A stretch of 64,000 nt of DNA from Astrocystis sublimbata. Taxonomy: Eukaryota > Ascomycota > Sordariomycetes > Xylariales > Xylariaceae. Position 1 is the stretch's first letter; each line of letters begins with the position of its first letter. Made by a program: the position numbers and the translations under genes. The DNA is taken from positions 124,001 to 188,000 of the forward strand of contig JAJNNY010000050.1 of NCBI GenBank assembly GCA_022453515.1, written 5' to 3'. Positions 1 through 64,000 of this stretch are shown piece by piece. Below the pieces are notes generated by a model. The model did not search any database. It was not told where the DNA came from and saw only the letters and a list, made by a program, of their open reading frames with translations.

Positions 1-1
1 T

Positions 2-544
2 TTAGATACAAAAAAAGTAATTTTTTTATTAGATATAAAAAAAAACGAAAAAACTCCCTTTATTAAGCCCGAACTATACCCCCTAGCTTAGACTTCTAGA
101 ATACTTACTACCTCCCTTAAAGCCTTAGAACAGTTAATTTTTATTAAAAACAATATCCAAAGGTATTAAGGGAGCTTATTAATACCGATTTTAAAGTTAA
201 TTAACTTAATTACAAAAGCTATATATACTATAATACATAAGAACGCCCTCCTACGCCGAAAAAACAAAGAACTTCGCGAGACTAACTACGTACTTAATAA
301 ATATCGCAGGTAAAAAAACAAGCGATTAGTACGTGGAGGACCTCTTACTATAGAGGATTCTCAAGTTCTGCGGGAATTGAAAGGCGATAATAATATTGAA
401 TCGGTAGTAGAAAGTGAAAGTAGTCGTCTAGCAAAAAGGGCGCGGACGGGTCAAAAGCGGTATAGCATCTGCGGCGGCAAGGGACATAATGCGCGAACAT
501 ATCAAGTAGAAATAGAAACCTCTAAAAAAGACGATTCCGATTGA
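2..544 (+). mobile_element. Decayed C-terminal part of a pogo/Fot1-like DDE transposase
   Basis: Frame 2 reads as one protein interrupted by three in-frame stops (near 95, 168 and 309) and ends at a natural stop at 542-544. The readable stretches match the tail of fungal pogo/Fot1-like transposases: a basic segment after a helical region, then GGPLTIEDSQVLRELK, then a zinc-knuckle-like CSICGGKGHNARTY in which the last cysteine position is tyrosine. The DDE catalytic core would lie to the left of the window. The very high A+T content and the stops suggest decay by repeat-induced point mutation, which is an inference. It is not a working gene. Confidence 0.7.
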
Positions 545-909
545 TTTGAACTGTTTTAATTATATTATTATTGTATTTTTAATAATAGCGCAAAGTACTT
601 GCTAAAAAGTGCGAAGACTACTTGGGTGCGAAGACTACTTATGGATGACGTTATGTTTATTTAAAAAGTTTCAGTGCACTTATATAAGGAGACACCAACA
701 CGGCTTGGCATAACATCCATGCATGCTCTCCCTGTTGTGTTCCGGTGGCTATACTATTGACATACTAGTTGGGACTTTTGGTATTGAATTGTCACGAGTA
801 CTCGATATGTCACTTCCTAATTTAACAGCTATTACTTTTTTCCAATATTTTTCTAATAGAGATACATCATTTCTCCTACGTCGCGTTTGATGACGTAACT
901 GCGTTCGTG
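545..909. other. Intergenic, upstream of isochorismatase gene
   Basis: No coding sequence is visible. The stretch joins the transposase relic to the hydrolase gene and contains the direct repeat GTGCGAAGACTACTT (near 620 and 637). It probably includes the promoter of the downstream gene, but no specific element can be supported. Confidence 0.5.
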
Positions 910-1899
910 ATGGAAACAGCCTCCACCTTCACGATGAACACTACTAGTTTCGCTTCCGAGAATCCTACACCCCGGACGATGGTTGTTGGATCAGGCGAAA
1001 ACACTTGGATCTGGTCTACTGATGGCTGCTGGGATTTGACGCATGCTCCAAACCCAAGCGGCGAGCCACTCAATAGCGGCATCCGACTTGACTGCGAACT
1101 CGTCGATGTTATCATCGACCCTACCAAGACAGCTCTCGTAATAATCGATATGCAGAACATCGGCCTGAAAAAAGCACTCAACCCACCGTCCGCGCCCCCT
1201 ATGTATGAAGCGCAAGACGCAATCCTCAATTGTGCCATTCCAGCTTCACGCAAGCTGGGACTCCAGGTTATTTGGCTTAACTGGGGTCTCACCGAGGAGG
1301 ACCTTGCCAACATGCCCCCAGCCGAAGTTCGTGTGTTTGCATTTGACGCCAATACGACCAAGGTCGACTATGGGCTTGGAGAGCGCCAGGGCGACCCTTG
1401 TGACCCAGCAAATTTCCTCAAGTGTGGCGAAACTCCCAATCTGGGTCGCATGCCAGGGACACAGCTGGGTGAGGTTGTAGTGGAAGATGGCACACGCGTT
1501 GATGCTGGCCGAGCTATGATGAGAGGACAGTGGAACACTGCTTTGCACGGGTCTCTGGCGGATGCATACGAAGAAGGTCGGAGCGTTCCGCGCCCAGACG
1601 TCTGGATTCACAAGAACCGCAATTCAGGCCTCTGGCAAGAGACGTCTGCGTTCGGTGAGTATCTCAGGAAGGAAGGGATTCGCACTCTCCTGTTTTCGGG
1701 TGTCAACACCGACCAATGCGTCGGGGCAACGCTGCAAGATGCTCATGCGCAGGGATTCGACACCATCATGTTGAAGGACGGATGTGCAACGGATAGTCCA
1801 CCGTATGCGAAAGCCAGCTACGAGTTCAACTGCGCGCGGGCCTGGGGCTTCCTGACTAGTTGCAAAGCCCTCGCGAAAGCGGCGGGTGTGCAGTATTAG
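910..1899 (+). CDS. Isochorismatase-family cysteine hydrolase
   Basis: Single-exon gene of 329 residues, starting at the ATG at 910 (an in-frame GTG just before it is not expected to be used in a fungus). The isochorismatase-like fold is clear: the catalytic Asp in ALVIIDMQNIG (about residues 78-88), a Lys in WIHKNRNSGLW (about 226-236) and the nucleophile Cys in GVNTDQCVGATLQDA (about 262-276). Family members hydrolyse isochorismate, nicotinamide, N-carbamoyl compounds or ureas. The substrate cannot be read from the sequence. The N-terminal 70 residues before the domain are longer than in the bacterial enzymes and common in fungal paralogues. Probably cytosolic: no signal peptide is visible. 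Neighbours give no pathway hint. Confidence 0.88.
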   Translation: METASTFTMNTTSFASENPTPRTMVVGSGENTWIWSTDGCWDLTHAPNPSGEPLNSGIRLDCELVDVIIDPTKTALVIIDMQNIGLKKALNPPSAPPMYEAQDAILNCAIPASRKLGLQVIWLNWGLTEEDLANMPPAEVRVFAFDANTTKVDYGLGERQGDPCDPANFLKCGETPNLGRMPGTQLGEVVVEDGTRVDAGRAMMRGQWNTALHGSLADAYEEGRSVPRPDVWIHKNRNSGLWQETSAFGEYLRKEGIRTLLFSGVNTDQCVGATLQDAHAQGFDTIMLKDGCATDSPPYAKASYEFNCARAWGFLTSCKALAKAAGVQY

Positions 1900-2246
1900 A
1901 CTATTTATTGGCAATATACAGCGCGTTCAAGTCTGACCTGTCCTCCCCTCTCTTGGCGCGACCTCCTCAGTGAGAAAGTGCGTAAGTGCTCCATTTGTCT
2001 TCCATGCTACGTGCCAGAATAATCTGATATTATGTGTGGGTGAGAGCAGGTCTCGCATATCACAGTGCCATGCTACTAAGCATCCGATATTGAACGCAAA
2101 TGTCTTGACGACTATCAGAAATTCGTTGTGCAGACTCTTCTCGAGTATTGCAAATGCATTCGCATTAATATGAATAATATCTTGGTGTTTCACCACGGGG
2201 TGATGAGAGTGAACAGGTCAGTCCGAGTCTATGTAGTCCAACAAAT
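1900..2246. other. Intergenic between convergent genes
   Basis: The space between the 3' ends of the hydrolase gene (plus) and the zincin-like gene (minus). Presumably 3' UTRs. No other feature seen. Confidence 0.5.
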
Positions 2247-5200
2247 TCAAGGATCATCATCTAAATCTTCTATAGTTCCATCGGCATTGATCTTTGCCTC
2301 AGTCGGGTTATACGACGGAATCTCGAAAAACCAGTCCGAAGACCATTTGCTCCTACAAGCGGTGTCGGTCTTGTACGCATCGGTGATCCTCTGGCGGTCG
2401 GCGTTGAGGGCATCCTTGGCCAATATGATGTTCGTGATGAAGCTGCTGTGCGCGATACCGTCGTTGTTGACGAACAGATACATGATGTCGTCGATGAGGT
2501 CCAGGCAATCTTCTTGCGTGTAGTAATCCAACAAGCCCTTGCCATTTATATGATCCCAAACCCTGGCAGGAAATTCCACTTGCCGCTCTGACTTCATGCT
2601 CCGAACAGCGAAATACAACGGGGTTTCGTAGCCCGCTGCCGCGGCCTCCCGGCTGGGCGTCAGCTCCATCGACCGGCCCCCGGGGTTTTCCGCCCCGCGG
2701 AAAAGCCCAACGGTCATGGCAGGTATGGATGCCAGCATTAGAAGCCCTATATGTTGGCCTTGGTTAGGTAATTACAGACAGAAAATACGGCAGTCAAGCG
2801 CGGTTAGGAACACCACAGCGGGATCGCTTCCAATCCTTATCTTTGGCTAGGAACTGAGGGCAGGAGGTTTGGTCGCACTCACCGACGCAGTGCCAGGCCC
2901 AGAGCGTCCTTTTCCGTCCGTTTATGGGCATGAGGTTCAAGTACAACTGCGGGTTGTTATTTTCCCATTTCACCACGTTTGCGAGCTTCTTCGCTATTTT
3001 GGTGCATGTGAGGAGATCCCTTCTGTCGAATGCGACCTTAAAATCGTAACAGTTCTGTCGCGATGCTGAATACCGCCACTGTCCCAGACCGCCGTGGTTA
3101 GTTTCAAGAAAAAGAAAAAGAAAACAAAAAAACCAAGAAGACCATGTTTTCTGTCGAGCTCACGTACCGGGCTTCCGTCCCACTAGCGCCACTAGAATTA
3201 GCATGCTGGATCACTCTCCAATGTTGAATTAATACATCGCATGTCACATACCTCACTCAAAGCGTCATCATACCATCCCCGACGGTACTCGATGTATAGA
3301 CGGGTTTTGCTGTTCCAATCACTCAACACTTTGCTATCCTCGTCGTACCAAGCTGCCTGCGCCGGCGTGGTCTTGACTATATCTGGCCGGGGGTCTTTGT
3401 TGCGGCCCTCTGCGACGAACATGGCGTTGCGGTGGAAGAAGTTGACCGACTTCGCCGTGGAAGGGTCGTCCCAGAAGGCTCTGGTCAGCATCTTCGACGC
3501 CCAGGTCGTGGGGACGTGCTCTAGTCTACGCATGGAATCTGGTTGGAAGCCCGTGAAGGTCGGGGCCGGCTTGTCCGCATGCGTACAGTTCGTGTACGGG
3601 AAACGCGTTATGACCATGCGCAAGGGGGGCGCAGGTTCGCCGGCTAAATTGGTGAAGGAGTTAGTTAGAGCCCGATGAAGACTGTGAGAAGGCGGTCGGG
3701 CAGGCGGCGAAGCTTTTGTTATACGACTCACGAGTGATATGCATGGCGCCTCCGAAGAACTCTTGCTCCATGTAGTGCCCAGCCTCGGGAACACCGTTGG
3801 CGTTGTAATACTGTACCAGACTATTAGCTATGCATGATTGTGTTGTCTTGTCCATGGTAGATTCCATTACGTACGGGCTCTTTGAAATAGAGTTCCTTTT
3901 TGGCGGGATCGAGGCGGTTGCCACGATACGCACTGTCGTCTAGAGAGCGAGCTTTTAAAATCGCATGCATGAGTTCATGTATAATCTGGATAGCCATAGA
4001 TCAGTAGTGAATGTGGACGAATGGGGTGATATTAAGAGTGAGGATATTTACTGTTCCTGCTGCCTGGACCGCTGACATGCAGGTTTCCCCTAACGTGGTG
4101 TCCGTTCTCAATACTAATAGGACAATGTCAGAGATGAAGCTCGTGTATGATATATCAAGTTGTTGAATAAAACATTTTAGAGCGAGATTGAAAAATAAGC
4201 CGGGATCAACAGAGCTTGTTCGAGGACAAGAGTAGAACAGGCGAAGAATCCTTACAATTATGTAATATAACCGTGTTTACGTTAATGTGTATGGTGTAAT
4301 GCAGAGGCTCTTTCCTGTAGACCAGATGAACGGTTGAGCCTAGTATATCGTCACCTCCATCTCCAATTCCCCACGTCAAGCGCTTTAAAAGTCCAATGAG
4401 TCGTTCCCTCCATTGCGCAGGAGTTCTTCTTCTAACTGGAACGTTTGGATATTAGTCTCATGCCATAACCTTTCTTGCTACCGCGCTCCTTCCCTTCCCT
4501 CCAAATCTCGCAACGGGGCGCTCTGATAACAACATAACTATTATTACTTACAGGAACCCGAACGGAAACTATGATTTCGCTTTTCGGCAATCTGCCGTTC
4601 TACTTCATAGCCGAGAAGCACGGTATCGAGCGGGTCAGACGGGTCGCCAAATATGTCTTTGAACTTTTCCCAATAGTCTATGCGGCCCCAGATGATCGTC
4701 TCCAGCTGCGATTTGTGAGCGCGCGAAAGCTTCTAGCTAATAAATCGCTACCTAAATAACAGCACTGCAATAACAGAGCCGAAGCAAGTATGTTGACATG
4801 TTACTCACTGCCATGGTGACTTTAGCGCTTGTGCCATAAAATTACTTGGGCAATTAATCTTGCGACGGGTTTTCTACGCACCACCTTCATTTTTATCCTC
4901 AATCAATGCATTCAGCATCCTGTTCGCCAGTTCAAGACTGAGTTTGAGTGGCGCCCACACGGTGTCGTCATCCACGCTCCATTCTCTCACAGGGTGGTCA
5001 TGGTCGTAGGCCTCGGGGACTTCTATCCAGTCGTACCATCTCGACTTCTGCAAGAAGGGAAGCCACGTCGTCTCGTCGACCTCGATCATTCCGCGCTTGA
5101 AAATCTCGAGATTTTCAATCTCCGCCGACGTCACCGACCTTTGAGAATCGCTCGAACCGAAAGATGAATCTTGGGCGTTGTTGGGAGAGCCGCGAGTTGG

Positions 5201-5560
5201 CAGGCGATACTCGACCTTGTCCGTCGGGTTGTGGCCGCTGGACACGTAGCCGGCGGGCGCTTCGGGGCAGACGACCCAGCGGTTCAATGCGGCTGCTTCC
5301 CATGTTGTCACGCGATTGACCCAACGTTGGCTGAACTCGCTCAGGAACCCGAAGTCCAATTCATCGTAGCTTAGAGGGGGTTCGGGGTTAGCCAGGTCTG
5401 GGTCTCGGTCGTAGTACTTGGGATCGTTTATTGTTGGGATTCTCGGTTTGAATTCAGAATGTTTCTTGTTATTCTCAACGATGGTAATAGCATTCTGATA
5501 AGGCCATCGTACTGCCCATGGTGACGAAGGCCATAACCTCAATGGTAGATCGTCGGCCAT
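2247..5560 (-). CDS. Zincin-like fungal protein with HELMH motif, 12 exons
   Basis: I reconstruct one gene from exons 5560-4882, 4819-4809, 4732-4552, 4435-4355, 4314-4281, 4214-4052, 3985-3875, 3810-3732, 3643-3252, 3182-3168, 3078-2883 and 2746-2247. Phases match throughout and the sum is 2442 nt (813 residues). Exon 7 carries IIHELMHAIL (about residues 384-393), an HExxH zinc-metallopeptidase signature. Exon 8 carries EAGHYMEQEFFGG (about 429-441), whose glutamates could give the third zinc ligand as in gluzincin-like folds. The N-terminal 230 residues are polar and of no recognised domain. The C-terminal part is helical with no known motif. No signal peptide or membrane segment is seen. 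Similar HExxH proteins of unknown role occur across Ascomycota. The small exons (11, 15 and 34 nt) and a 40-nt intron are the least certain parts; the presence of a single multi-exon gene is firmer than its exact joins. Confidence 0.68.
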
Positions 5561-6032
5561 GGTGCCGTCTCAATGTATTGTGATCTAATTACGTAGATCA
5601 GTGCCTCTTCTAACGTACTTGGAGGCATTTGCGCGGACGTAGATATTACTCTCGCTTCAATAGTGCTATAAACGCATTGTCCGATTGTCTTCTTTGATTA
5701 GAACTATTATAGTCCTTGGTGATTTTATTGAAAAGATCGCCCGGATGCGTAAGTCAACAAAGACTCAAAGGAAGGTATTTATCTTAAATAAGCAACATGC
5801 TTTACACTATACACCATATACGATATTAGAAAATCGCCCACAATAATTGCTTAGTCTCTGTAAAGTCGCGATGATAGTGGCCGAGTGCGCCACTGCGTCC
5901 TGTTGAGGACTTGTAGGGGCACATGCTGACGTTATATTACCTAGCATCATCATGTTCATCAATATGTATACGATCGGCTTCATATCAAGTGCTCTTGCAC
6001 CAGAGTAAAGGAAGATAGCAGTGGCCTAGTAG
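5561..6032. other. Intergenic, upstream of zincin-like gene
   Basis: A+T-rich non-coding DNA next to the start of the minus-strand zincin-like gene, presumably its promoter. No gene or specific site is supported. Confidence 0.45.
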
Positions 6033-6250
6033 TGAAGTAGAAATATAGGGGTTAGGTATCAATTCTATTGATTCCCAGGCCCTCCTATACAATGGGAGGC
6101 GCCCAGTCCTTATATACACAGATCTAGTACCCCAAATAGCCCCTACAGGAGAGCCCCTAGGTCATAGTAATGCCCTTGCTACGGAGCTCCTAGGTTATAA
6201 TGATGCCCTTGCTACCGTGATACCTGACACTGCATCTCTTTGTTACTTCA
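6033..6250. mobile_element. Candidate solo LTR with internal 33-bp tandem repeat
   Basis: The 218-bp segment begins TGAAGTAG and ends TTACTTCA, so it has TG...CA ends within a short inverted repeat (AGTGAAGTA / TACTTCACT). It contains a TATA-like CCTTATATACACAG near 6110 and two adjacent copies of a 32-bp unit at 6151-6182 and 6184-6215 that differ at about five positions. This is the general build of a retrotransposon LTR. No internal retroelement genes are present and no clear target-site duplication is visible, so the call is tentative. Confidence 0.35.
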
Positions 6251-6452
6251 CTTTGGCTGTAACAATCATATCAGTTCATTAAATCAACTTTTTGAGATTT
6301 ATGTAGCGATGAATGTTTCGCTATTCGGGCACTTGTCTGCGTCCTTGTCGGACACATCGTTGACAGAAATATTTATATCTCGAATGGTACCCTGACTCTA
6401 AGCTATGTAATTATCGGCTCGTTTGATCTTAGCACTTAGTATATACTGCTCG

Positions 6453-7748
6453 TTAATGACTTCCATTTTGCCTTTTATCCTTCTCCATCGCATGAGGGCC
6501 ACGGCCATGTTGAGACCTGACCTCCCATTCCCGCACCACTGTGATGTTGTTTCTCTCCGGCGTCGTGTCTCGATTACTCGCGTCATGCGTAATGGCAACG
6601 CCGACTTCATCCTCGAGTCGCTCGAAACGGTAATAATAGGGTTCGTCTTTGCCCCGAGAATCCTGACTGGGCTGAACTGTCGATGTCCCCTTATGATCAG
6701 TGCCGCTGCAAGAGGAGCCCTTGCCAAATAGCGCGATCAAGGCGGCTTTTATAGTCGGGAGACAAGCGTTGATCACACCCAGGGTGTTTTCGAGAATGGA
6801 ATAGATGGAGATACCGACTCCTGTGGAAGTCGGGTCATCCAAGTCCCAGGCTTGGACGGAGAAGATTCTGAGAAGCGACAAGATGCAAATCCTAGATGCA
6901 TGTTAGTGCCAGTTTCAAGGCAGCGACCAGCAGCCGAACAACTCATGATATACGTACAGGGCTCCCAGACCAAACATTGCCATGATAGAGAGGCGTCTTC
7001 CCAGAGGCAACTGCAAGCCGTACAACTGGGGTACTGGCAGTGCTACGACGAAAGCATCAATGACCAGATTGATCACTCCAGCAGCAGTATAAGCCAGCTT
7101 TTGATCAGCGCATGACCCGTTGGGTATGGTCTTGTCCCAGTTGAACTGAAACGGCTGGCACAGCAGAAGTGATTCCAAGAAGGTGCTGATGAAAAAGGCC
7201 AGAGTCACAGCCATCGCAGCATAACAGGTGCGGGAGAACCATTGTATTGGGAGTATCGAGGTGTAAAGCGACAGGATCGACAACTTCGTACATGTATTTG
7301 AAGCTGCCCATAGTATCTCTCCGGCGATGGAAGCCTAGATTGAACGCTCGATGAATTAGCAGTGGCAGATGCAATAGTGGCACCACCTATCTATCATGCA
7401 TTCGTTGACTGACTTTAGCGTAGTATGTGACTGTCCATGGTCGCGTAGCTAGAAGGTCCTGGGTGCGAATTCCTATAATTCCCAGGAAGGACTCTGATTG
7501 CCATCATACATTAACAATGCGGTCGGCATCCTAGGGTTTGGTCTCTTACCAGCGATGAGGATGCCGACAAGCCCGATCGCAAATATCATAGCTAGAATGA
7601 CCATGTAGTCATTGAAGCCCAGCGACATCCTCAGTAGTCTTCGCGACCATATCCGCAGACCCAGCGCCAAAATGGCTAGGGGGGTGCTGACCAAGGCCGT
7701 CACAGCGACCTGCGTGCCTTGATATGTGGCACCCATTTTCGATGTCAT
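6453..7748 (-). CDS. PTH11-like integral membrane protein (fungal rhodopsin-type domain)
   Basis: Four exons: 7748-7550, 7472-7414, 7334-6958 and 6891-6453. Phases agree (1, 0, 2) and the total of 1074 nt gives 357 residues. Hydrophobic segments include VAVTALVSTPLAILALGLRI, DYMVILAMIFAIGLVGILIA, a KLSILSLYTSILP helix, AAMAVTLAFFISTFLESLLL, the helix ending ALPVPQLYGL and ISIYSILENTLGVINACLP. This arrangement, with the conserved KLSIL and CQP/NGSC elements, is that of the PTH11-related family of seven-helix proteins; some members act as G-protein-coupled receptors for surface or nutrient cues. A CFEM domain is absent. The C-terminal tail of about 100 residues is polar and charged, facing the cytosol by analogy. 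Ligand unknown. Start chosen because helix 1 follows directly. Confidence 0.82.
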
Positions 7749-8718
7749 TCATGTGAGTAAATGATTGAGCTTTGAGCATGCGGATAAGACCAACAACAAG
7801 TAGTAACAATGTTTATTCTGACATCCACGAAGCCGGGTCTGAATGGGAATCAACAGGCAGCCCCTTGCCCACGCTTGTTAGCCTACTCGGGCCCGTAGCC
7901 GATTCACCCCCTCAGCAAGTGAGTCCCGGGCCCGCTGGCACGCGTGGCACGGGGGCTGGTATTTGTATGGCATTGCATCCGTGCCGCAACCGTGCCGCAA
8001 TTATGGGGATCTTGGCAGCGAACCCTAGTTGTTTAGTGGACTCTGTCACTTGCATACAGGGGCATGAACTCGTCATGCTGGTGTAATTACAGAGCAGTAT
8101 TTACTATTTTCAGAATACTTTTGGAGATAGACGAGACAGATGGGGCACACGTGAATGACAGGATGACAGGGTCATAGATACGGTTTGTGGCCTCGAATCT
8201 TGGATTCCTACACATACAAAAGTACAAAAATGGGTCCTGGCACCGGATTGCGAGAAGGGAGTAAGTTCTCGGTTGCGCTCGAATCAGCATGCGGGATTTT
8301 GTATGGACGCCATGACAGGCGAGACACGGACTCTGGCATCTGGCATGTCTGGCTGGGGTAGGCGACTCAGACGACTTCGTGCAACGCGACGTACCGCACC
8401 AACATGCATTGGTGAAAGAGGGGAAATTGAATTCCATCTCTACCAAAGACCACAACCAACCTACTTAATTCTATAATACTACTACTAGCGATCGAAACAG
8501 CTGATCAATCATAGCCGTAAAGCATTTTATCCTTTTTAATCGAGTGAAAAAGAACAGAGAAAGCGCGCGTGTACCTGGCGCAAATACACAAAGGCTATAG
8601 TATCACGTGTCCCGAATAAAGCCACATTTCTGACGCGTCGTCCTCCCCGCCATCTCGCTCAGCTTACTACTATATCGGTAAAAAAGCGCATTATCGGATC
8701 TGAGATCAGATCAACAAC
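7749..8718. other. Intergenic between divergent membrane-protein and GMC genes
   Basis: About 1 kb separating two divergently transcribed genes, so it should hold both promoters. Short open frames here lack family resemblance and look like chance. A GC-rich patch near 7920-8000 repeats GTGCCGCAA twice. No specific regulatory site can be supported. Confidence 0.5.
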
Positions 8719-10729
8719 ATGAGCACTGAATCCTTCGACTTCATCATTGCGGGGGGCGGAACCGCCGGGCTTGTCCTCGCGACACGGCTCTCGGAAGATG
8801 CGGGCCAAAGCGTGCTCGTGCTCGAGGCCGGGGGTGATCACAGTGAGGACCCGCGGGTCAAGACCCCGGCCTTCTATACGGCCTTCTTTGGCACGGAGGC
8901 AGACTGGTGTTTCCAGACCTCCCCTCAGGTACGGAATAGCCTATAGTCAGTCCCCAGGCACGCGGTGAAAGGATTTATTGAACCCCTTGTCGCTGGCACC
9001 TGTATACACATTGGCAGGTCAGGGGTGTCAGTTTTCTTTGCATCTACGTGCCAGGCTTCTGGATTTGAGAGAAAAGGAATAGATAGACTAAGTCTTGCCA
9101 TTTGCACAGGGAAACCTCGACGGCAGAAAAGTGACTATCAACCAAGGCAAGGCCCTGGGAGGCTCCAGTGCCATCAACGCGCACATATGGGCGCCTCCGA
9201 CCAAGGAAATACTCGATGCCTGGGCCGAGCTGGGGAACCCCGGGTGGGACTGGGAGATCATGGCGCCGTACTATGCCAAAGCTTTCACGCTCCCACAAAC
9301 GCCGGAGGAGTTTCGGAAGGTGCTCGGCGTCGATGGCGAGAAGCCCCACGACGGCAGCACCAACGGTCCGTTGAAACTATCGTACCCCGGTGTTCGCACC
9401 CACCCGGTGCGCGAAGCCTGGGCCGAAACGTTTAAGCAGAAGGGATACTCGATGAAGAACGACGGCCCCTGGGGCCAGGCTTCGATCGGCGCTTTCAGCT
9501 CTCTCGCTAGTGTCGACCCCGTGACGAGAGAGCGCAACCACGCGGGTAAGTCATACTACGGCCTCGCGCGCGACAGGCAGAACCTGCGCGTCATCACACA
9601 CGCCTACGCGAACAAGATCCTGTTCGCAGAAAACGAGCCTAACCCTCGCGCCATCGGGGTGGAATACAGCATCAACGGCGAAGCGCACATCGCGCACGCG
9701 CGCAAAGAGGTCATCGTCTCCATGGGCTCGCTGCAATCGCCGAAACTCCTCGAGCACTCCGGCATCGGCGCCGCGGGCAATCTGAAGGGACGCAATTTTG
9801 ACATCCCGCTCATCAAGGAGCTTCCCGGTGTCGGCGAGAACCTCCAGGACCATCTCGTCTGCGACATGGGTTTTGCGGCCGTCGACGAGCTAGAGACGCT
9901 CGACGGGCTCGTGAGGCAGGAGCCTGCGGCGCTGCAAGAGGCCATGATGGACTTCGTGCAGCGCCAGGACGGGCTGCTCACCTCGGGCGGGATCAAGACG
10001 TACGCCTTCTTGCCGGTTATCGAGTTTCTTCAAGGTGAGGGCCGAGAGAAACTTCTGAAACTGCTTGATAAGTATCGCCCGGCGGAGAAGGACAACGACA
10101 ACGACTCATCGGCTAGGGGGCTTCAGAAGAAGAAATACTTCGAAATCCTGGAAAAGACGCTCCTCGACCCCAGGCGACCTACGGGCGCCTTCCTGACCGC
10201 CATCGGCCAGAACCCGACCATCGCGCGGCAGCCGGGCAAGTACCTGACGCTCGCGGCGATCCTGGCGCAGCCGCTGTCGCGCGGCAGCGTGCACATCTTC
10301 GACGACGTCAAGAGCGGGTCGCCGAGCATCGACCCCAACTACCTGGCGCACGCGCTCGACCGCGAAGTCTTCGCGCAGCACGTCAAGTACATCGAGGCCA
10401 TCGCGAGCTCGGCGCCGCTGAGTGGCCTGCTCAAGCAGCCGTTGTCGCATAACCCCGAAGCTGCGAAGTTCAACGACCTCGATGATGCGCTGCGCTATGT
10501 GCGCTCACGGTCCATATCCATGTGGCACCCTGTGGGCACCTGCTCGATGCTGCCGGAGGGACTGTGTGGCGTGGTGGATAGTAGGCTGAGGGTATATGGT
10601 GTGAGGAATCTGCGCGTTGTGGACGCGAGTGTGGTGCCGCTGCTGCCGCCGGGGAACTTGCAGTCGACGGTCTACGCTGTTGCAGAGAGGGCGGCGGATC
10701 TGATTAAGAAGGACCATGGGATGAGTTGA
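8719..10729 (+). CDS. GMC-family FAD-dependent oxidoreductase
   Basis: Two exons, 8719-8928 and 9110-10729, with a 181-nt phase-0 intron. The product is 609 residues, the normal GMC length. Seen: the FAD-binding Rossmann motif DFIIAGGGTAGLVLATRLSE (residues 7-26), LVLEAGG, the GMC signature region GKALGGSSAINAHIW, the second signature GSLQSPKLLEHSGIG, and the C-terminal HPVGTCSM with the catalytic His followed by PPGNLQSTVYAVAERAADLI, where Asn fills the second active-site position. GMC enzymes oxidise alcohols, sugars or aryl alcohols with FAD. No N-terminal signal peptide is seen, which argues against a secreted glucose or aryl-alcohol oxidase and for an intracellular choline- or alcohol-dehydrogenase-like enzyme. 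The substrate is not determined. Confidence 0.92.
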
Positions 10730-13700
10730 TGAGTGTTGAGATAGAAGGGGCCCAGCTAGTGGGAAGAGTAACAAGCTACATACTGGGCACTGCCGACGTT
10801 TGGTCTTTTTGAGACTAGATACACGAATAAACTTATATTTAAGCTAAGGGAACTATCGTAAATATTAGCTCCTGAGTCTGCCTTCGGTCAAGGTTTCGCT
10901 CAGCTGTTTGGCGACTGCCTCGATCTCGTCTGTGTTGGTTGTTGATGGGTCCCTCAAGAGGTCCCCAGGCGCGTTGCTGCCCTCGATCATGGAGGAGGCC
11001 GACATATGCTTGAAAAATTCGATAAACATACAACGACCGAATCGGCCGGTTATACGCCTAGAGGATGTGATTCCACCATCCAGCCTTGCCTCTATCCTTC
11101 TCGGATTAGAGCGTGTTCCCTTCAAACAGGTCACAGTATCTTCGATTAATAATAGCCTGCTTGTAAAGCGGCTGACCCTATATAGTATCAGAACAAGTAA
11201 AACAAACTAGTCTACACCTCCCCCGAACCTTCACCTCACCATCAAGCAAAGCCATTCGCATTTCCAACCCCGTTCCAGCTCCGAGACGCCGCAAAAAGAA
11301 GCGCAGACAGTGCGAGTGCGATCCCAAAAAAATACAACGAGGAGTCACCTAAACCTGCAGGAGCGACTCCCAACAATTTGGATCTCAGACATACATACTA
11401 ACAACATGATAATTAAATGTCGCAAGGTATGTACCTAGATGTAAGCCGAATACCTCCGAGTTGATAATAACCATCTCCAACTCAGACGCGGAAACGGGGC
11501 CGAGGGAACCAATAGTTCGCCCGAGTTCGGCCCGAACTTTACATTTAAGCGACGCGACATCTGCGGTAAGCTTGCGGCGTAATTGGGTTTGAAGTATGAT
11601 TCCGTCAAGGTGAAACGGACCGACCGAATTTAAGCCGTTCAGGTTTGAAAAGTAAAGTGCCTCGCGGAACTCGGAGCTGGCCGTCTTGGATTTTGCTAAT
11701 GGTTCCGGGAGATGGGGAGCTTCCCAAGTGCAAGTACGCGAAGTTTGATTATTTGTATCTGGTATGTAGGTTAGAGCACCGGAATTAGTTGTCAGAGACG
11801 CGCTGCAGTTGCTAGACTTGAAACAACAGCAATAGGACTGTATTTGACATCGTAGTGGCTGGGACAACTTGATTACTTCTGTGAACAAGTCCCTATTATA
11901 GCTTCCGGGGCATGACTGAAATATAAAGTAGGTATGTATCGCTTTAATCGAATCCCCGTTTATGTTTCATCGTCAAGATTTGTAGCAAAGATTTTTGTTT
12001 CATACATCGAGTGTAAGAATTCATAGTTCGAGTACTCGAGAGAAACACTCTCAGACTTGATACATTATCATAATCACTACATGACCAGACAATAGTATTG
12101 AAACATGAATAGCATAAGCTAGGTACACACGCTGACACCATGTTTGCTCTCTTTCAATAGGTCTCGCAGCTCTAGCCATCGATCAAAATAACTTAACCCA
12201 TCTTCAAGGGCACTTAAGCAACATGCATATAGGTTAAAGTCGTTGGTTGCTGCATTTGACAACGTTGACTTATCCTAGTCTTGCAGTTAAGTATTGGCTA
12301 CCTATGTACTCTAATAATAGTAATATTAGGCAAGCACCGTGTAGTTAATGAAGTTCAAGCTTTTTATTGAAAACTTTCCTCTTTTCCTCACACTATTATA
12401 AGATGTCATTCAGTAATCAAGTTGTTAGATTACAAAGTCAGATATGCGCTTATGATTTAATATTGCTTTATCACTATTCAATTGATATCTCCGTATGTAT
12501 GTATAATCATAGCTGTCGTTGTTACTCTGTACCTATAATGGCTTTTTCGAAAACGAAGATATATAATGAGACATTGCTTAAAAGTCAAATATAAGTGGCA
12601 AATTCCACCTAGTAAGCATCACATTGATTCAAAGAATCGCCTAGTACAAGGCATTCCGTTCGAGGGACAAAACAAAATAAAAACGTCGTGCCAATTCCAG
12701 AGAATAAAATCATATTCATGTTCGAATTATCTAGACTAAACCCGCAGTTCATGCATAAAACAAAATATCTCCAAGAGCCCGTCCGAAACTGCAGTCGCGC
12801 GTTCTATTCGCTCGAATTCGGAGCGACGCTGGCGGTCTGGGTGGTATTGTCTGTCGCATACCCCAAGTTCGCGAGGAGGAATCACTCCGGCAGGTAGGCA
12901 TCAACAACAACTACTGCTCTCTATCTGCTCACGCTGCGCTTCATTCCACTCGGTGGCGCTTCGGGCTCATGTAAGTAAGTATGTAACCGGTCAGTCTTTC
13001 ATATCGGCCACGTTTTAATACCTACTCGGCGCAAATCGATAAGATGCCCAATAATAGACAAGAGAGGTGAGAGAGATCGAAAATGTCACGTCTTAAGGCA
13101 CGGCGACTCATTGAATGAATGGATGGCATGGAAGAGAGCGGCTCCTGCGCCTTTTTAGCAATAAAATCAAAGGCAGGCAAGTTCCATGCCCCTAGCCAAC
13201 GACGTCATATCTCGGTGCCCTAGCTCTAGAAGAGTCAATCCCCAAATTAGAACGTTGGAGATCAACCGTTCGACCAGTCCGGTCCAACGGACGACGGACA
13301 CTGATCTTCGCACTAGTTAGAGCGAGTCCCAATATTTTTTCTTACTCACTTCTGTCTAATTACTGCTTCACCGCCAGAGTAGTAATTGCGCCCAGAACTA
13401 AATACAATACGCGTCTTGACTTCTCGAATGTCATAAAAAAGGGGCAGGAGATTTCTAGATGGGGTGACGAGATGCAAGTAGAATAGGGGCCAGTCTGCAT
13501 ATGTAAGCGATCGCGATTAACCCCAAGGACCGCTTTTTTTGACACTTATTGAAGTCCACCATGCCTGCACCAGGGACAACTGGGCCTCAACTAGAACCAC
13601 TTTCTACGCACGTACGTGGGTATAGCTTCAGTAGTTCTGAGATAGGACAGCACAGCCCCGACAAAACACACGAGATCAACAAATGTCCAAAAGGAGTATG

Positions 13701-16700
13701 CCGCAGCCTTGGCGGTTGGACCCCGCGTTCGCAAGACGCCAAGGGCATGAGCCAAGGTCTCCAGCTGAACGGCTGAGCAGATCCAAGAGGGGTTCAACGT
13801 GAGGAGGCTCATGCGTTAGAGGTCAGGAACTGGTCCTCGCAGGTCGGTGGGGTGATCCCAAGACCGAGATGAAAACAACAACCGTCGACATTAGTATCGA
13901 CATCGACGTTGTAGTAATCCGGGGTAGCGAGATGTAGCTGCATCGGTGGGGACTTCGCTTGTTCTACCGGTACTCCTGAACTATGTAGGGTAACGTCTCG
14001 TCGAAACGTGTCATCTACATTGCAATCCTGGGACCGAGATGAACATGTAGACTGTGGATTTTGGAAGGCCCAGAGAATTCGGATGTCAATTCGGGAAGTT
14101 GCAAACATAATCTCACTTTCACGTGTTTCTCTGTGTTTCCTTCTGTCCATGTCTCTGTGCTCCCATGTGGAAGTGATCAACGCTTGTGATCTGTCTGTGG
14201 TAAGCCGCAGGGCCGTTCGTCAGGTTTTGTTTCGTATCTGGCAAGACCTTGTTCCTGAATAATGAGTGTGTAGCGAATAGGTTAGTCAGAGGTGAGTGTG
14301 TCTAGGCATTGAAGTTCGGGCATGGACAGGATGACTGGATATAGTTGCTTGACAGGGCTAAAACGAGGTTTCGCACTTCAGTGCTTCAATCCAATGTGGC
14401 ACCACATTACGTCACCGCGCAGAGGATGGTGCTGCCGCCACGCGCAAAGGGTAACAAGTCGCGTACCATGTAAATGTGTAGATGCGTGCGGTGTGCCTGA
14501 GTCGCATTTGGTGGCACATTGCCCAACGGGTACGTCCGTGTATGCGCTTCACCTCCAAGCGACAGACAAGTCATATGCAATCCGCAACAAGCTGCATCAA
14601 AGTCACCTCGTAGGTTAGCGACCAACTGACTTTATTACGGGGTTTTTCGCGGGGTTGGCGCCGGGCGCGCAGGAATATCCACAATCTCGATGATGCTGCT
14701 GTTGAATTTCCATATGAACATGTGCATCTTTTCATATCCTCTTTGCATGACAAGTGCAACGCTGCACCCGAGTCGGTATCAGCCTCTCCAAAACTTTTGA
14801 GTAGAACACCCACTCGCCGGCCATCATGTCGATCGACCTACCGCTGCCTTTCGGTACCCAGGTACTTGCTGCTGTGGGCGCGCGTAAGGGCCTGGGTAGT
14901 CGGCGATCGGCTCGCCTCATCTGCCCTAGCCAGGCGAGCGTGGGAAGATCGAGATGATCGCGGCCGAAAATGGCATACCGCGATTATTTAGTAATCGAGC
15001 CGGGCCACGCCGGGCTTATGTGTTAGGGCGACGGGAAACAAATTTCCTTGCAGAAAATAAAAAGAATGCAAAGATCGCCGGCGCCACAGGCTATCTATCG
15101 GCTGGTGTGTGTATGAACGCTGCCGGATCTCCAGGGGGTGGCGGCAGGGACGGGCGAATAATCTGGTTCCGACATATGACACGGCGCGGCGTGGCTGAAA
15201 TGTGATGAGAAAACAAGTTGGAGGGCGTGCGAGGGCGTGCGACGGTCTGAAGGAGTGGACGGGAGGCTGGGCCGCGTCGGGAAGGAGGGTTCAGAGCCTG
15301 CTGTGCTACCCCTCCACATCCCTGTCATGCCTGTCTGCCTCTGTATACCTGCTTACCTAAGGTATACAAGGTATGTAGCACATCCTTGCGGAAGATACAC
15401 CTACAACAGTCCCTAGGTACACTTCAACAGTCACCTAGGCTGCTCATTGATTGGTGCTGCCTAAAATCCAAGGTTCCAAAAACGTAACTTTAGGCTTCAC
15501 ACCAGCAGACCCTACTTCTATCCTCACTTTCTGGAAGCTTCTATCGAATAAGTTCAATTCGCCTGGCGTGGTTGACGGCAACAATTCTAGCGCCGCCTAG
15601 GTAATGTTGACGCTGGGAAGAACCCAACAGCAGCCATGTTTGTCCCATTACTCCCGTCATTGAAAATCTGTCAAATAGCCACGGTGGTGCAAGTACACGA
15701 AAATCATTTACGTGACTACTCGTAAGTACCGACTGCGACATACATAGCCCTGTATTTGAAAGCTAACACTCCGCCTGTAATTACAGCTATATCATTAGCT
15801 ATTTTGTATGTAAAAAAGTTCCCACTAGGCTACAAGCAGCTGGACTGACGTCACTCCTTGACAGGATACAACACACCACAATGCAGCCGTTTTTACAGGC
15901 GAGACAGGGCTCTCAATCGGCCTTTGTCCTCTCAACGAAGATGCTAAAAACGTCCGAGACTTCCTAGCTGCGAGCAGTTGCCGCCATTACACATGTACGC
16001 GCACTTGATGTTCTTGCGCCCTGTACCCTGCAACGTCGCTTTATTACGTGCATGTCTAGCGTATTGCAGCGGTATACACATAGTGTGGCTCGTGCATTAG
16101 CACGGAGAACTATAGCCTCAAGACTGGATAAACGACACACTGAAACGCAGTTTGATTGGATTACGCTTATCTTTCTCACGAACCACCCACCCACGGGCCA
16201 CATATCGCACATAAGCTCGTTTGGAAAACACCAAAAACATGCCAGGCCACCGAGACCACCATTTGACATGTGCCTGCGTGATGACGTTCGCTTCTGCTGT
16301 CCGGAGGAAACTCACCTATCCTCCAGCTCTTATCAAATCTATTGCCAGATCACCAAAAATCGTAGACGTCAGTCGCACATGACGAACAGCTTACGAGTAC
16401 ACATAGCGGTCAAGAGATAACAGATCTAGCTGATGAACAGTCGGAACTGGTGTTTTATCGGCCAGTCTGAGTTTACAGGCGGCTACTTGCCGAGTTGAGC
16501 CGATAGATTAATGCTGCTGTGCGTGTAAGTAACGGATATACAGTGAAGTCCTACTATGTACATCTCACAGCTCAGCAGATATCCTCCAATATCACATATA
16601 CATGGTGACGAGCAAGGTTGTTCTGCGCCAATACACGCCGATGCCATGGCCACATGGCCGAGACATTGTCGATATTGTCAACAAAGCGCGAGAGGCGTAA

Positions 16701-18178
16701 GGCGGCGAGGCGGCTGTCAACCTGCCCATTCGTCCCACGCCGGCGTGCACCGTCGCTTGGAGGTGAGTCTGTAGTCTGCCGCCAAGACGGCCCGAAAGCC
16801 AATGATCCGAATGGGAGACCCAATGTACCACTCCTTCGGGCTCGACGCCTCATACGCTAAGTGACTGACCTCATCCGGCAGGCCAAATCAGCATACGAGT
16901 ACATACTGTCATGACACTGTGGACCCTGAGCCCGAATCTGCTGGTCTACTGTACCTTGTGTCGCCTTATACTCTGCTCCGGTAGGACAGTACCGTATACG
17001 AGCCGCCTCCTACATCCTCACACCCCCTGAGCCGAGATGGTTCCTGATCAGCCCGGCAGCACCCTACCCCCAGCGGTCCTAATCAGTGATCAGGCCCTGT
17101 CTATCGATGCGCGCAGCCGCCGCACCAGTGCTAAGATCAAGTTCTGGGCTGGCTATGCGCAGCCGACAGACGGCCACCGCGGTTACGAGTATGAGTGGAT
17201 GTACCAAGCACTGGTCACATCTTACCTCTCAGTCGAGGCCACACACAATGAATGATGTGACGTGAGCAGAAGCAGCGCGAAGATCTGGAAGCCAAGCCAG
17301 GCGGCACTTTGCTTGATCCCCATGGCGAATGACAAGCCCTGCCTGAAGAATGCCGGCACTCACCTTATTTGATCAACGGCCTACTAGTGCTTTGGGGCTT
17401 ATCTGAAGCTTTTTTTTTTCTCCTTCTGGCGCTGCTATGTTCTGCGATGTCACGTCAGGAAAAGAACACGTCTCTCAGCTAGTGTTAGTTTTGGATTGTA
17501 TGCATTTCCTCATCGATGATGAGGAATCCCGTCTTGCTTGCTGACATCATTTCGAGCCCGCTTCTCTGCATCACAAGTTGCATTGGGAGAAAAGAAGTTC
17601 GGAACCACAGCTCGGTTGGCTGCTCCAATATGAGCCTGCAGCACAAGTACACACTAACGAGTCGCTACTCGCGGCCTGCCTGGCTGCACGCAGCGACTAC
17701 GGTACCACGCTAGCTTAGCTACATGCCAATGGAGGTATCATGGACTTTTGGGGCAAGATCGACGCCACGGTGGGTAGCCATATCCACCCATCGCTCCACA
17801 ACCTCGTCCACTTTTTTGTTGACTCCTACTCAAGTCTCGAGCATCAGGGTGTCAGGATGGCTACAACAGAACTCTGGCGTCAGTCACAGTTGCTGCATGC
17901 GTCAAACTATCAGATGGCACACACGCAACAGCCTGGATAGTGCGCTGTGTGGGACGGTACTTGACTGTACCTATTGACTTCGCCCCAGCAGATGCGCTCA
18001 TCGACAAGACTCATCGATATCTATTTAAACTTCTCCAGTTTCTCCAGACTCGTTTGCATCGAATTCCTTTTTTCTGCAGTTTACTCCTGCACCAGCAAGC
18101 AAAACTATCCACTTTGCCCCATACTCTTGCTTTTCCATCGCGTGTCGAGTTCGTTCTTTACAACCCAACATACCCACC
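10730..18178. other. 7.4-kb gene-poor region
   Basis: No gene with recognisable family features, consistent codon pattern or plausible intron structure was found on either strand. Short open frames (for example minus 11385-11888, 13591-13812 and 13809-14180; plus 16052-16420) show no motif I know. The minus frame at 13591-13812 has one hydrophobic helix and may be a relic of a membrane protein. The minus frame at 10865-11134 ends in a helix-prone tail and might be a gene fragment. The last few hundred bases should contain the promoter of the HAD gene at 18179. Confidence 0.5.
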
Positions 18179-19657
18179 ATGTCGTCGTCCCCACAAGATC
18201 TGCCCCAGCAGCCCCCCTCTTTCCACCGTGGTAGCTTCACGGAGGAGATTGCGGAGGCCCGCACCGATCTTTCACGGAAGCTCGTCCTCGGCGAAGTCGA
18301 CGGAGACTCACCGTCGTCCTCCGATGAGGGCGGCTCGACCCTGAGCCCGGCTACCAGTGCTACACCCTCAACACCAGACCTAGACGCTGCCGTAGATTCA
18401 CCCATAACGCCTCCCCAGGATGCGGCCGACAACGATCTGGTAGCCGATAGCTTCGCCTTCGCTTTCGATATTGATGGCGTTCTTGTCCGGGGTGGACGCC
18501 CCATCCCCGAAGCCATTGAGGCTATGAAAGTCCTGAATGGCAAGAACAAATACGGAATGAAAATGTGAGTACCAAACGAGATTTGTTCCCGATCCTTGAG
18601 CGCCTGGCTGACCAAACTCAAAAGTCCTTACATCTTCTTGACAAACGGAGGCGGCAAATCCGAAGCTGAGAGATGCGGAGATTTGTCAAAACAGCTAGAG
18701 ATCCCCATCTCACCTGCGCAATTCATTTGCGGCCACACTCCCATGTCGGAGATGGCCACCAAGTACAAGACAGTGCTGGTTGTCGGCGGAGAGGGCGAGA
18801 AGTGCCGTACAGTTGCCAAGAGCTACGGTTTCACAGACATCATCACCCCCGGCGACATCATCAAGACCGACAGCGCCACCACGCCATTCCGCAAGTTGAC
18901 CCCCGAAGAGCTCGAAAACTCCACGGAGCGCGACTTTAGCGACGTTGTCATCGAAGCTATCTTCGTCTTCGCCGACTCACGTGACTGGGCTGGCGATCTG
19001 CAGATCATCCTCGACCTTGCCATGTCCAAGGGCGGTCGCGTCGGCACACTATCGGAGACCTTCGACGAAGGTCCACCAATCTTCTTTTCCCACAGCGACA
19101 TCGTCTGGTCAGCCGCTCACGAGAATGTCCGCCTCGGCATGGGTGCTCTGCGAGGCATTGTCGAGTATACCTTCAAGGAGGTCACCAAGGGAAAGACACT
19201 TACGACGCACGCCTTCGGCAAGCCCCAAATCGGTACTTTCGAATTTGCCACTCGCCTGCTGAAGCGCTGGCGCAAGAACGAGCACAAGCTCAACGCCCCA
19301 CCCAGCACTGTCTACTTCGTCGGCGACACGCCGGAGAGTGACATCCGCGGCACCAACCGATACAACGAGCAGGCCGAGAACGACTGGTACAGCGTCCTGG
19401 TCAAGACGGGCGTGTACCAGGAGGGCACCGAGCCGGCTTACAAGCCGCGCGTCACGGTCGACACGGTGCTCGACGCCGTCAACCACGGCATCGAGCGCGA
19501 GATGCAGCGCCGCCGCGAGGGCGTGCCCGCGAAGAAGCCGAGATTGACCAATATGCCTAGGCTTTCGCTCGAAGACGACGGCAAGCACGAGATCGCCGTC
19601 TTCAGCCCTTCTATTCACCAGGTTCTTGACCCCCTCGAGAGCATCCCTCTGCCTTAA
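18179..19657 (+). CDS. HAD-superfamily hydrolase, CECR5/class IIA type
   Basis: Two exons, 18179-18564 and 18625-19657, with a 60-nt phase-2 intron; 472 residues. The start has a good context (CACCATGT). After a Ser/Pro/acidic N-terminal region of about 95 residues comes the HAD nucleophile motif FAFDIDGVLVRGG, then FLTNGGG (motif II), a Lys region, and GDTPESDIRG (motif IV acid cluster). The insertion between motifs fits subclass IIA, as in p-nitrophenylphosphatase and in the CECR5 family (yeast YKR070W-like), whose members are mitochondrial or cytosolic and of uncertain substrate. The low-complexity N-terminus is not a clear mitochondrial presequence. It is likely a conserved housekeeping gene. 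No functional link to neighbours is evident. Confidence 0.9.
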
Positions 19658-20942
19658 AGAGGTTACGATTTTTACGAGATTTACTTTTACGATGATTTTA
19701 ATGAGCCAAGGATACCACTGAAGTTTGCCTCTTTTTCCTCCTTACTTACACTACACCCGTTTACACTTCAACTTCTGCTTCACAAGATAAGACATAGACC
19801 GAGTTCGTACTATAGACCGGTATTCATGCACCCCATTCGATTACATTGTTCATACACCATACATTCTACTACGTTCATTCCTCCATTTCTTACCATTGCG
19901 AGGGAAAAAAACAAAGGCTCTCAGGGATATCAGGATGCTCGGAGTTTTGTGTGTCGGTGTTTTAGGAGTTTTCGATAAACAATATCATGTTTTTAGTCGT
20001 TACGCAATACAATTTCTAAACTGAAGATGATGAATTTGCAAAGAGTGACAATGATGTCGAACCTGGTTGCGATATGGATCTGCTTTCGCATAATGGTAAA
20101 TGGTGAATATTCCAGCTTAGGGTTCTTATACTCGACTTTTGAAAATTACTGCCAGATAACGTGGTTATCTCCTTAGTGTCGCAAATAGCGACACTTTATT
20201 TACCAAATGATATTCCCTCAATCCGACACTGTTTTCACCGCTGGCAGCTAGTATATTGCGATATAAAAGTCTTCGTTGAGCTGTATAGGTATGAAGCAAT
20301 CACTCACTCATCCTTTCTCTTTTCATTTCTCCAAACAAGCCACCGAAATGTCCGGTCGGGTGTGTTTTCAATCGGTGTTCTTGGTCGAGGTGGAGGTGGA
20401 GGTCGGCGATGCGACGCGACCGAGCTCATGCTCAACCTCAACCTCAACCTCAACCTCAACCTCAAATACTCAAGGGAAACTGAAAGCTGATGAACGGCAT
20501 GGCACGTCCTGGGTCGCACTACAGCAAGATAAGAAGGAGGGAGAGAGGATGTGCTCGTGTTTCTCTTCCTCTAGCTCCAGCTTCGCTTCTCTGATGCGCG
20601 AGCCCTTACTCATAAGTAGTGAACTATTTCAGATTGCGCGGGGTGCGCAGAGGGCCTTGAGACGCGATGAGTCCTGGCTCCGGGGGATCATACGTGATCA
20701 TTTTGTTGGTGATTTATCTCCCTGGGCCAATGTCGGTAGGTAGGTACATATGATCGTTGCGACCTGAGCCTACCATGTCCGTGCCCGTGACTCAGTGGCT
20801 GCAAATCTTGCGTGGTAGGTACTTGAGTAATTACCTAGGCATCTGAGCAAGGGGAAAGGAGAACGAAGCCACGCCTTGAAAAACAAATATAGAAATACAT
20901 GTACCACAACTTAGGCTAGGTATAAACAGCCCCAGCCCAACC
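19658..20942. other. Intergenic between HAD gene and L-rhamnose dehydrogenase gene
   Basis: The two flanking genes converge here, so this holds 3' UTRs and non-coding DNA. The only structured element is a hexanucleotide repeat (listed separately). Open frames that span the repeat translate to low-complexity peptides and are not credible genes. Confidence 0.5.
20431..20465. repeat. (CTCAAC)n microsatellite
   Basis: Five perfect copies of CTCAAC followed by CTCAA. A GGTGGAGGTGGAGGTCGG stretch lies about 30 bp upstream. Confidence 0.95.
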
Positions 20943-21740
20943 TCACTGCAAATTGACAAACAGCCCCCCATCAACCAAAAGCTGCGCCCCCGTAACATAA
21001 CCACTCAGCTCCTCACAGGCCAAAAAAACCGCCGGCCCCGCCATATCCTCCGGAACGCCCGTGCGTCCCAACGGGATCCTGCCCTCCATATACGCCCTCT
21101 TCGCCTCATCGCTTAAATCCTCCTCATTCAACTGCGTCTTGATCGTCCCCGGCAGCAGCGCATTACAGCGAATCCCGTACTTCCCCAACGCAACAGCACA
21201 GCTCTGCATCAGGCTCAGAACACCCGCTTTTGTCGGCGTGTAGTGCGTCTGCAGCCCGCCGCCGACAAGAGCCGATATGCTGCTCACCCCGATAATGGCG
21301 CCGCCGGGCGGATCCTGGTGGGAAGCCATGTGTCGCGCCGCTGCTTGCACGACGTAGAAGGACCCGGAGAGGTTTGTGTGCAAAGTAGATGTGAAGAGGT
21401 CCGGTGTTAGGGTGAGGAATTCGGCGAATTCGCACACGCCCGCGTTGCTGACGCAGATGTCGACGCGGCCGTTGAAACGCGATGCTGCGTGTGATACGAG
21501 GGTTGCGCCCGTCTGGGGGTCGGCGACGTCGCCCGGCACGTCGGAGAAGGAACCGGGTCGGATGGCTTCCGCTGAGGCGCGTAGGGAGACGAGGTGTGGT
21601 ATGTCGGAGGGAAGGCCGAGGTGGTTGACCACTACGTTTGCGCCGTGGCGGATGTAGGCTAGGGCGATGGCGCGGCCGATGCCTGTTGTGCCGCCGGTGA
21701 TGATGGCCGTTTTGTCGGCTAGGAGGTTGGTTGCTGGCAT
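20943..21740 (-). CDS. LRA1: L-rhamnose 1-dehydrogenase (SDR family)
   Basis: Single exon, 265 residues, the typical classical SDR length. Cofactor motif TGGTTGIGRA (residues 16-25), a VVNHL segment after strand 2, SNAGVCEF (the NAG motif), the catalytic Ser in GVSSISALVGG and the active-site YTPTK. The C-terminal half (KYGIRCNALLPGTI, YMEGRIPLGR, QLLVDGGLFVNLQ) closely resembles fungal L-rhamnose dehydrogenase (LRA1/RHA1 of Scheffersomyces stipitis, lraA of aspergilli) as I recall it. The enzyme oxidises L-rhamnose to L-rhamnono-gamma-lactone, the first step of the non-phosphorylated rhamnose pathway. It is divergent from the rhamnonate dehydratase gene 1.3 kb away, which supports the assignment. 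Another sugar dehydrogenase of the same subfamily is the main alternative. Confidence 0.85.
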   Translation of the reverse strand: MPATNLLADKTAIITGGTTGIGRAIALAYIRHGANVVVNHLGLPSDIPHLVSLRASAEAIRPGSFSDVPGDVADPQTGATLVSHAASRFNGRVDICVSNAGVCEFAEFLTLTPDLFTSTLHTNLSGSFYVVQAAARHMASHQDPPGGAIIGVSSISALVGGGLQTHYTPTKAGVLSLMQSCAVALGKYGIRCNALLPGTIKTQLNEEDLSDEAKRAYMEGRIPLGRTGVPEDMAGPAVFLACEELSGYVTGAQLLVDGGLFVNLQ

Positions 21741-23037
21741 TGTGGTGGTGGATGGACAGATAGAGAGACACGTATGTATGTTGGTCTCACTTTGAGGATG
21801 TGGTCAGATTGCCTGCGTTACATGTAGATAGATAGGTATAGATAGGTGGTCTCAGTAAGTAAGTGGTGTGTTTTGTTTCCAAGGTTTGGTTGGGCGTGCT
21901 TGGTTATCAAAGTAACATGGTGTAAGTGTAAGTGTAGGTGTAAGTGATATAGTGATCATCTGGTGGATGTCTAGATTCTTACAGTGGGCATAGTCGACAG
22001 ACTCATATCTGCAAAAACCGTCTACCTACGTTGTTCGGTCTTTGCTTCGGGATTTTGTCCTACATGTTTCACGCCTGGGATTCTGCGAATACTACTTACT
22101 TAGTCACTCTCCCCCCCGAAAATATGTAAGAGGAAGCGCGATGCGATGGCGGGTTACTAGTAGTAGATGCGATATCGCGAACCACACGTCGGGTCTGATG
22201 TCAATAAACCCCGCCACCCCGCGTCTCGGTGTCCGGAATAGATGGCAGCGAAATGACACGACCAATCATGCGGTTTCTGTCTCGATTACCCCACCTGTTC
22301 TTCCCACCTTCTTCGCGTCCGTCGCAATGCTAAGCTGTGTGTAAATGGTTGGTAAGTGTCGTCGAGGTGTTATTGTCCAACAACTGGACGCGCGGCTTTG
22401 CAATCTAGAGTCGCGCAAAGAGAGCGCAACGTGGTGTCTATTGTGCTGACATTCCGAGTCAGCCGACTTCTCTACAGACAAATGAAATCCAATAATTGTC
22501 AATAATCGCTAGGAAGAGCAACTTGAATATGTGCGTTGCTCAGACCCAGCTGTGCCTACTTAACCTAACTAGGAGGCTAGGTTGAGCGGTGGTCGGCCGT
22601 ACGAACGGAGCATCTGGCCCTTGGTATTGTTGTGGATTTATTACCGCGGTGGGGTAATGAGATCAAGGCATCCCCGATGTGGTAAGAAAAGTTCAGTAGG
22701 GTCGACGTAAGTCGACAAGTCGGCAGATCTGGCGCCGACTGACCCAGAATGCCATCGTTGCGCATTCTTGCGCCCGAAACATAACTATATCATATCACCA
22801 GCAAACGCCCTTTGCTTCCTCTGTGATTGTCTCGCTTGAAAGAACCCAGGAGGGCGTAGGACCGAGATTAATCTGTGATACCAAACTACGGCACTTGCCT
22901 TCTCTTCCTTTGTTAAAGGCTTTCATCCTGTGCCCATCTCTCTACGCTTGAATTTGGTGTGTCATTAGAGGAAGTGCACGACAGAAGTGCGGTTGGGTGG
23001 TTTTTTTGCGACTTTCCATTCCACATCCCTGGCAATC
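21741..23037. promoter_or_regulatory. Shared divergent promoter region of the rhamnose genes
   Basis: No gene is seen in these 1.3 kb between the start codons of two divergent pathway genes. Two nearby CCCCGC sequences at about 22208-22221 fit the carbon catabolite repressor (CreA/Cre1) consensus SYGGRG on the reverse strand. Repression by glucose is the expected control for rhamnose catabolism, but binding is inferred only from this match. No known binding motif for a rhamnose activator could be applied. Confidence 0.45.
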
Positions 23038-24676
23038 ATGGCATCGGTGCGGCAGTTTCCTACCATCAAGGCCGTACGGTCCTTCATCATAGACGGCGTC
23101 GGATCAGGTACGCAGCCATCAGACAGAGAAAATGGGTATGCGCTTACACTGACAATGTATCAGGTGGCGACTATCACAACGTAAAAGGCGGACACTGGTA
23201 AGTGGGAAAGATAACCCTTCGTTGCGCGATCGGCTATGAGCTGGATCCGACTGACACGGCGACTCGGACAGGCTGGTCGACACGGATATCTCAACACCTT
23301 GCTCAATATGGGACGAGTACAAGAAGTCGAGAACGAGCTGGGGAATCAACGTGCTCGGGTCGTTCTTGGTGGAAATCGAAGCGTCTGATGGCACCGTCGG
23401 CATCGCGACGGGCTTTGGTGGTACGTGATGTTCTTCTTCCCCCCTCACCTTTTTCGCATCATCCGGTCTCTATCTCTAGACAAGACGAGAATACTAAGCC
23501 ACCCTCACAGGCCCTCCGGCTTGCTGGCTCGTGCACAAGCACTTCGAGCGGTTCCTGATCGGCGCGGATCCCCGAAACACCAACATCCTCTTCGAGAAGA
23601 TGTACCGCGCCTCCATGTTCTACGGCCGCAAGGGCCTGCCCACGGCCATCATCTCCGTCATCGACCTCGCCATCTGGGACCTTCTCGGCAAGCTGCGCAA
23701 CGAGCCCGTGTACAAGCTCATCGGCGGCGCCGCGCGGGAGCGTCTCGACTTCTACTGCACGGGCCCGGAGCCCGTGGCCGCCAAGGCGATGGGGTTCTGG
23801 GGCGCCAAGGTTCCTCTACCGTACTGCCCGGCCGACGGCCACGTGGGCATGAGGAAGAACATCGAGTTCCTGCGCAAGCACCGCGAGAGCGTGGGACCCG
23901 ACTTCCCGCTCATGGTGGACTGCTACATGAGCCTCAACGTGTCGTACACGATCGAGCTGGCCAAGAAGTGCGAGGACCTCGACATCAACTGGTGGGAGGA
24001 GTGCCTCAGCCCGGACGACACGGACGGCTTCGAGCAGATCAAGCGCGCGCACCCGACGCTCAAGTTCACCACGGGCGAGCACGAGTACTCGCGCTACGGC
24101 TTCCGCAAGCTCGTCGAGGGCCGCAACCTCGACATCATCCAGCCCGACGTCATGTGGCTCGGCGGCCTGACGGAGCTGCTCAAGGTCTCGGCCATGGCTG
24201 CCGCCTACGATATCCCGGTGGTGCCGCACGCGAGCGGCTCGTATAGCTACCACTTTGTCATCTCGCAGCCGAACTCGCCTTTCCAGGAGTATCTGGCTAA
24301 CTCGCCAGATGGAAAGAGCGTGTTGCCCGTGTTTGGCGATCTCTTCCTCGACGAGCCCATCCCCACCAAGGGATATCTGACGACGGCCGATCTGGACAAG
24401 CCTGGGTTCGGCCTGACTATCAACCCTGCGGCGAGGGCAAAGCTTGTTCCATCTGACTATTTGCTAAATCCGGCACCGGCGAGGGGGTTGAAGCCTGAGG
24501 TTGTAGAGTCGGAGTCTGCCAAGATTGAGGAGGTGAAGGCTAGTGAGGTGAGCAGTCTGCTCGATCGCGTGGCTGAGGATGCAAAGCCATCTACCGGCGC
24601 CGAGGTCAAGTCGAGCGACGTAAACAGCCTGATTGATAGCATCGCGGATGGTATGAAATCGATGCGGTCTGAGTAA
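23038..24676 (+). CDS. LRA3: L-rhamnonate dehydratase (enolase superfamily)
   Basis: Four exons: 23038-23107, 23164-23197, 23272-23420 and 23511-24676; 1419 nt, 472 residues. The N-terminal capping domain has GGDYHNVKGGHW and the conserved SWGINVLGSFLVEIEASDG. The barrel domain shows acidic metal ligands expected of the family: MVDCYMSLNV (Asp), WWEECLSPDD (Glu) and TTGEHEYSR (Glu), followed by the catalytic-loop PHASGSYSYH. These match rhamnonate dehydratases (LRA3, lraC), which dehydrate L-rhamnonate to L-2-keto-3-deoxyrhamnonate. An unusual tail of about 55 residues after LLNPAPARG holds two copies of a degenerate 20-residue unit (EVKASEVSSLLDRVAEDAK and EVKSSDVNSLIDSIADGMK). Divergent from the LRA1-type gene, with which it probably shares induction by L-rhamnose. 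Confidence 0.9.
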
Positions 24677-26184
24677 ACAGGTAGGAGGTATTAACGGCCA
24701 TGGATTGTCTATCATATTGGAACGGCGCAGCATAGCATCAGCCCCGCCCAGTAGCTACAAGATTGACGAAGCAATGTGATTAGTGGGAAGCAAATACACA
24801 GCGATACTACACCGGGTCGATATTCGTGAAGATGCAACTTTTCGCGTGTCCAAGCCAAGAAGCCAAGACTTTGGAGACATGGCTATTTCCGAATGGCAGT
24901 CTGAAATATATCATACATATATGGCCATGTAGCACCGACACTCGCCGCCCGAGTTATATCCCTTAAAGCGTACTACCCTACTCATACCGAAGCAGGACGC
25001 GTCTTCTGCCTTCTTCACGAGACTACTATTGGCTACTCTCCATTCCCCAATGTCACCTCGACCACAGTATTCTTCTCGCCCAGAGACAAAGAGGGGAACC
25101 GGTCAGTCTTCCCCGCATCAATTAATTAATCGAGAGCGGGTTCTGGGCAGCACGAGAGGGTAGCCATGAACTGCACATCCACGCCTCTGCCGCGTAGTCC
25201 ATGCGAGTAAGAGCGTACAGGCGTGCAGATCGTCTGAGACATATGGCCATTACCTACTCAACAGCCAGCCCTCCCTGCAGCAGTTTGATGCTGTATCACC
25301 ATACACATGCCCAATGAGTGAGTAACAAGATTTACAACATGTGGGTGCACAGCATCACGAGCACCTTTAAACAAGGCTTTATCGCCAATAGGCAATTGAC
25401 CGGACGACAAGTTGCTATTTCCAGCATCCTACCTTATCTTGCGCATTGCATTGTTCTCGCCGCCCCGTGGTCCTTTTCTGCCTGCCCGGAACTTCTTCAG
25501 CCAAGCTTAAGCTACTAGCGGTGATTCACCTGCAATCTCGGCTCATCTGCCTTCACCTGAACCAATCACGGAGACCAACCCAGCAGCGCCAGCGCGCCCC
25601 CTTGGCTGACCCTAGCCCCTTAACAGTCTAGTCCGCGATGCCCCCGCGCACGGCGCAACAAACGACCCGCCCAACCCCAGGTTTCTGGCCGGGGGATTGG
25701 ATGGGGGGGGGGGGGGGGGGGCGGGTTTGTTTGGGATCGGATGGCTGCGCGCACTTGCATGGGGCGAGATGGGGATGGATGGGCAAATGGGGTTCGATGG
25801 AGAAGCAAGCCAAGCCAACCCCAGAGGAGAAAAAAAAATACCCACGACGAAATCCCGGCGCCCCCCCTCGAACCTGCTGCTAGGCATCCAGCCCAGCCGA
25901 GCCCAGCCAGCCTACCTAGCTCTAATCTACCTACTCACTATCCACCTGAGGATGCCGCACAATTATTATCTCGACTTCTGCCTAACATTGGCCCGAGCCG
26001 TCGCGTCTGCTCGCTCGCCATGAGGCCGAGTTCTCGCTCGCGCCGCCCACGCCCGACCCGCCCCCGAACGTACGTGCCTTGCCAACATATCCCGGGATAA
26101 GCGGCTAGCACAAGCAAGTCTTAGTACCATCTATACTGTACGTCGAACCGTGTTTGTGAGTTTCGATTCGGTGGCCGGCCAATC
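24677..26184. other. Intergenic, upstream of Zn2Cys6 regulator
   Basis: No supported gene. The right half is rich in homopurine and homopyrimidine patches, including a 19-G run (listed separately), and probably forms the long promoter and 5' UTR of the regulator. Overlapping open frames around the G-run are low-complexity artefacts. Confidence 0.5.
25703..25721. repeat. Homopolymer of 19 G
   Basis: An uninterrupted G19 run about 460 bp upstream of the regulator start. It may be a sequencing-length-uncertain site or form a G-quadruplex in the transcript or promoter. Confidence 0.9.
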
Positions 26185-29100
26185 ATGCGGACCGCCCAGG
26201 TCTCGCAGGACGGCGGCCTGCAGCTCCAACACCAGCACCAACACCAACAACATCAACAACAACAACACCACAGCCAGAGCCAACATCATAAGGAGGAGGG
26301 TCGTCCGGCTAGTGTTGTCGCCTCCGCGTCGCTCGAGCAGGATAGCGATGAAGGTAATCAGCTCATGAGCGCGGATGAGAATGACAACGACAACGAGATC
26401 GACATCGATGAAGACCACGATAGTAATGGTGCCGTCCGTAATGGGAAACGCAAGCGACCCATATCCGTCTCGTGAGTCTCGGCGTCATTCCTCTTCATGT
26501 TCTTGAATTTTGTGTTTCGCACTGCCTCATTCCAACATCAGCTTCTCATGCAAGCTGTCACTGAGCATCGCATCTCACATCCTCCTCGTTGCAACTTAAC
26601 AGAAGGTTAAGAAAGCACTGCCAGAGCACAATTAGACCAAGTGGGTTCCTGTCATAGTTGAATAGGTAGTCTGTGGTCATACTACGGTTATACCATGATT
26701 ACACAATGCCCTTAATATCGAGTCTCACCAACAATAACCTGCTGCCTCCTTTGTGACATGGCGAATTACTCTCACTAACACGAACTCGGCCTCAAGCTGC
26801 GAGACATGTAAGCAGAGAAAGGTCTGTACCACCTATACCGCCCCCATGCCGGGGATAAACATTCGTCAAGCGAGATAAAACTCATGTTTCGTGTGCAATT
26901 ATCCCTCTGCCTTCGCTGGCTAATGCGATTGATTGTAGGTAAAATGCGACCGCGGCCAACCTTCGTGCGGCTGGTGTCGCCGCAACTCGGTGGGCTGCGA
27001 ATATCGCGAGCGCAAGAAGCCCGGCCTGCGAGCCGGGTATGGCCGGGAGCTGGAGCAGCGGCTGGACAGGCTCGAGGACATACTCAGATCTCACTCGGAG
27101 ATTCTGAACTCGGGCTTCGTCGGGTCTTCGCCTACCCACCATCCCAGTGTGCGCAACAGCAATCCCAGCCTTCCCAGCGACCACGGCACGCCGCGGGAGC
27201 CTGGGACCCTTTTCCGCCATGCCGCGGAATCCATGCGAACCCCTCAGGCAGAGACGGCCCTGTTCATCCAGAAGCCCATCTCCTTCCCGTCTTCCGCACA
27301 GTCGGCCGAGTTCGGGCTCACGCCCCATGGCCATAGCTCCAACCTGCATCCCGTGTCCGATGGCTTCTCCACGCAGATGCAGCAGCCTGCGAGCATGTCG
27401 CCTCCAGGCCATCTGTCTACGATGCCATCCAGTGCCGCGACCCAGGACTACTACGCCCAGCCGCATCAACAGTCCCTACAGTCGCCAGGTCTAGGCATGT
27501 CGCACAGCCAGGCGCAGATGTCCGACCAGGAGCTGCCGCCTTACGATCTCCTATACGCCTTGGTCGACTTGTACTTCAAGCACATCAACACCTGGTGTCC
27601 CATACTCCACCGCAAGACCACCCTAGACTCCCTCTTCGGGCCATCCACGCTAGAGGAAGCAGACAGGATACTGCTGCACGCCATAGTAGCCACGACCCTG
27701 CGCTTCTCGACCGACGCCCGACTAACAGAGGAGCGACGACGCCAATACCACGACGCCTCCAAACAGAAAGTTCTTCTCTACGGCCTCGACAACTCGTCGG
27801 TGAAATCGCTGCAAGCGCTCGTGATCCTGGCTCTCGACCTCTGCGGCAGCAGCAACGGGCCACCGGGCTGGAACATCCTGGCGCTGATCACGCGCTCCGT
27901 CGTGCAGCTAGGCTTAGCAGTGGAGAGCAACTCGTTCTCCGTGTCGCCCAGCTATGCCTCCATCTACACACTGCGGGCCATGATCCTGCCCGAACCCAAA
28001 GACTTCATCGAAGAGGAATCGCGACGTCGGCTCTTCTGGATGATCTACCTGCTCGACCGCTACGCCACCATCGCCACAGCCTTCGACTTCGGGCTCTCGG
28101 ACAAAGATATCGACAGGACGCTCCCGTGCCGCGACGACCTGTGGGTCAAGAACCAGAAGATCGACACGCGCTGGTTCAACTACAACAACAGCACCACCAG
28201 CACCACCACCGAAACCCCCCAACCCTACGACCAGCAACAACCCGACCACGACATCAACCGCCCGGAGAACCTGGGCGCTTTCTCGCACTACATCGAGATC
28301 CTGGGCATCCTGTCCAAAATCCACCTCTTCCTGCGCCGCCCCGTCGACATCGGCGCCCTGCACGACGTCGAGCAATGGCAGCTCCAGTATAAGGACCTGG
28401 ACAACATGCTCACGACATGGAAGTTCGGCTTGCCGGGGGAATACGGGAACATGGCCAAACTCTTCCAGCCGGGCGCGGCGAAGACAACGCTTAACGCCGG
28501 CTGGGTCATGCTACACGCCACATACCACACTGCTGTCATCAGATTACATTCATCAGCTGCGTACCCCACGACGCGCTCCCCCATCTTCACGCCGTCGTAT
28601 AGTGCGTCCCAGCGCTGCCACAGCGCGGTGGAGAACATTGCTGCGCTCGGCGAGTTCGTGGTGCAGGGCTGCATGCTGAATAAGCTGGGCCCGCCGTTTG
28701 CGTTTACGCTGTGGGTTGCGGCGAGGCTGTTGCTGGTGCATGGGAGTACGGTGGAACATAAGCTTGCGCCGCAGATTGCGTTTCTGGTGGATACCCTTAG
28801 GGCTATGGGACGGTATTGGCCCGTTGCGTCGAGGTATTGTAAATTGCTGCAGCGGGTACTGGATGAGCATAGCGATAGCGAGAGGGGTGGCTTTGGGGGC
28901 GCGGAGAGAGTCACGCCGTCTAGTGTGAGGATTCTGGCGGATATGAGGCGCACCGCGTTTGATTTGGACTTTTTGATTAGTCGCCAGCCGAGGTATGTTT
29001 CTGGTGCTGGTGGGGGAAGTGGAAGTGGAAGTGGTGGGAGGAGTAGGCTGCCGAGCGCGACGCCCGTGATGCAGGCGCAGGCGCAGACGCAGGCGCGCAC

Positions 29101-29410
29101 CCCCGTGCCGGTGCCGACGCCGAACGAGCATGAGCTGGAGTATCTGGACGTCTTCGACTTCTTCAACGTGCCGCGGCTGCCGCTCAGTCATGAGGCGTCC
29201 GATGCGAACGCGAACGCGAACGGAAACAATGGTATGGGCGGCGGCGGAATTGACGCGGGCGTCAGTGGGGATAATGGGGGCAACGGAAATGGAAACGGAA
29301 ATGGGAATGGCATCGGAAACGGCATCGGCATCGGGCTGCCGAATGAGTTTAATATCACGAATTTCATGATGGATGCTAGTAGTGACTGGCTGTTCAAGGC
29401 GACGCCGTGA
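26185..29410 (+). CDS. Zn2Cys6 transcription factor with fungal-specific middle homology domain
   Basis: Three exons, 26185-26471, 26797-26821 (25 nt) and 26939-29410; 2784 nt, 927 residues. The binuclear zinc cluster spans both introns and reads CETCKQRKVKCDRG then PSCGWCRRNSVGC (about residues 97-124), with all six cysteines, followed by a basic linker and a short dimerisation helix (RELEQRLDRLEDILRS). The middle homology domain runs from about DLLYALVDLYFKHINTWCP to DLW (residues 300-510), with EEESRRRLFWMIYLLDRYAT as the most typical stretch. The N-terminus is Gln/His-rich and acidic. The C-terminus has Gly/Ser- and Asn/Gly-rich low-complexity tracts. It lies 1.5 kb downstream of the rhamnonate dehydratase gene, so control of rhamnose use (as RhaR or TRC1 in other fungi) is an attractive inference, but I cannot confirm orthology. 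Confidence 0.9.
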
Positions 29411-30687
29411 TGGCACTGTCGCTTGCGCGCATCATATCATATCATGTCATGTCATGTCAGCCTTGGTCGGCTGGTAGTCGGCGAGGGCAAGGGGAAGGCG
29501 AAGGCGAAGGGGGGAATGGAAGGGTGATTGATTGACTAACTGGGTGGTGGGCATTATATATATATACCTACCTACCTGTGTTTTCCAGTCACATATATGT
29601 ATAGGTACGCGATCGAAATAGTGTGTGCGTTCAGTTTATTTACTACCTAGGTAGGTAGTATATGTAGGCGTCTAGGAGTTAACATCGTCAGTTGTGCGGG
29701 CTGGTCATCACAGGTCGGGACGGATGGACGGAGTCAGCCAGCCTGAGGAATACATATAGGCCGCAAGAAAGAAAGGAAGCTTAGGTAGCCAGACAAATTA
29801 TTCCGGGGTGTATTAGGAATTCAGCAAGTCAGTAAGTCAGTTTAACGGAAAACGGAAAATGGAAAACGGGACAGAAAATAGCAGGGAGCACAGGAACACA
29901 AGTGCAGGGGCAAATCGGGACAGACGGGCGGTTTTTATCAGTATCTAGGTTCACGATGTCAATATTTAATTTACCTAACTGTTCAGATAGAAATGAAAAC
30001 ATCAACCTCAAAAACGAAGAACACTTGAATGCACATGTAGCTGCCTGGCTCTTGACTTGCACTTTTTTCTTGGGGTTTTGGTATATCTCTATTGATACTA
30101 AGCACCTAGGTATGTGGCATCCTACCTAGCCCAGTTCATCCTTATCACAATTTGTGATTCGACAATAATGGGAATGATTAGTACGACTTATCTTGCGCTC
30201 GCATAAAAGCCCATGCAATACTTTATATATGTAGGTATCTTAAAAACAATACTAGTACTTATATAACTTAATATATGAATAATAGGAATGTTACCTAGTA
30301 TGAGTCAGAGGTACAAAGGAAAACAGGCACCGACCATCAATTCTAGGCAGCCGTCGCCTAGCCCCTGTCACCTTAAAAAATGAGCTATACCACAAATGAC
30401 CACACAGCACTGAAAGGATTCGAACCGACCGCCAATCGTGTTATTTGGCCCAAATGGTTGGCAGCATCTAGAGCTGTATGGTACGGTACAAATTAGCTTT
30501 ATATGCATAGAGCGCAGGGCAAAGGATCCGACTTGACGAACTATGAGTCAGCGGTGCTCTATAAATATTTGATCATCCTGATGTCTACTACAACCCGCTT
30601 TCTTGCGACTTGTTCACCCATCTTATACTACTGATTACAGGCCTCACTCACACTCTGTGCTGTTTATTCACTACAAGTTGGACGACC
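29411..30687. other. Intergenic with TAGG/CCTA repeats
   Basis: 3' UTR of the regulator and upstream region of the next gene. Contains (AT)n at about 29557-29566, several CCTACCTAGGTAGGTAG palindromic patches and a run of ATCATGTCATGTC-type repeats near 29430-29457. A T-loop-like GGATTCGAACC at 30417-30427 is not part of a foldable tRNA. No gene seen. Confidence 0.5.
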
Positions 30688-32511
30688 ATGAAGATGCAGG
30701 CCATGACGATGAAAACGGAACGGGAGTGTCTCGCAGTATTGCGTGGCGAAGGCTTCCCTGATAATCTGGCAGAATGGGATTCGATGCCAGAAATAGTGAG
30801 ACGCTGCACCCTCCGTGGCATACGGCATCATGATGGCTTCGGTGACCGGTTGAGGCGTTTATACCACCCAGTAGCATTGCGGTCTTCAGACTCGTCCCTA
30901 CTTCGAACACTTCATGCCCGGGACATAATGAGCAACCGGATCCCGGATATGAAAGGCCCAGATGAGTATCCATATTGTATCTGGTACCCGGATGTTGCCT
31001 CTGAAGGGACGTACTGTCGTTTGGCCGAGCGCTACCCAGCCATGCGCTACCTTGTTGGCCGCGCGTGTGCGGTTGCCGGATACAACGCTCTCTTCCGCGA
31101 GCTCGACCTTCTTCCGGAGGTGTCGATAGCCGAGGAGGCAAGGGATAACGTGGTCAGTAACAATTGGGGGAGTCGCATAATCTACGATGCGATAATGAAC
31201 CACCCGCTGAGATACTCCGTATTGGATGACTACACCCGAGGCTCAGACCCAGACAACCCGCGACGTGTCGTCGGCTTGAACGGTGATACAACCGTCGTGT
31301 CCAGGCTGAGAAACCGCAAACAGTCATTCAGACGAGCCAAATTCCACTCCCCCAAGGACATCAACATCACCGAGGATGGGTGCGTCCACGAAGAATACTC
31401 GGAGGAAGTGACCTGGCCTGCGGGTGATGCCATTACTCGACTTCTCTATTCACCATTGCCAACAGACCTACCAGCAGGGGAGAAGAATGTACTTATCCTC
31501 ATGGCTGCATACAACGGCGACGTGGACCGCTACCATCGCCTGCGACGGCCATATCTGCTGGGTGGGGAGGAGGACGCCGTAGTCCGTGGGATTTACCACA
31601 ACACCATGTTCGCGATGTACAAGTTGGCGGAGGTGGATCAGCCCTCTGGCCTAACACAGGTTCCATCTTCCTCCACTCCCATCAGGACGCGTCCCACGTT
31701 CAGCTGCCGAATCCGCCAAGCTCTCTATGCCCGTTTGATTATGAACAACGACCTTTCCCGCATCACAGATGACCTGCCGAAGGCCTTCCTTCCGAACATG
31801 ATCTGTCACCCGGACGTCGCACACCCTACCACGTACCAACAGCTCGCGCGAATACGACCTGAAATGATACCGGCCGTCGCCCAGGCCTGCATCGTTGCCA
31901 ATTACCCGGGACTCTGGGACGCCCTCGCGTGGACGCCGAGCGAGATGCTTTTCCGCGAGGCCAAGGCGAGTCCCAACCCGCATTACCTCGAGACACTGAC
32001 GAGTCGGGCGAAGGAGAGCGCGCCACCACCATCGCCAGAGGAGTCGCCGCAGGACCCTACCGCCCGAGAAGCACGATGGAATCTGGCCAAGGAGCCCCGC
32101 GGCGCAGAGACTCGGCTTTTTCCCTCGGTGTCGGAAGACCTCTTCGCATACGGTCAAAGAGTCAATATCGGCGGGCAGCGACCGTACATTAACCAACGCG
32201 CCAACCCCGGATGCATAGAGCTGTTTGTGAGCGTCCCCGAGGAGCATCGCCTGCCACCGGGCGCGCCCACAATGCACATCACGGCCAAGTACGCCTCTCC
32301 ACTAAGCCGGCGCAAGCCACCAATAGCCGCCGCCGCTGTCGCAAAACGCAAAAGCCAGAGCAACGAAGTCCATGACGTATCTCGCCTACGTCGCGTATTA
32401 CCACCATGGCGAATCCCAGTGCCACAACCGCCCAAGCCCACTGAAGGAGGAGAAGAAGAAACATCGAAGCGTCAAAGACTCGATCTGGGCGAAAACGTCA
32501 TAGACGGTTAG
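30688..32511 (+). CDS. Uncharacterised fungal protein with internal duplication
   Basis: Single exon, 607 residues from the ATG at 30688; upstream in-frame codons to about 30610 lack an ATG. I recognise no enzyme or binding domain. The protein contains two related segments of about 80 residues. The first (about residues 73-160) has LLRTLHARDIMSNR, WYPDVASEGTYCRLAERYP and GRACAVAGYNALFREL. The second (about 332-425) has IRQALYARLIMNND, CHPDVAHPTTYQQLARIRP and AQACIVANYPGLWDAL. The shared pattern is a helix, PDVA..TY..LA...P, then A.A..AGY..L: an all-helical repeat of possibly ankyrin-like or solenoid type. The last 150 residues are Pro- and Lys/Arg-rich with a candidate nuclear signal (KRQRLDLG). 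No signal peptide. Function unknown. Confidence 0.75.
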   Translation: MKMQAMTMKTERECLAVLRGEGFPDNLAEWDSMPEIVRRCTLRGIRHHDGFGDRLRRLYHPVALRSSDSSLLRTLHARDIMSNRIPDMKGPDEYPYCIWYPDVASEGTYCRLAERYPAMRYLVGRACAVAGYNALFRELDLLPEVSIAEEARDNVVSNNWGSRIIYDAIMNHPLRYSVLDDYTRGSDPDNPRRVVGLNGDTTVVSRLRNRKQSFRRAKFHSPKDINITEDGCVHEEYSEEVTWPAGDAITRLLYSPLPTDLPAGEKNVLILMAAYNGDVDRYHRLRRPYLLGGEEDAVVRGIYHNTMFAMYKLAEVDQPSGLTQVPSSSTPIRTRPTFSCRIRQALYARLIMNNDLSRITDDLPKAFLPNMICHPDVAHPTTYQQLARIRPEMIPAVAQACIVANYPGLWDALAWTPSEMLFREAKASPNPHYLETLTSRAKESAPPPSPEESPQDPTAREARWNLAKEPRGAETRLFPSVSEDLFAYGQRVNIGGQRPYINQRANPGCIELFVSVPEEHRLPPGAPTMHITAKYASPLSRRKPPIAAAAVAKRKSQSNEVHDVSRLRRVLPPWRIPVPQPPKPTEGGEEETSKRQRLDLGENVIDG

Positions 32512-32949
32512 TAAGTGTACCCTTGATAACTGATAGTGATATTTCCCCTCCCACCCATTGAGACAGCGTCTCGCCCCTGCGATGAGCTGGACATGATGCG
32601 TGCTTCCCCTCCGCGGAGCTGTTACTCCGTTTCGTCGGTAGGTCAGTTTTGTAAGTAAGCTCGGTAAGTGATGAGTAGGTAAGTGAGTAAAGTAATAAAG
32701 TAGGTATACTCGAGGGGCAATATGAAGACTAGATTAAAATCACCTGCATCGTAGGTCAGCACAATCTTATAATCAATCATCCGCGATGTAAATCGTGTAA
32801 AATTCATCGTTACCTCATAACTATATACAACATACCCAGTACCTATCAATTACCTACTTAATAATTACACACTACCGAGAACAAACCATTGTACCAAATC
32901 ATTTGCAATAAAACCAAACGTACCTTACCGTAGGTACCTTACCGAAACC
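32512..32949. other. Intergenic, upstream of MDR dehydrogenase
   Basis: Non-coding DNA containing many TAAGTA/GGTAGG units. Presumed terminator of the preceding gene and promoter of the next. Nothing else seen. Confidence 0.5.
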
Positions 32950-34937
32950 ATGGCCTCGATGACCCAGGCCGCTAGCGCGGCGGAGAAGCTCGTCGGCCAC
33001 GACGACAGCGCCGTCACGGCGCAGGACGTCGCCAACTACCCGCGCCGCGCCGACGGCGAGACCATGAAGGCGCTGTGCTGGATGGGCAAGAACTCGGTCG
33101 AGGTGCGCGACGTGCCGCGCCCCAGCATCAGGGAGCCCGGCGACGTCATCCTCAGAGTCACCGGCAGCACTGTCTGTGGGAGTGATCTGCATTTACTTCA
33201 TGGTTAGTTAGTTGGCTCAATCCAATTCAATTTATGCATGATTACTTTTTTTTTCTCACTATTGTTCCTTTCACGATTGCTCTCGATAAATGGCGGAGCG
33301 AATGATTTTGATCCGCGACGTAGTTGAACAAGAAGGGAAAAAAGAAAATAATAATATCCTTGACGTTGTCGTGGTGAATATGCGCTTCATGCTAGTAAAG
33401 CTAACACATTTTTATTTTCCATCGCAATGCAGGATCCATAGTGCAGCTCAACAAGGGCGACATCCTGGGCCACGAGTTCTGCGGCATCGTCGACGAGGTC
33501 GGGTCCGCCGTTTCCAAGGTGCAGCGGGGCAAGCGCTACGTCGCCTCGTTCCAGATCGCGTGCGGCGACTGCTTCTTTTGCAAGCAGAAGCTGTCGTCGC
33601 AGTGCGAGAAGACGAATGCGAACACGACGGAGAGAGCGAGTAAGTAAGACCTAGAACCTAGAACCCAACCAAAAGACGTCGTTAGCTTTGAGTTACTCCC
33701 GTTGAGGTTGAGGTTGAGGTTGGGAGATGCTGAGATGCTGAGATCAATTACTGACTCCGATGTGATGCGCACAGTGTACGGCGGCCAAACCGCCGGCATG
33801 TTCGGCTACAGCCACTTCACAGGCGGCTTCGCGGGGGGGCAAGCCGAGTACGTGCGCGTGCCGCTCGGGGACGTGAACCTCCTCGAGATCCCGGAGGATG
33901 TCCCGGACGAGAAGGCCCTGTACCTCAGCGACGTGCTGGCCACGAGCTACAACGCCGTGCACGACACGGCCGTGTACCCGGGCGACCAGGTCGCCGTCTT
34001 CGGCGCCGGCCCCATCGGACAGATGGCCGGCGTCTTCGCTGCCAAGGCCGGTGCCACCAAGATCATTTTCGTCGACACGGAGCCTAGGCTGGCTTTTGTA
34101 AAAGAGCATTGGCCGAAGGAGCATGCGGGTAAGGTGGAGCTGGAGCTGGTCGACTTTAAGACGTTCGCTTTTGGGGTTACCACGAAGAAGACGGTTGTGC
34201 ATAGGTTGAAGGAGCTTTGCGGGGGGAGAGGGCCCGATGTTGCTATTGAGGTGAGTTTACCTACCTCGCTTGTGTTGCCTGCTTATGCGTATGGGCTGGT
34301 GAGCTGGTGAGGTGAGGTGAGGTGAGGTGATGCTATCGAAATGTTCGTGCTCGCTGATATTTTGGAATTTGATAGTGTGTTGCTGGCGAGTATGCCAAGG
34401 GCTGGATGCACTGGTTTGAGATGATGGTCGGCGCCGAGACAGACACGAGTGAAATCATCAATGAGATGATTGAGGGCGTCAGGAGCTTTGGCCGATGTGG
34501 TGTCACGGGTGTATACGTCGGATACGTAAGCTCTCTCTCCCCTCCTTTCCTTTCCCTATATCACACTACACACACACACACACACACACACTGAATACTT
34601 ACGGAAAGCGGTAATTACATCTGCGCGAGAGTGACTGACGACTTCATCTTTTCACTAGACAAACCACTTCAACATCGGCTCGCTAATGGAGCGAGGCATC
34701 CGCCTCATCGGCAACGGCCAGGCCCCCGTGCACAAGTACTGGGAGGACCTCCTGCAGCAGATCCAGTCGGGTGACTTGGATCCGCTACAGATGGTCTCGC
34801 ACCGGGTACGCATCGAGGATATCGATAAGGTTTATTATAAGTTTGAGAAAAAGGAGGAGAGCATGCAGAAGGTGTTTGTCGAAACCAAGTTCTCGTTGCC
34901 GGCTTGTGAGGGGTGTCCGCCGTTGACGACGTACTGA
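32950..34937 (+). CDS. Zinc-dependent medium-chain dehydrogenase (alcohol/formaldehyde dehydrogenase-like)
   Basis: Five exons: 32950-33202, 33433-33639, 33775-34250, 34376-34525 and 34659-34937; 1365 nt, 454 residues. The GroES-like half has the catalytic-zinc Cys in TVCGSDLHLLHG, GHEFCGIVDEVG with the conserved His-Glu, and a structural-zinc lobe GDCFFCKQKLSSQC with four cysteines. The Rossmann half has GAGPIGQMAG followed by VDTEPR at the end of strand 2; an acidic residue there favours NAD over NADP. The length and the TNHFNIG, GQAPVHKYW C-terminal elements fit the fungal subgroup related to glutathione-independent formaldehyde dehydrogenases. The natural substrate is unknown. A role in L-rhamnose use is not suggested by the family. 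Confidence 0.9.
34306..34330. repeat. (GGTGA)5 repeat in intron 3
   Basis: Five perfect GGTGA units within intron 3 of the MDR dehydrogenase gene. Each unit contains GGTGAG-like cryptic donor sequence. Confidence 0.95.
34568..34591. repeat. (AC)12 microsatellite in intron 4
   Basis: Twelve AC units within intron 4 of the MDR dehydrogenase gene. Confidence 0.95.
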
Positions 34938-35123
34938 GCGAGACTGAGACTGGTATGGTATACTGAGATTGGGTTTTGAGGGATGGCATCGGAGGGAGGG
35001 GGAGGGGGAGTGGGACCGGGTAGTTGAGATTTGCATTTGACGATGAGAGATACCGTTGTATAATTAGTGTTGTTTAAAATTTGATACTGATCCCCATTGC
35101 TCGCGGAAATGACAAACCTGTAA

Positions 35124-35936
35124 CCTTGCAATCCCGACACCAGGGTATCTTTCCACGCAATGATTCTGTTAGCTGCAATGGGCGGCTTTCGGCCGGGCAC
35201 ACTTTTGGAATTGACCTTTTCCCAATTCCAAGTGGCAGTGGTGCGTGATCCTACAGATTCAGCGAGAACCCAGATCGTTGTGTCAATAGGTATTAAGAGG
35301 GACAAAATCAAAGAAACGGCTAAAACCAGTCGTGCTCGAAATGGCGGCAGGTAAGTAGAGAGACATAAACCCAGTTCTACGAGGAATTTTAACTCTTCTG
35401 CCAGTATCGTGTTTTCTATTGCGCTTATTCCAAAGTGCACTTTCTGCCTCGGAAGCCTGATTCTTACACGGGGGGTTCAAATAAATGGCATTAACCCTAG
35501 CTTCACGACTATTGATCAAATACTCGACCGGCCTAATCTTGAGCATGTAAATCTTTTCCCTTTTCCCTGGAAGACGGATATACTAGGGAACAAGATATTC
35601 TCTATGACTTACAAGACCCTCAACGAACTTTGGCACCGTACAGTCTTGGTTAGTGGTTTCCGCGAAGAAGCACGGCTTTATAGTCTTCGAGTAGGCACAG
35701 GTGCTAATCTAGATGGTACGCTCCGAATACCTTTTCTTTATTTTATAAACTGTTTGCTATGTTAACGGCATATGCTAGGTGTACTCTCTGATGCCTTGCG
35801 TAACCATATTTTGTCCCATACCACCCACGTATTCGAGTCGAGTTATCAGTCGTTCCGCGTACGCGCCGACTTAATGCAACTAGCATTTAAAGCAGACGCA
35901 GGAGATCACAGCCAGCTTTTCGCGAGACATTTGTAA
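35124..35936 (+). pseudogene. DUF3435 (crypton-type recombinase-like) fragment
   Basis: An open frame from 35124 leads into MILLAAMGGFRPGTLLEL, and three exon-like blocks (to 35350, 35405-35715 and 35779-35936) join with matching phases. The blocks carry HVNLFPFPWKTDILGNKIF, GFREEARLYSLRVGTGANL and DGVLSDALRNHILSHTTHVF followed by YQSFRVRADL. This series is typical of the C-terminal half of fungal DUF3435 proteins, related to tyrosine recombinases of crypton elements and common in transposon-rich fungal DNA. The N-terminal half is missing: an in-frame stop lies at 35121 and only A+T-poor non-coding sequence precedes it. It is best read as a truncated relic of a mobile element, although the retained splice sites show recent origin or residual expression. 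Confidence 0.7.
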
Positions 35937-36886
35937 TGTTTCTTTAGCTAAATACACAAATGCCCCAGTCAATATTAGTCCAGAAGAAGAATTTCAATTC
36001 GAAAACCGAGGTGACGTGATCAATCTTCGGGATAATTACTGTCGGTGTTGATCGTGTTTCGCCCATTCATCTCCCAACGACCTTCGCCTTTTGAAACAAC
36101 TGTCATCATCCTCGGCATGGGCGGTGTGGATGTAATAGATAAGTATGTAGTATTCATGGTAGTTACTGTAACATAAGTGTGTTATCCTTAGGGTTTAGAA
36201 AATAGTTAGATGACTTTCAGTTAGTCATAGCTAGTCGACTTTCAGTTAGTCGATACCCACTGGTGTGGCTAGACTAACTAAATTACGTAATATTCTAGTT
36301 AGTCAATTGATCAAGGTGTTGACTAAACTAACTAAAATCAGAACCCTGGTTATTCCTTCCCATCACACTGACACGTCGCTTGGCAACCGAGGTGTTGCAG
36401 ACTAGCTTCTTGACTCTCGAAATCTCAGCCTCGTTCATCACCGCCATTAAGTTGCAAAGGATCAGTCTGTTGGTTCGGCCAGATGCAGCTGGCGTCCGTT
36501 TGAATTTTCTTCCCTTTGATCACATCGATGCAATACTCCTTTGACCGAAAAATGAAGATGCGATACCCATCCCGGTGGGCCACTTGCCTCCTTGCTTCTC
36601 CCCCTACAAACCCCTCGCACGTACATGACCTGCCTCCCTAGCTCAGTAAGGATATAGTGCACCCTTTCTAATTCTCTCTCCGGCTTGTAAACAGACACCA
36701 AGCACGGTTCCCCCCTTTACCTACAACTAAACCCCGTCACTAACTCAGAACTGTAGTCCCGCCCTCCCCAGATGCTGGCACATTGCTGTTGAACCAGGAG
36801 GTCCCTTGCCCGAGATTCCCACCACTTCGTAGCGCTGATTATCGCTTTCCGTCCCTCCGCCCAGCACGACAACAATATCATTCATC
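35937..36886. other. Intergenic between DUF3435 relic and ThDP enzyme gene
   Basis: Contains a MITE-like segment (listed separately) and, from about 36400, presumed promoter and pyrimidine-rich 5' UTR of the ThDP enzyme gene. No other gene seen. Confidence 0.45.
36190..36347. repeat. Possible MITE with AGGGTT termini
   Basis: The 158-bp segment starts AGGGTTTAGAAAATAGTTAG and ends with a sequence whose reverse complement starts AGGGTTCTGATTTTAGTTAG, so the two ends form an imperfect inverted repeat of about 20 bp. Inside, AGTTAGTC and its complement GACTAACT recur several times. No target-site duplication is clear. It sits directly after the recombinase relic. Confidence 0.35.
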
Positions 36887-39185
36887 ATGTCTCAGCAGAG
36901 TCTTCCGGGGTATGGATGCTCACGACAATCTTGCGGTTGCATGTGGCTAATCTCGTTAGATACACTACGGCGTTCGCCCTCTTTGAGGCGCTGTGGGAGG
37001 TATGTTTTGCTCCGCATGGTATCAGATCCTCTCTCCCTTGGCACTGGCTGACTAGGTACTTTATGGTAATACAGGCAGGAATTACTACCTGCTTTGTCAA
37101 TCTGGGGAATGATCACCCATCCATCATCGAAGCTATCGTCAAGGGCAAACGCGAGCGGCCTGATCGCTGGCCTCGCATGATTACTTGCCCATCTGAGGTA
37201 ACTGCCATATCGATGGCGGATGGGTATGCCCGAGTGACGGGGCGCCCGCAGGCCGTCATTGTGCATGTGGATGTTGGCACCCAGGCGCTCGGCCAAGGTG
37301 TCCATAACGCGTGCGTCGGCCGTGTGCCCATTTTCATCTTCTCCGGACTATGCCCGTCTACCGAGTCGGGGGAACTACCCGGCTCGCGCACAGAGTACGC
37401 CAACTGGCTGCAGGAGCCTCACGACCAAAAAGCCATCGTGCGGCAGTACTGTAGGTACGTGGGAGAGTTCCGTACCGGGCGGAATGTGAAGCAGACGATA
37501 TCCCGCGCGCTGCAGTTCGCCAACACGGCTCCAAAGGGCCCGGTTTACTTGGTTGCTACCCGGGAAGTCCTCGCAGAGGAATTGGAGCCATACTCTCTGC
37601 AACAGGAGCATTGGGGGCCTGTCGGCCCGGGGGCACTACCCTCGGAAGCTGCTTTCCAAGTGGCTTCTGCGCTGGTGAACGCAGAGCGGCCACTTATAAG
37701 TGAGTTCATCTTGCAGTCGTCTTCTTATTGTTCCAGTGGCTTGATTGGTGGATCTCTCATGCCCCGAGACCCCTGAGCCGAGACCCCTGGCTGAGAGCCT
37801 TGTCTTTACACTCAAGTAACAGAGGAGTGACTACTAACCCCATGCCTCATAGTCACTGGATATTCGGGTCGTGATTGGCGCAACCCTGGGGCCTTGGTTG
37901 CTCTTGCGGACTGTATCCCCGGAATACGTGTCCATGATACTGGCGGTAGTGACATGTGTTTCCCCATGACGCACATTGCCTCGGAAGGTTTCCGGCTCGC
38001 CAATCACAAATGCAGTACAGAGGCCGACGTGATACTCGTACTTGACTGCGACGTGCCTTGGATTCCAGTCTTGAACCCGCCATCTTCCGACAAGACCACC
38101 ATCTATCATATAGATAGCGACCCTCTCAATCAGCAGATATCTGTATCATTCTTCCCGGCGCACGGGCGCTGGAAAGCCGACAGCTTTACGGCAGTAAGCC
38201 AGTTGGTCGACGGTATCAAGAATAGCAAGCAGCTGTCTACGCTTCTACAAGACCCAAAATATGCGGCTCGCAGAGACGCTCGATCAAAAGTCCACAGCGC
38301 GACCCTGGCCGACATGACCACGCAGGTCCGCCACGGCGAGGGGGACTTTCTTAACGTGCATACCATTGGTCACATGTTGAAGACTCATCTGGCCGACTCC
38401 ACGTTTGTCGTCGAGGCCATAACTTCGGCGCAGACTCTGTCCGACCAACTGCAATGCAGCCGCCCGGGGAGCTGGATCAATTGTGGCGGCACCGGGATCG
38501 GGTGGAGCAACGGTGCGGCCCTCGGCGTGAGGATGGCACTGGCCGAACTTGCTCGAGATGGTGGTTCCAGTCCCCGCTTGGTTTGCCAGCTCGTGGGTGA
38601 CGGCAGTTTCATGTGTGCTGCCCCGTCGACGGCCCTGTGGGTAGCAAGCAAATACAAGATACCCATCCTAACCATCGTGTTGAATAATGGAGGTATGTCA
38701 AGTATTGCCCTTCCTTGTTCTCAAGTCCCCCCTTCCCCTCTTTCATGAATACTTGACCGGGACTGAGGCCGCGAGAATCGCGTCTCAAAGCTTCCAGACT
38801 TCTCAACTTGTTTTCATTGCTGTGAATCAGTTGTCGGGTTATATACCTACCTAATTTCTATACTGACTCATCTCTCCCAAATCAAGGCTGGCATGCTCCT
38901 CGCGACTCTGCTAGAATCGTCTACCCCAACGGGTTGAATGCCTCTGCCACTGACGAAGAAGCCAATACGTCGCTGAAGCCCACTCCCAACTATGCCGCCT
39001 TGGCCGAGGCGGCCTCTGGATCCGAGGTTGGGTGGAACAACGGATCGTCCGAGGATGACTATGCGGATCGATGGATGAAGGGCGTAAGGGTCAAAACGGT
39101 GGGCCAACTCAAAGAGGCACTTCAACTAGCCAATACCCGGGTTGCCCAGGAGGGTAGAGGGATGTTGATCGAGGCATTTATGTGA
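36887..39185 (+). CDS. Thiamine-diphosphate-dependent enzyme, acetolactate-synthase-like
   Basis: Five exons: 36887-36909, 36960-36999, 37075-37699, 37853-38692 and 38887-39185; 1827 nt, 608 residues. The N-terminal pyrimidine-binding domain begins YTTAFALFEALWEAGI and has the catalytic Glu in TCPSEVTAISMADGYAR. The C-terminal PP domain has the ThDP-Mg motif GDGSFMCAAP continuing through about 25 residues to IVLNNGGW, as expected. The fold covers acetolactate synthase, benzoylformate decarboxylase and oxalyl-CoA decarboxylase. The length and lack of a mitochondrial presequence differ from the housekeeping acetolactate synthase, so this is likely a paralogue that decarboxylates or couples 2-oxo acids. 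Start chosen because it gives a phase-correct 23-nt first exon. It may belong to the metabolite cluster to the right, but that is not shown. Confidence 0.88.
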
Positions 39186-39904
39186 AGATGTATAGACTTC
39201 ACAGCACCTCATGCATTTTATGACGCGAAAGCATTGACGATTGTTGTTCTCTTAAATATTGAAGTAGGGCGTCGAAGGGCAAACTCTTGGTGACATTGAT
39301 GTTGGTCTCATCCATCTGCCAACTTCAAACTCGATCTCGACCCTATTCTGGTTCTTCATCCACTTCTTCTCCATGTCTTCACGCGGCCCAATATGGTCTT
39401 CCAAATGCATGCTGAAGTCAAGCTTGTTGCGAAGCGTGGCCCTTAAGATGCCTGCAGGGAGTCATGCATGCCTCGGAGGCGATATGGGGCCAAGATGCAG
39501 CGGAATTCCGAGCCGATAGATTCCTGGACAAGAAACTGACCAGACGAAGTGGATGGGAGGCAGCACAGTGGAAGTTTACCTCGCGTGATAGAGTGAGCAA
39601 CGTTTGAGATTACTCTATGTTTGGTTTGAACAGCAGCGGATATGCGATAGAGTGAGGATGATCTGCAACGATTAAGGCAATCATCATACTAGAATCATAT
39701 ACGTTATTGATTGATTCAAATAGATATTCTCGAAGAGGATCGCTAGATACTTTTAAACCTCTGATAGTCTGCTCCTTTTGCTGTTCTCGGCAACTATTCT
39801 CTCGATTTCTGTCTCTCTGAAAACATGCTGCTCCCCCACACATACATGAAGTCATAAGCCTCAATGTGTTTGTACTGCCTGCTTTCTCCAAGCTATCCCA
39901 GACG
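39186..39904. other. Intergenic between convergent genes
   Basis: 3' flanks of the ThDP enzyme gene (plus) and the Dabb gene (minus). No coding potential recognised. Confidence 0.5.
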
Positions 39905-40388
39905 TCATGTCCCTCCAGTAGCCTGCGGCTTGAAGAAGACGGTCATCATTCCGTCTATGGTAATCTCACCTAAGACTTTCAACACTTTTGCATGAGCAGG
40001 ACATTCGCCCTCGTAGTATTTCATGTCGTCCATGCTGGCGAATTCGGTCTTGTTGACGAAGGTGTAGCCTTCAGTGCGAGGGCCTTCTTCGGCAGGACCA
40101 GCAACCATACTGAGTATGTAAGGCCTGCCATTCTAGTACACGCGTGAGTATTTAATGCTGAAGCAGACGTAGACGTTGCCTGGGACATACCCTCTGGTTG
40201 TCAACAGCCATCTTCCGACACTGCTCCAAAAACCTTTTCTGATCCTCAGCCTTCGGCATCTTGAACATAGTCACACGGTGCACACGATCAGCTACGCTGA
40301 CGTAGCTGCGGCTATGTACATTGAGTCCGTTCTTCGCAACAGTGGCCAGCGGTTGAAGGCCGCGCGAGGGCCTTGTAAGCGCAAACAT
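39905..40388 (-). CDS. Dabb (stress-responsive A/B barrel) domain protein
   Basis: Two exons, 40388-40191 and 40132-39905, phase-0 intron of 58 nt; 141 residues. The first 32 residues (many Arg, Ser and Leu, no acids) look like a mitochondrial targeting sequence, followed by HRVTMFKMPKAEDQKRFLEQ, the usual opening of a Dabb ferredoxin-like domain, and by GYTFVNKTEFASMDDMKYYE and HAKVLKVL. Dabb proteins form dimeric alpha-beta barrels; members act in stress responses or as small-molecule cyclases and decarboxylases. No catalytic assignment is possible. A single-domain Dabb protein beside metabolite genes could be a tailoring enzyme, but it may simply be a housekeeping mitochondrial protein. 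Confidence 0.85.
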
Positions 40389-40896
40389 TATGATTTAATA
40401 TCGGTGGGATGGACTTCGTAAGTGAGTGTCACAGAAAAACGACGCCGTTAGTCCATGAGCTTGAACTAACGGTAGATATGGCGCCACTTCTACGCGACAG
40501 TGAGAAACGTGAAACAAAAGATGATAGCTGTTGAAATGGTGAATGGCGATGCGGAGTTGAACATTTGAAGTCCTTAGAGTGGACAATCTAGATTACGTTA
40601 GGTAGGTAGGTACGTAATTAAGATGTTCCCCTAATTAGTCATAAATCGGCGGTCACCAGATGCAACGCATAGCGTGATTAGTGAGGGGAGGGTCGAAGGG
40701 TCGCGCGGCGTTTTTCGCATAAAGATAAAAAACCAGAAAAAAAACTGGTTAGCTAGTATGCAACATTTTATATTCAACAGCTTTTTAATTTTTTGAGGTT
40801 TTAATCAAAAAAAAAGTATATAACTTTTTGATTCGCTCTATTTTAATACTATGGCTGTCGAGCTAATTACCTGATGTTTGAGGCCTGCGACGAGAC
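40389..40896. other. Divergent intergenic region of Dabb and aminotransferase genes
   Basis: Shared promoter space of two divergent genes. The part at 40730-40850 is A+T-rich with A/T runs. No defined site seen. Confidence 0.5.
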
Positions 40897-42729
40897 ATGC
40901 AACTATTCACTTCTCCAATGTTTGCCTCAAACTCATCTAGGCACTTTCAAGTGCTCCTGCGTCCTGCCAGGAAGTCTGCTTTAGCATTTCCATCAATCTC
41001 TTCCAGGCTTCAAGCGGTACCAACCTGCAGCACCCGACAAGCTGCAGCTACAGCCTTTAGCACTCCTGCCACAACCCGCAGCCTAAAGCAATCGTCGCTG
41101 GGCAATGCCAGTGCGGCCAGTTCTCATCTTCATCCAACTCTAAAGCCAGCGCCTCTTTACGTGGTGGCGGCCAAGGGTACAGCTGTGACGTTTTCTAATG
41201 GCAAAACGATCGAGGATACGACTTGTGGTGCAGCAGTAGCCTGCATTGGCTACGATAATGAGAGGGTCAAAAATGCCATGATTAAGCAAATGGGTGATTT
41301 TTGTTATTCAAATTCATTGCTTTATGGGCATCAAATTGGCGACGAGCTGGCTACGGAGATTATCAAGGGGACTAACGGGGAGATGGCCAAGGTGTACCTG
41401 ATGTCCTCTGGTATGTCATCACATTCTTGTTCAAAGTCAGACGTGATATTTAACAGGTCTTAGGAGCCGAAGCTATGGAGTCAGCCATGAAAATGGCAAG
41501 ACAGTATTACATGGAGCTGAACCCAAAACAGCCCCAGCGTACCAACTTCATTGCACGCGAAGGGTCTTTCCACGGCTCAACTCTTGGGTCGCTTTCGATG
41601 GGCGGTCATGTCGGACGGCGGAAACTCTTCGAGGGCATGCTGTTCAACAATATTCACCGTGTCTCAGCCGCCAACGAGTATCGGGGAAGGGCTGATGGCC
41701 AGACAACGGAGGAATACGTGCAGCAATTGGCAGATGAGCTGGATCGAAAGTTCCAGGAGGTTGGACCTGATACTATTGCTGCATTTGTTGCTGAGCCTGT
41801 TGTTGGGGCGGTAAGTATTCATTTTCCGCATGTTTATGTCCTTGGCTGAATTCATTGCGTCAAAGACCCTTGGCACGGTCCCTGCGCCTGCTGGCTATTT
41901 CAAAGCTATGAAGAAAGTATGCGACAAGTACGGGGCGCTTCTCATCTTGGACGGTCAGTAGTGATGAGACTTGAGCCCTATTCAAGATAACTGATGATTG
42001 AACAGAGGTTATGTCCGGGATGGGTCGTTGTGGATCGCTTCATGAGTGGGAGCAAGAGGGCGTCATCCCAGATATTCAGACCATTGCCAAAGGCCTAGCA
42101 GGTGGATTCGCACCAGTGGCTGGAATGTTAATCAACCATCGTGTGTCAGATGCATTGATAGCCGGAAGCGGGTAAGTCGCAGTGACATGTATATTCTGAA
42201 CTCTCAAACTCACGTCGGCACTAGCGTTTTCGCACACGGACATACTTATCAAGGACACCCCGTGGGTTGTGCTGCTGCGCTAGAAGTTCAGCGCATCATA
42301 AGAGAAGACAACCTCGTTGAGAATGTTCGCGAGAACGGCGAATATCTGGGCAAGCTTCTGCGTGAGCACCTGGGCGGCCACCCCTACGTTGGTGACATTC
42401 GAGGCAGAGGCTTCTTCTGGTCGGTGAGTTAACCACCCAGTCAGAAAATGATGCAGGTTGGAGAATGTAAGCTGACGCATACTATAAAGCTGGAGTTCGT
42501 GGCCTGCAAGAAGACGAAAGAACCGTTTCCGCCATCAGCAGGAATCGCGAAGAAAGTTCATTTGGCAGCGCTCAACGATGTAGGCATTAGCGTCTACCCG
42601 GGAATGGGTACCAAAGACGGTGTGAATGGAGATCACGCGTGGATAGCACCTGCTTACACGAGCACGAAGCATGATATTGAGAGGATAGTTTCCAAGGTCA
42701 AAGAGTCCGTAATCCTAGCCCTCGGGTAA
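40897..42729 (+). CDS. Class III pyridoxal-phosphate aminotransferase
   Basis: Six exons: 40897-41410, 41464-41810, 41866-41953, 42006-42171, 42225-42423 and 42490-42729; 1554 nt, 517 residues. The first 70-75 residues are Ser/Ala/Arg-rich and likely a mitochondrial presequence. The aminotransferase core shows MSSGAEAMESAMKMARQY (PLP phosphate site), FHGSTLGSLSMGGH, FVAEPVVGA, LLILDEVMSGMGRCG with the cofactor-binding Asp, and TIAKGLAGGFAPVAG, where the Lys should form the Schiff base. The HTYQGHPVGCAAAL loop is also typical. The group contains ornithine, GABA, beta-alanine and diaminopelargonate aminotransferases. The preferred amine is unknown. It follows a ThDP enzyme and precedes the NRPS region, so a role in making a non-protein amino acid is possible. 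Confidence 0.92.
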
Positions 42730-44628
42730 ATTCGAGCCTCTATAGGCTTAAGCATAAGCAAAGATAACGCAACCTCAGATATCCTCGTCGGATAATGCGA
42801 GTGGCGCCGGGCATTCTTGTACCAGATACCCGTCCTCGCTGATTCTAGATACATGATTTCAATGTAATCCACTAGCCATTCAAAACCCTGCGGGAATCGA
42901 AGAGGAGGAACCTTCGATTGTGCGGTCATTTCATAATGCCATGTTCGCGTGCAAAATTACCTTTAATAAACTCAATGATCAAGAGAAGTTACCACGTCCA
43001 CCACTATCAACGGAAGCAGTGGGTGTGAGTGAGTGGTTATGTGTGTGATTAATGACTTAGCTTTTAAGGTGGACCAATGCGATGACGACACGATAGAAGG
43101 GATCGTTTCAGATCCTGCCCGTACACAGGCAGGCAGTCTTCTTGGATTGAATGTGCGTCGATGGTCGTTGGGGTGATGCTTAAAGGATTGACTGTTTGCG
43201 GGAGTGCCTGACCGCCATTGAAAATGGGGGGTGTACCCATCAATATTAACTTCACGCCATTTGAGCTTGGCACCTCCGGAGTTGCTGAGGTCCTATAGGT
43301 GTAAGAATTCGCCCCGCAAGTCACTATGGGTAGGTTAAGGGTTCGGATAGGGCCCCTAGTAAACGTTACGCAACTAGGCCAGGGTGTGTTAACCAGGGTA
43401 GTTTTAGTAGTTTCATGCCTGATAGCTTTGAATTATGTAAAAAGAATATTTCTTTGAGATCTACGCCAGCATTAGCGTCTGTGTACGATACCTGGTGGGG
43501 CGACATTTTACCCATCCCGTACCTCGTAGAATGAATGTACCATGGTTAAACGGAGAAAAGGGGGGAACTATAGTTTGAGACCTGCCAACAGAGCCAGATC
43601 GTTGTCGTCTATACAGTAGCATTGGTTTTCGCGCCTTGTATATTCCGGTACCACTCTATCAGTTGCGCATTTTCTTTTCCGCCGTTATACACGCAAACTT
43701 TCATAGTTAGAGTCGCGTTTTGTTCTTGGGTGTTTGTTTGAAGGTACTCTCATGTTTACAACTATTGGCGTGTTGTCCCTTCACTCCACACTTATGCCTA
43801 CTGTTCCCCCATCCAGAACAAGACAGAACTTGACACGACCATGCTAAATACCAACTCTAGCAAGTCCAACTAGCTGTGACTCTTTGCATTGCGAGACAGG
43901 CATGTCACGATCGTACGATGCCCACTTCTCTGCAGCAGCGACCTCGTGTCGCGCCCCTGTAGATGGAGTAAAGGAACCATCGCGAGGGCCGCTCCGGGGG
44001 GCGTGGCTCGGCATGGAGACATATACGCAGTTGAAGTTGAGTAGAATGTTAGAGGAGAGAGTAGAGACAGGGAGTGTTAGTGTCCTTGGCGCGCTTCGAA
44101 GTCACCACATAGCTTATGATGTTCGAAGAAGTACTGTTTTCTCAACCCCTGCTTAGCCGCAATACCTGGTCCACTACCTTTTGACACTCTCGGTACGTTG
44201 TAGGGTCTGGGGAATTCCCCAGGTTTTTGCTGTTCTGGAACCTACCCTTGCCACAGTGGATTCTTTTGCTTAGAATGGTAATACGACTGTATGTGAAGTT
44301 ACATTGCTACCGCCTTAGCATAATTGCCACAACACCAATCCTCTGTGAAGCCTTAGATATATTAGGTAAACTCTACTACGGCTTTAGAAGTGAAAGGGCC
44401 TTATTAACCGTGGTTCGTAGTATGTTCAGCAAAACAGCTTTCAAATAATATACATAGCTTTAGTAAAGTAATCGCCTCAAGTCTCTAGGTATGTAGTAAA
44501 AAAGAATTGCGATAAGCTTGATAGTTTCATTTTTACAAAGATAGAAGGGCAGCGAGGTAGGTAGCAAGTATCTTCCCATACAAATTAGGTATGCAAGTAC
44601 AGATATTCAGGTCCATTTCTATTCTAGT
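42730..44628. other. 1.9-kb intergenic region
   Basis: No recognisable gene. The open frames at 43884-44156 (plus) and 44227-44448 (plus) have no family resemblance. The region near 44220-44460 is A+T-rich and may be an old mobile-element relic. This gap separates the aminotransferase from the glycosyltransferase. Confidence 0.45.
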
Positions 44629-45843
44629 CTAAAAGTCCACTGTGGTAATATCCGGTGTCTCCAGAACTCCTGCTACAAGCACCTTCTCTCGAATAGCTGG
44701 GAATTTGCAAATCGAGATCTCACGATCCTGGGTATAACGAGAGCTGATATGCCTTAGAAGAGCGCCAAAAGTTCCAGGCCTGCAATCGTCGCCAAGGTGT
44801 TCCGGCTTATCCCACAAGTCGGCGAGCGTAGGGATATCGTGGTCTCGCCAATGGTACAGCTTTAGCATGGCTGTGCTTGAGAGTAGGGTGTCGAAAAAGT
44901 TGCGAGCATCTTGGTAGCGCTCACTATCTTGGTCCCTGTCGTACCTCGTCAGGAAGAACTCGGCCTGTTTGGGCCCGTTATCGTTGGTCAACATGGCCGC
45001 CGAGGCGAACTCCTTGTATTCGATGAGCATGACGCGATGCTTGCAGTAGAGCGGCCCACTGAAGCCGTCTGACGGGTCTTCGAGCAGCCGGATCCTATCG
45101 TAGGCCAGATAGCCCTGGAAATAGTCCAGCTTGTCCCCGTCGGCACCCTGGAATACATGCGAGAAGTTCCCATCGCGAACGAGATGTCGAAATAGGGGAT
45201 GGGCGTGGATGCCCTTGTTATTGATTCTCCCCGTCCAAGCCTCCAGGAGGACCAGCATCCAGCGCTTGATGAAGCCGTTATCCCGCCGACCAGCGATGAA
45301 GAAGTTCTCCGCCACGCCTGACTTCAGTGTTGGGTCAGCCGAAGCAACCGCTACCTCAAATTTGGATTTAGGATCTCGGAGTTTGGCCCAGCAAACTTGT
45401 TCCAGATGCATCAACAGGATGATGCCAACATCCATCCACACGCCACCATGCTGATATACCAGTGGCAGGCGAACGGTATCAGAAGTGTTGGAGCCGGCGA
45501 ACTGGCCTGTAGTCCTTCCGTCCCTGAGATGCTTCGGAATATACTCGTCGTCGACGAAGTTGAAGAGGTAGGCAGGAGACTCGCGATTGAGGTCTAGGAC
45601 GCGGACAGTCCAATCGGGACCTAATAGCCTCACCCAGTTGGCAACATTGGACTTCTGCCACGGGGGCATAGTGTGTACCCCTTTATCCCAAAACGCCCAG
45701 ACATTCTTCTCGGAAGTCACTGGAGGAGAGAGGTGAATGCTGTGGATGATCTCTTCGTCCGACCTCTCATCCAGATTTGGAAGAGCGCGTAGTTTGAGGT
45801 GAGTCAGGTCTGGGAAGCCGAATGCAGCTTCGGAGTTCTCCAT
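44629..45843 (-). CDS. Glycosyltransferase, capsular-polysaccharide-synthesis type
   Basis: Single exon, 404 residues from the ATG at 45843. An upstream in-frame GTG at 45918 is not taken as the start. The protein opens with a polar region, then RSDEEIIHSIHLSPPVTSEK, NVWAFWDKGVHTMPPWQ and VANWVRLLGPDWTVRVLD, followed by SDTVRLPLVYQHGGVWMDVG, in which the Asp after GGVW is the DxD-like donor-binding site. This matches fungal proteins of the Caps_synth glycosyltransferase family (GT32-like fold). No signal peptide or membrane anchor is visible, which suits a soluble enzyme acting on a small molecule more than Golgi glycosylation. It lies at the left edge of the NRPS and sugar-nucleotide block and is the only glycosyltransferase in the window, so it is the best candidate to use the UDP-sugar made there. 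Confidence 0.85.
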   Translation of the reverse strand: MENSEAAFGFPDLTHLKLRALPNLDERSDEEIIHSIHLSPPVTSEKNVWAFWDKGVHTMPPWQKSNVANWVRLLGPDWTVRVLDLNRESPAYLFNFVDDEYIPKHLRDGRTTGQFAGSNTSDTVRLPLVYQHGGVWMDVGIILLMHLEQVCWAKLRDPKSKFEVAVASADPTLKSGVAENFFIAGRRDNGFIKRWMLVLLEAWTGRINNKGIHAHPLFRHLVRDGNFSHVFQGADGDKLDYFQGYLAYDRIRLLEDPSDGFSGPLYCKHRVMLIEYKEFASAAMLTNDNGPKQAEFFLTRYDRDQDSERYQDARNFFDTLLSSTAMLKLYHWRDHDIPTLADLWDKPEHLGDDCRPGTFGALLRHISSRYTQDREISICKFPAIREKVLVAGVLETPDITTVDF

Positions 45844-47068
45844 TGTACGCTGTGTTGAGCTGGCTTGCCACGATATGGAATTTTCCCCTTTACCATGGCT
45901 TGCTTGTTCGCTTCCCACTCAATCTAGTCCATGAGGCTTTCCATGGCTATCTAAGGTAGGGGCAAGCAAATCCACATCAAAGCTTGCAGTGTCCAATTAC
46001 GTAAATTGGCTGGTAGCAGATATATCACGTAAAAAGTAGGGACTTGCTCATCGATTTATGACAACATTTGTCGACCAGCTCGTTGCATGTCGTACGTGAA
46101 TTCGTAGCCGCATGACATATTACATAATTACACGTAATAGAACCTGAACTTTAGAAGAGCGTGCATCTCGCGGGGCAAGCTCCGGGGGTTGACAGCTGTC
46201 AGGTAAGCACTAAGATGCCCCCGGAACCTGTTCTCCCATCCGCGCCGCATAGCACGTGCGTGAAATGCATGCATGACACATGTAGGTAGGGGTAGGGGTA
46301 TCTGGACTTATTACCTAATCAGGTAATCGTAATGGATTGGTTACATAATACCATCGCAGCGTGCCCTCGCAATCTACGTATATGCTCTTTTATCACCCAC
46401 CCCCTTGTACAGGTTGTCGAGGGTTGTTGAAGTAGAATTGGTCGGCTAAAATAGCCCGCGGCTCGAGGCCCCATTTATTTACAGCGTTTTAATTGGACTA
46501 AAGTCCTGCATAATTAGCTAATGGTTTCCAGAAGATTTCGAGAATTCATAGCACCTGCATAGACCCCTGCGCATAGCAGTTACAGTAATAGGGGGTAGTA
46601 ACGGCTAGCGTAGCTGCATCTGCCCTACGAGTAATAGTAGTGTGGTAGTGCGACGGGCCGTCCGTGCTACATATATGCCGCATTTGGATTCTATATCCCG
46701 TTTCGGGGGCTTAGCGCAATAGGGATTGCGGCCACTATGCCTAAAACGTAATACCCGTAACACTGACCCTATGCCGTGATATCTACCTACCTTATATTAG
46801 GCATTTTTACAACGAAGACTGTTGCAAACAAAAAGGAGTCAAAACCACCATGAATCAATGCTTTTCTACTTAGTTACTTAACTATGAATCTTATCATAGC
46901 AGTCCCATGCTTGTAGCTAGGAGGACGCCTTCATCGCCTTATTGATAAACGTCCTTTTGTAAACCATGAACCGTGAGCATGGGCACGAACTAATGCGACT
47001 GATGGCCAGAAGACTCATTTACAATCACAGTCGAACTATCCTACCAAGTCAGTTTGAGCCCGGATCAT
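45844..47068. other. Intergenic, upstream of glycosyltransferase
   Basis: Presumed promoter of the minus-strand glycosyltransferase (right-hand flank of that gene) and 3' flank of the bZIP gene. Rich in TACGTAATTAC-type motifs near 45996-46136. No gene seen. Confidence 0.5.
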
Positions 47069-48683
47069 TTAATCTTTCTTTTCATCTTGGTTGCTGTCTA
47101 ACGTGTAACGTCTGCTCCTATGTGCGCGCTGTCGGGTGTTCACCCAGCTGACAATATCCTGTAGTACCTTATCCTTCGTGGAAGTTATCAACTGCATTGT
47201 TGACAACAGGAGCTGTACTCTCTCAGCTCTTAATGTCTCCGAAGCGTCCGCTGATAGTATCGCTATGAACGATTGGAGGGTAGGTACCTATAAACTCATT
47301 AGTTCAAAAATGAACTTGTAGACATTCGACATTGCTATTTTTCGCAGAATCACGCAAAAGGTAGGAAAGCTCTGATTAATTACCTCATCTCGTAAAGTAA
47401 GCCTCAGGTCAGCGGCTATGTCTTCCAGTGAATTCATGAGACCTGCTCCAACGCTGCTCGGCCTCGCCAAGTTCGGGTTGCGCTGCATATTTTGCCAGAT
47501 TTGTATTTCACTACTGTATCTCTTTTTCGAAAGTCCGTTCAGCTCGCTCTGTAACAGATTCGCGGCTGATCTGACAATGGCGTATCGATATCGGCTGCAC
47601 TCCCACGGTGACCAAGAACGCGACTTCACACTCAGGTCGTCGATTAAGGCTGGAAGTCCCTGAAGCCGACTTGTTTCTTGTGCGGATCTAGCCGCCGATG
47701 ACTCGGCAAATGAGCTCGTATAGTAGGATAGGAAAAAGGAATCCACACTGTTAAACCCGGCGTCGTGTATATGTTCTAATATGCGACCAACTCGCTCATG
47801 CACATCTTGCACCTCTTTTTGGCGCTGAGGTGCCGGATCAGTAGTGGAGGCGCTTGCCACCCTGCTCGCACTTCTGGGAACGGGCCCGGGAGAATATGAT
47901 TCGTTAAAATTGGCCATCAAGCCTTGCCTGGAGACTTTAGCCGATGCCCCATTGATATCATGCCGTAATACATGTTGCAGGAACGACTCACTGGGTCTGG
48001 GTGCTTGATAGCAAGGTACTAGATGAATCGGCAATACTTGGGTCCACATCGAAACCACTATCATGGAAGTTCCCATCATGTCCAAAGAAGAATGCTTCGA
48101 TGCCTCCAAAAAGTTATTATCAGATCCTTTGGCTTGTTTCGGCTTGTCCGAAAAAACTTACCGGTGTAGAGATTAGACTCGTCTGTGCCACCTGGACTGG
48201 TGCCAGCAAGCGCGGGGTCAAGCATCTCTGTATAGTTCTGTCGATTGCGATTGGGTGATTGGTCGGGGTGGGCGGGTGTGGCCAAAGGATTTGCCAGCAT
48301 GTTCCCCGATGTTGTGTCCATTCGGACCGGGCTGGCGAGGTGTTGTTGCATTTGCGCCTCCCGCATGTTTCCGGGAGTATTTATAGCTATGGGAGCGGCT
48401 GAGGACTCTTTGGGGCTCACAATGTCTTGGGTGTGTGTCGTTCCTGTTGTTGAGAGGGTGTGTACTGCAGAACTATTATTAGTGTCGCTAGCAGTTTGTC
48501 TGAGCTCAGCGACCCCTGCTCGCTTTTCCAAGTCCTCAATGTGCAACTTGAGTCTTTTCCCTGGATGAAACGGCTTAGCGATATTATGGCTCGGGACAGA
48601 ACGGTATGAGTGAGGGTTTACTCCGTACTATATTTTTGTTGGGCGATGCGGTTCTTTTCTCTTTTCTGTGCTTGTTCGTTCAT
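47069..48683 (-). CDS. bZIP transcription factor, fungal secondary-metabolism type
   Basis: Exons 48683-48629, 48560-48162, 48126-47384 and 47287-47069; 1416 nt, 471 residues. The basic region spans the first intron and reads EKNRIAQQKYRKRLKLHIED (about residues 8-27), with the N-x-A-Q-x-x-Y-x-x-R pattern of fungal bZIPs, followed by a short coil. The middle holds SSLDMMGTSMIVVSMWTQVL and SESFLQHVLRHDING, elements I know from cluster-linked fungal bZIP proteins, and the end has DIAADLRLTLRDE joining to VPTLQSFIAILSADA. The intron between exons 2 and 3 would be only 35 nt, so an alternative donor near 48190 is possible. Its position between the glycosyltransferase and MFS genes makes it the likely pathway regulator. 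Confidence 0.82.
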
Positions 48684-48950
48684 AATACTTTCTTCCTTTT
48701 CTTCCCCCTGCAAGCCGTTAGGAGGGGAAGACGAGAATCGGCGAGGCGGACCGCGGACGGATGAGAATAGCAGACTTTAAAGTCAACAGTGTGCTTACTC
48801 TGAGTCTCTGACTACATGCTACTATACTCGAGGTCTTTCGAGGGGCTCTCTAGGTATATGATGCTTTTATGCCTCGGGTCTGATGCTGGAGCTGGCGCTT
48901 GTGTCTTTGAAGTTTAGACCTGGGGCCACCTGTATACCCCCCAGTAATCT

Positions 48951-49043
48951 GGCACGATGAGTCTGAAATAAGTGTCTAGGTCCTTATGGATGTAGGACCT
49001 AGGTAGGCGTGAACCCGGACACTTATTTCAGACCTACCGTGAC
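48951..49043 (+). repeat. Foldback MITE-like element, copy A
   Basis: 93 bp with imperfect terminal inverted repeats: the left end GGCACGATGAGTCTGAAATA pairs with the reverse complement of the right end GTCACGGTAGGTCTGAAATA, and pairing continues through AAGTGTC. The reverse complement of copy B (50423-50512) aligns end to end with it, with about ten substitutions and one 3-bp gap by eye. No coding capacity. Confidence 0.85.
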
Positions 49044-49709
49044 TGGCTACTCGTCCCACTTGCCAAGATGAGGGGATTCTAACTAGCTAATTAACTGCCG
49101 GAATCGCTCTAATACCCGAAAAAGCGGACTTATGCACCAAGCCCCAGCTTATTCGTGGCCAAAATTAAAGAGCTGAACTTTATGTACTGTTTTTATTAGG
49201 TATATCGCCTCAGTTGAAGATTGTTACTTGCGTATAAAAGTTGCCAAGCTACTAAATTTGTATTAGATCGATTCCGGCAGTAGGGTTTAATCCAAGATAT
49301 GGATACCTTATCTAATCTCGCTTATTGAAAACTAAACTCCTTTAAGCTGAATCCCCAGATTTTGGGCTCGAACATCACGAACATAACGGAAAGTGGGCCA
49401 TAATCCAGATTTGCTACTTTGTACTAAGTACCTACCTGAAATGAAAGTATTTGTCTACTCCACGGGTCTTGAGGTTCTCTTCCAAACGGGATTGCTATTA
49501 CTCTAAGTCTTATATGCCTTATAATCACCAATAATTTCAACCGTATAACGTGGCGATCCAGTGCCTGCCAGGATGATAGCTCTGAGGGCACGTTGACGAT
49601 GGGAGCTAGCGATGTAGTGGATGGACTGCGAGATCTTCAATAACATCTCCGGAGCTTGCGGAGTACTCTGGGGTGTGGGGCAGGCGCCTAGAACCAAGCA
49701 TGCGGGTGG

Positions 49710-49947
49710 GGTGCAGGACTAAGTGTCCGGGTTCCCATACACGCCCTTAAACCTACCTTTGTTACTACTCAATAATTCAACGTATAGTTATTATTATATT
49801 ATCAAAACAAGACACAAGATAGATAAGTACTGTAGGGTACTCTAGCTTCAATTTTTGATCTTTTAATCGCAGAGTTGAGGTAATTATACATCTTCTTTGC
49901 TAGCAAAGTAGGTGTAGACGGGTGTGGACCTGGACACATAATGCTGC
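49710..49947. repeat. Divergent relative of the foldback element
   Basis: Left arm GCAGGACTAAGTGTCCGGGT (from 49713) and right arm, read in reverse complement, GCAGCATTATGTGTCCAGGT, match at about 16 of 20 positions. The core AGTGTCCGGGTTC is shared with copies A and B. The interior of about 190 bp is A+T-rich and unlike the short copies. Confidence 0.5.
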
Positions 49948-49999
49948 ACCCGCGGGCCAAGCTCGCCAAGTGGGCACACGTAGGTAAACAATGGGGCGC

Positions 50000-50060
50000 A
50001 TGTGGCACAGGCGGCCCCCTCGTGGCACAGGCGGGGCGGTCCCCTCGTGGCACAGACGCC
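50000..50060. repeat. Short imperfect GC-rich tandem repeat
   Basis: Three imperfect units built on CGTGGCACAGGCGG, spaced about 20-25 bp, the last with CAGACG. No function evident. Confidence 0.7.
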
Positions 50061-50422
50061 GGCCACCTCCGACGTACATACGGACTCGCGGAGTAACAGG
50101 TCACCTGATGGTAATGCATGTGACCATTGTACAGGAAAGGGGCGCCTCGTATGCATGGGGTACCGAGGAATAACCCTAGCCCTTCGGTTCATCGGTCCGT
50201 ACCTAGCCCGCCTAAGTAATCTCTAGACAAAGTACTTAGGTAATACCTGAGTAACATAACATAGCTTATCCACCAATCGGCCATCAGCTGTGCCCGTAAT
50301 ATCCAGAGCCAGGGGTAGCACATGCCCCTTGCCGGCCTACCTACCTGATACCATATACTTAGTCATCCTCTTTATTCAACTGGTTTCATACCTCGCTCAC
50401 CCCTTAGCACGAACACAACCTA

Positions 50423-50512
50423 GGCACGGTGGGTCTGTAATCAGTGTCCGGGTTCACGCCTACCTACCTACACCCATAAGGACCCGGACACGTATCTCAG
50501 ACCCATCGTGCC
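50423..50512 (-). repeat. Foldback MITE-like element, copy B (inverted relative to A)
   Basis: 90 bp with about 31-bp imperfect terminal inverted repeats: left end GGCACGGTGGGTCTGTAATC, right end read in reverse complement GGCACGATGGGTCTGAGATA, continuing through GTGTCCGGGT. It ends about 70 bp upstream of the MFS start codon and could form part of that gene's promoter or 5' UTR. Confidence 0.85.
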
Positions 50513-50583
50513 AGATCTACCTCCAACTGTAGCTCACTCGGCAACAAGGCAACTCCCGTCAAATACCACACACCCTACATGGA

Positions 50584-52224
50584 ATGGAGCAGCTGGATGT
50601 GCAAGAGGCGACCACACCGCCCGAGACTGTGTACCCCCGAGGCTTCAGGCTGCGGATGACCGTCATATCGCTCTGTATCGTGTCGTTCTTGTTCGGTCTC
50701 GACTTGACCATCGTTGCTGCAGCGGTTCCGAGTCTCACCGATTACTTCAAATCGGTCAAGGACATTGGGTGGTACTCATCAGCCTACTTACTTTCTCTAG
50801 CTGCCCTCGGCCTCTTCTACGGAAAGCTTTACACCCTGTTCTCTGTGAAGAAATTATACCTCATCAGCATCTTCATCTTTGAGGCAGGGTCTTTACTTTG
50901 CACGCTGGCTCCGTCTTCAACCGCATTTATTCTGGGTCGCGTCGTTGCCGGAGTAGGTGCTGCTGGAATCCCGCCAGGGTCCCAAGTCATTCTTTCGCAG
51001 TGCTTCCCCAAGCACCGCCGTCCCCTCTGGACGACATTGGTCAGTTCGTGTCAGCTGATCGGCATCGTGAGCGCGCCAATCATCGGGGGTGCCTTGATTG
51101 ACTGGGTCGGATGGCAGGGCTGTTTCGGCATCAACCTGCCCCTCGGAGCGGCTGCTTTCCTGATAATTACCCTGGGACTTCAGGTGAACAACGACTCAAC
51201 TTCCAACGATGACTCCGACTGGAGAAAGAAGTTGAGGCAATTCGACTGGATCGGAACGGTCCTGCTCATCTCGGGACTGGTCTCGCTCCTGCTGGCGTTG
51301 CAGTTGGGCGGCTCCTATGGCTGGCGTGATAGCCGTATTATTGTCCTCCTCGTGGTAGCTCCTTTGCTGCTAGCGGCATTCGGGTGGCTCCAATACCGCT
51401 TGCAAGACAATGCTACGTTGCCCCCGCGCGTATTATCCATGCGGACTGTTCTAGCCGCTGCCTGGTTTGGCTTGTGTGTTGATGCAACACTGGCCGTGAC
51501 GGAGTATTTCATCTCGATCTATTTCCAAGGCGTCAAAGGCTACACGGCCACACGATCAGGTCTGCTCATACTCCCTCTATTGGCCGGCATCATTATCGGA
51601 AACGCAATAGGAGGGCTGGGCACAACATGGCTAGGATACTACAACCGTGAGTCAATGATCCAAGACTAACCCGAGCCATCCAGTGCCAGTATCTTCTATC
51701 TCTCCCACATTTGCTAACAGACCTAAGCATTCATGCTTGCAACTACGGTTCTGGCACCAATAGCATCAGGTCTGCTTACGACCATCAGCTTGGACGAAAG
51801 CATTAGAAAAGCGGTGGGACTTCTTGGCTTCCTCGGGTTGGCGGCGGGTCTTGGACTTGGAAGCCCCATCATCGCCATACAGACCATTGTAAAGCAATCT
51901 GATCTTTCTGTCGCCATCTCCATCACCGCCTTTGCAGCTACTCTAGGAAACTCAGTGTGGATTGCCGTATCTACGACCCTGTTCCAGAGTCGGCTGAGTG
52001 CCGAGTTGGCAAGTTTGAGCACCGTGGTCAATGTCACGCAGATCGAGAATGCTGGCATCTCTGAGATACGTAACCTAGTCGGCGGTGATCGCCTGAGAGA
52101 CGTCTTGCTAGGCTACGACGAAGCTGTTACACAGACTCTCTATGTTCCTGTCGGACTAGCCGTAGCCGCCGTCCTGGGATCGGCCTTCACAGAGTGGCAC
52201 TCAGTGAAGAAAAAGGAGTCATGA
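50584..52224 (+). CDS. MFS drug:H+ antiporter-like transporter
   Basis: Two exons, 50584-51646 and 51728-52224 (phase 1); 1560 nt, 519 residues, with a segment pattern fitting the 14-helix DHA2 family. Visible helices include LRMTVISLCIVSFLFGLDLT, YLLSLAALGLFYGKLYTLF and LYLISIFIFEAGSLLCTLAP. The motif-C-like GVGAAGIPPGSQVILSQCFP and the loop GWRDSR fit toxin and drug exporters of fungal metabolite clusters. The second exon starts PFMLATTVLAPIASGLLTTI. It is expected in the plasma membrane, exporting a small molecule by proton antiport. Divergent from the bZIP gene and convergent with the UDP-glucose dehydrogenase gene 241 bp away. Likely exporter of the cluster product (inference). Confidence 0.92.
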
Positions 52225-52465
52225 GCTTTAATAAGAAGTATAGGAGATAAAACATACCTAAACTAGAGACATTGATTTGCTAGCCATGTTGCTGGGAAAC
52301 CTGTGTATTACGCCGTGTCGGAATTCGATAGTAATGCATAATTAAGGCATTGCTTGAACCTCATGGGATAATATTCATGTCTCTTGTCTCTACTGAAGTC
52401 GCCAAACTTCTTGACCAATAAATTCTGAGCACTATTGACATCATAACATAAATTTCATCTGCCAT

Positions 52466-54205
52466 CTAAGAGAGCCTTTGAGTCCCAATTATCTCTGTCA
52501 GAAATCCCATCTCCTCAAGCATAACACGGTCCATTGTTTGCGTACTACCAAGCACGACCTTGGGGTGCTCCATGGCCGTTGCCAGACGACTCCAATCCAC
52601 GTATTCCGTCAACAATGCTTCACCTGTGCTCTGACCATCTCTCTCGGAGGACGAGATGTCCAACTTCGACTGGGACTGATACCCGACAGTGCTCTGTCGC
52701 GAGCTAGGTAGGAGAAAGAGAAGCCCGCGAATCAATTTCTTCAGCTGAACAACGAAAGAACTGGGTGATGGAGTCCGAACATTGGACATTTCACCGTTCA
52801 CCAAAGTCTCGGTCGACTCTTGGACCCTGTCGCGAGGGTTCACTGTGAACATATCCCAATCTGTTGTGACCAGGACAGCACACGCTCTCTCGCATGCCTC
52901 TTCGGCCGACTTGCAAATCTTCACTGTCGTCGGACCTGGATCCCCTTCTCCATCGTCGCCAATGCCCAAGTCATGCCGGATGCGGTTGGCTGTGACCCAT
53001 GGGTCGTATATGGTGATGAGTGCGCCTGCCTTGGCAAACCCTTTGATCAGGTCTATAGCACAGCTCTCTCGAGTGTCCGCCGTGTTCTTCTTGAAAGCGA
53101 CACCCAAGAACGCTATTCTCTTCCCTCTGATATCGCCACCGAGAAGCGACGTTACTCGTGGTATGGTCCTTGTCTTCTGCACCTCGTTCATGACCAAGAT
53201 GCTCTTCCAATACAATGCAACCTCTGGCATGTGAAGAGATTCGCAAAGATAGACCAGACTTCGAATGTCTTTCGAGAAACACGATCCACCAAAGCCAAAG
53301 GACGACTGCAACATATGTGGCCCGATCCGAGAGTCGCTCCCGACCGCTTTGGCTATCTGGTCGATGTCGGCACCTGTTGCCTCACATATGACACTGAGCG
53401 CATTGATGCTCGAGACCCTTTGTGCGAGGAGAGCGTTGGCCGCTAGTTTCGATAGCTCCGACGAGAACAAGTTGGAGAAGACGATGCGCGACCGCGGGAC
53501 CCATGTTGCATACACACTCGCAAGAGCTTCGGCTGCGAGGATGCCAGATGGCTCTTCCAAAGACCCAATGATGACGCGGTCCGGGAACAGCAGATCGTGC
53601 ACCGCAGTGCCCTCGGCGAGGAACTCTGGATTGGAAAGAACTTCAAACTGGACCCCATCACACCCGTCGCGATGCAGTATCTCGCGAATGCGCCGGCTGG
53701 TTCCAATTGGAACGGTGCTCTTATCTACGACAATCTTGTTGTTGGTTGAAACACGAGCTATTGATTTGGCGATGGCTTCGACGCCCGCCGTCTCGAGCAA
53801 GGATCCCGCCCCTTCGCCGCTTGATTTCGTTGGTGTGTCGACAGCTATGAAGATTATGTCGGCGTCTCGAACGCTATTGTCTAGATCGGTCGTGAAGCTG
53901 AGATTTCTGACCTTGTTTGGCCGCAACCCGTCTCTGGGAACCTGGAGGACGTCCAATAAGTCGGGTTCGGAGATGGGCAGCTCATTAGATTGCCAGGCGG
54001 TTATTCGATCGATGTCTCGATCAACCACCGTTACATATATGTGCGGACATCGATTTGCTATGACGGTCGCTGTTGGGCCGCCCTGAGCCATGTCAGCTTG
54101 TATTGCGCAGTCACTATTACTCACGGCTTAGGAGGAGCCTCTTACCACGAATCCACCACCGATGCAACAGATCTTGGTGATCTTTGGCAAGCGATACTTC
54201 TCCAT
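52466..54205 (-). CDS. UGD1: UDP-glucose 6-dehydrogenase
   Basis: Two exons, 54205-54146 and 54082-52466; 1677 nt, 558 residues. The small first exon supplies the start of the NAD-binding fold, KICCIGGGFVGGPTATVIAN across the junction. Further motifs: VTVVDRDIDRI at the end of strand 2, VDKSTVPIGTSRRIREIL, VLSNPEFLAEGTAVHDLLFP, ELSKLAANALLAQRVSSINA and the catalytic Cys in SSFGFGGSCFSKDIRSLVYL, then FLGVAFKKNTADTRES. All are hallmarks of UGDH, which oxidises UDP-glucose twice with 2 NAD to UDP-glucuronate. The C-terminal third has an insertion of about 80 residues before VVLGSTQTMDRV. The gene is divergent from the UDP-glucuronate decarboxylase gene, so substrate and product chain directly. 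A dedicated copy beside an NRPS is unusual. Confidence 0.94.
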
Positions 54206-55055
54206 CTCGGGACTGACGAGTGGTATGGTGGGAATGTGGAAAAGATTGCCGGTCGACTAATCAGGTAATTACTGCAAGTCCTCGTTAGAATTAATATCCA
54301 ATAATACGCCTCTGATCTTTAATTTAAATCTCTACCATTGTTATCAGATACATCCTTCAGTTACTAATATTTAGCATGCATGCCTCTAGGTTGAGTGCAT
54401 GTTGTAAAGGTTGATGATTATCGAATCACGGCTGCTAACCCTGCAGCCCGGGCTTGACCAAGCTATAACACGTTATCTAGGTAGGTACTGCTATCTTACG
54501 TTATTTTTGGTCTATGCAGTCATATGTGATGACACATATCTCATTGTTGCCTATTGTATCATGACTATACAATTGAATTAATTTTATATTATATTATTTG
54601 AAATAATGTGATTAAAATAAAGTATAAGTATTTATACGAAACTAACAAGGAAAGTTATTATTTGGTTAATTTCTCAACCAAATCGATAGATGCGTTATAT
54701 GCTATAAGTTAGCTAGAGATTCACTTCGTGCATAGTGTGTTAGGCAGTGGTGCGAGCAGCGCTATTACAAGGGTGGCTAAATCAGGGTCTCACGCATTGT
54801 TGGGTTGTAGTCTAGCGTGACCCAGAAGAGCTTCAAATAGAAATTGACTAAACACTTCTTTCCGAACGACATTGGGCCCTAGTTAGAAAGTGTACCTACC
54901 TACCCAGCTACCTAAGGGATTATTCGACAGAGCGTTTGAGTCGACTTGAATAAGATTCAGAGCACATTCGTGCGTTATGTACACAGCTTCTCTTTGAGTT
55001 CTTGAGAGAAGTTACCGTACACGAGAAGTCAGTCTACAAGGCATCGAAGTTCAAG
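54206..55055. promoter_or_regulatory. Shared divergent promoter of the UDP-sugar genes
   Basis: 850 bp with no gene, separating the start codons of the two UDP-sugar genes. Positions 54560-54670 are strongly A+T-rich. A GTACCTACCTACCCAGCTACC pyrimidine-type patch lies near 54891. The arrangement suggests joint control; no specific operator could be identified. Confidence 0.5.
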
Positions 55056-56191
55056 ATGTGTACTATTGTAACAGGGGTAAGCCTTCGTGCTCTGTAATCT
55101 CTTTGCTAATCAACTAACAATATTCCAGGGGGCTGGGTTTATTGGCTGTCACTTAGTAGACAATCTTCTGACAGCAGGAAAACGAGTTGTCGTTATAGAC
55201 TCGCTGTGGACAGGGTCGAGTAAGAACACCGAGAGGTTTGAACATGATCCAAATTTTCGATTCATTAAGTGAGTGGTCACAGATACTCTTATAAGATGTC
55301 CATTTCTCTGACTCCAAGCTAGACAAGACGTTCGGGAACAGCTGCCAGCTATCGACGATGTCCTAGAGATCTATCATCTGGCTTGTCCCGCTAGTCCGGA
55401 TTACTTCGACTCTCACTCAGTGGAGATTCTGGAGACGTGCTTCGTTGGCGCTAAGAACGTGCTCGATTTCGCCGTCACCAATAAAGCAAAGGTTCTCATT
55501 GCCAGTACATCAGGTAGGCTCAGTCCGTCACAACAAAGATCGAGCAACACGGCCTTGACACGAAAGATTGCCCAGCTGACGGTGTGACGCAGAGATATAC
55601 GGCGACCCTAAAGTTGTCCCCCAGCCTGAGGACTACTGGGGCAACACGAACTCTTTTGGCCCACGGTCTTGCTACGACGAAGGAAAGCGTATCACCGAGG
55701 CTCTTGCGTATTCCTACCAGAAAAGACACAACCTCGAAGTTCGAGTCGCACGGATATTCAATGCATACGGTCCTCGAATGCAGGCTCGAGACGGCCGTGC
55801 GGTCCCCAACTTCATCACAGCGGCAATCCAAGGTCAACCCCTGACGATCTATGGCGATGGAAGCGCCACCCGATCGTTTCAGTTCGTGTCCGACTGTGTT
55901 CTGGGGTTGGTTCAATTGATGCAGAGTGACTACCCCAAGCCTGTCAACATCGGGAGCGATCAAGAGACGAGAATAGATGAGATCGCCTCTAGGATCAAAA
56001 CACTAGTTGCAGACAAGATGGGTGTGGTTTCCACATCACCCATCAACCTTGTACCTGCTAGAATTGACGATCCTTACAGGCGCAAGCCAGATATCAGTGT
56101 AGCGAAGGAGATGCTCAAGTGGGAGCCAACGGTATCCCTGAACGACGGACTAGAGGCTACAGTACAATGGTTTCTCGAGAACCGAGATTAG
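55056..56191 (+). CDS. UXS1: UDP-glucuronate decarboxylase (UDP-xylose synthase)
   Basis: Four exons: 55056-55076 (7 codons), 55129-55268, 55323-55513 and 55593-56191; 951 nt, 316 residues. The extended-SDR NAD motif TGGAGFIGCHLVDNLL is formed across the first intron. The HLACPASPDYF segment is characteristic of UDP-glucuronate decarboxylases. IASTSEIYGDP carries the catalytic Ser/Thr and SCYDEGKRITEALAY the YxxxK pair. RIFNAYGPRM, GDGSATRSFQFVSD and INLVPARIDDPYRRKPDIS complete the family set. It converts UDP-glucuronate to UDP-xylose with enzyme-bound NAD. At 316 residues it lacks the N-terminal Golgi anchor of animal and plant enzymes, so it should be cytosolic. Alternative: a closely related UDP-glucuronate-using SDR with another product. 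Confidence 0.92.
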
Positions 56192-57437
56192 TGCGGCGCC
56201 GTATACCATCAAAAGCCTTTGTCTACACAGAGTGTTACGTGAATGTGTTTTTTTAACAGACGACTATCAAAAGTGGAATAGGTCAACTTATAAAATCATG
56301 CGATGTTTCGTACAAACACGGATTTTATACAATGTATCTTAGTATAGCAACTGCAAACTCAAATGAGCTACGTCGCCTGCCTGCTTGACTTATTACTACT
56401 ACTCAACCATTCTCTAGATCACTTGTAGTCCCCCAGTGACAAATATTCGGCGTGACAATATCCATCACACACCCTAATTATAACAATTCACGGCTGGTTC
56501 AGGTCCAGAGAATTCGACAGAGCCATACGCTATCTACTGCTTCGTACAACTACAGTGAAGGAATAGGGAGGGCAGTTGTTGTAGGTGCCCCTGCATTCAC
56601 TACTGTTGTACTAGGCCCCCCATGTACTTAGTGCTTATATAGCCCACTTCGGCTGGCTTGGCCAGAGCCACCTTTTCTCTCTCTCACACACACATATACA
56701 GAATAATACAGCTTATTCTGCCTTTGACCCTGCAAGAGCAGTATACTGTTGGCCAAACCCCAAAGTATCTCATCTGCTCGGAGCTTGGGAAGTCATTACG
56801 TGACCGCGGTTAGGGATTACCTTATATGTACACAACCCTGAGAGAGAGACACTAGTGAACTCCACAACATGCTCTTACGTACCTACCTGACTACCTACAT
56901 CTGCAGGCCTGCATAGATTATTGACGAGTACGTAACAAGACTAGAAACATACAAAGCCTACTGCGTTGAGATTTCCAGTTTTCGATAACGTTATTCAATG
57001 ATTCGATTATTACTGACTTGCACTACAGGAACAGGCTTTCACGTGAACATTCTCGTCCTTTTCGTTCCCTATTACTCATCGCTACCGTTCATCAGATCTC
57101 ATTATTCATGTCAGTTGATTGGCTGTACGAGATGGGAATTCTTGACCATCACACCGCACTTTTCGCCTGGGCAGACAGAACACCCTGCGACTTCGATCAT
57201 AACGTATCAATTGAATACTTTTAATGGCTTAGACACTTGCCCCTCTTTTATGTGCTAAAAATACATTGCGAGCGTTTTCGGTATCTCTGAATGTTCTGCT
57301 CATCATGGAGTAATAGTATCGCATTTCAGCCAATGCAGTAGACACAACACGGCCATAGCAAAACATATAGGCAACTGCCATTGCTTAGATAGATACCACC
57401 AATACTGATACTACTCCCAAATGCTCGGTGCCTTCCT
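56192..57437. other. Intergenic, upstream of NRPS
   Basis: 1.25 kb with no gene. Presumed 3' UTR of the UXS gene and promoter of the NRPS. Contains a short CTCTCTCTCACACACACATATA stretch near 56677. Open frames at 57000-57260 look like chance. Confidence 0.5.
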
Positions 57438-60400
57438 ATGCTCTTAGCACGCTCAACCATGGTTGAAAGAAAGACTATGTTCTCCATGCAGTTCGATTCG
57501 CTGCCAATGGGAGACAGTGCTGTCAGTATCGACCCCAAGACCTTCGCTGAGACAGTCTGGGCGATCGTATACTTCACATACACCGACCGGGATGAAACAC
57601 AGTTTGTGCGACATTACCGACGCAGTTCTCGAGGCCTTCAGAACGGAGCTCAACAAGTTTTTGAGAGCGCTCTGAAATCTTACCATGTCGAACTGGAGTA
57701 TACGCCTAGCCACATTGCTGAGAGGGGACACGAGACTTCTCTGGGACCCCTTGATACTGCTGACCAGCTCATCAATGATCATTTTGAATCCAACTTCCAG
57801 CAACTCTTGAGCAAGGTTCAGATCGTCATCACTGAGGGTGACGACGATGGCTGCAAACTCCCAGACAGCTCTGGTTCCCAAGACATGGTATGATTACGTC
57901 TGATGTTCCTCCCCTATTCCAGCTTGGCCCATGTTACATGGCATTGACCCAAACGCGTAGACATCCCCGTGTTTAGCCATCTCGATCAAGCCAGGCTCTA
58001 TCACCTGGTCGCTTGGCGCAGATGAGAGCCCTTTGAGCGCCCATGCAGCCAATCTGGTAGACACTCTAGCTCAAGTCTCTGAAATGGTGAGACAGCAGTG
58101 GACGACGCCACTCGACCAAATGAACTTTCTGGGTCCTAAAAACTGGGATTTGATTTCGACCGTTGCTCCCACGCCTTGTGAAGTTGGAAATTTCGTCCTG
58201 GGCGACATATTAACAAGACAGAGTCAAGCGCTAGGCACGAAAATTGCCGTCGACGCTTGGGATGGGAGTTTCACTTATGCTGAGCTATACGATCATGCTG
58301 TTCGCATGGCGGCCGTGTTGATCGCAAAGGGCGTGCAGCCAGATGACAGAATCGGCCTGTGCATGGAAAAGAGCAAATGGGCCGTGGTAGCCATTTGGTC
58401 GATCCTGCTCGCAAGTTGCACCGTCGTTCCCGTAGACATACGAAACCCAGCTAAGAGGGTAGAAACTCTGCTCTCGGCGACGGGCGCGCGCTTCGTCATT
58501 GTCGACACTTCTCCTGCAGCAACACTGGTGGCTGGGGCTCAGGCAACACCCTTGATATGCCACACCGAAACATTCGAACAAGTCGACCAAGCACGGGCTG
58601 CCCTCACATTGCCCAAGGCGACTCCAACCAGTGTAGCATTCATTGTTTTCACTTCCGGCACAACCGGCCTTGCTAAAGGTGTGGTTATCGAGCATGGTCC
58701 ACTATACACTGCCATCACCCAGCATGCGACGGTTATGTATTTGAACGCGTCGTCCAAGACATTTCAGTATGCCTCTTTTGCTTTTGATGCGAGCATAGAG
58801 GATATTTTCTCCACCATGTTTGTTGGCGGCTGCGTTTACCTTCCAAGCGAAACGGAAAAACTGGATAACCTGCCCAAGGCCCTTCGAGACAGCGAAGCCA
58901 CGCGCGTCTGTCTCACCAACACCGTTATGTCACAAGTCCAGCCTCGGGATGTTCCCAAACTCGAGGTGATGATCAACATCGGCGAGCTGTTATCCCGGGA
59001 AAACTTTCTTCGCTGGTCTCCTCACGTGAAAATGGTTTCTGCCTATGGGCCTACAGAATGCACTATATACGACAGTTTCGCTACATCCTCCCATCTTTCA
59101 TCGGATTACCGGAGCATTGGCGTTAGCAAAGGTCTGTGTCTCTGGATCACGGACCCTTCGGACCCGGAACACGTCAAACCCGTCGGAGCTACTGGTGAAA
59201 TCATCATTGAAGGACCCCTCCTCGCCCGCGGCTACTTGGAGGACCCGAATCTCACTGCCCAAAAGTTCATAGCCGCTCCGTCCTGGCTTCAACGGTTCAG
59301 AGGCAAAGGGCCGGATCATCGCTGCTACAGGTCTAGAGATCTAGGAATCCTCAATGCGGATGGCACTGTTACCTATATCGGGAGGGCAGACAACCAAGTC
59401 AAGATTGGAGGACAAAGAGTGGAACTCGGCGATATAGAGCACAACTTGCACATGGTGGAGCCTGGCCTTGGAAAAGTCGCTGTTGAGCTGATGAAACTGC
59501 CTGGCCGTGGGGAAGCCCTTGTGTTGACAGCTTTTATTCTGCAAACCTCCCAACCTCCTTCCTCCGAGAGCAACATGGGCGTTGTACCCCTTAGCGGCGA
59601 ATCGAGAAACCTGATCATGGCTGCCCGGTCGAAGCTGCTACAAGTCTTACCCCGGTACATGGTGCCGGCCATGTTTATCACCATATCCAACATCCCCCAT
59701 GCACAGGTGGGCAAGCGTGACCGCAAGATGCTTCGCGACTGGGTAGCGTCTTTGACAGCGGAGCAGATAGCCCACTACCAAGTGAGAGACGCTCTTGCGT
59801 ACGAGGCCCCCAAATCCCAAGACGAGGCCGTGTTGCAGAAGCTGTGGGCCCAGCTGTTTCAAGCGCTGCCCATGGCCTTCGGCGCAAACGACAACTTCTT
59901 TGAAGTTGGGGGAGATTCAGTTAAAGCTATCGAGCTCGTTGCACTGTTGCGAGGGATCGGGAAAAGGTTGACGGTTTCTGACGTTTTCCGCCACCCGGAA
60001 ATGAACGAGATGGCTCTGCAGCTGGTCGACATGCAGGACGACGACGACGACAAGGTTCAAAGGCCTCTTCGGCCATTTCAACTCTTACCGGCTAACCTGG
60101 ACGTCGAGAGATGTATCGAAATGGCTGCTCGTTCCTGCGAAACGCCCCCTTCGGCTGTGGAGGACATATATCCGGCTGCACCAATGCAGGAGGCATTGAT
60201 GGCAATCTCTGCGTCTGCGAGGCGATCCGACACGTATTCGCACAGGGTAGTCTTTAAACTCCCGCCGTCGTTGCATGTTCCCAGGTTTCGACAGGCCTGG
60301 GACACTTTGATTGCCGGGCAAGCCGTTTTACGCACAAGACTTGCCGTTTTGGGAGACGTGGGAACGGCACAAGTTGTCTTGTCATCGGAGGAAACCTGGA

Positions 60401-63400
60401 GCGCAGCCACAACGCTCCGCGACTTTGAGGAGTACGACAAGAGTAATCCCTTCACATACGGGGCGCCGTTGAATCGCTTTGCGATAGTCGGTGATGGCGA
60501 TACAGACGCTCAGTATTTTGCCTGGAGCAGCCATCACGCCGTGGCCGATGGTTGGTCTCGCCCAGCCATGCTGCAGGATGTTAGGTCCATCTACGACACA
60601 GGATGCCTGCCGCGACAAACACCTTGGTAAGTGTTACTGCGCCTTGGCAAGTTCGGAATTATTCACTCGATAACATGGCTAACATATCATACAGTATGTA
60701 AAAAAGGACATTTCTTAGTTCAAGTCAGCCCACCTTCTTGTCAGTGGATTGGCAGCTAACGTTGTAGCAGACACCGGGTTCATACAACATATCAAATCTA
60801 TAGATCTCTCTGAGTCCGAGGATTTCTGGAGAGACAAGTTCCCTGACCCTGTCGAGACGTTTCCCCATCTGCCCACTGTCGATTACAAGCCCAACGTGGA
60901 GGGGCTGCAGTCCATCACGGTCAACCTTGATAGACGGGCAGAATCGAGTATAACGTGGGCTACGTTAATACAATCGGCGTGGGCTCTCGTTGTTTCCACA
61001 TACGGGAACACAGATGAGCCAACATTTGGCCTTACATTGTCCGGAAGGGATGCCTCGGTAACGGGAATCAGCCGGATGATGGGAATCACCATCGCGACAG
61101 TACCGGTCAAGGTAACGGTTGAGAAGACAAGCTCCATATCCGAGTACCTACATCATGTCCAGCAGGAAATGGCCGAGGTGAAACAACACCAGCATCTTGG
61201 TCTTCAACGCATCAGCATGCTGAGCCCGGAGACGCGGTCTGCGGTCGCATTCCAAAACCTCGTCGTCATTCAACCAGATAGCGAAGAGGAAGAGTATAGG
61301 GACTTGGTCGACATGGGTCTACAACTTGTGAAGACGGAAGAGCACGATACAGGTGACTATGCACTCACGACGCGATGTATACTGGATACAAGAGCGAATC
61401 GTGTTCGACTGGACGCCTATTTCGACAAAGCAGTCATCTCTAGCGAACAAGTGGAATGCCTGTTACACTTTTTTGGTCACATGGCGCAACAACTAGCGAC
61501 GGAATCAGAACATCGCTCCCTCCATGATCTGGACAAGATGTCGCCACATGATCTCGACCTTCTAGGCGAGAGAAACTCTGCGATACCCCCCGCCATCGAA
61601 CAGACGTTACATGGAATGTTCGGCGAACGAGCTCGGCAGACTCCAACAGCCGTGGCAGTCGACGGCTTTGACGGGACCATGACATATGCCGAGCTCGACC
61701 GCGTGTCAGACATGCTAGCCGACTACATGGTCCAGACTACACACCTAAAGACCGAGGCTCGCGTGTTACTGTCTTTCCGGAAATCAACGTTGCCCATTGT
61801 CTCTATGCTGGCAATACTAAAAGCCGGTGGTATATGCTCCTCGACCAATCCAGAGCATCCGACTCTCCGACTTGTGGAGATGATCGAGGATATCCGCCCT
61901 GATGTAATCATGTGCGACCAAGATTCCCTCAGCCGCTTTGAAAGCCATGCCCCTCATGTGATTGGAGTGACCCGGGAATTCCTCTCCGAGCTCACTACTT
62001 CTCCGCCAGGCAAGGAGCGGGTCCGTCCAGTTGTAGTTCCGAGCAATGGAGCATTCATTGTGCAGACGTCAGGGAGCACTGGACGGCCGAAAGGGTCCAT
62101 CCTGGAGCATCGATCCTTAGCTACCGGCCTTGTCTCCGTCTGCCGCGAGATACGACTAGACCAACGAGCAAGAACCTTGCAATTCTCTGCGTATACATTC
62201 GATTGCCACATACTCGAGATCTTCGGCACCCTTCTCCACGGCGGATGCGTGTGCGTTGTGTCGGACGATGAGCGCATGGATTGCCTCGCAGATGTGATGA
62301 ATGAGCGCCGTGTCAACACCGCCGTTCTTACCAAGACGGTTTCACGCTTGCTAGACCCGGAGACGCTGCCCCTTTTGAAGACACTAGTATTGACCGGTGA
62401 GGCAAACGGCAGGCAAGACTACGAGCGCTGGGCCAAGCGGGTAGCCTTGTTCAACGGATTGGGCCCTTCGGAGTGTAATCCGCTGGTCTGCCTTACTCGC
62501 GAGCCGGTAAGCCAGGACAGCGATCCGTTGAACATCGGCCATGCCCTGGGCTGCCACCTATGGGTTACCGACCATCGCAGACCAGATCGTCTCGTGCCCG
62601 TCGGTTGCGTTGGAGAATTGACTGTGGAAGGTCCGTATGTGGGCAGAGGGTATATCAACAGGCCACAGCAAACAGCAGCGGCATTCATCCAAGACCCGTT
62701 GTGGTCCCGTGATGGATCTGGACGAAGCCGGAGATTTTATCGCTCGGGAGATCTTGCCAGGATGAATCCCGACGGCAGCATCTCCTATATCGGCCGCGCC
62801 GATGGGCAGGTCAAGATTGCCGGCCAGCGCGTCGAGCTGGGAGAGATTGAAGATCAGCTTCGTCAATGCGATGCGGCATTCGTGACCAGTGTAGTCGAGG
62901 CGGTCAAGGTCTCGGCGCGCGGCGGCGCCACGGCATTGGTCGTCTTCTATAGCGAGACCGGTAGAGGGCGGACCGAGTCGCACGAGGCCTCACACAATAC
63001 CGCCGTCTCCGTCTTGCCCATGGACGAGCAGAAAGAAGAAATGTTCAGAGAAGCACAGCTGAAACTCGGGGCACGACTTCCACGCTTCATGGTCCCGGCG
63101 ATATTCCTACCCATCAGCTACCTGCCCTATAATGCATCCGGAAAGGTCGAGCGGAGGAGACTTGCCAGCCTATTCGCCACCATACCTTCAGCGAACCTTG
63201 GGCAGTATTACCTCGATAGCAAGTCCGAAATAGCTCCGCCGACAAGCGAGCCAGAGGAACAGCTGCAGGAGCTGTGGGCGGCAGTTTTGCAGGTACCGCC
63301 AACTACTATCGGCCGCGAAGACAACTTTTTCCAGCTTGGCGGCGATTCCGTCCTTGCCATGAAGCTCGTTGCGAATGCACGGCTACAAGGATCGTCTATT

Positions 63401-64000
63401 ACGGTCGCCGATGTCTTCAGGCTTCCCAAGCTCTCGGACATGGCAACAGTTCTAGCCATGTCAGGGGTACCACGACACCGCCAGGGGCACACCACCACCA
63501 CCGGTGCTCTACGCCCATTCGCGTTGCTCGAGGACAAGAAAGTTGATCGCAGTTCGTGTATCAGGGAGTCGGCGCAAGATTGCGAGGTGGATGGGGACAT
63601 GGTTGAAGACATGTACCCTTGTACAGCCATGCAAGAAGCACTGGTCGCCGTGTCGTCTCACCGACCCGAAGCCTACATGTACCACATCGCCATGAGACTA
63701 CCGCCCAGCACGGAACTGGGGCATTTCAAATCTACCTGGGACACCCTCGTCGGCGCGAATCCCATCTATCGAACGCGCATTGTTTTCCGACCCGGGCTGG
63801 GGTCTTTGCAGGTCGTCCTGCGGTCTCCCATCCAGTGGCGAACGGTAACGGGGGTTTCGCTAGAGCAACACTTGCAGCAAGAGCCGCCTCTGCGAGTCGA
63901 ATACGGCAGCAGTCTTTCCAGGTTCACCATTCTCCACCACGGAGACGACACGTTCTTTGTCGGAACATTCCACCACGCGCTCTATGACGGATGGTCGCTG
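57438..64000 (+). CDS. Nonribosomal peptide synthetase, partial (3' end beyond window)
   Basis: Exons 57438-57887 and 57961-60626, then a final long frame from 60771 to the window edge; over 2100 residues. Order: an N-terminal segment (about 1-205) resembling the C-terminal half of a condensation domain without HHxxxDG; A1 (about 215-770) with FTSGTTGLAKGVVIEH, FAFDASIEDIF, SAYGPTECT and NQVKIGGQRVELGDIE; T1 with FFEVGGDSVKAIEL (Ser arm site near 800); C1 (about 880-1300) with HHAVADG; A2 (about 1315-1840) with QTSGSTGRPKGSILEH, YTFDCHILEIF, GLGPSECN and SGKVERRRL; T2 with FFQLGGDSVLAMKL; C2 with HHALYDG, cut by the edge. Both A domains keep the Asp that binds the amino group. The C1 join at 60627-60770 needs an 11-nt microexon or similar; direct splicing breaks frame. 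It assembles a peptide of at least two residues on cytosolic multidomain modules. Confidence 0.93.

Follow-up and report, generated by a model that had tools for sequence, protein, structure and literature searches.

The stretch of 64,000 nucleotides analysed here (the window) comes from Astrocystis sublimbata (genome of 42.6 Mb), where it corresponds to C136:124001-188000; the contig is 282,089 bases long. It carries, from left to right, genes for a glycosyltransferase (GT, minus strand), a bZIP-like regulator (minus), an MFS exporter (plus), a UDP-glucose 6-dehydrogenase (UGDH, minus), a putative UDP-xylose synthase (UXS, plus) and an NRPS (plus). The preliminary description had placed these six genes side by side, and Pfam searches, matches to solved structures and motifs confirmed the arrangement, with the bZIP assignment likely but uncertain. 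The further statement that no unrelated gene lies among them fits the open frames of at least 120 aa as judged by inspection, the remaining ones overlapping cluster genes or resembling nothing recognised.

The GT gene (44629..45843, minus strand, 404 aa, single exon) matches PF05704 (Caps_synth) with 49.9 bits, where 24.5 is the cut-off; it contains the conserved GGxWxDxG motif, and D138 and G140 are invariant in 43 aligned proteins. A structure search returned fold-level matches only, at 9-17% identity, many of them bacterial glycosylating toxins, together with the fungal Och1, so that a GT-A fold is predicted. The spliced gene starting near 48683 (47288..48683, minus strand, exon borders approximate) is likely, not certainly, a bZIP: in a manual splice model PF07716 reached 21.5 bits for a cut-off of 22.3 and PF00170 20.6 for 27.6, and the basic region reads NRIAQQKYRKR. 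The exporter (50584..52224, plus strand) is DHA2-like and has two exons, the first of which matches PF07690 with 119 bits.

UGDH (52466..54205, minus strand, exons 54146-54205 and 52466-54082) and UXS (55056..56191, plus strand, exons 55056-55076, 55129-55268, 55323-55513 and 55593-56191) are arranged head to head with about 850 bases between them. All three UGDH domains (PF03721, PF00984 and PF03720) are above the Pfam cut-off, the protein scores 437 bits against the best solved UGDH, and its FGGSCFSKD, which we take to be the catalytic cysteine motif, aligns with the solved enzyme. A C-terminal extra stretch was considered as a special feature of this UGDH and discounted, another copy in the genome (C150) being also long there. 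Our reading of UXS agrees fully (100% identity) with the Astrocystis sublimbata protein F4808DRAFT_437581 and scores 322 bits to solved UXS1 (4gll/2b69), compared with 114 for the next enzyme kind. TGGAGFIG, STSEIYGDP and CYDEGKR align to solved UXS1; GxxGxxG is presumably the nucleotide-binding motif, and TSE and YxxxK the active-site ones. No NCBIfam equivalog was found at its cut-off, and by family the protein is a predicted UDP-glucuronate decarboxylase/UDP-xylose synthase.

The NRPS gene (57459..64000 in the window, plus strand) continues 9 kb beyond the window end, to the window-equivalent position 73040 (C136:197040). The span 57459-73040 is covered by a database protein of 5069 aa, which aligns in four main pieces with 98.7-100% identity; the true right border of the cluster is at about 73 kb, where the NRPS ends outside the window. 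Pfam and motifs give the layout A-T-C-A-T-C-A-T-C-A-T followed by two condensation-type domains; with four A and four T domains besides its condensation domains the enzyme is multimodular. The first exon has no Pfam match. The last two domains, after the fourth T, carry the motifs HHLVMDIVS and SHAQDDGFS; we read them as a putative epimerase and a putative fungal terminal release or cyclising domain, and neither is named by any of the best 25 NCBIfam matches. On its left side the cluster adjoins two genes that may or may not belong to it, one for a TPP-dependent enzyme (36793-38748) and one, starting from 40882, for a class-III aminotransferase (PF00202). The closest NCBIfam model to the TPP-dependent enzyme is NF006203. 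Amination of a keto-pentose by the aminotransferase was considered and dropped because the protein is of class III, which differs from the usual sugar aminotransferase type.

Conservation of this neighbourhood was evaluated by asking which relatives of the NRPS, GT and UXS lie on contigs of equal length, which were taken as the same contig. The comparison covered 120 of 120 GT rows, 118 of 120 NRPS rows (two had no contig) and 48 of 120 UXS rows, and the other 72 UXS rows, checked by eye, gave no further linkage. Among the matches listed, 11 of the 19 NRPSs with at least 43% identity (window included) are linked to a close GT or a UXS, versus none of the other 99, and 11 of the 26 GTs with at least 56% identity are linked to a listed NRPS or UXS (9 to NRPS, 5 to UXS), versus none of the other 94; both identity cuts were chosen after viewing the lists, at visible gaps. 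Linkage of the GT or UXS with the NRPS, the absence of which in relatives would have spoken against the preliminary description, is thus kept, in part of the relatives. The idea that these genes are chance neighbours was rejected on the same NRPS counts.

The NRPS, GT and UXS occur together, among the matches listed, on three contigs besides that of the window, in FL1019, PMI_506 and Aspergillus navahoensis. In FL1019 the GT and UXS have tags 418898 and 418901, while the NRPS is placed by equal length alone; in PMI_506 the NRPS and UXS have tags 532767 and 532778, and in Aspergillus navahoensis the UXS and GT have tags 249267 and 249269. The NRPS is found with UXS in Fusarium sarcochroum (FSARC_6933 and FSARC_6926), and the GT with UXS in Seiridium cardinale and Clonostachys solani. 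Six more contigs (Pyrenula, Paramyrothecium and four others) have the NRPS and the GT, with no UXS among the matches listed; the UXS of the annotated Paramyrothecium is located on a contig that differs in length, and it falls in a different UXS clade. The bond between GT and NRPS looks wider than that with UXS. It should be noted, however, that gene calls in fungal DNA from metagenomes are frequently broken and that UXS was scored only among the matches listed, so that its absence is weak evidence.

In the UXS tree the seven linked rows (window included) all fall inside one clade of 13 rows with moderate support (87/68); without Aspergillus the clade has 12 rows and support of 96/88. For six rows of the clade (P0003, P0005, P0006, P0031, P0037 and P0045) no linkage was seen. 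On the whole tree the label "linked" requires 5 changes, compared with a mean of 6.7 after shuffling, and 9 of 500 shuffles were as low.

We also evaluated whether the UGDH and UXS of the window could be the only, housekeeping copies of the genome, which would have undermined the idea of a dedicated supply. In an assembly that may be incomplete, a PF03721 search found three UGDH loci (the window, C2:884714-885262 and, in pieces, C150:35112-36395), and a protein search (8 of 8 candidates scored) found two UXS loci, the window and C2, the latter in pieces 47-63% identical, plus one distant relative at 27% identity; the window copies are therefore not the only ones. The C150 UGDH is divergent, and no biosynthetic partner was recognised in the 10 kb around it (C150:30001-40000). 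The C2 UGDH and UXS are, like those of the window, divergently transcribed, with about 1.5 kb between them. Within this locus (C2:873.5-891.7 kb) the pair has on one side a P450 that also contains flavodoxin, FAD and NAD domains. On the other side are a transporter-like frame to which no Pfam family matched, genes for an MFS protein and a hemerythrin-domain protein, and a reducing-PKS gene in which AT, DH, KR and ACP pieces were recognised. No ketosynthase was found beside this PKS: the nearest PF00109 match (130 of 161 candidates scored) is at C2:846241-847086, more than 25 kb away, and the ketosynthase motif is absent from the 40 kb scanned around the gene. Judged by its domains, the PKS is apparently either truncated or built differently from most, and the genes here may be those of a cluster in decay; since no ketosynthase was found, the second UXS becomes weaker as support for the explanation that we prefer. 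On the C2 contig there is no match to PF00201, PF05704 or PF04488, the first two of which have 2 and 7 matches in the genome. The C2 UXS groups with proteins of Nemania, Xylaria, Hypoxylon and Biscogniauxia, in a clade other than that of the window UXS, so that the two did not arise by recent duplication.

Concerning the peptide, A-domain pockets were read by alignment to GrsA positions in 20 NRPSs, part of whose A domains were caught. The first three A domains of the window NRPS retain the Asp at D235 (GrsA numbering), presumably the amino-binding residue. The fourth has Ala there, whereas 9 of the 10 relatives compared, among them the closely related FL1019, have Asp and Cadophora does not; given this missing Asp, the window NRPS may be altered. 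The A2 pocket reads D-C-L-V-V-T-G-P-L in the window and D-A-L-L-I-S-G-P-L in eight relatives, the A4 pocket reads D-A-C-M-V-G-Y-N-S in five relatives, and the A1 and A3 pockets differ among the relatives. Between the third T domain and the next condensation motif, the NRPS relatives P0243, P0244, P0247, P0248 and P0249 have about 670 residues, compared with about 235 in the window NRPS, and the extra 435 or so perhaps form an additional domain. The variation in the pockets, together with this long stretch, suggests a family of related peptides and not a single product.

The explanation that we consider probable, with appreciable room for others, is that of an NRPS cluster with a dedicated UDP-xylose supply, in which the peptide is xylosylated by the GT and then exported by the MFS protein. 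The NRPS would build a peptide of about four residues; UGDH would form UDP-glucuronate by oxidation of UDP-glucose, and UXS, transcribed divergently from it, would decarboxylate this to UDP-xylose, a route that is family knowledge for these two enzymes; the PF05704 GT would then put xylose on the NRPS peptide, the MFS protein would carry the glycoside out and the bZIP-like protein would control the set. Donor, acceptor, order of the steps, regulation, export and product are what we infer from these genes: the peptide is taken as acceptor because the GT is linked to the NRPS, and xylose is favoured over glucuronate because UXS is kept.

An unlikely but not negligible alternative is that the donor of the GT is UDP-glucuronate or some further sugar nucleotide, while UXS serves a different step, such as formation of a 4-keto-pentose or some other xylosylation, the peptide then being a glucuronide or an ordinary glycoside. 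The six contigs with NRPS and GT and no UXS among the matches listed agree with this, as does the fact that the structural matches of the GT leave its donor unfixed; moreover, certain UXS-like enzymes release a 4-keto-pentose (PMC10338323). However, seven rows of one UXS clade, counting that of the window, have UXS beside the GT or the NRPS, which would be hard to explain if glucuronate alone were used. Somewhat less probable is a role in self-protection or transport, where glycosylation by the GT gives an inactive form for export by the MFS protein, to be cleaved outside, and the active peptide bears no sugar; in favour of this, one cluster holds the GT, the exporter and the donor supply. That UGDH and UXS serve cell-surface glycans and are near the NRPS by chance is very improbable: the genome search gave just two UXS loci, so the window genes may supply other xylosylation too, but the linkage recurs in distant fungi (11/19, window included, versus 0/99).

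Beyond xylosylation of the peptide in the window, we tentatively propose a wider scheme, which we hold somewhat less likely to be right than wrong. Clusters of this NRPS family across ascomycetes would centre on xylosylated peptides, the pockets of modules 1 and 3 varying and the sugar-attaching module being kept; in Astrocystis sublimbata UDP-xylose would serve secondary metabolism alone, from two divergent UGDH/UXS modules that differ in ancestry, one with the NRPS and one with a reducing PKS seemingly devoid of ketosynthase. This raises the question whether UDP-xylose in such fungi is mainly for secondary metabolism. The occurrence of the NRPS, UXS and GT set in several fungi offers a direct target for mass spectrometry (a pair differing by +132 Da) and a means of approaching which donor PF05704 glycosyltransferases use, while a UXS beside a core synthase could be used in genome mining as a marker for xylosylated fungal metabolites.

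Pentose-bearing fungal peptides seem to be undescribed within the open-licence literature searched, and the product of the cluster is probably a fungal peptide with a sugar attached, of a kind for which we found no description. Among the open-licence papers listed by the searches none describes a fungal NRPS cluster with a UXS, judged by titles and the starts of abstracts, in agreement with the preliminary description, which knew of no described example of a dedicated pentose-donor pathway beside an NRPS. A close relative of the GT, P0141, is 64% identical and publicly annotated FCK3, the name of a probable glycosyltransferase encoded among fungal cytokinin genes (PMC9861600); that set differs from the window in having cytokinin genes and no peptide cluster, and the likeness rests on the annotation name of P0141. 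The erinacine cluster, with its xylosyltransferase EriJ, resembles the window in that a fungal secondary metabolite receives xylose from UDP-xylose, but the product is a basidiomycete diterpene (PMC10830979).

Xylosylated peptides are known from bacteria: section 13 of PMC10830979 lists aeruginosides, occidiofungins and cepacidines, from cyanobacteria, Burkholderia and Pseudomonas, and no fungal ones. The aeruginosides are similar to our case in that an NRPS-containing cluster is named for a xylosyl glycopeptide (PMC10830979), and unlike it, as are the others, in their bacterial origin. On the side of the donor, CalS8, which we take to be the dehydrogenase of the calicheamicin UDP-pentose pathway, is among the listed relatives of the window UGDH. 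To our knowledge, the clusters of CalS9 (calicheamicin) and EvdS6 (everninomicin) do not stand beside an NRPS; they differ from the window also in being bacterial and in leading to an enediyne or an oligosaccharide. They nevertheless share with it a UDP-glucuronate decarboxylase inside a natural-product cluster that supplies a pentose donor, so that a cluster-borne UDP-pentose supply is already known in bacteria (PMC10338323).
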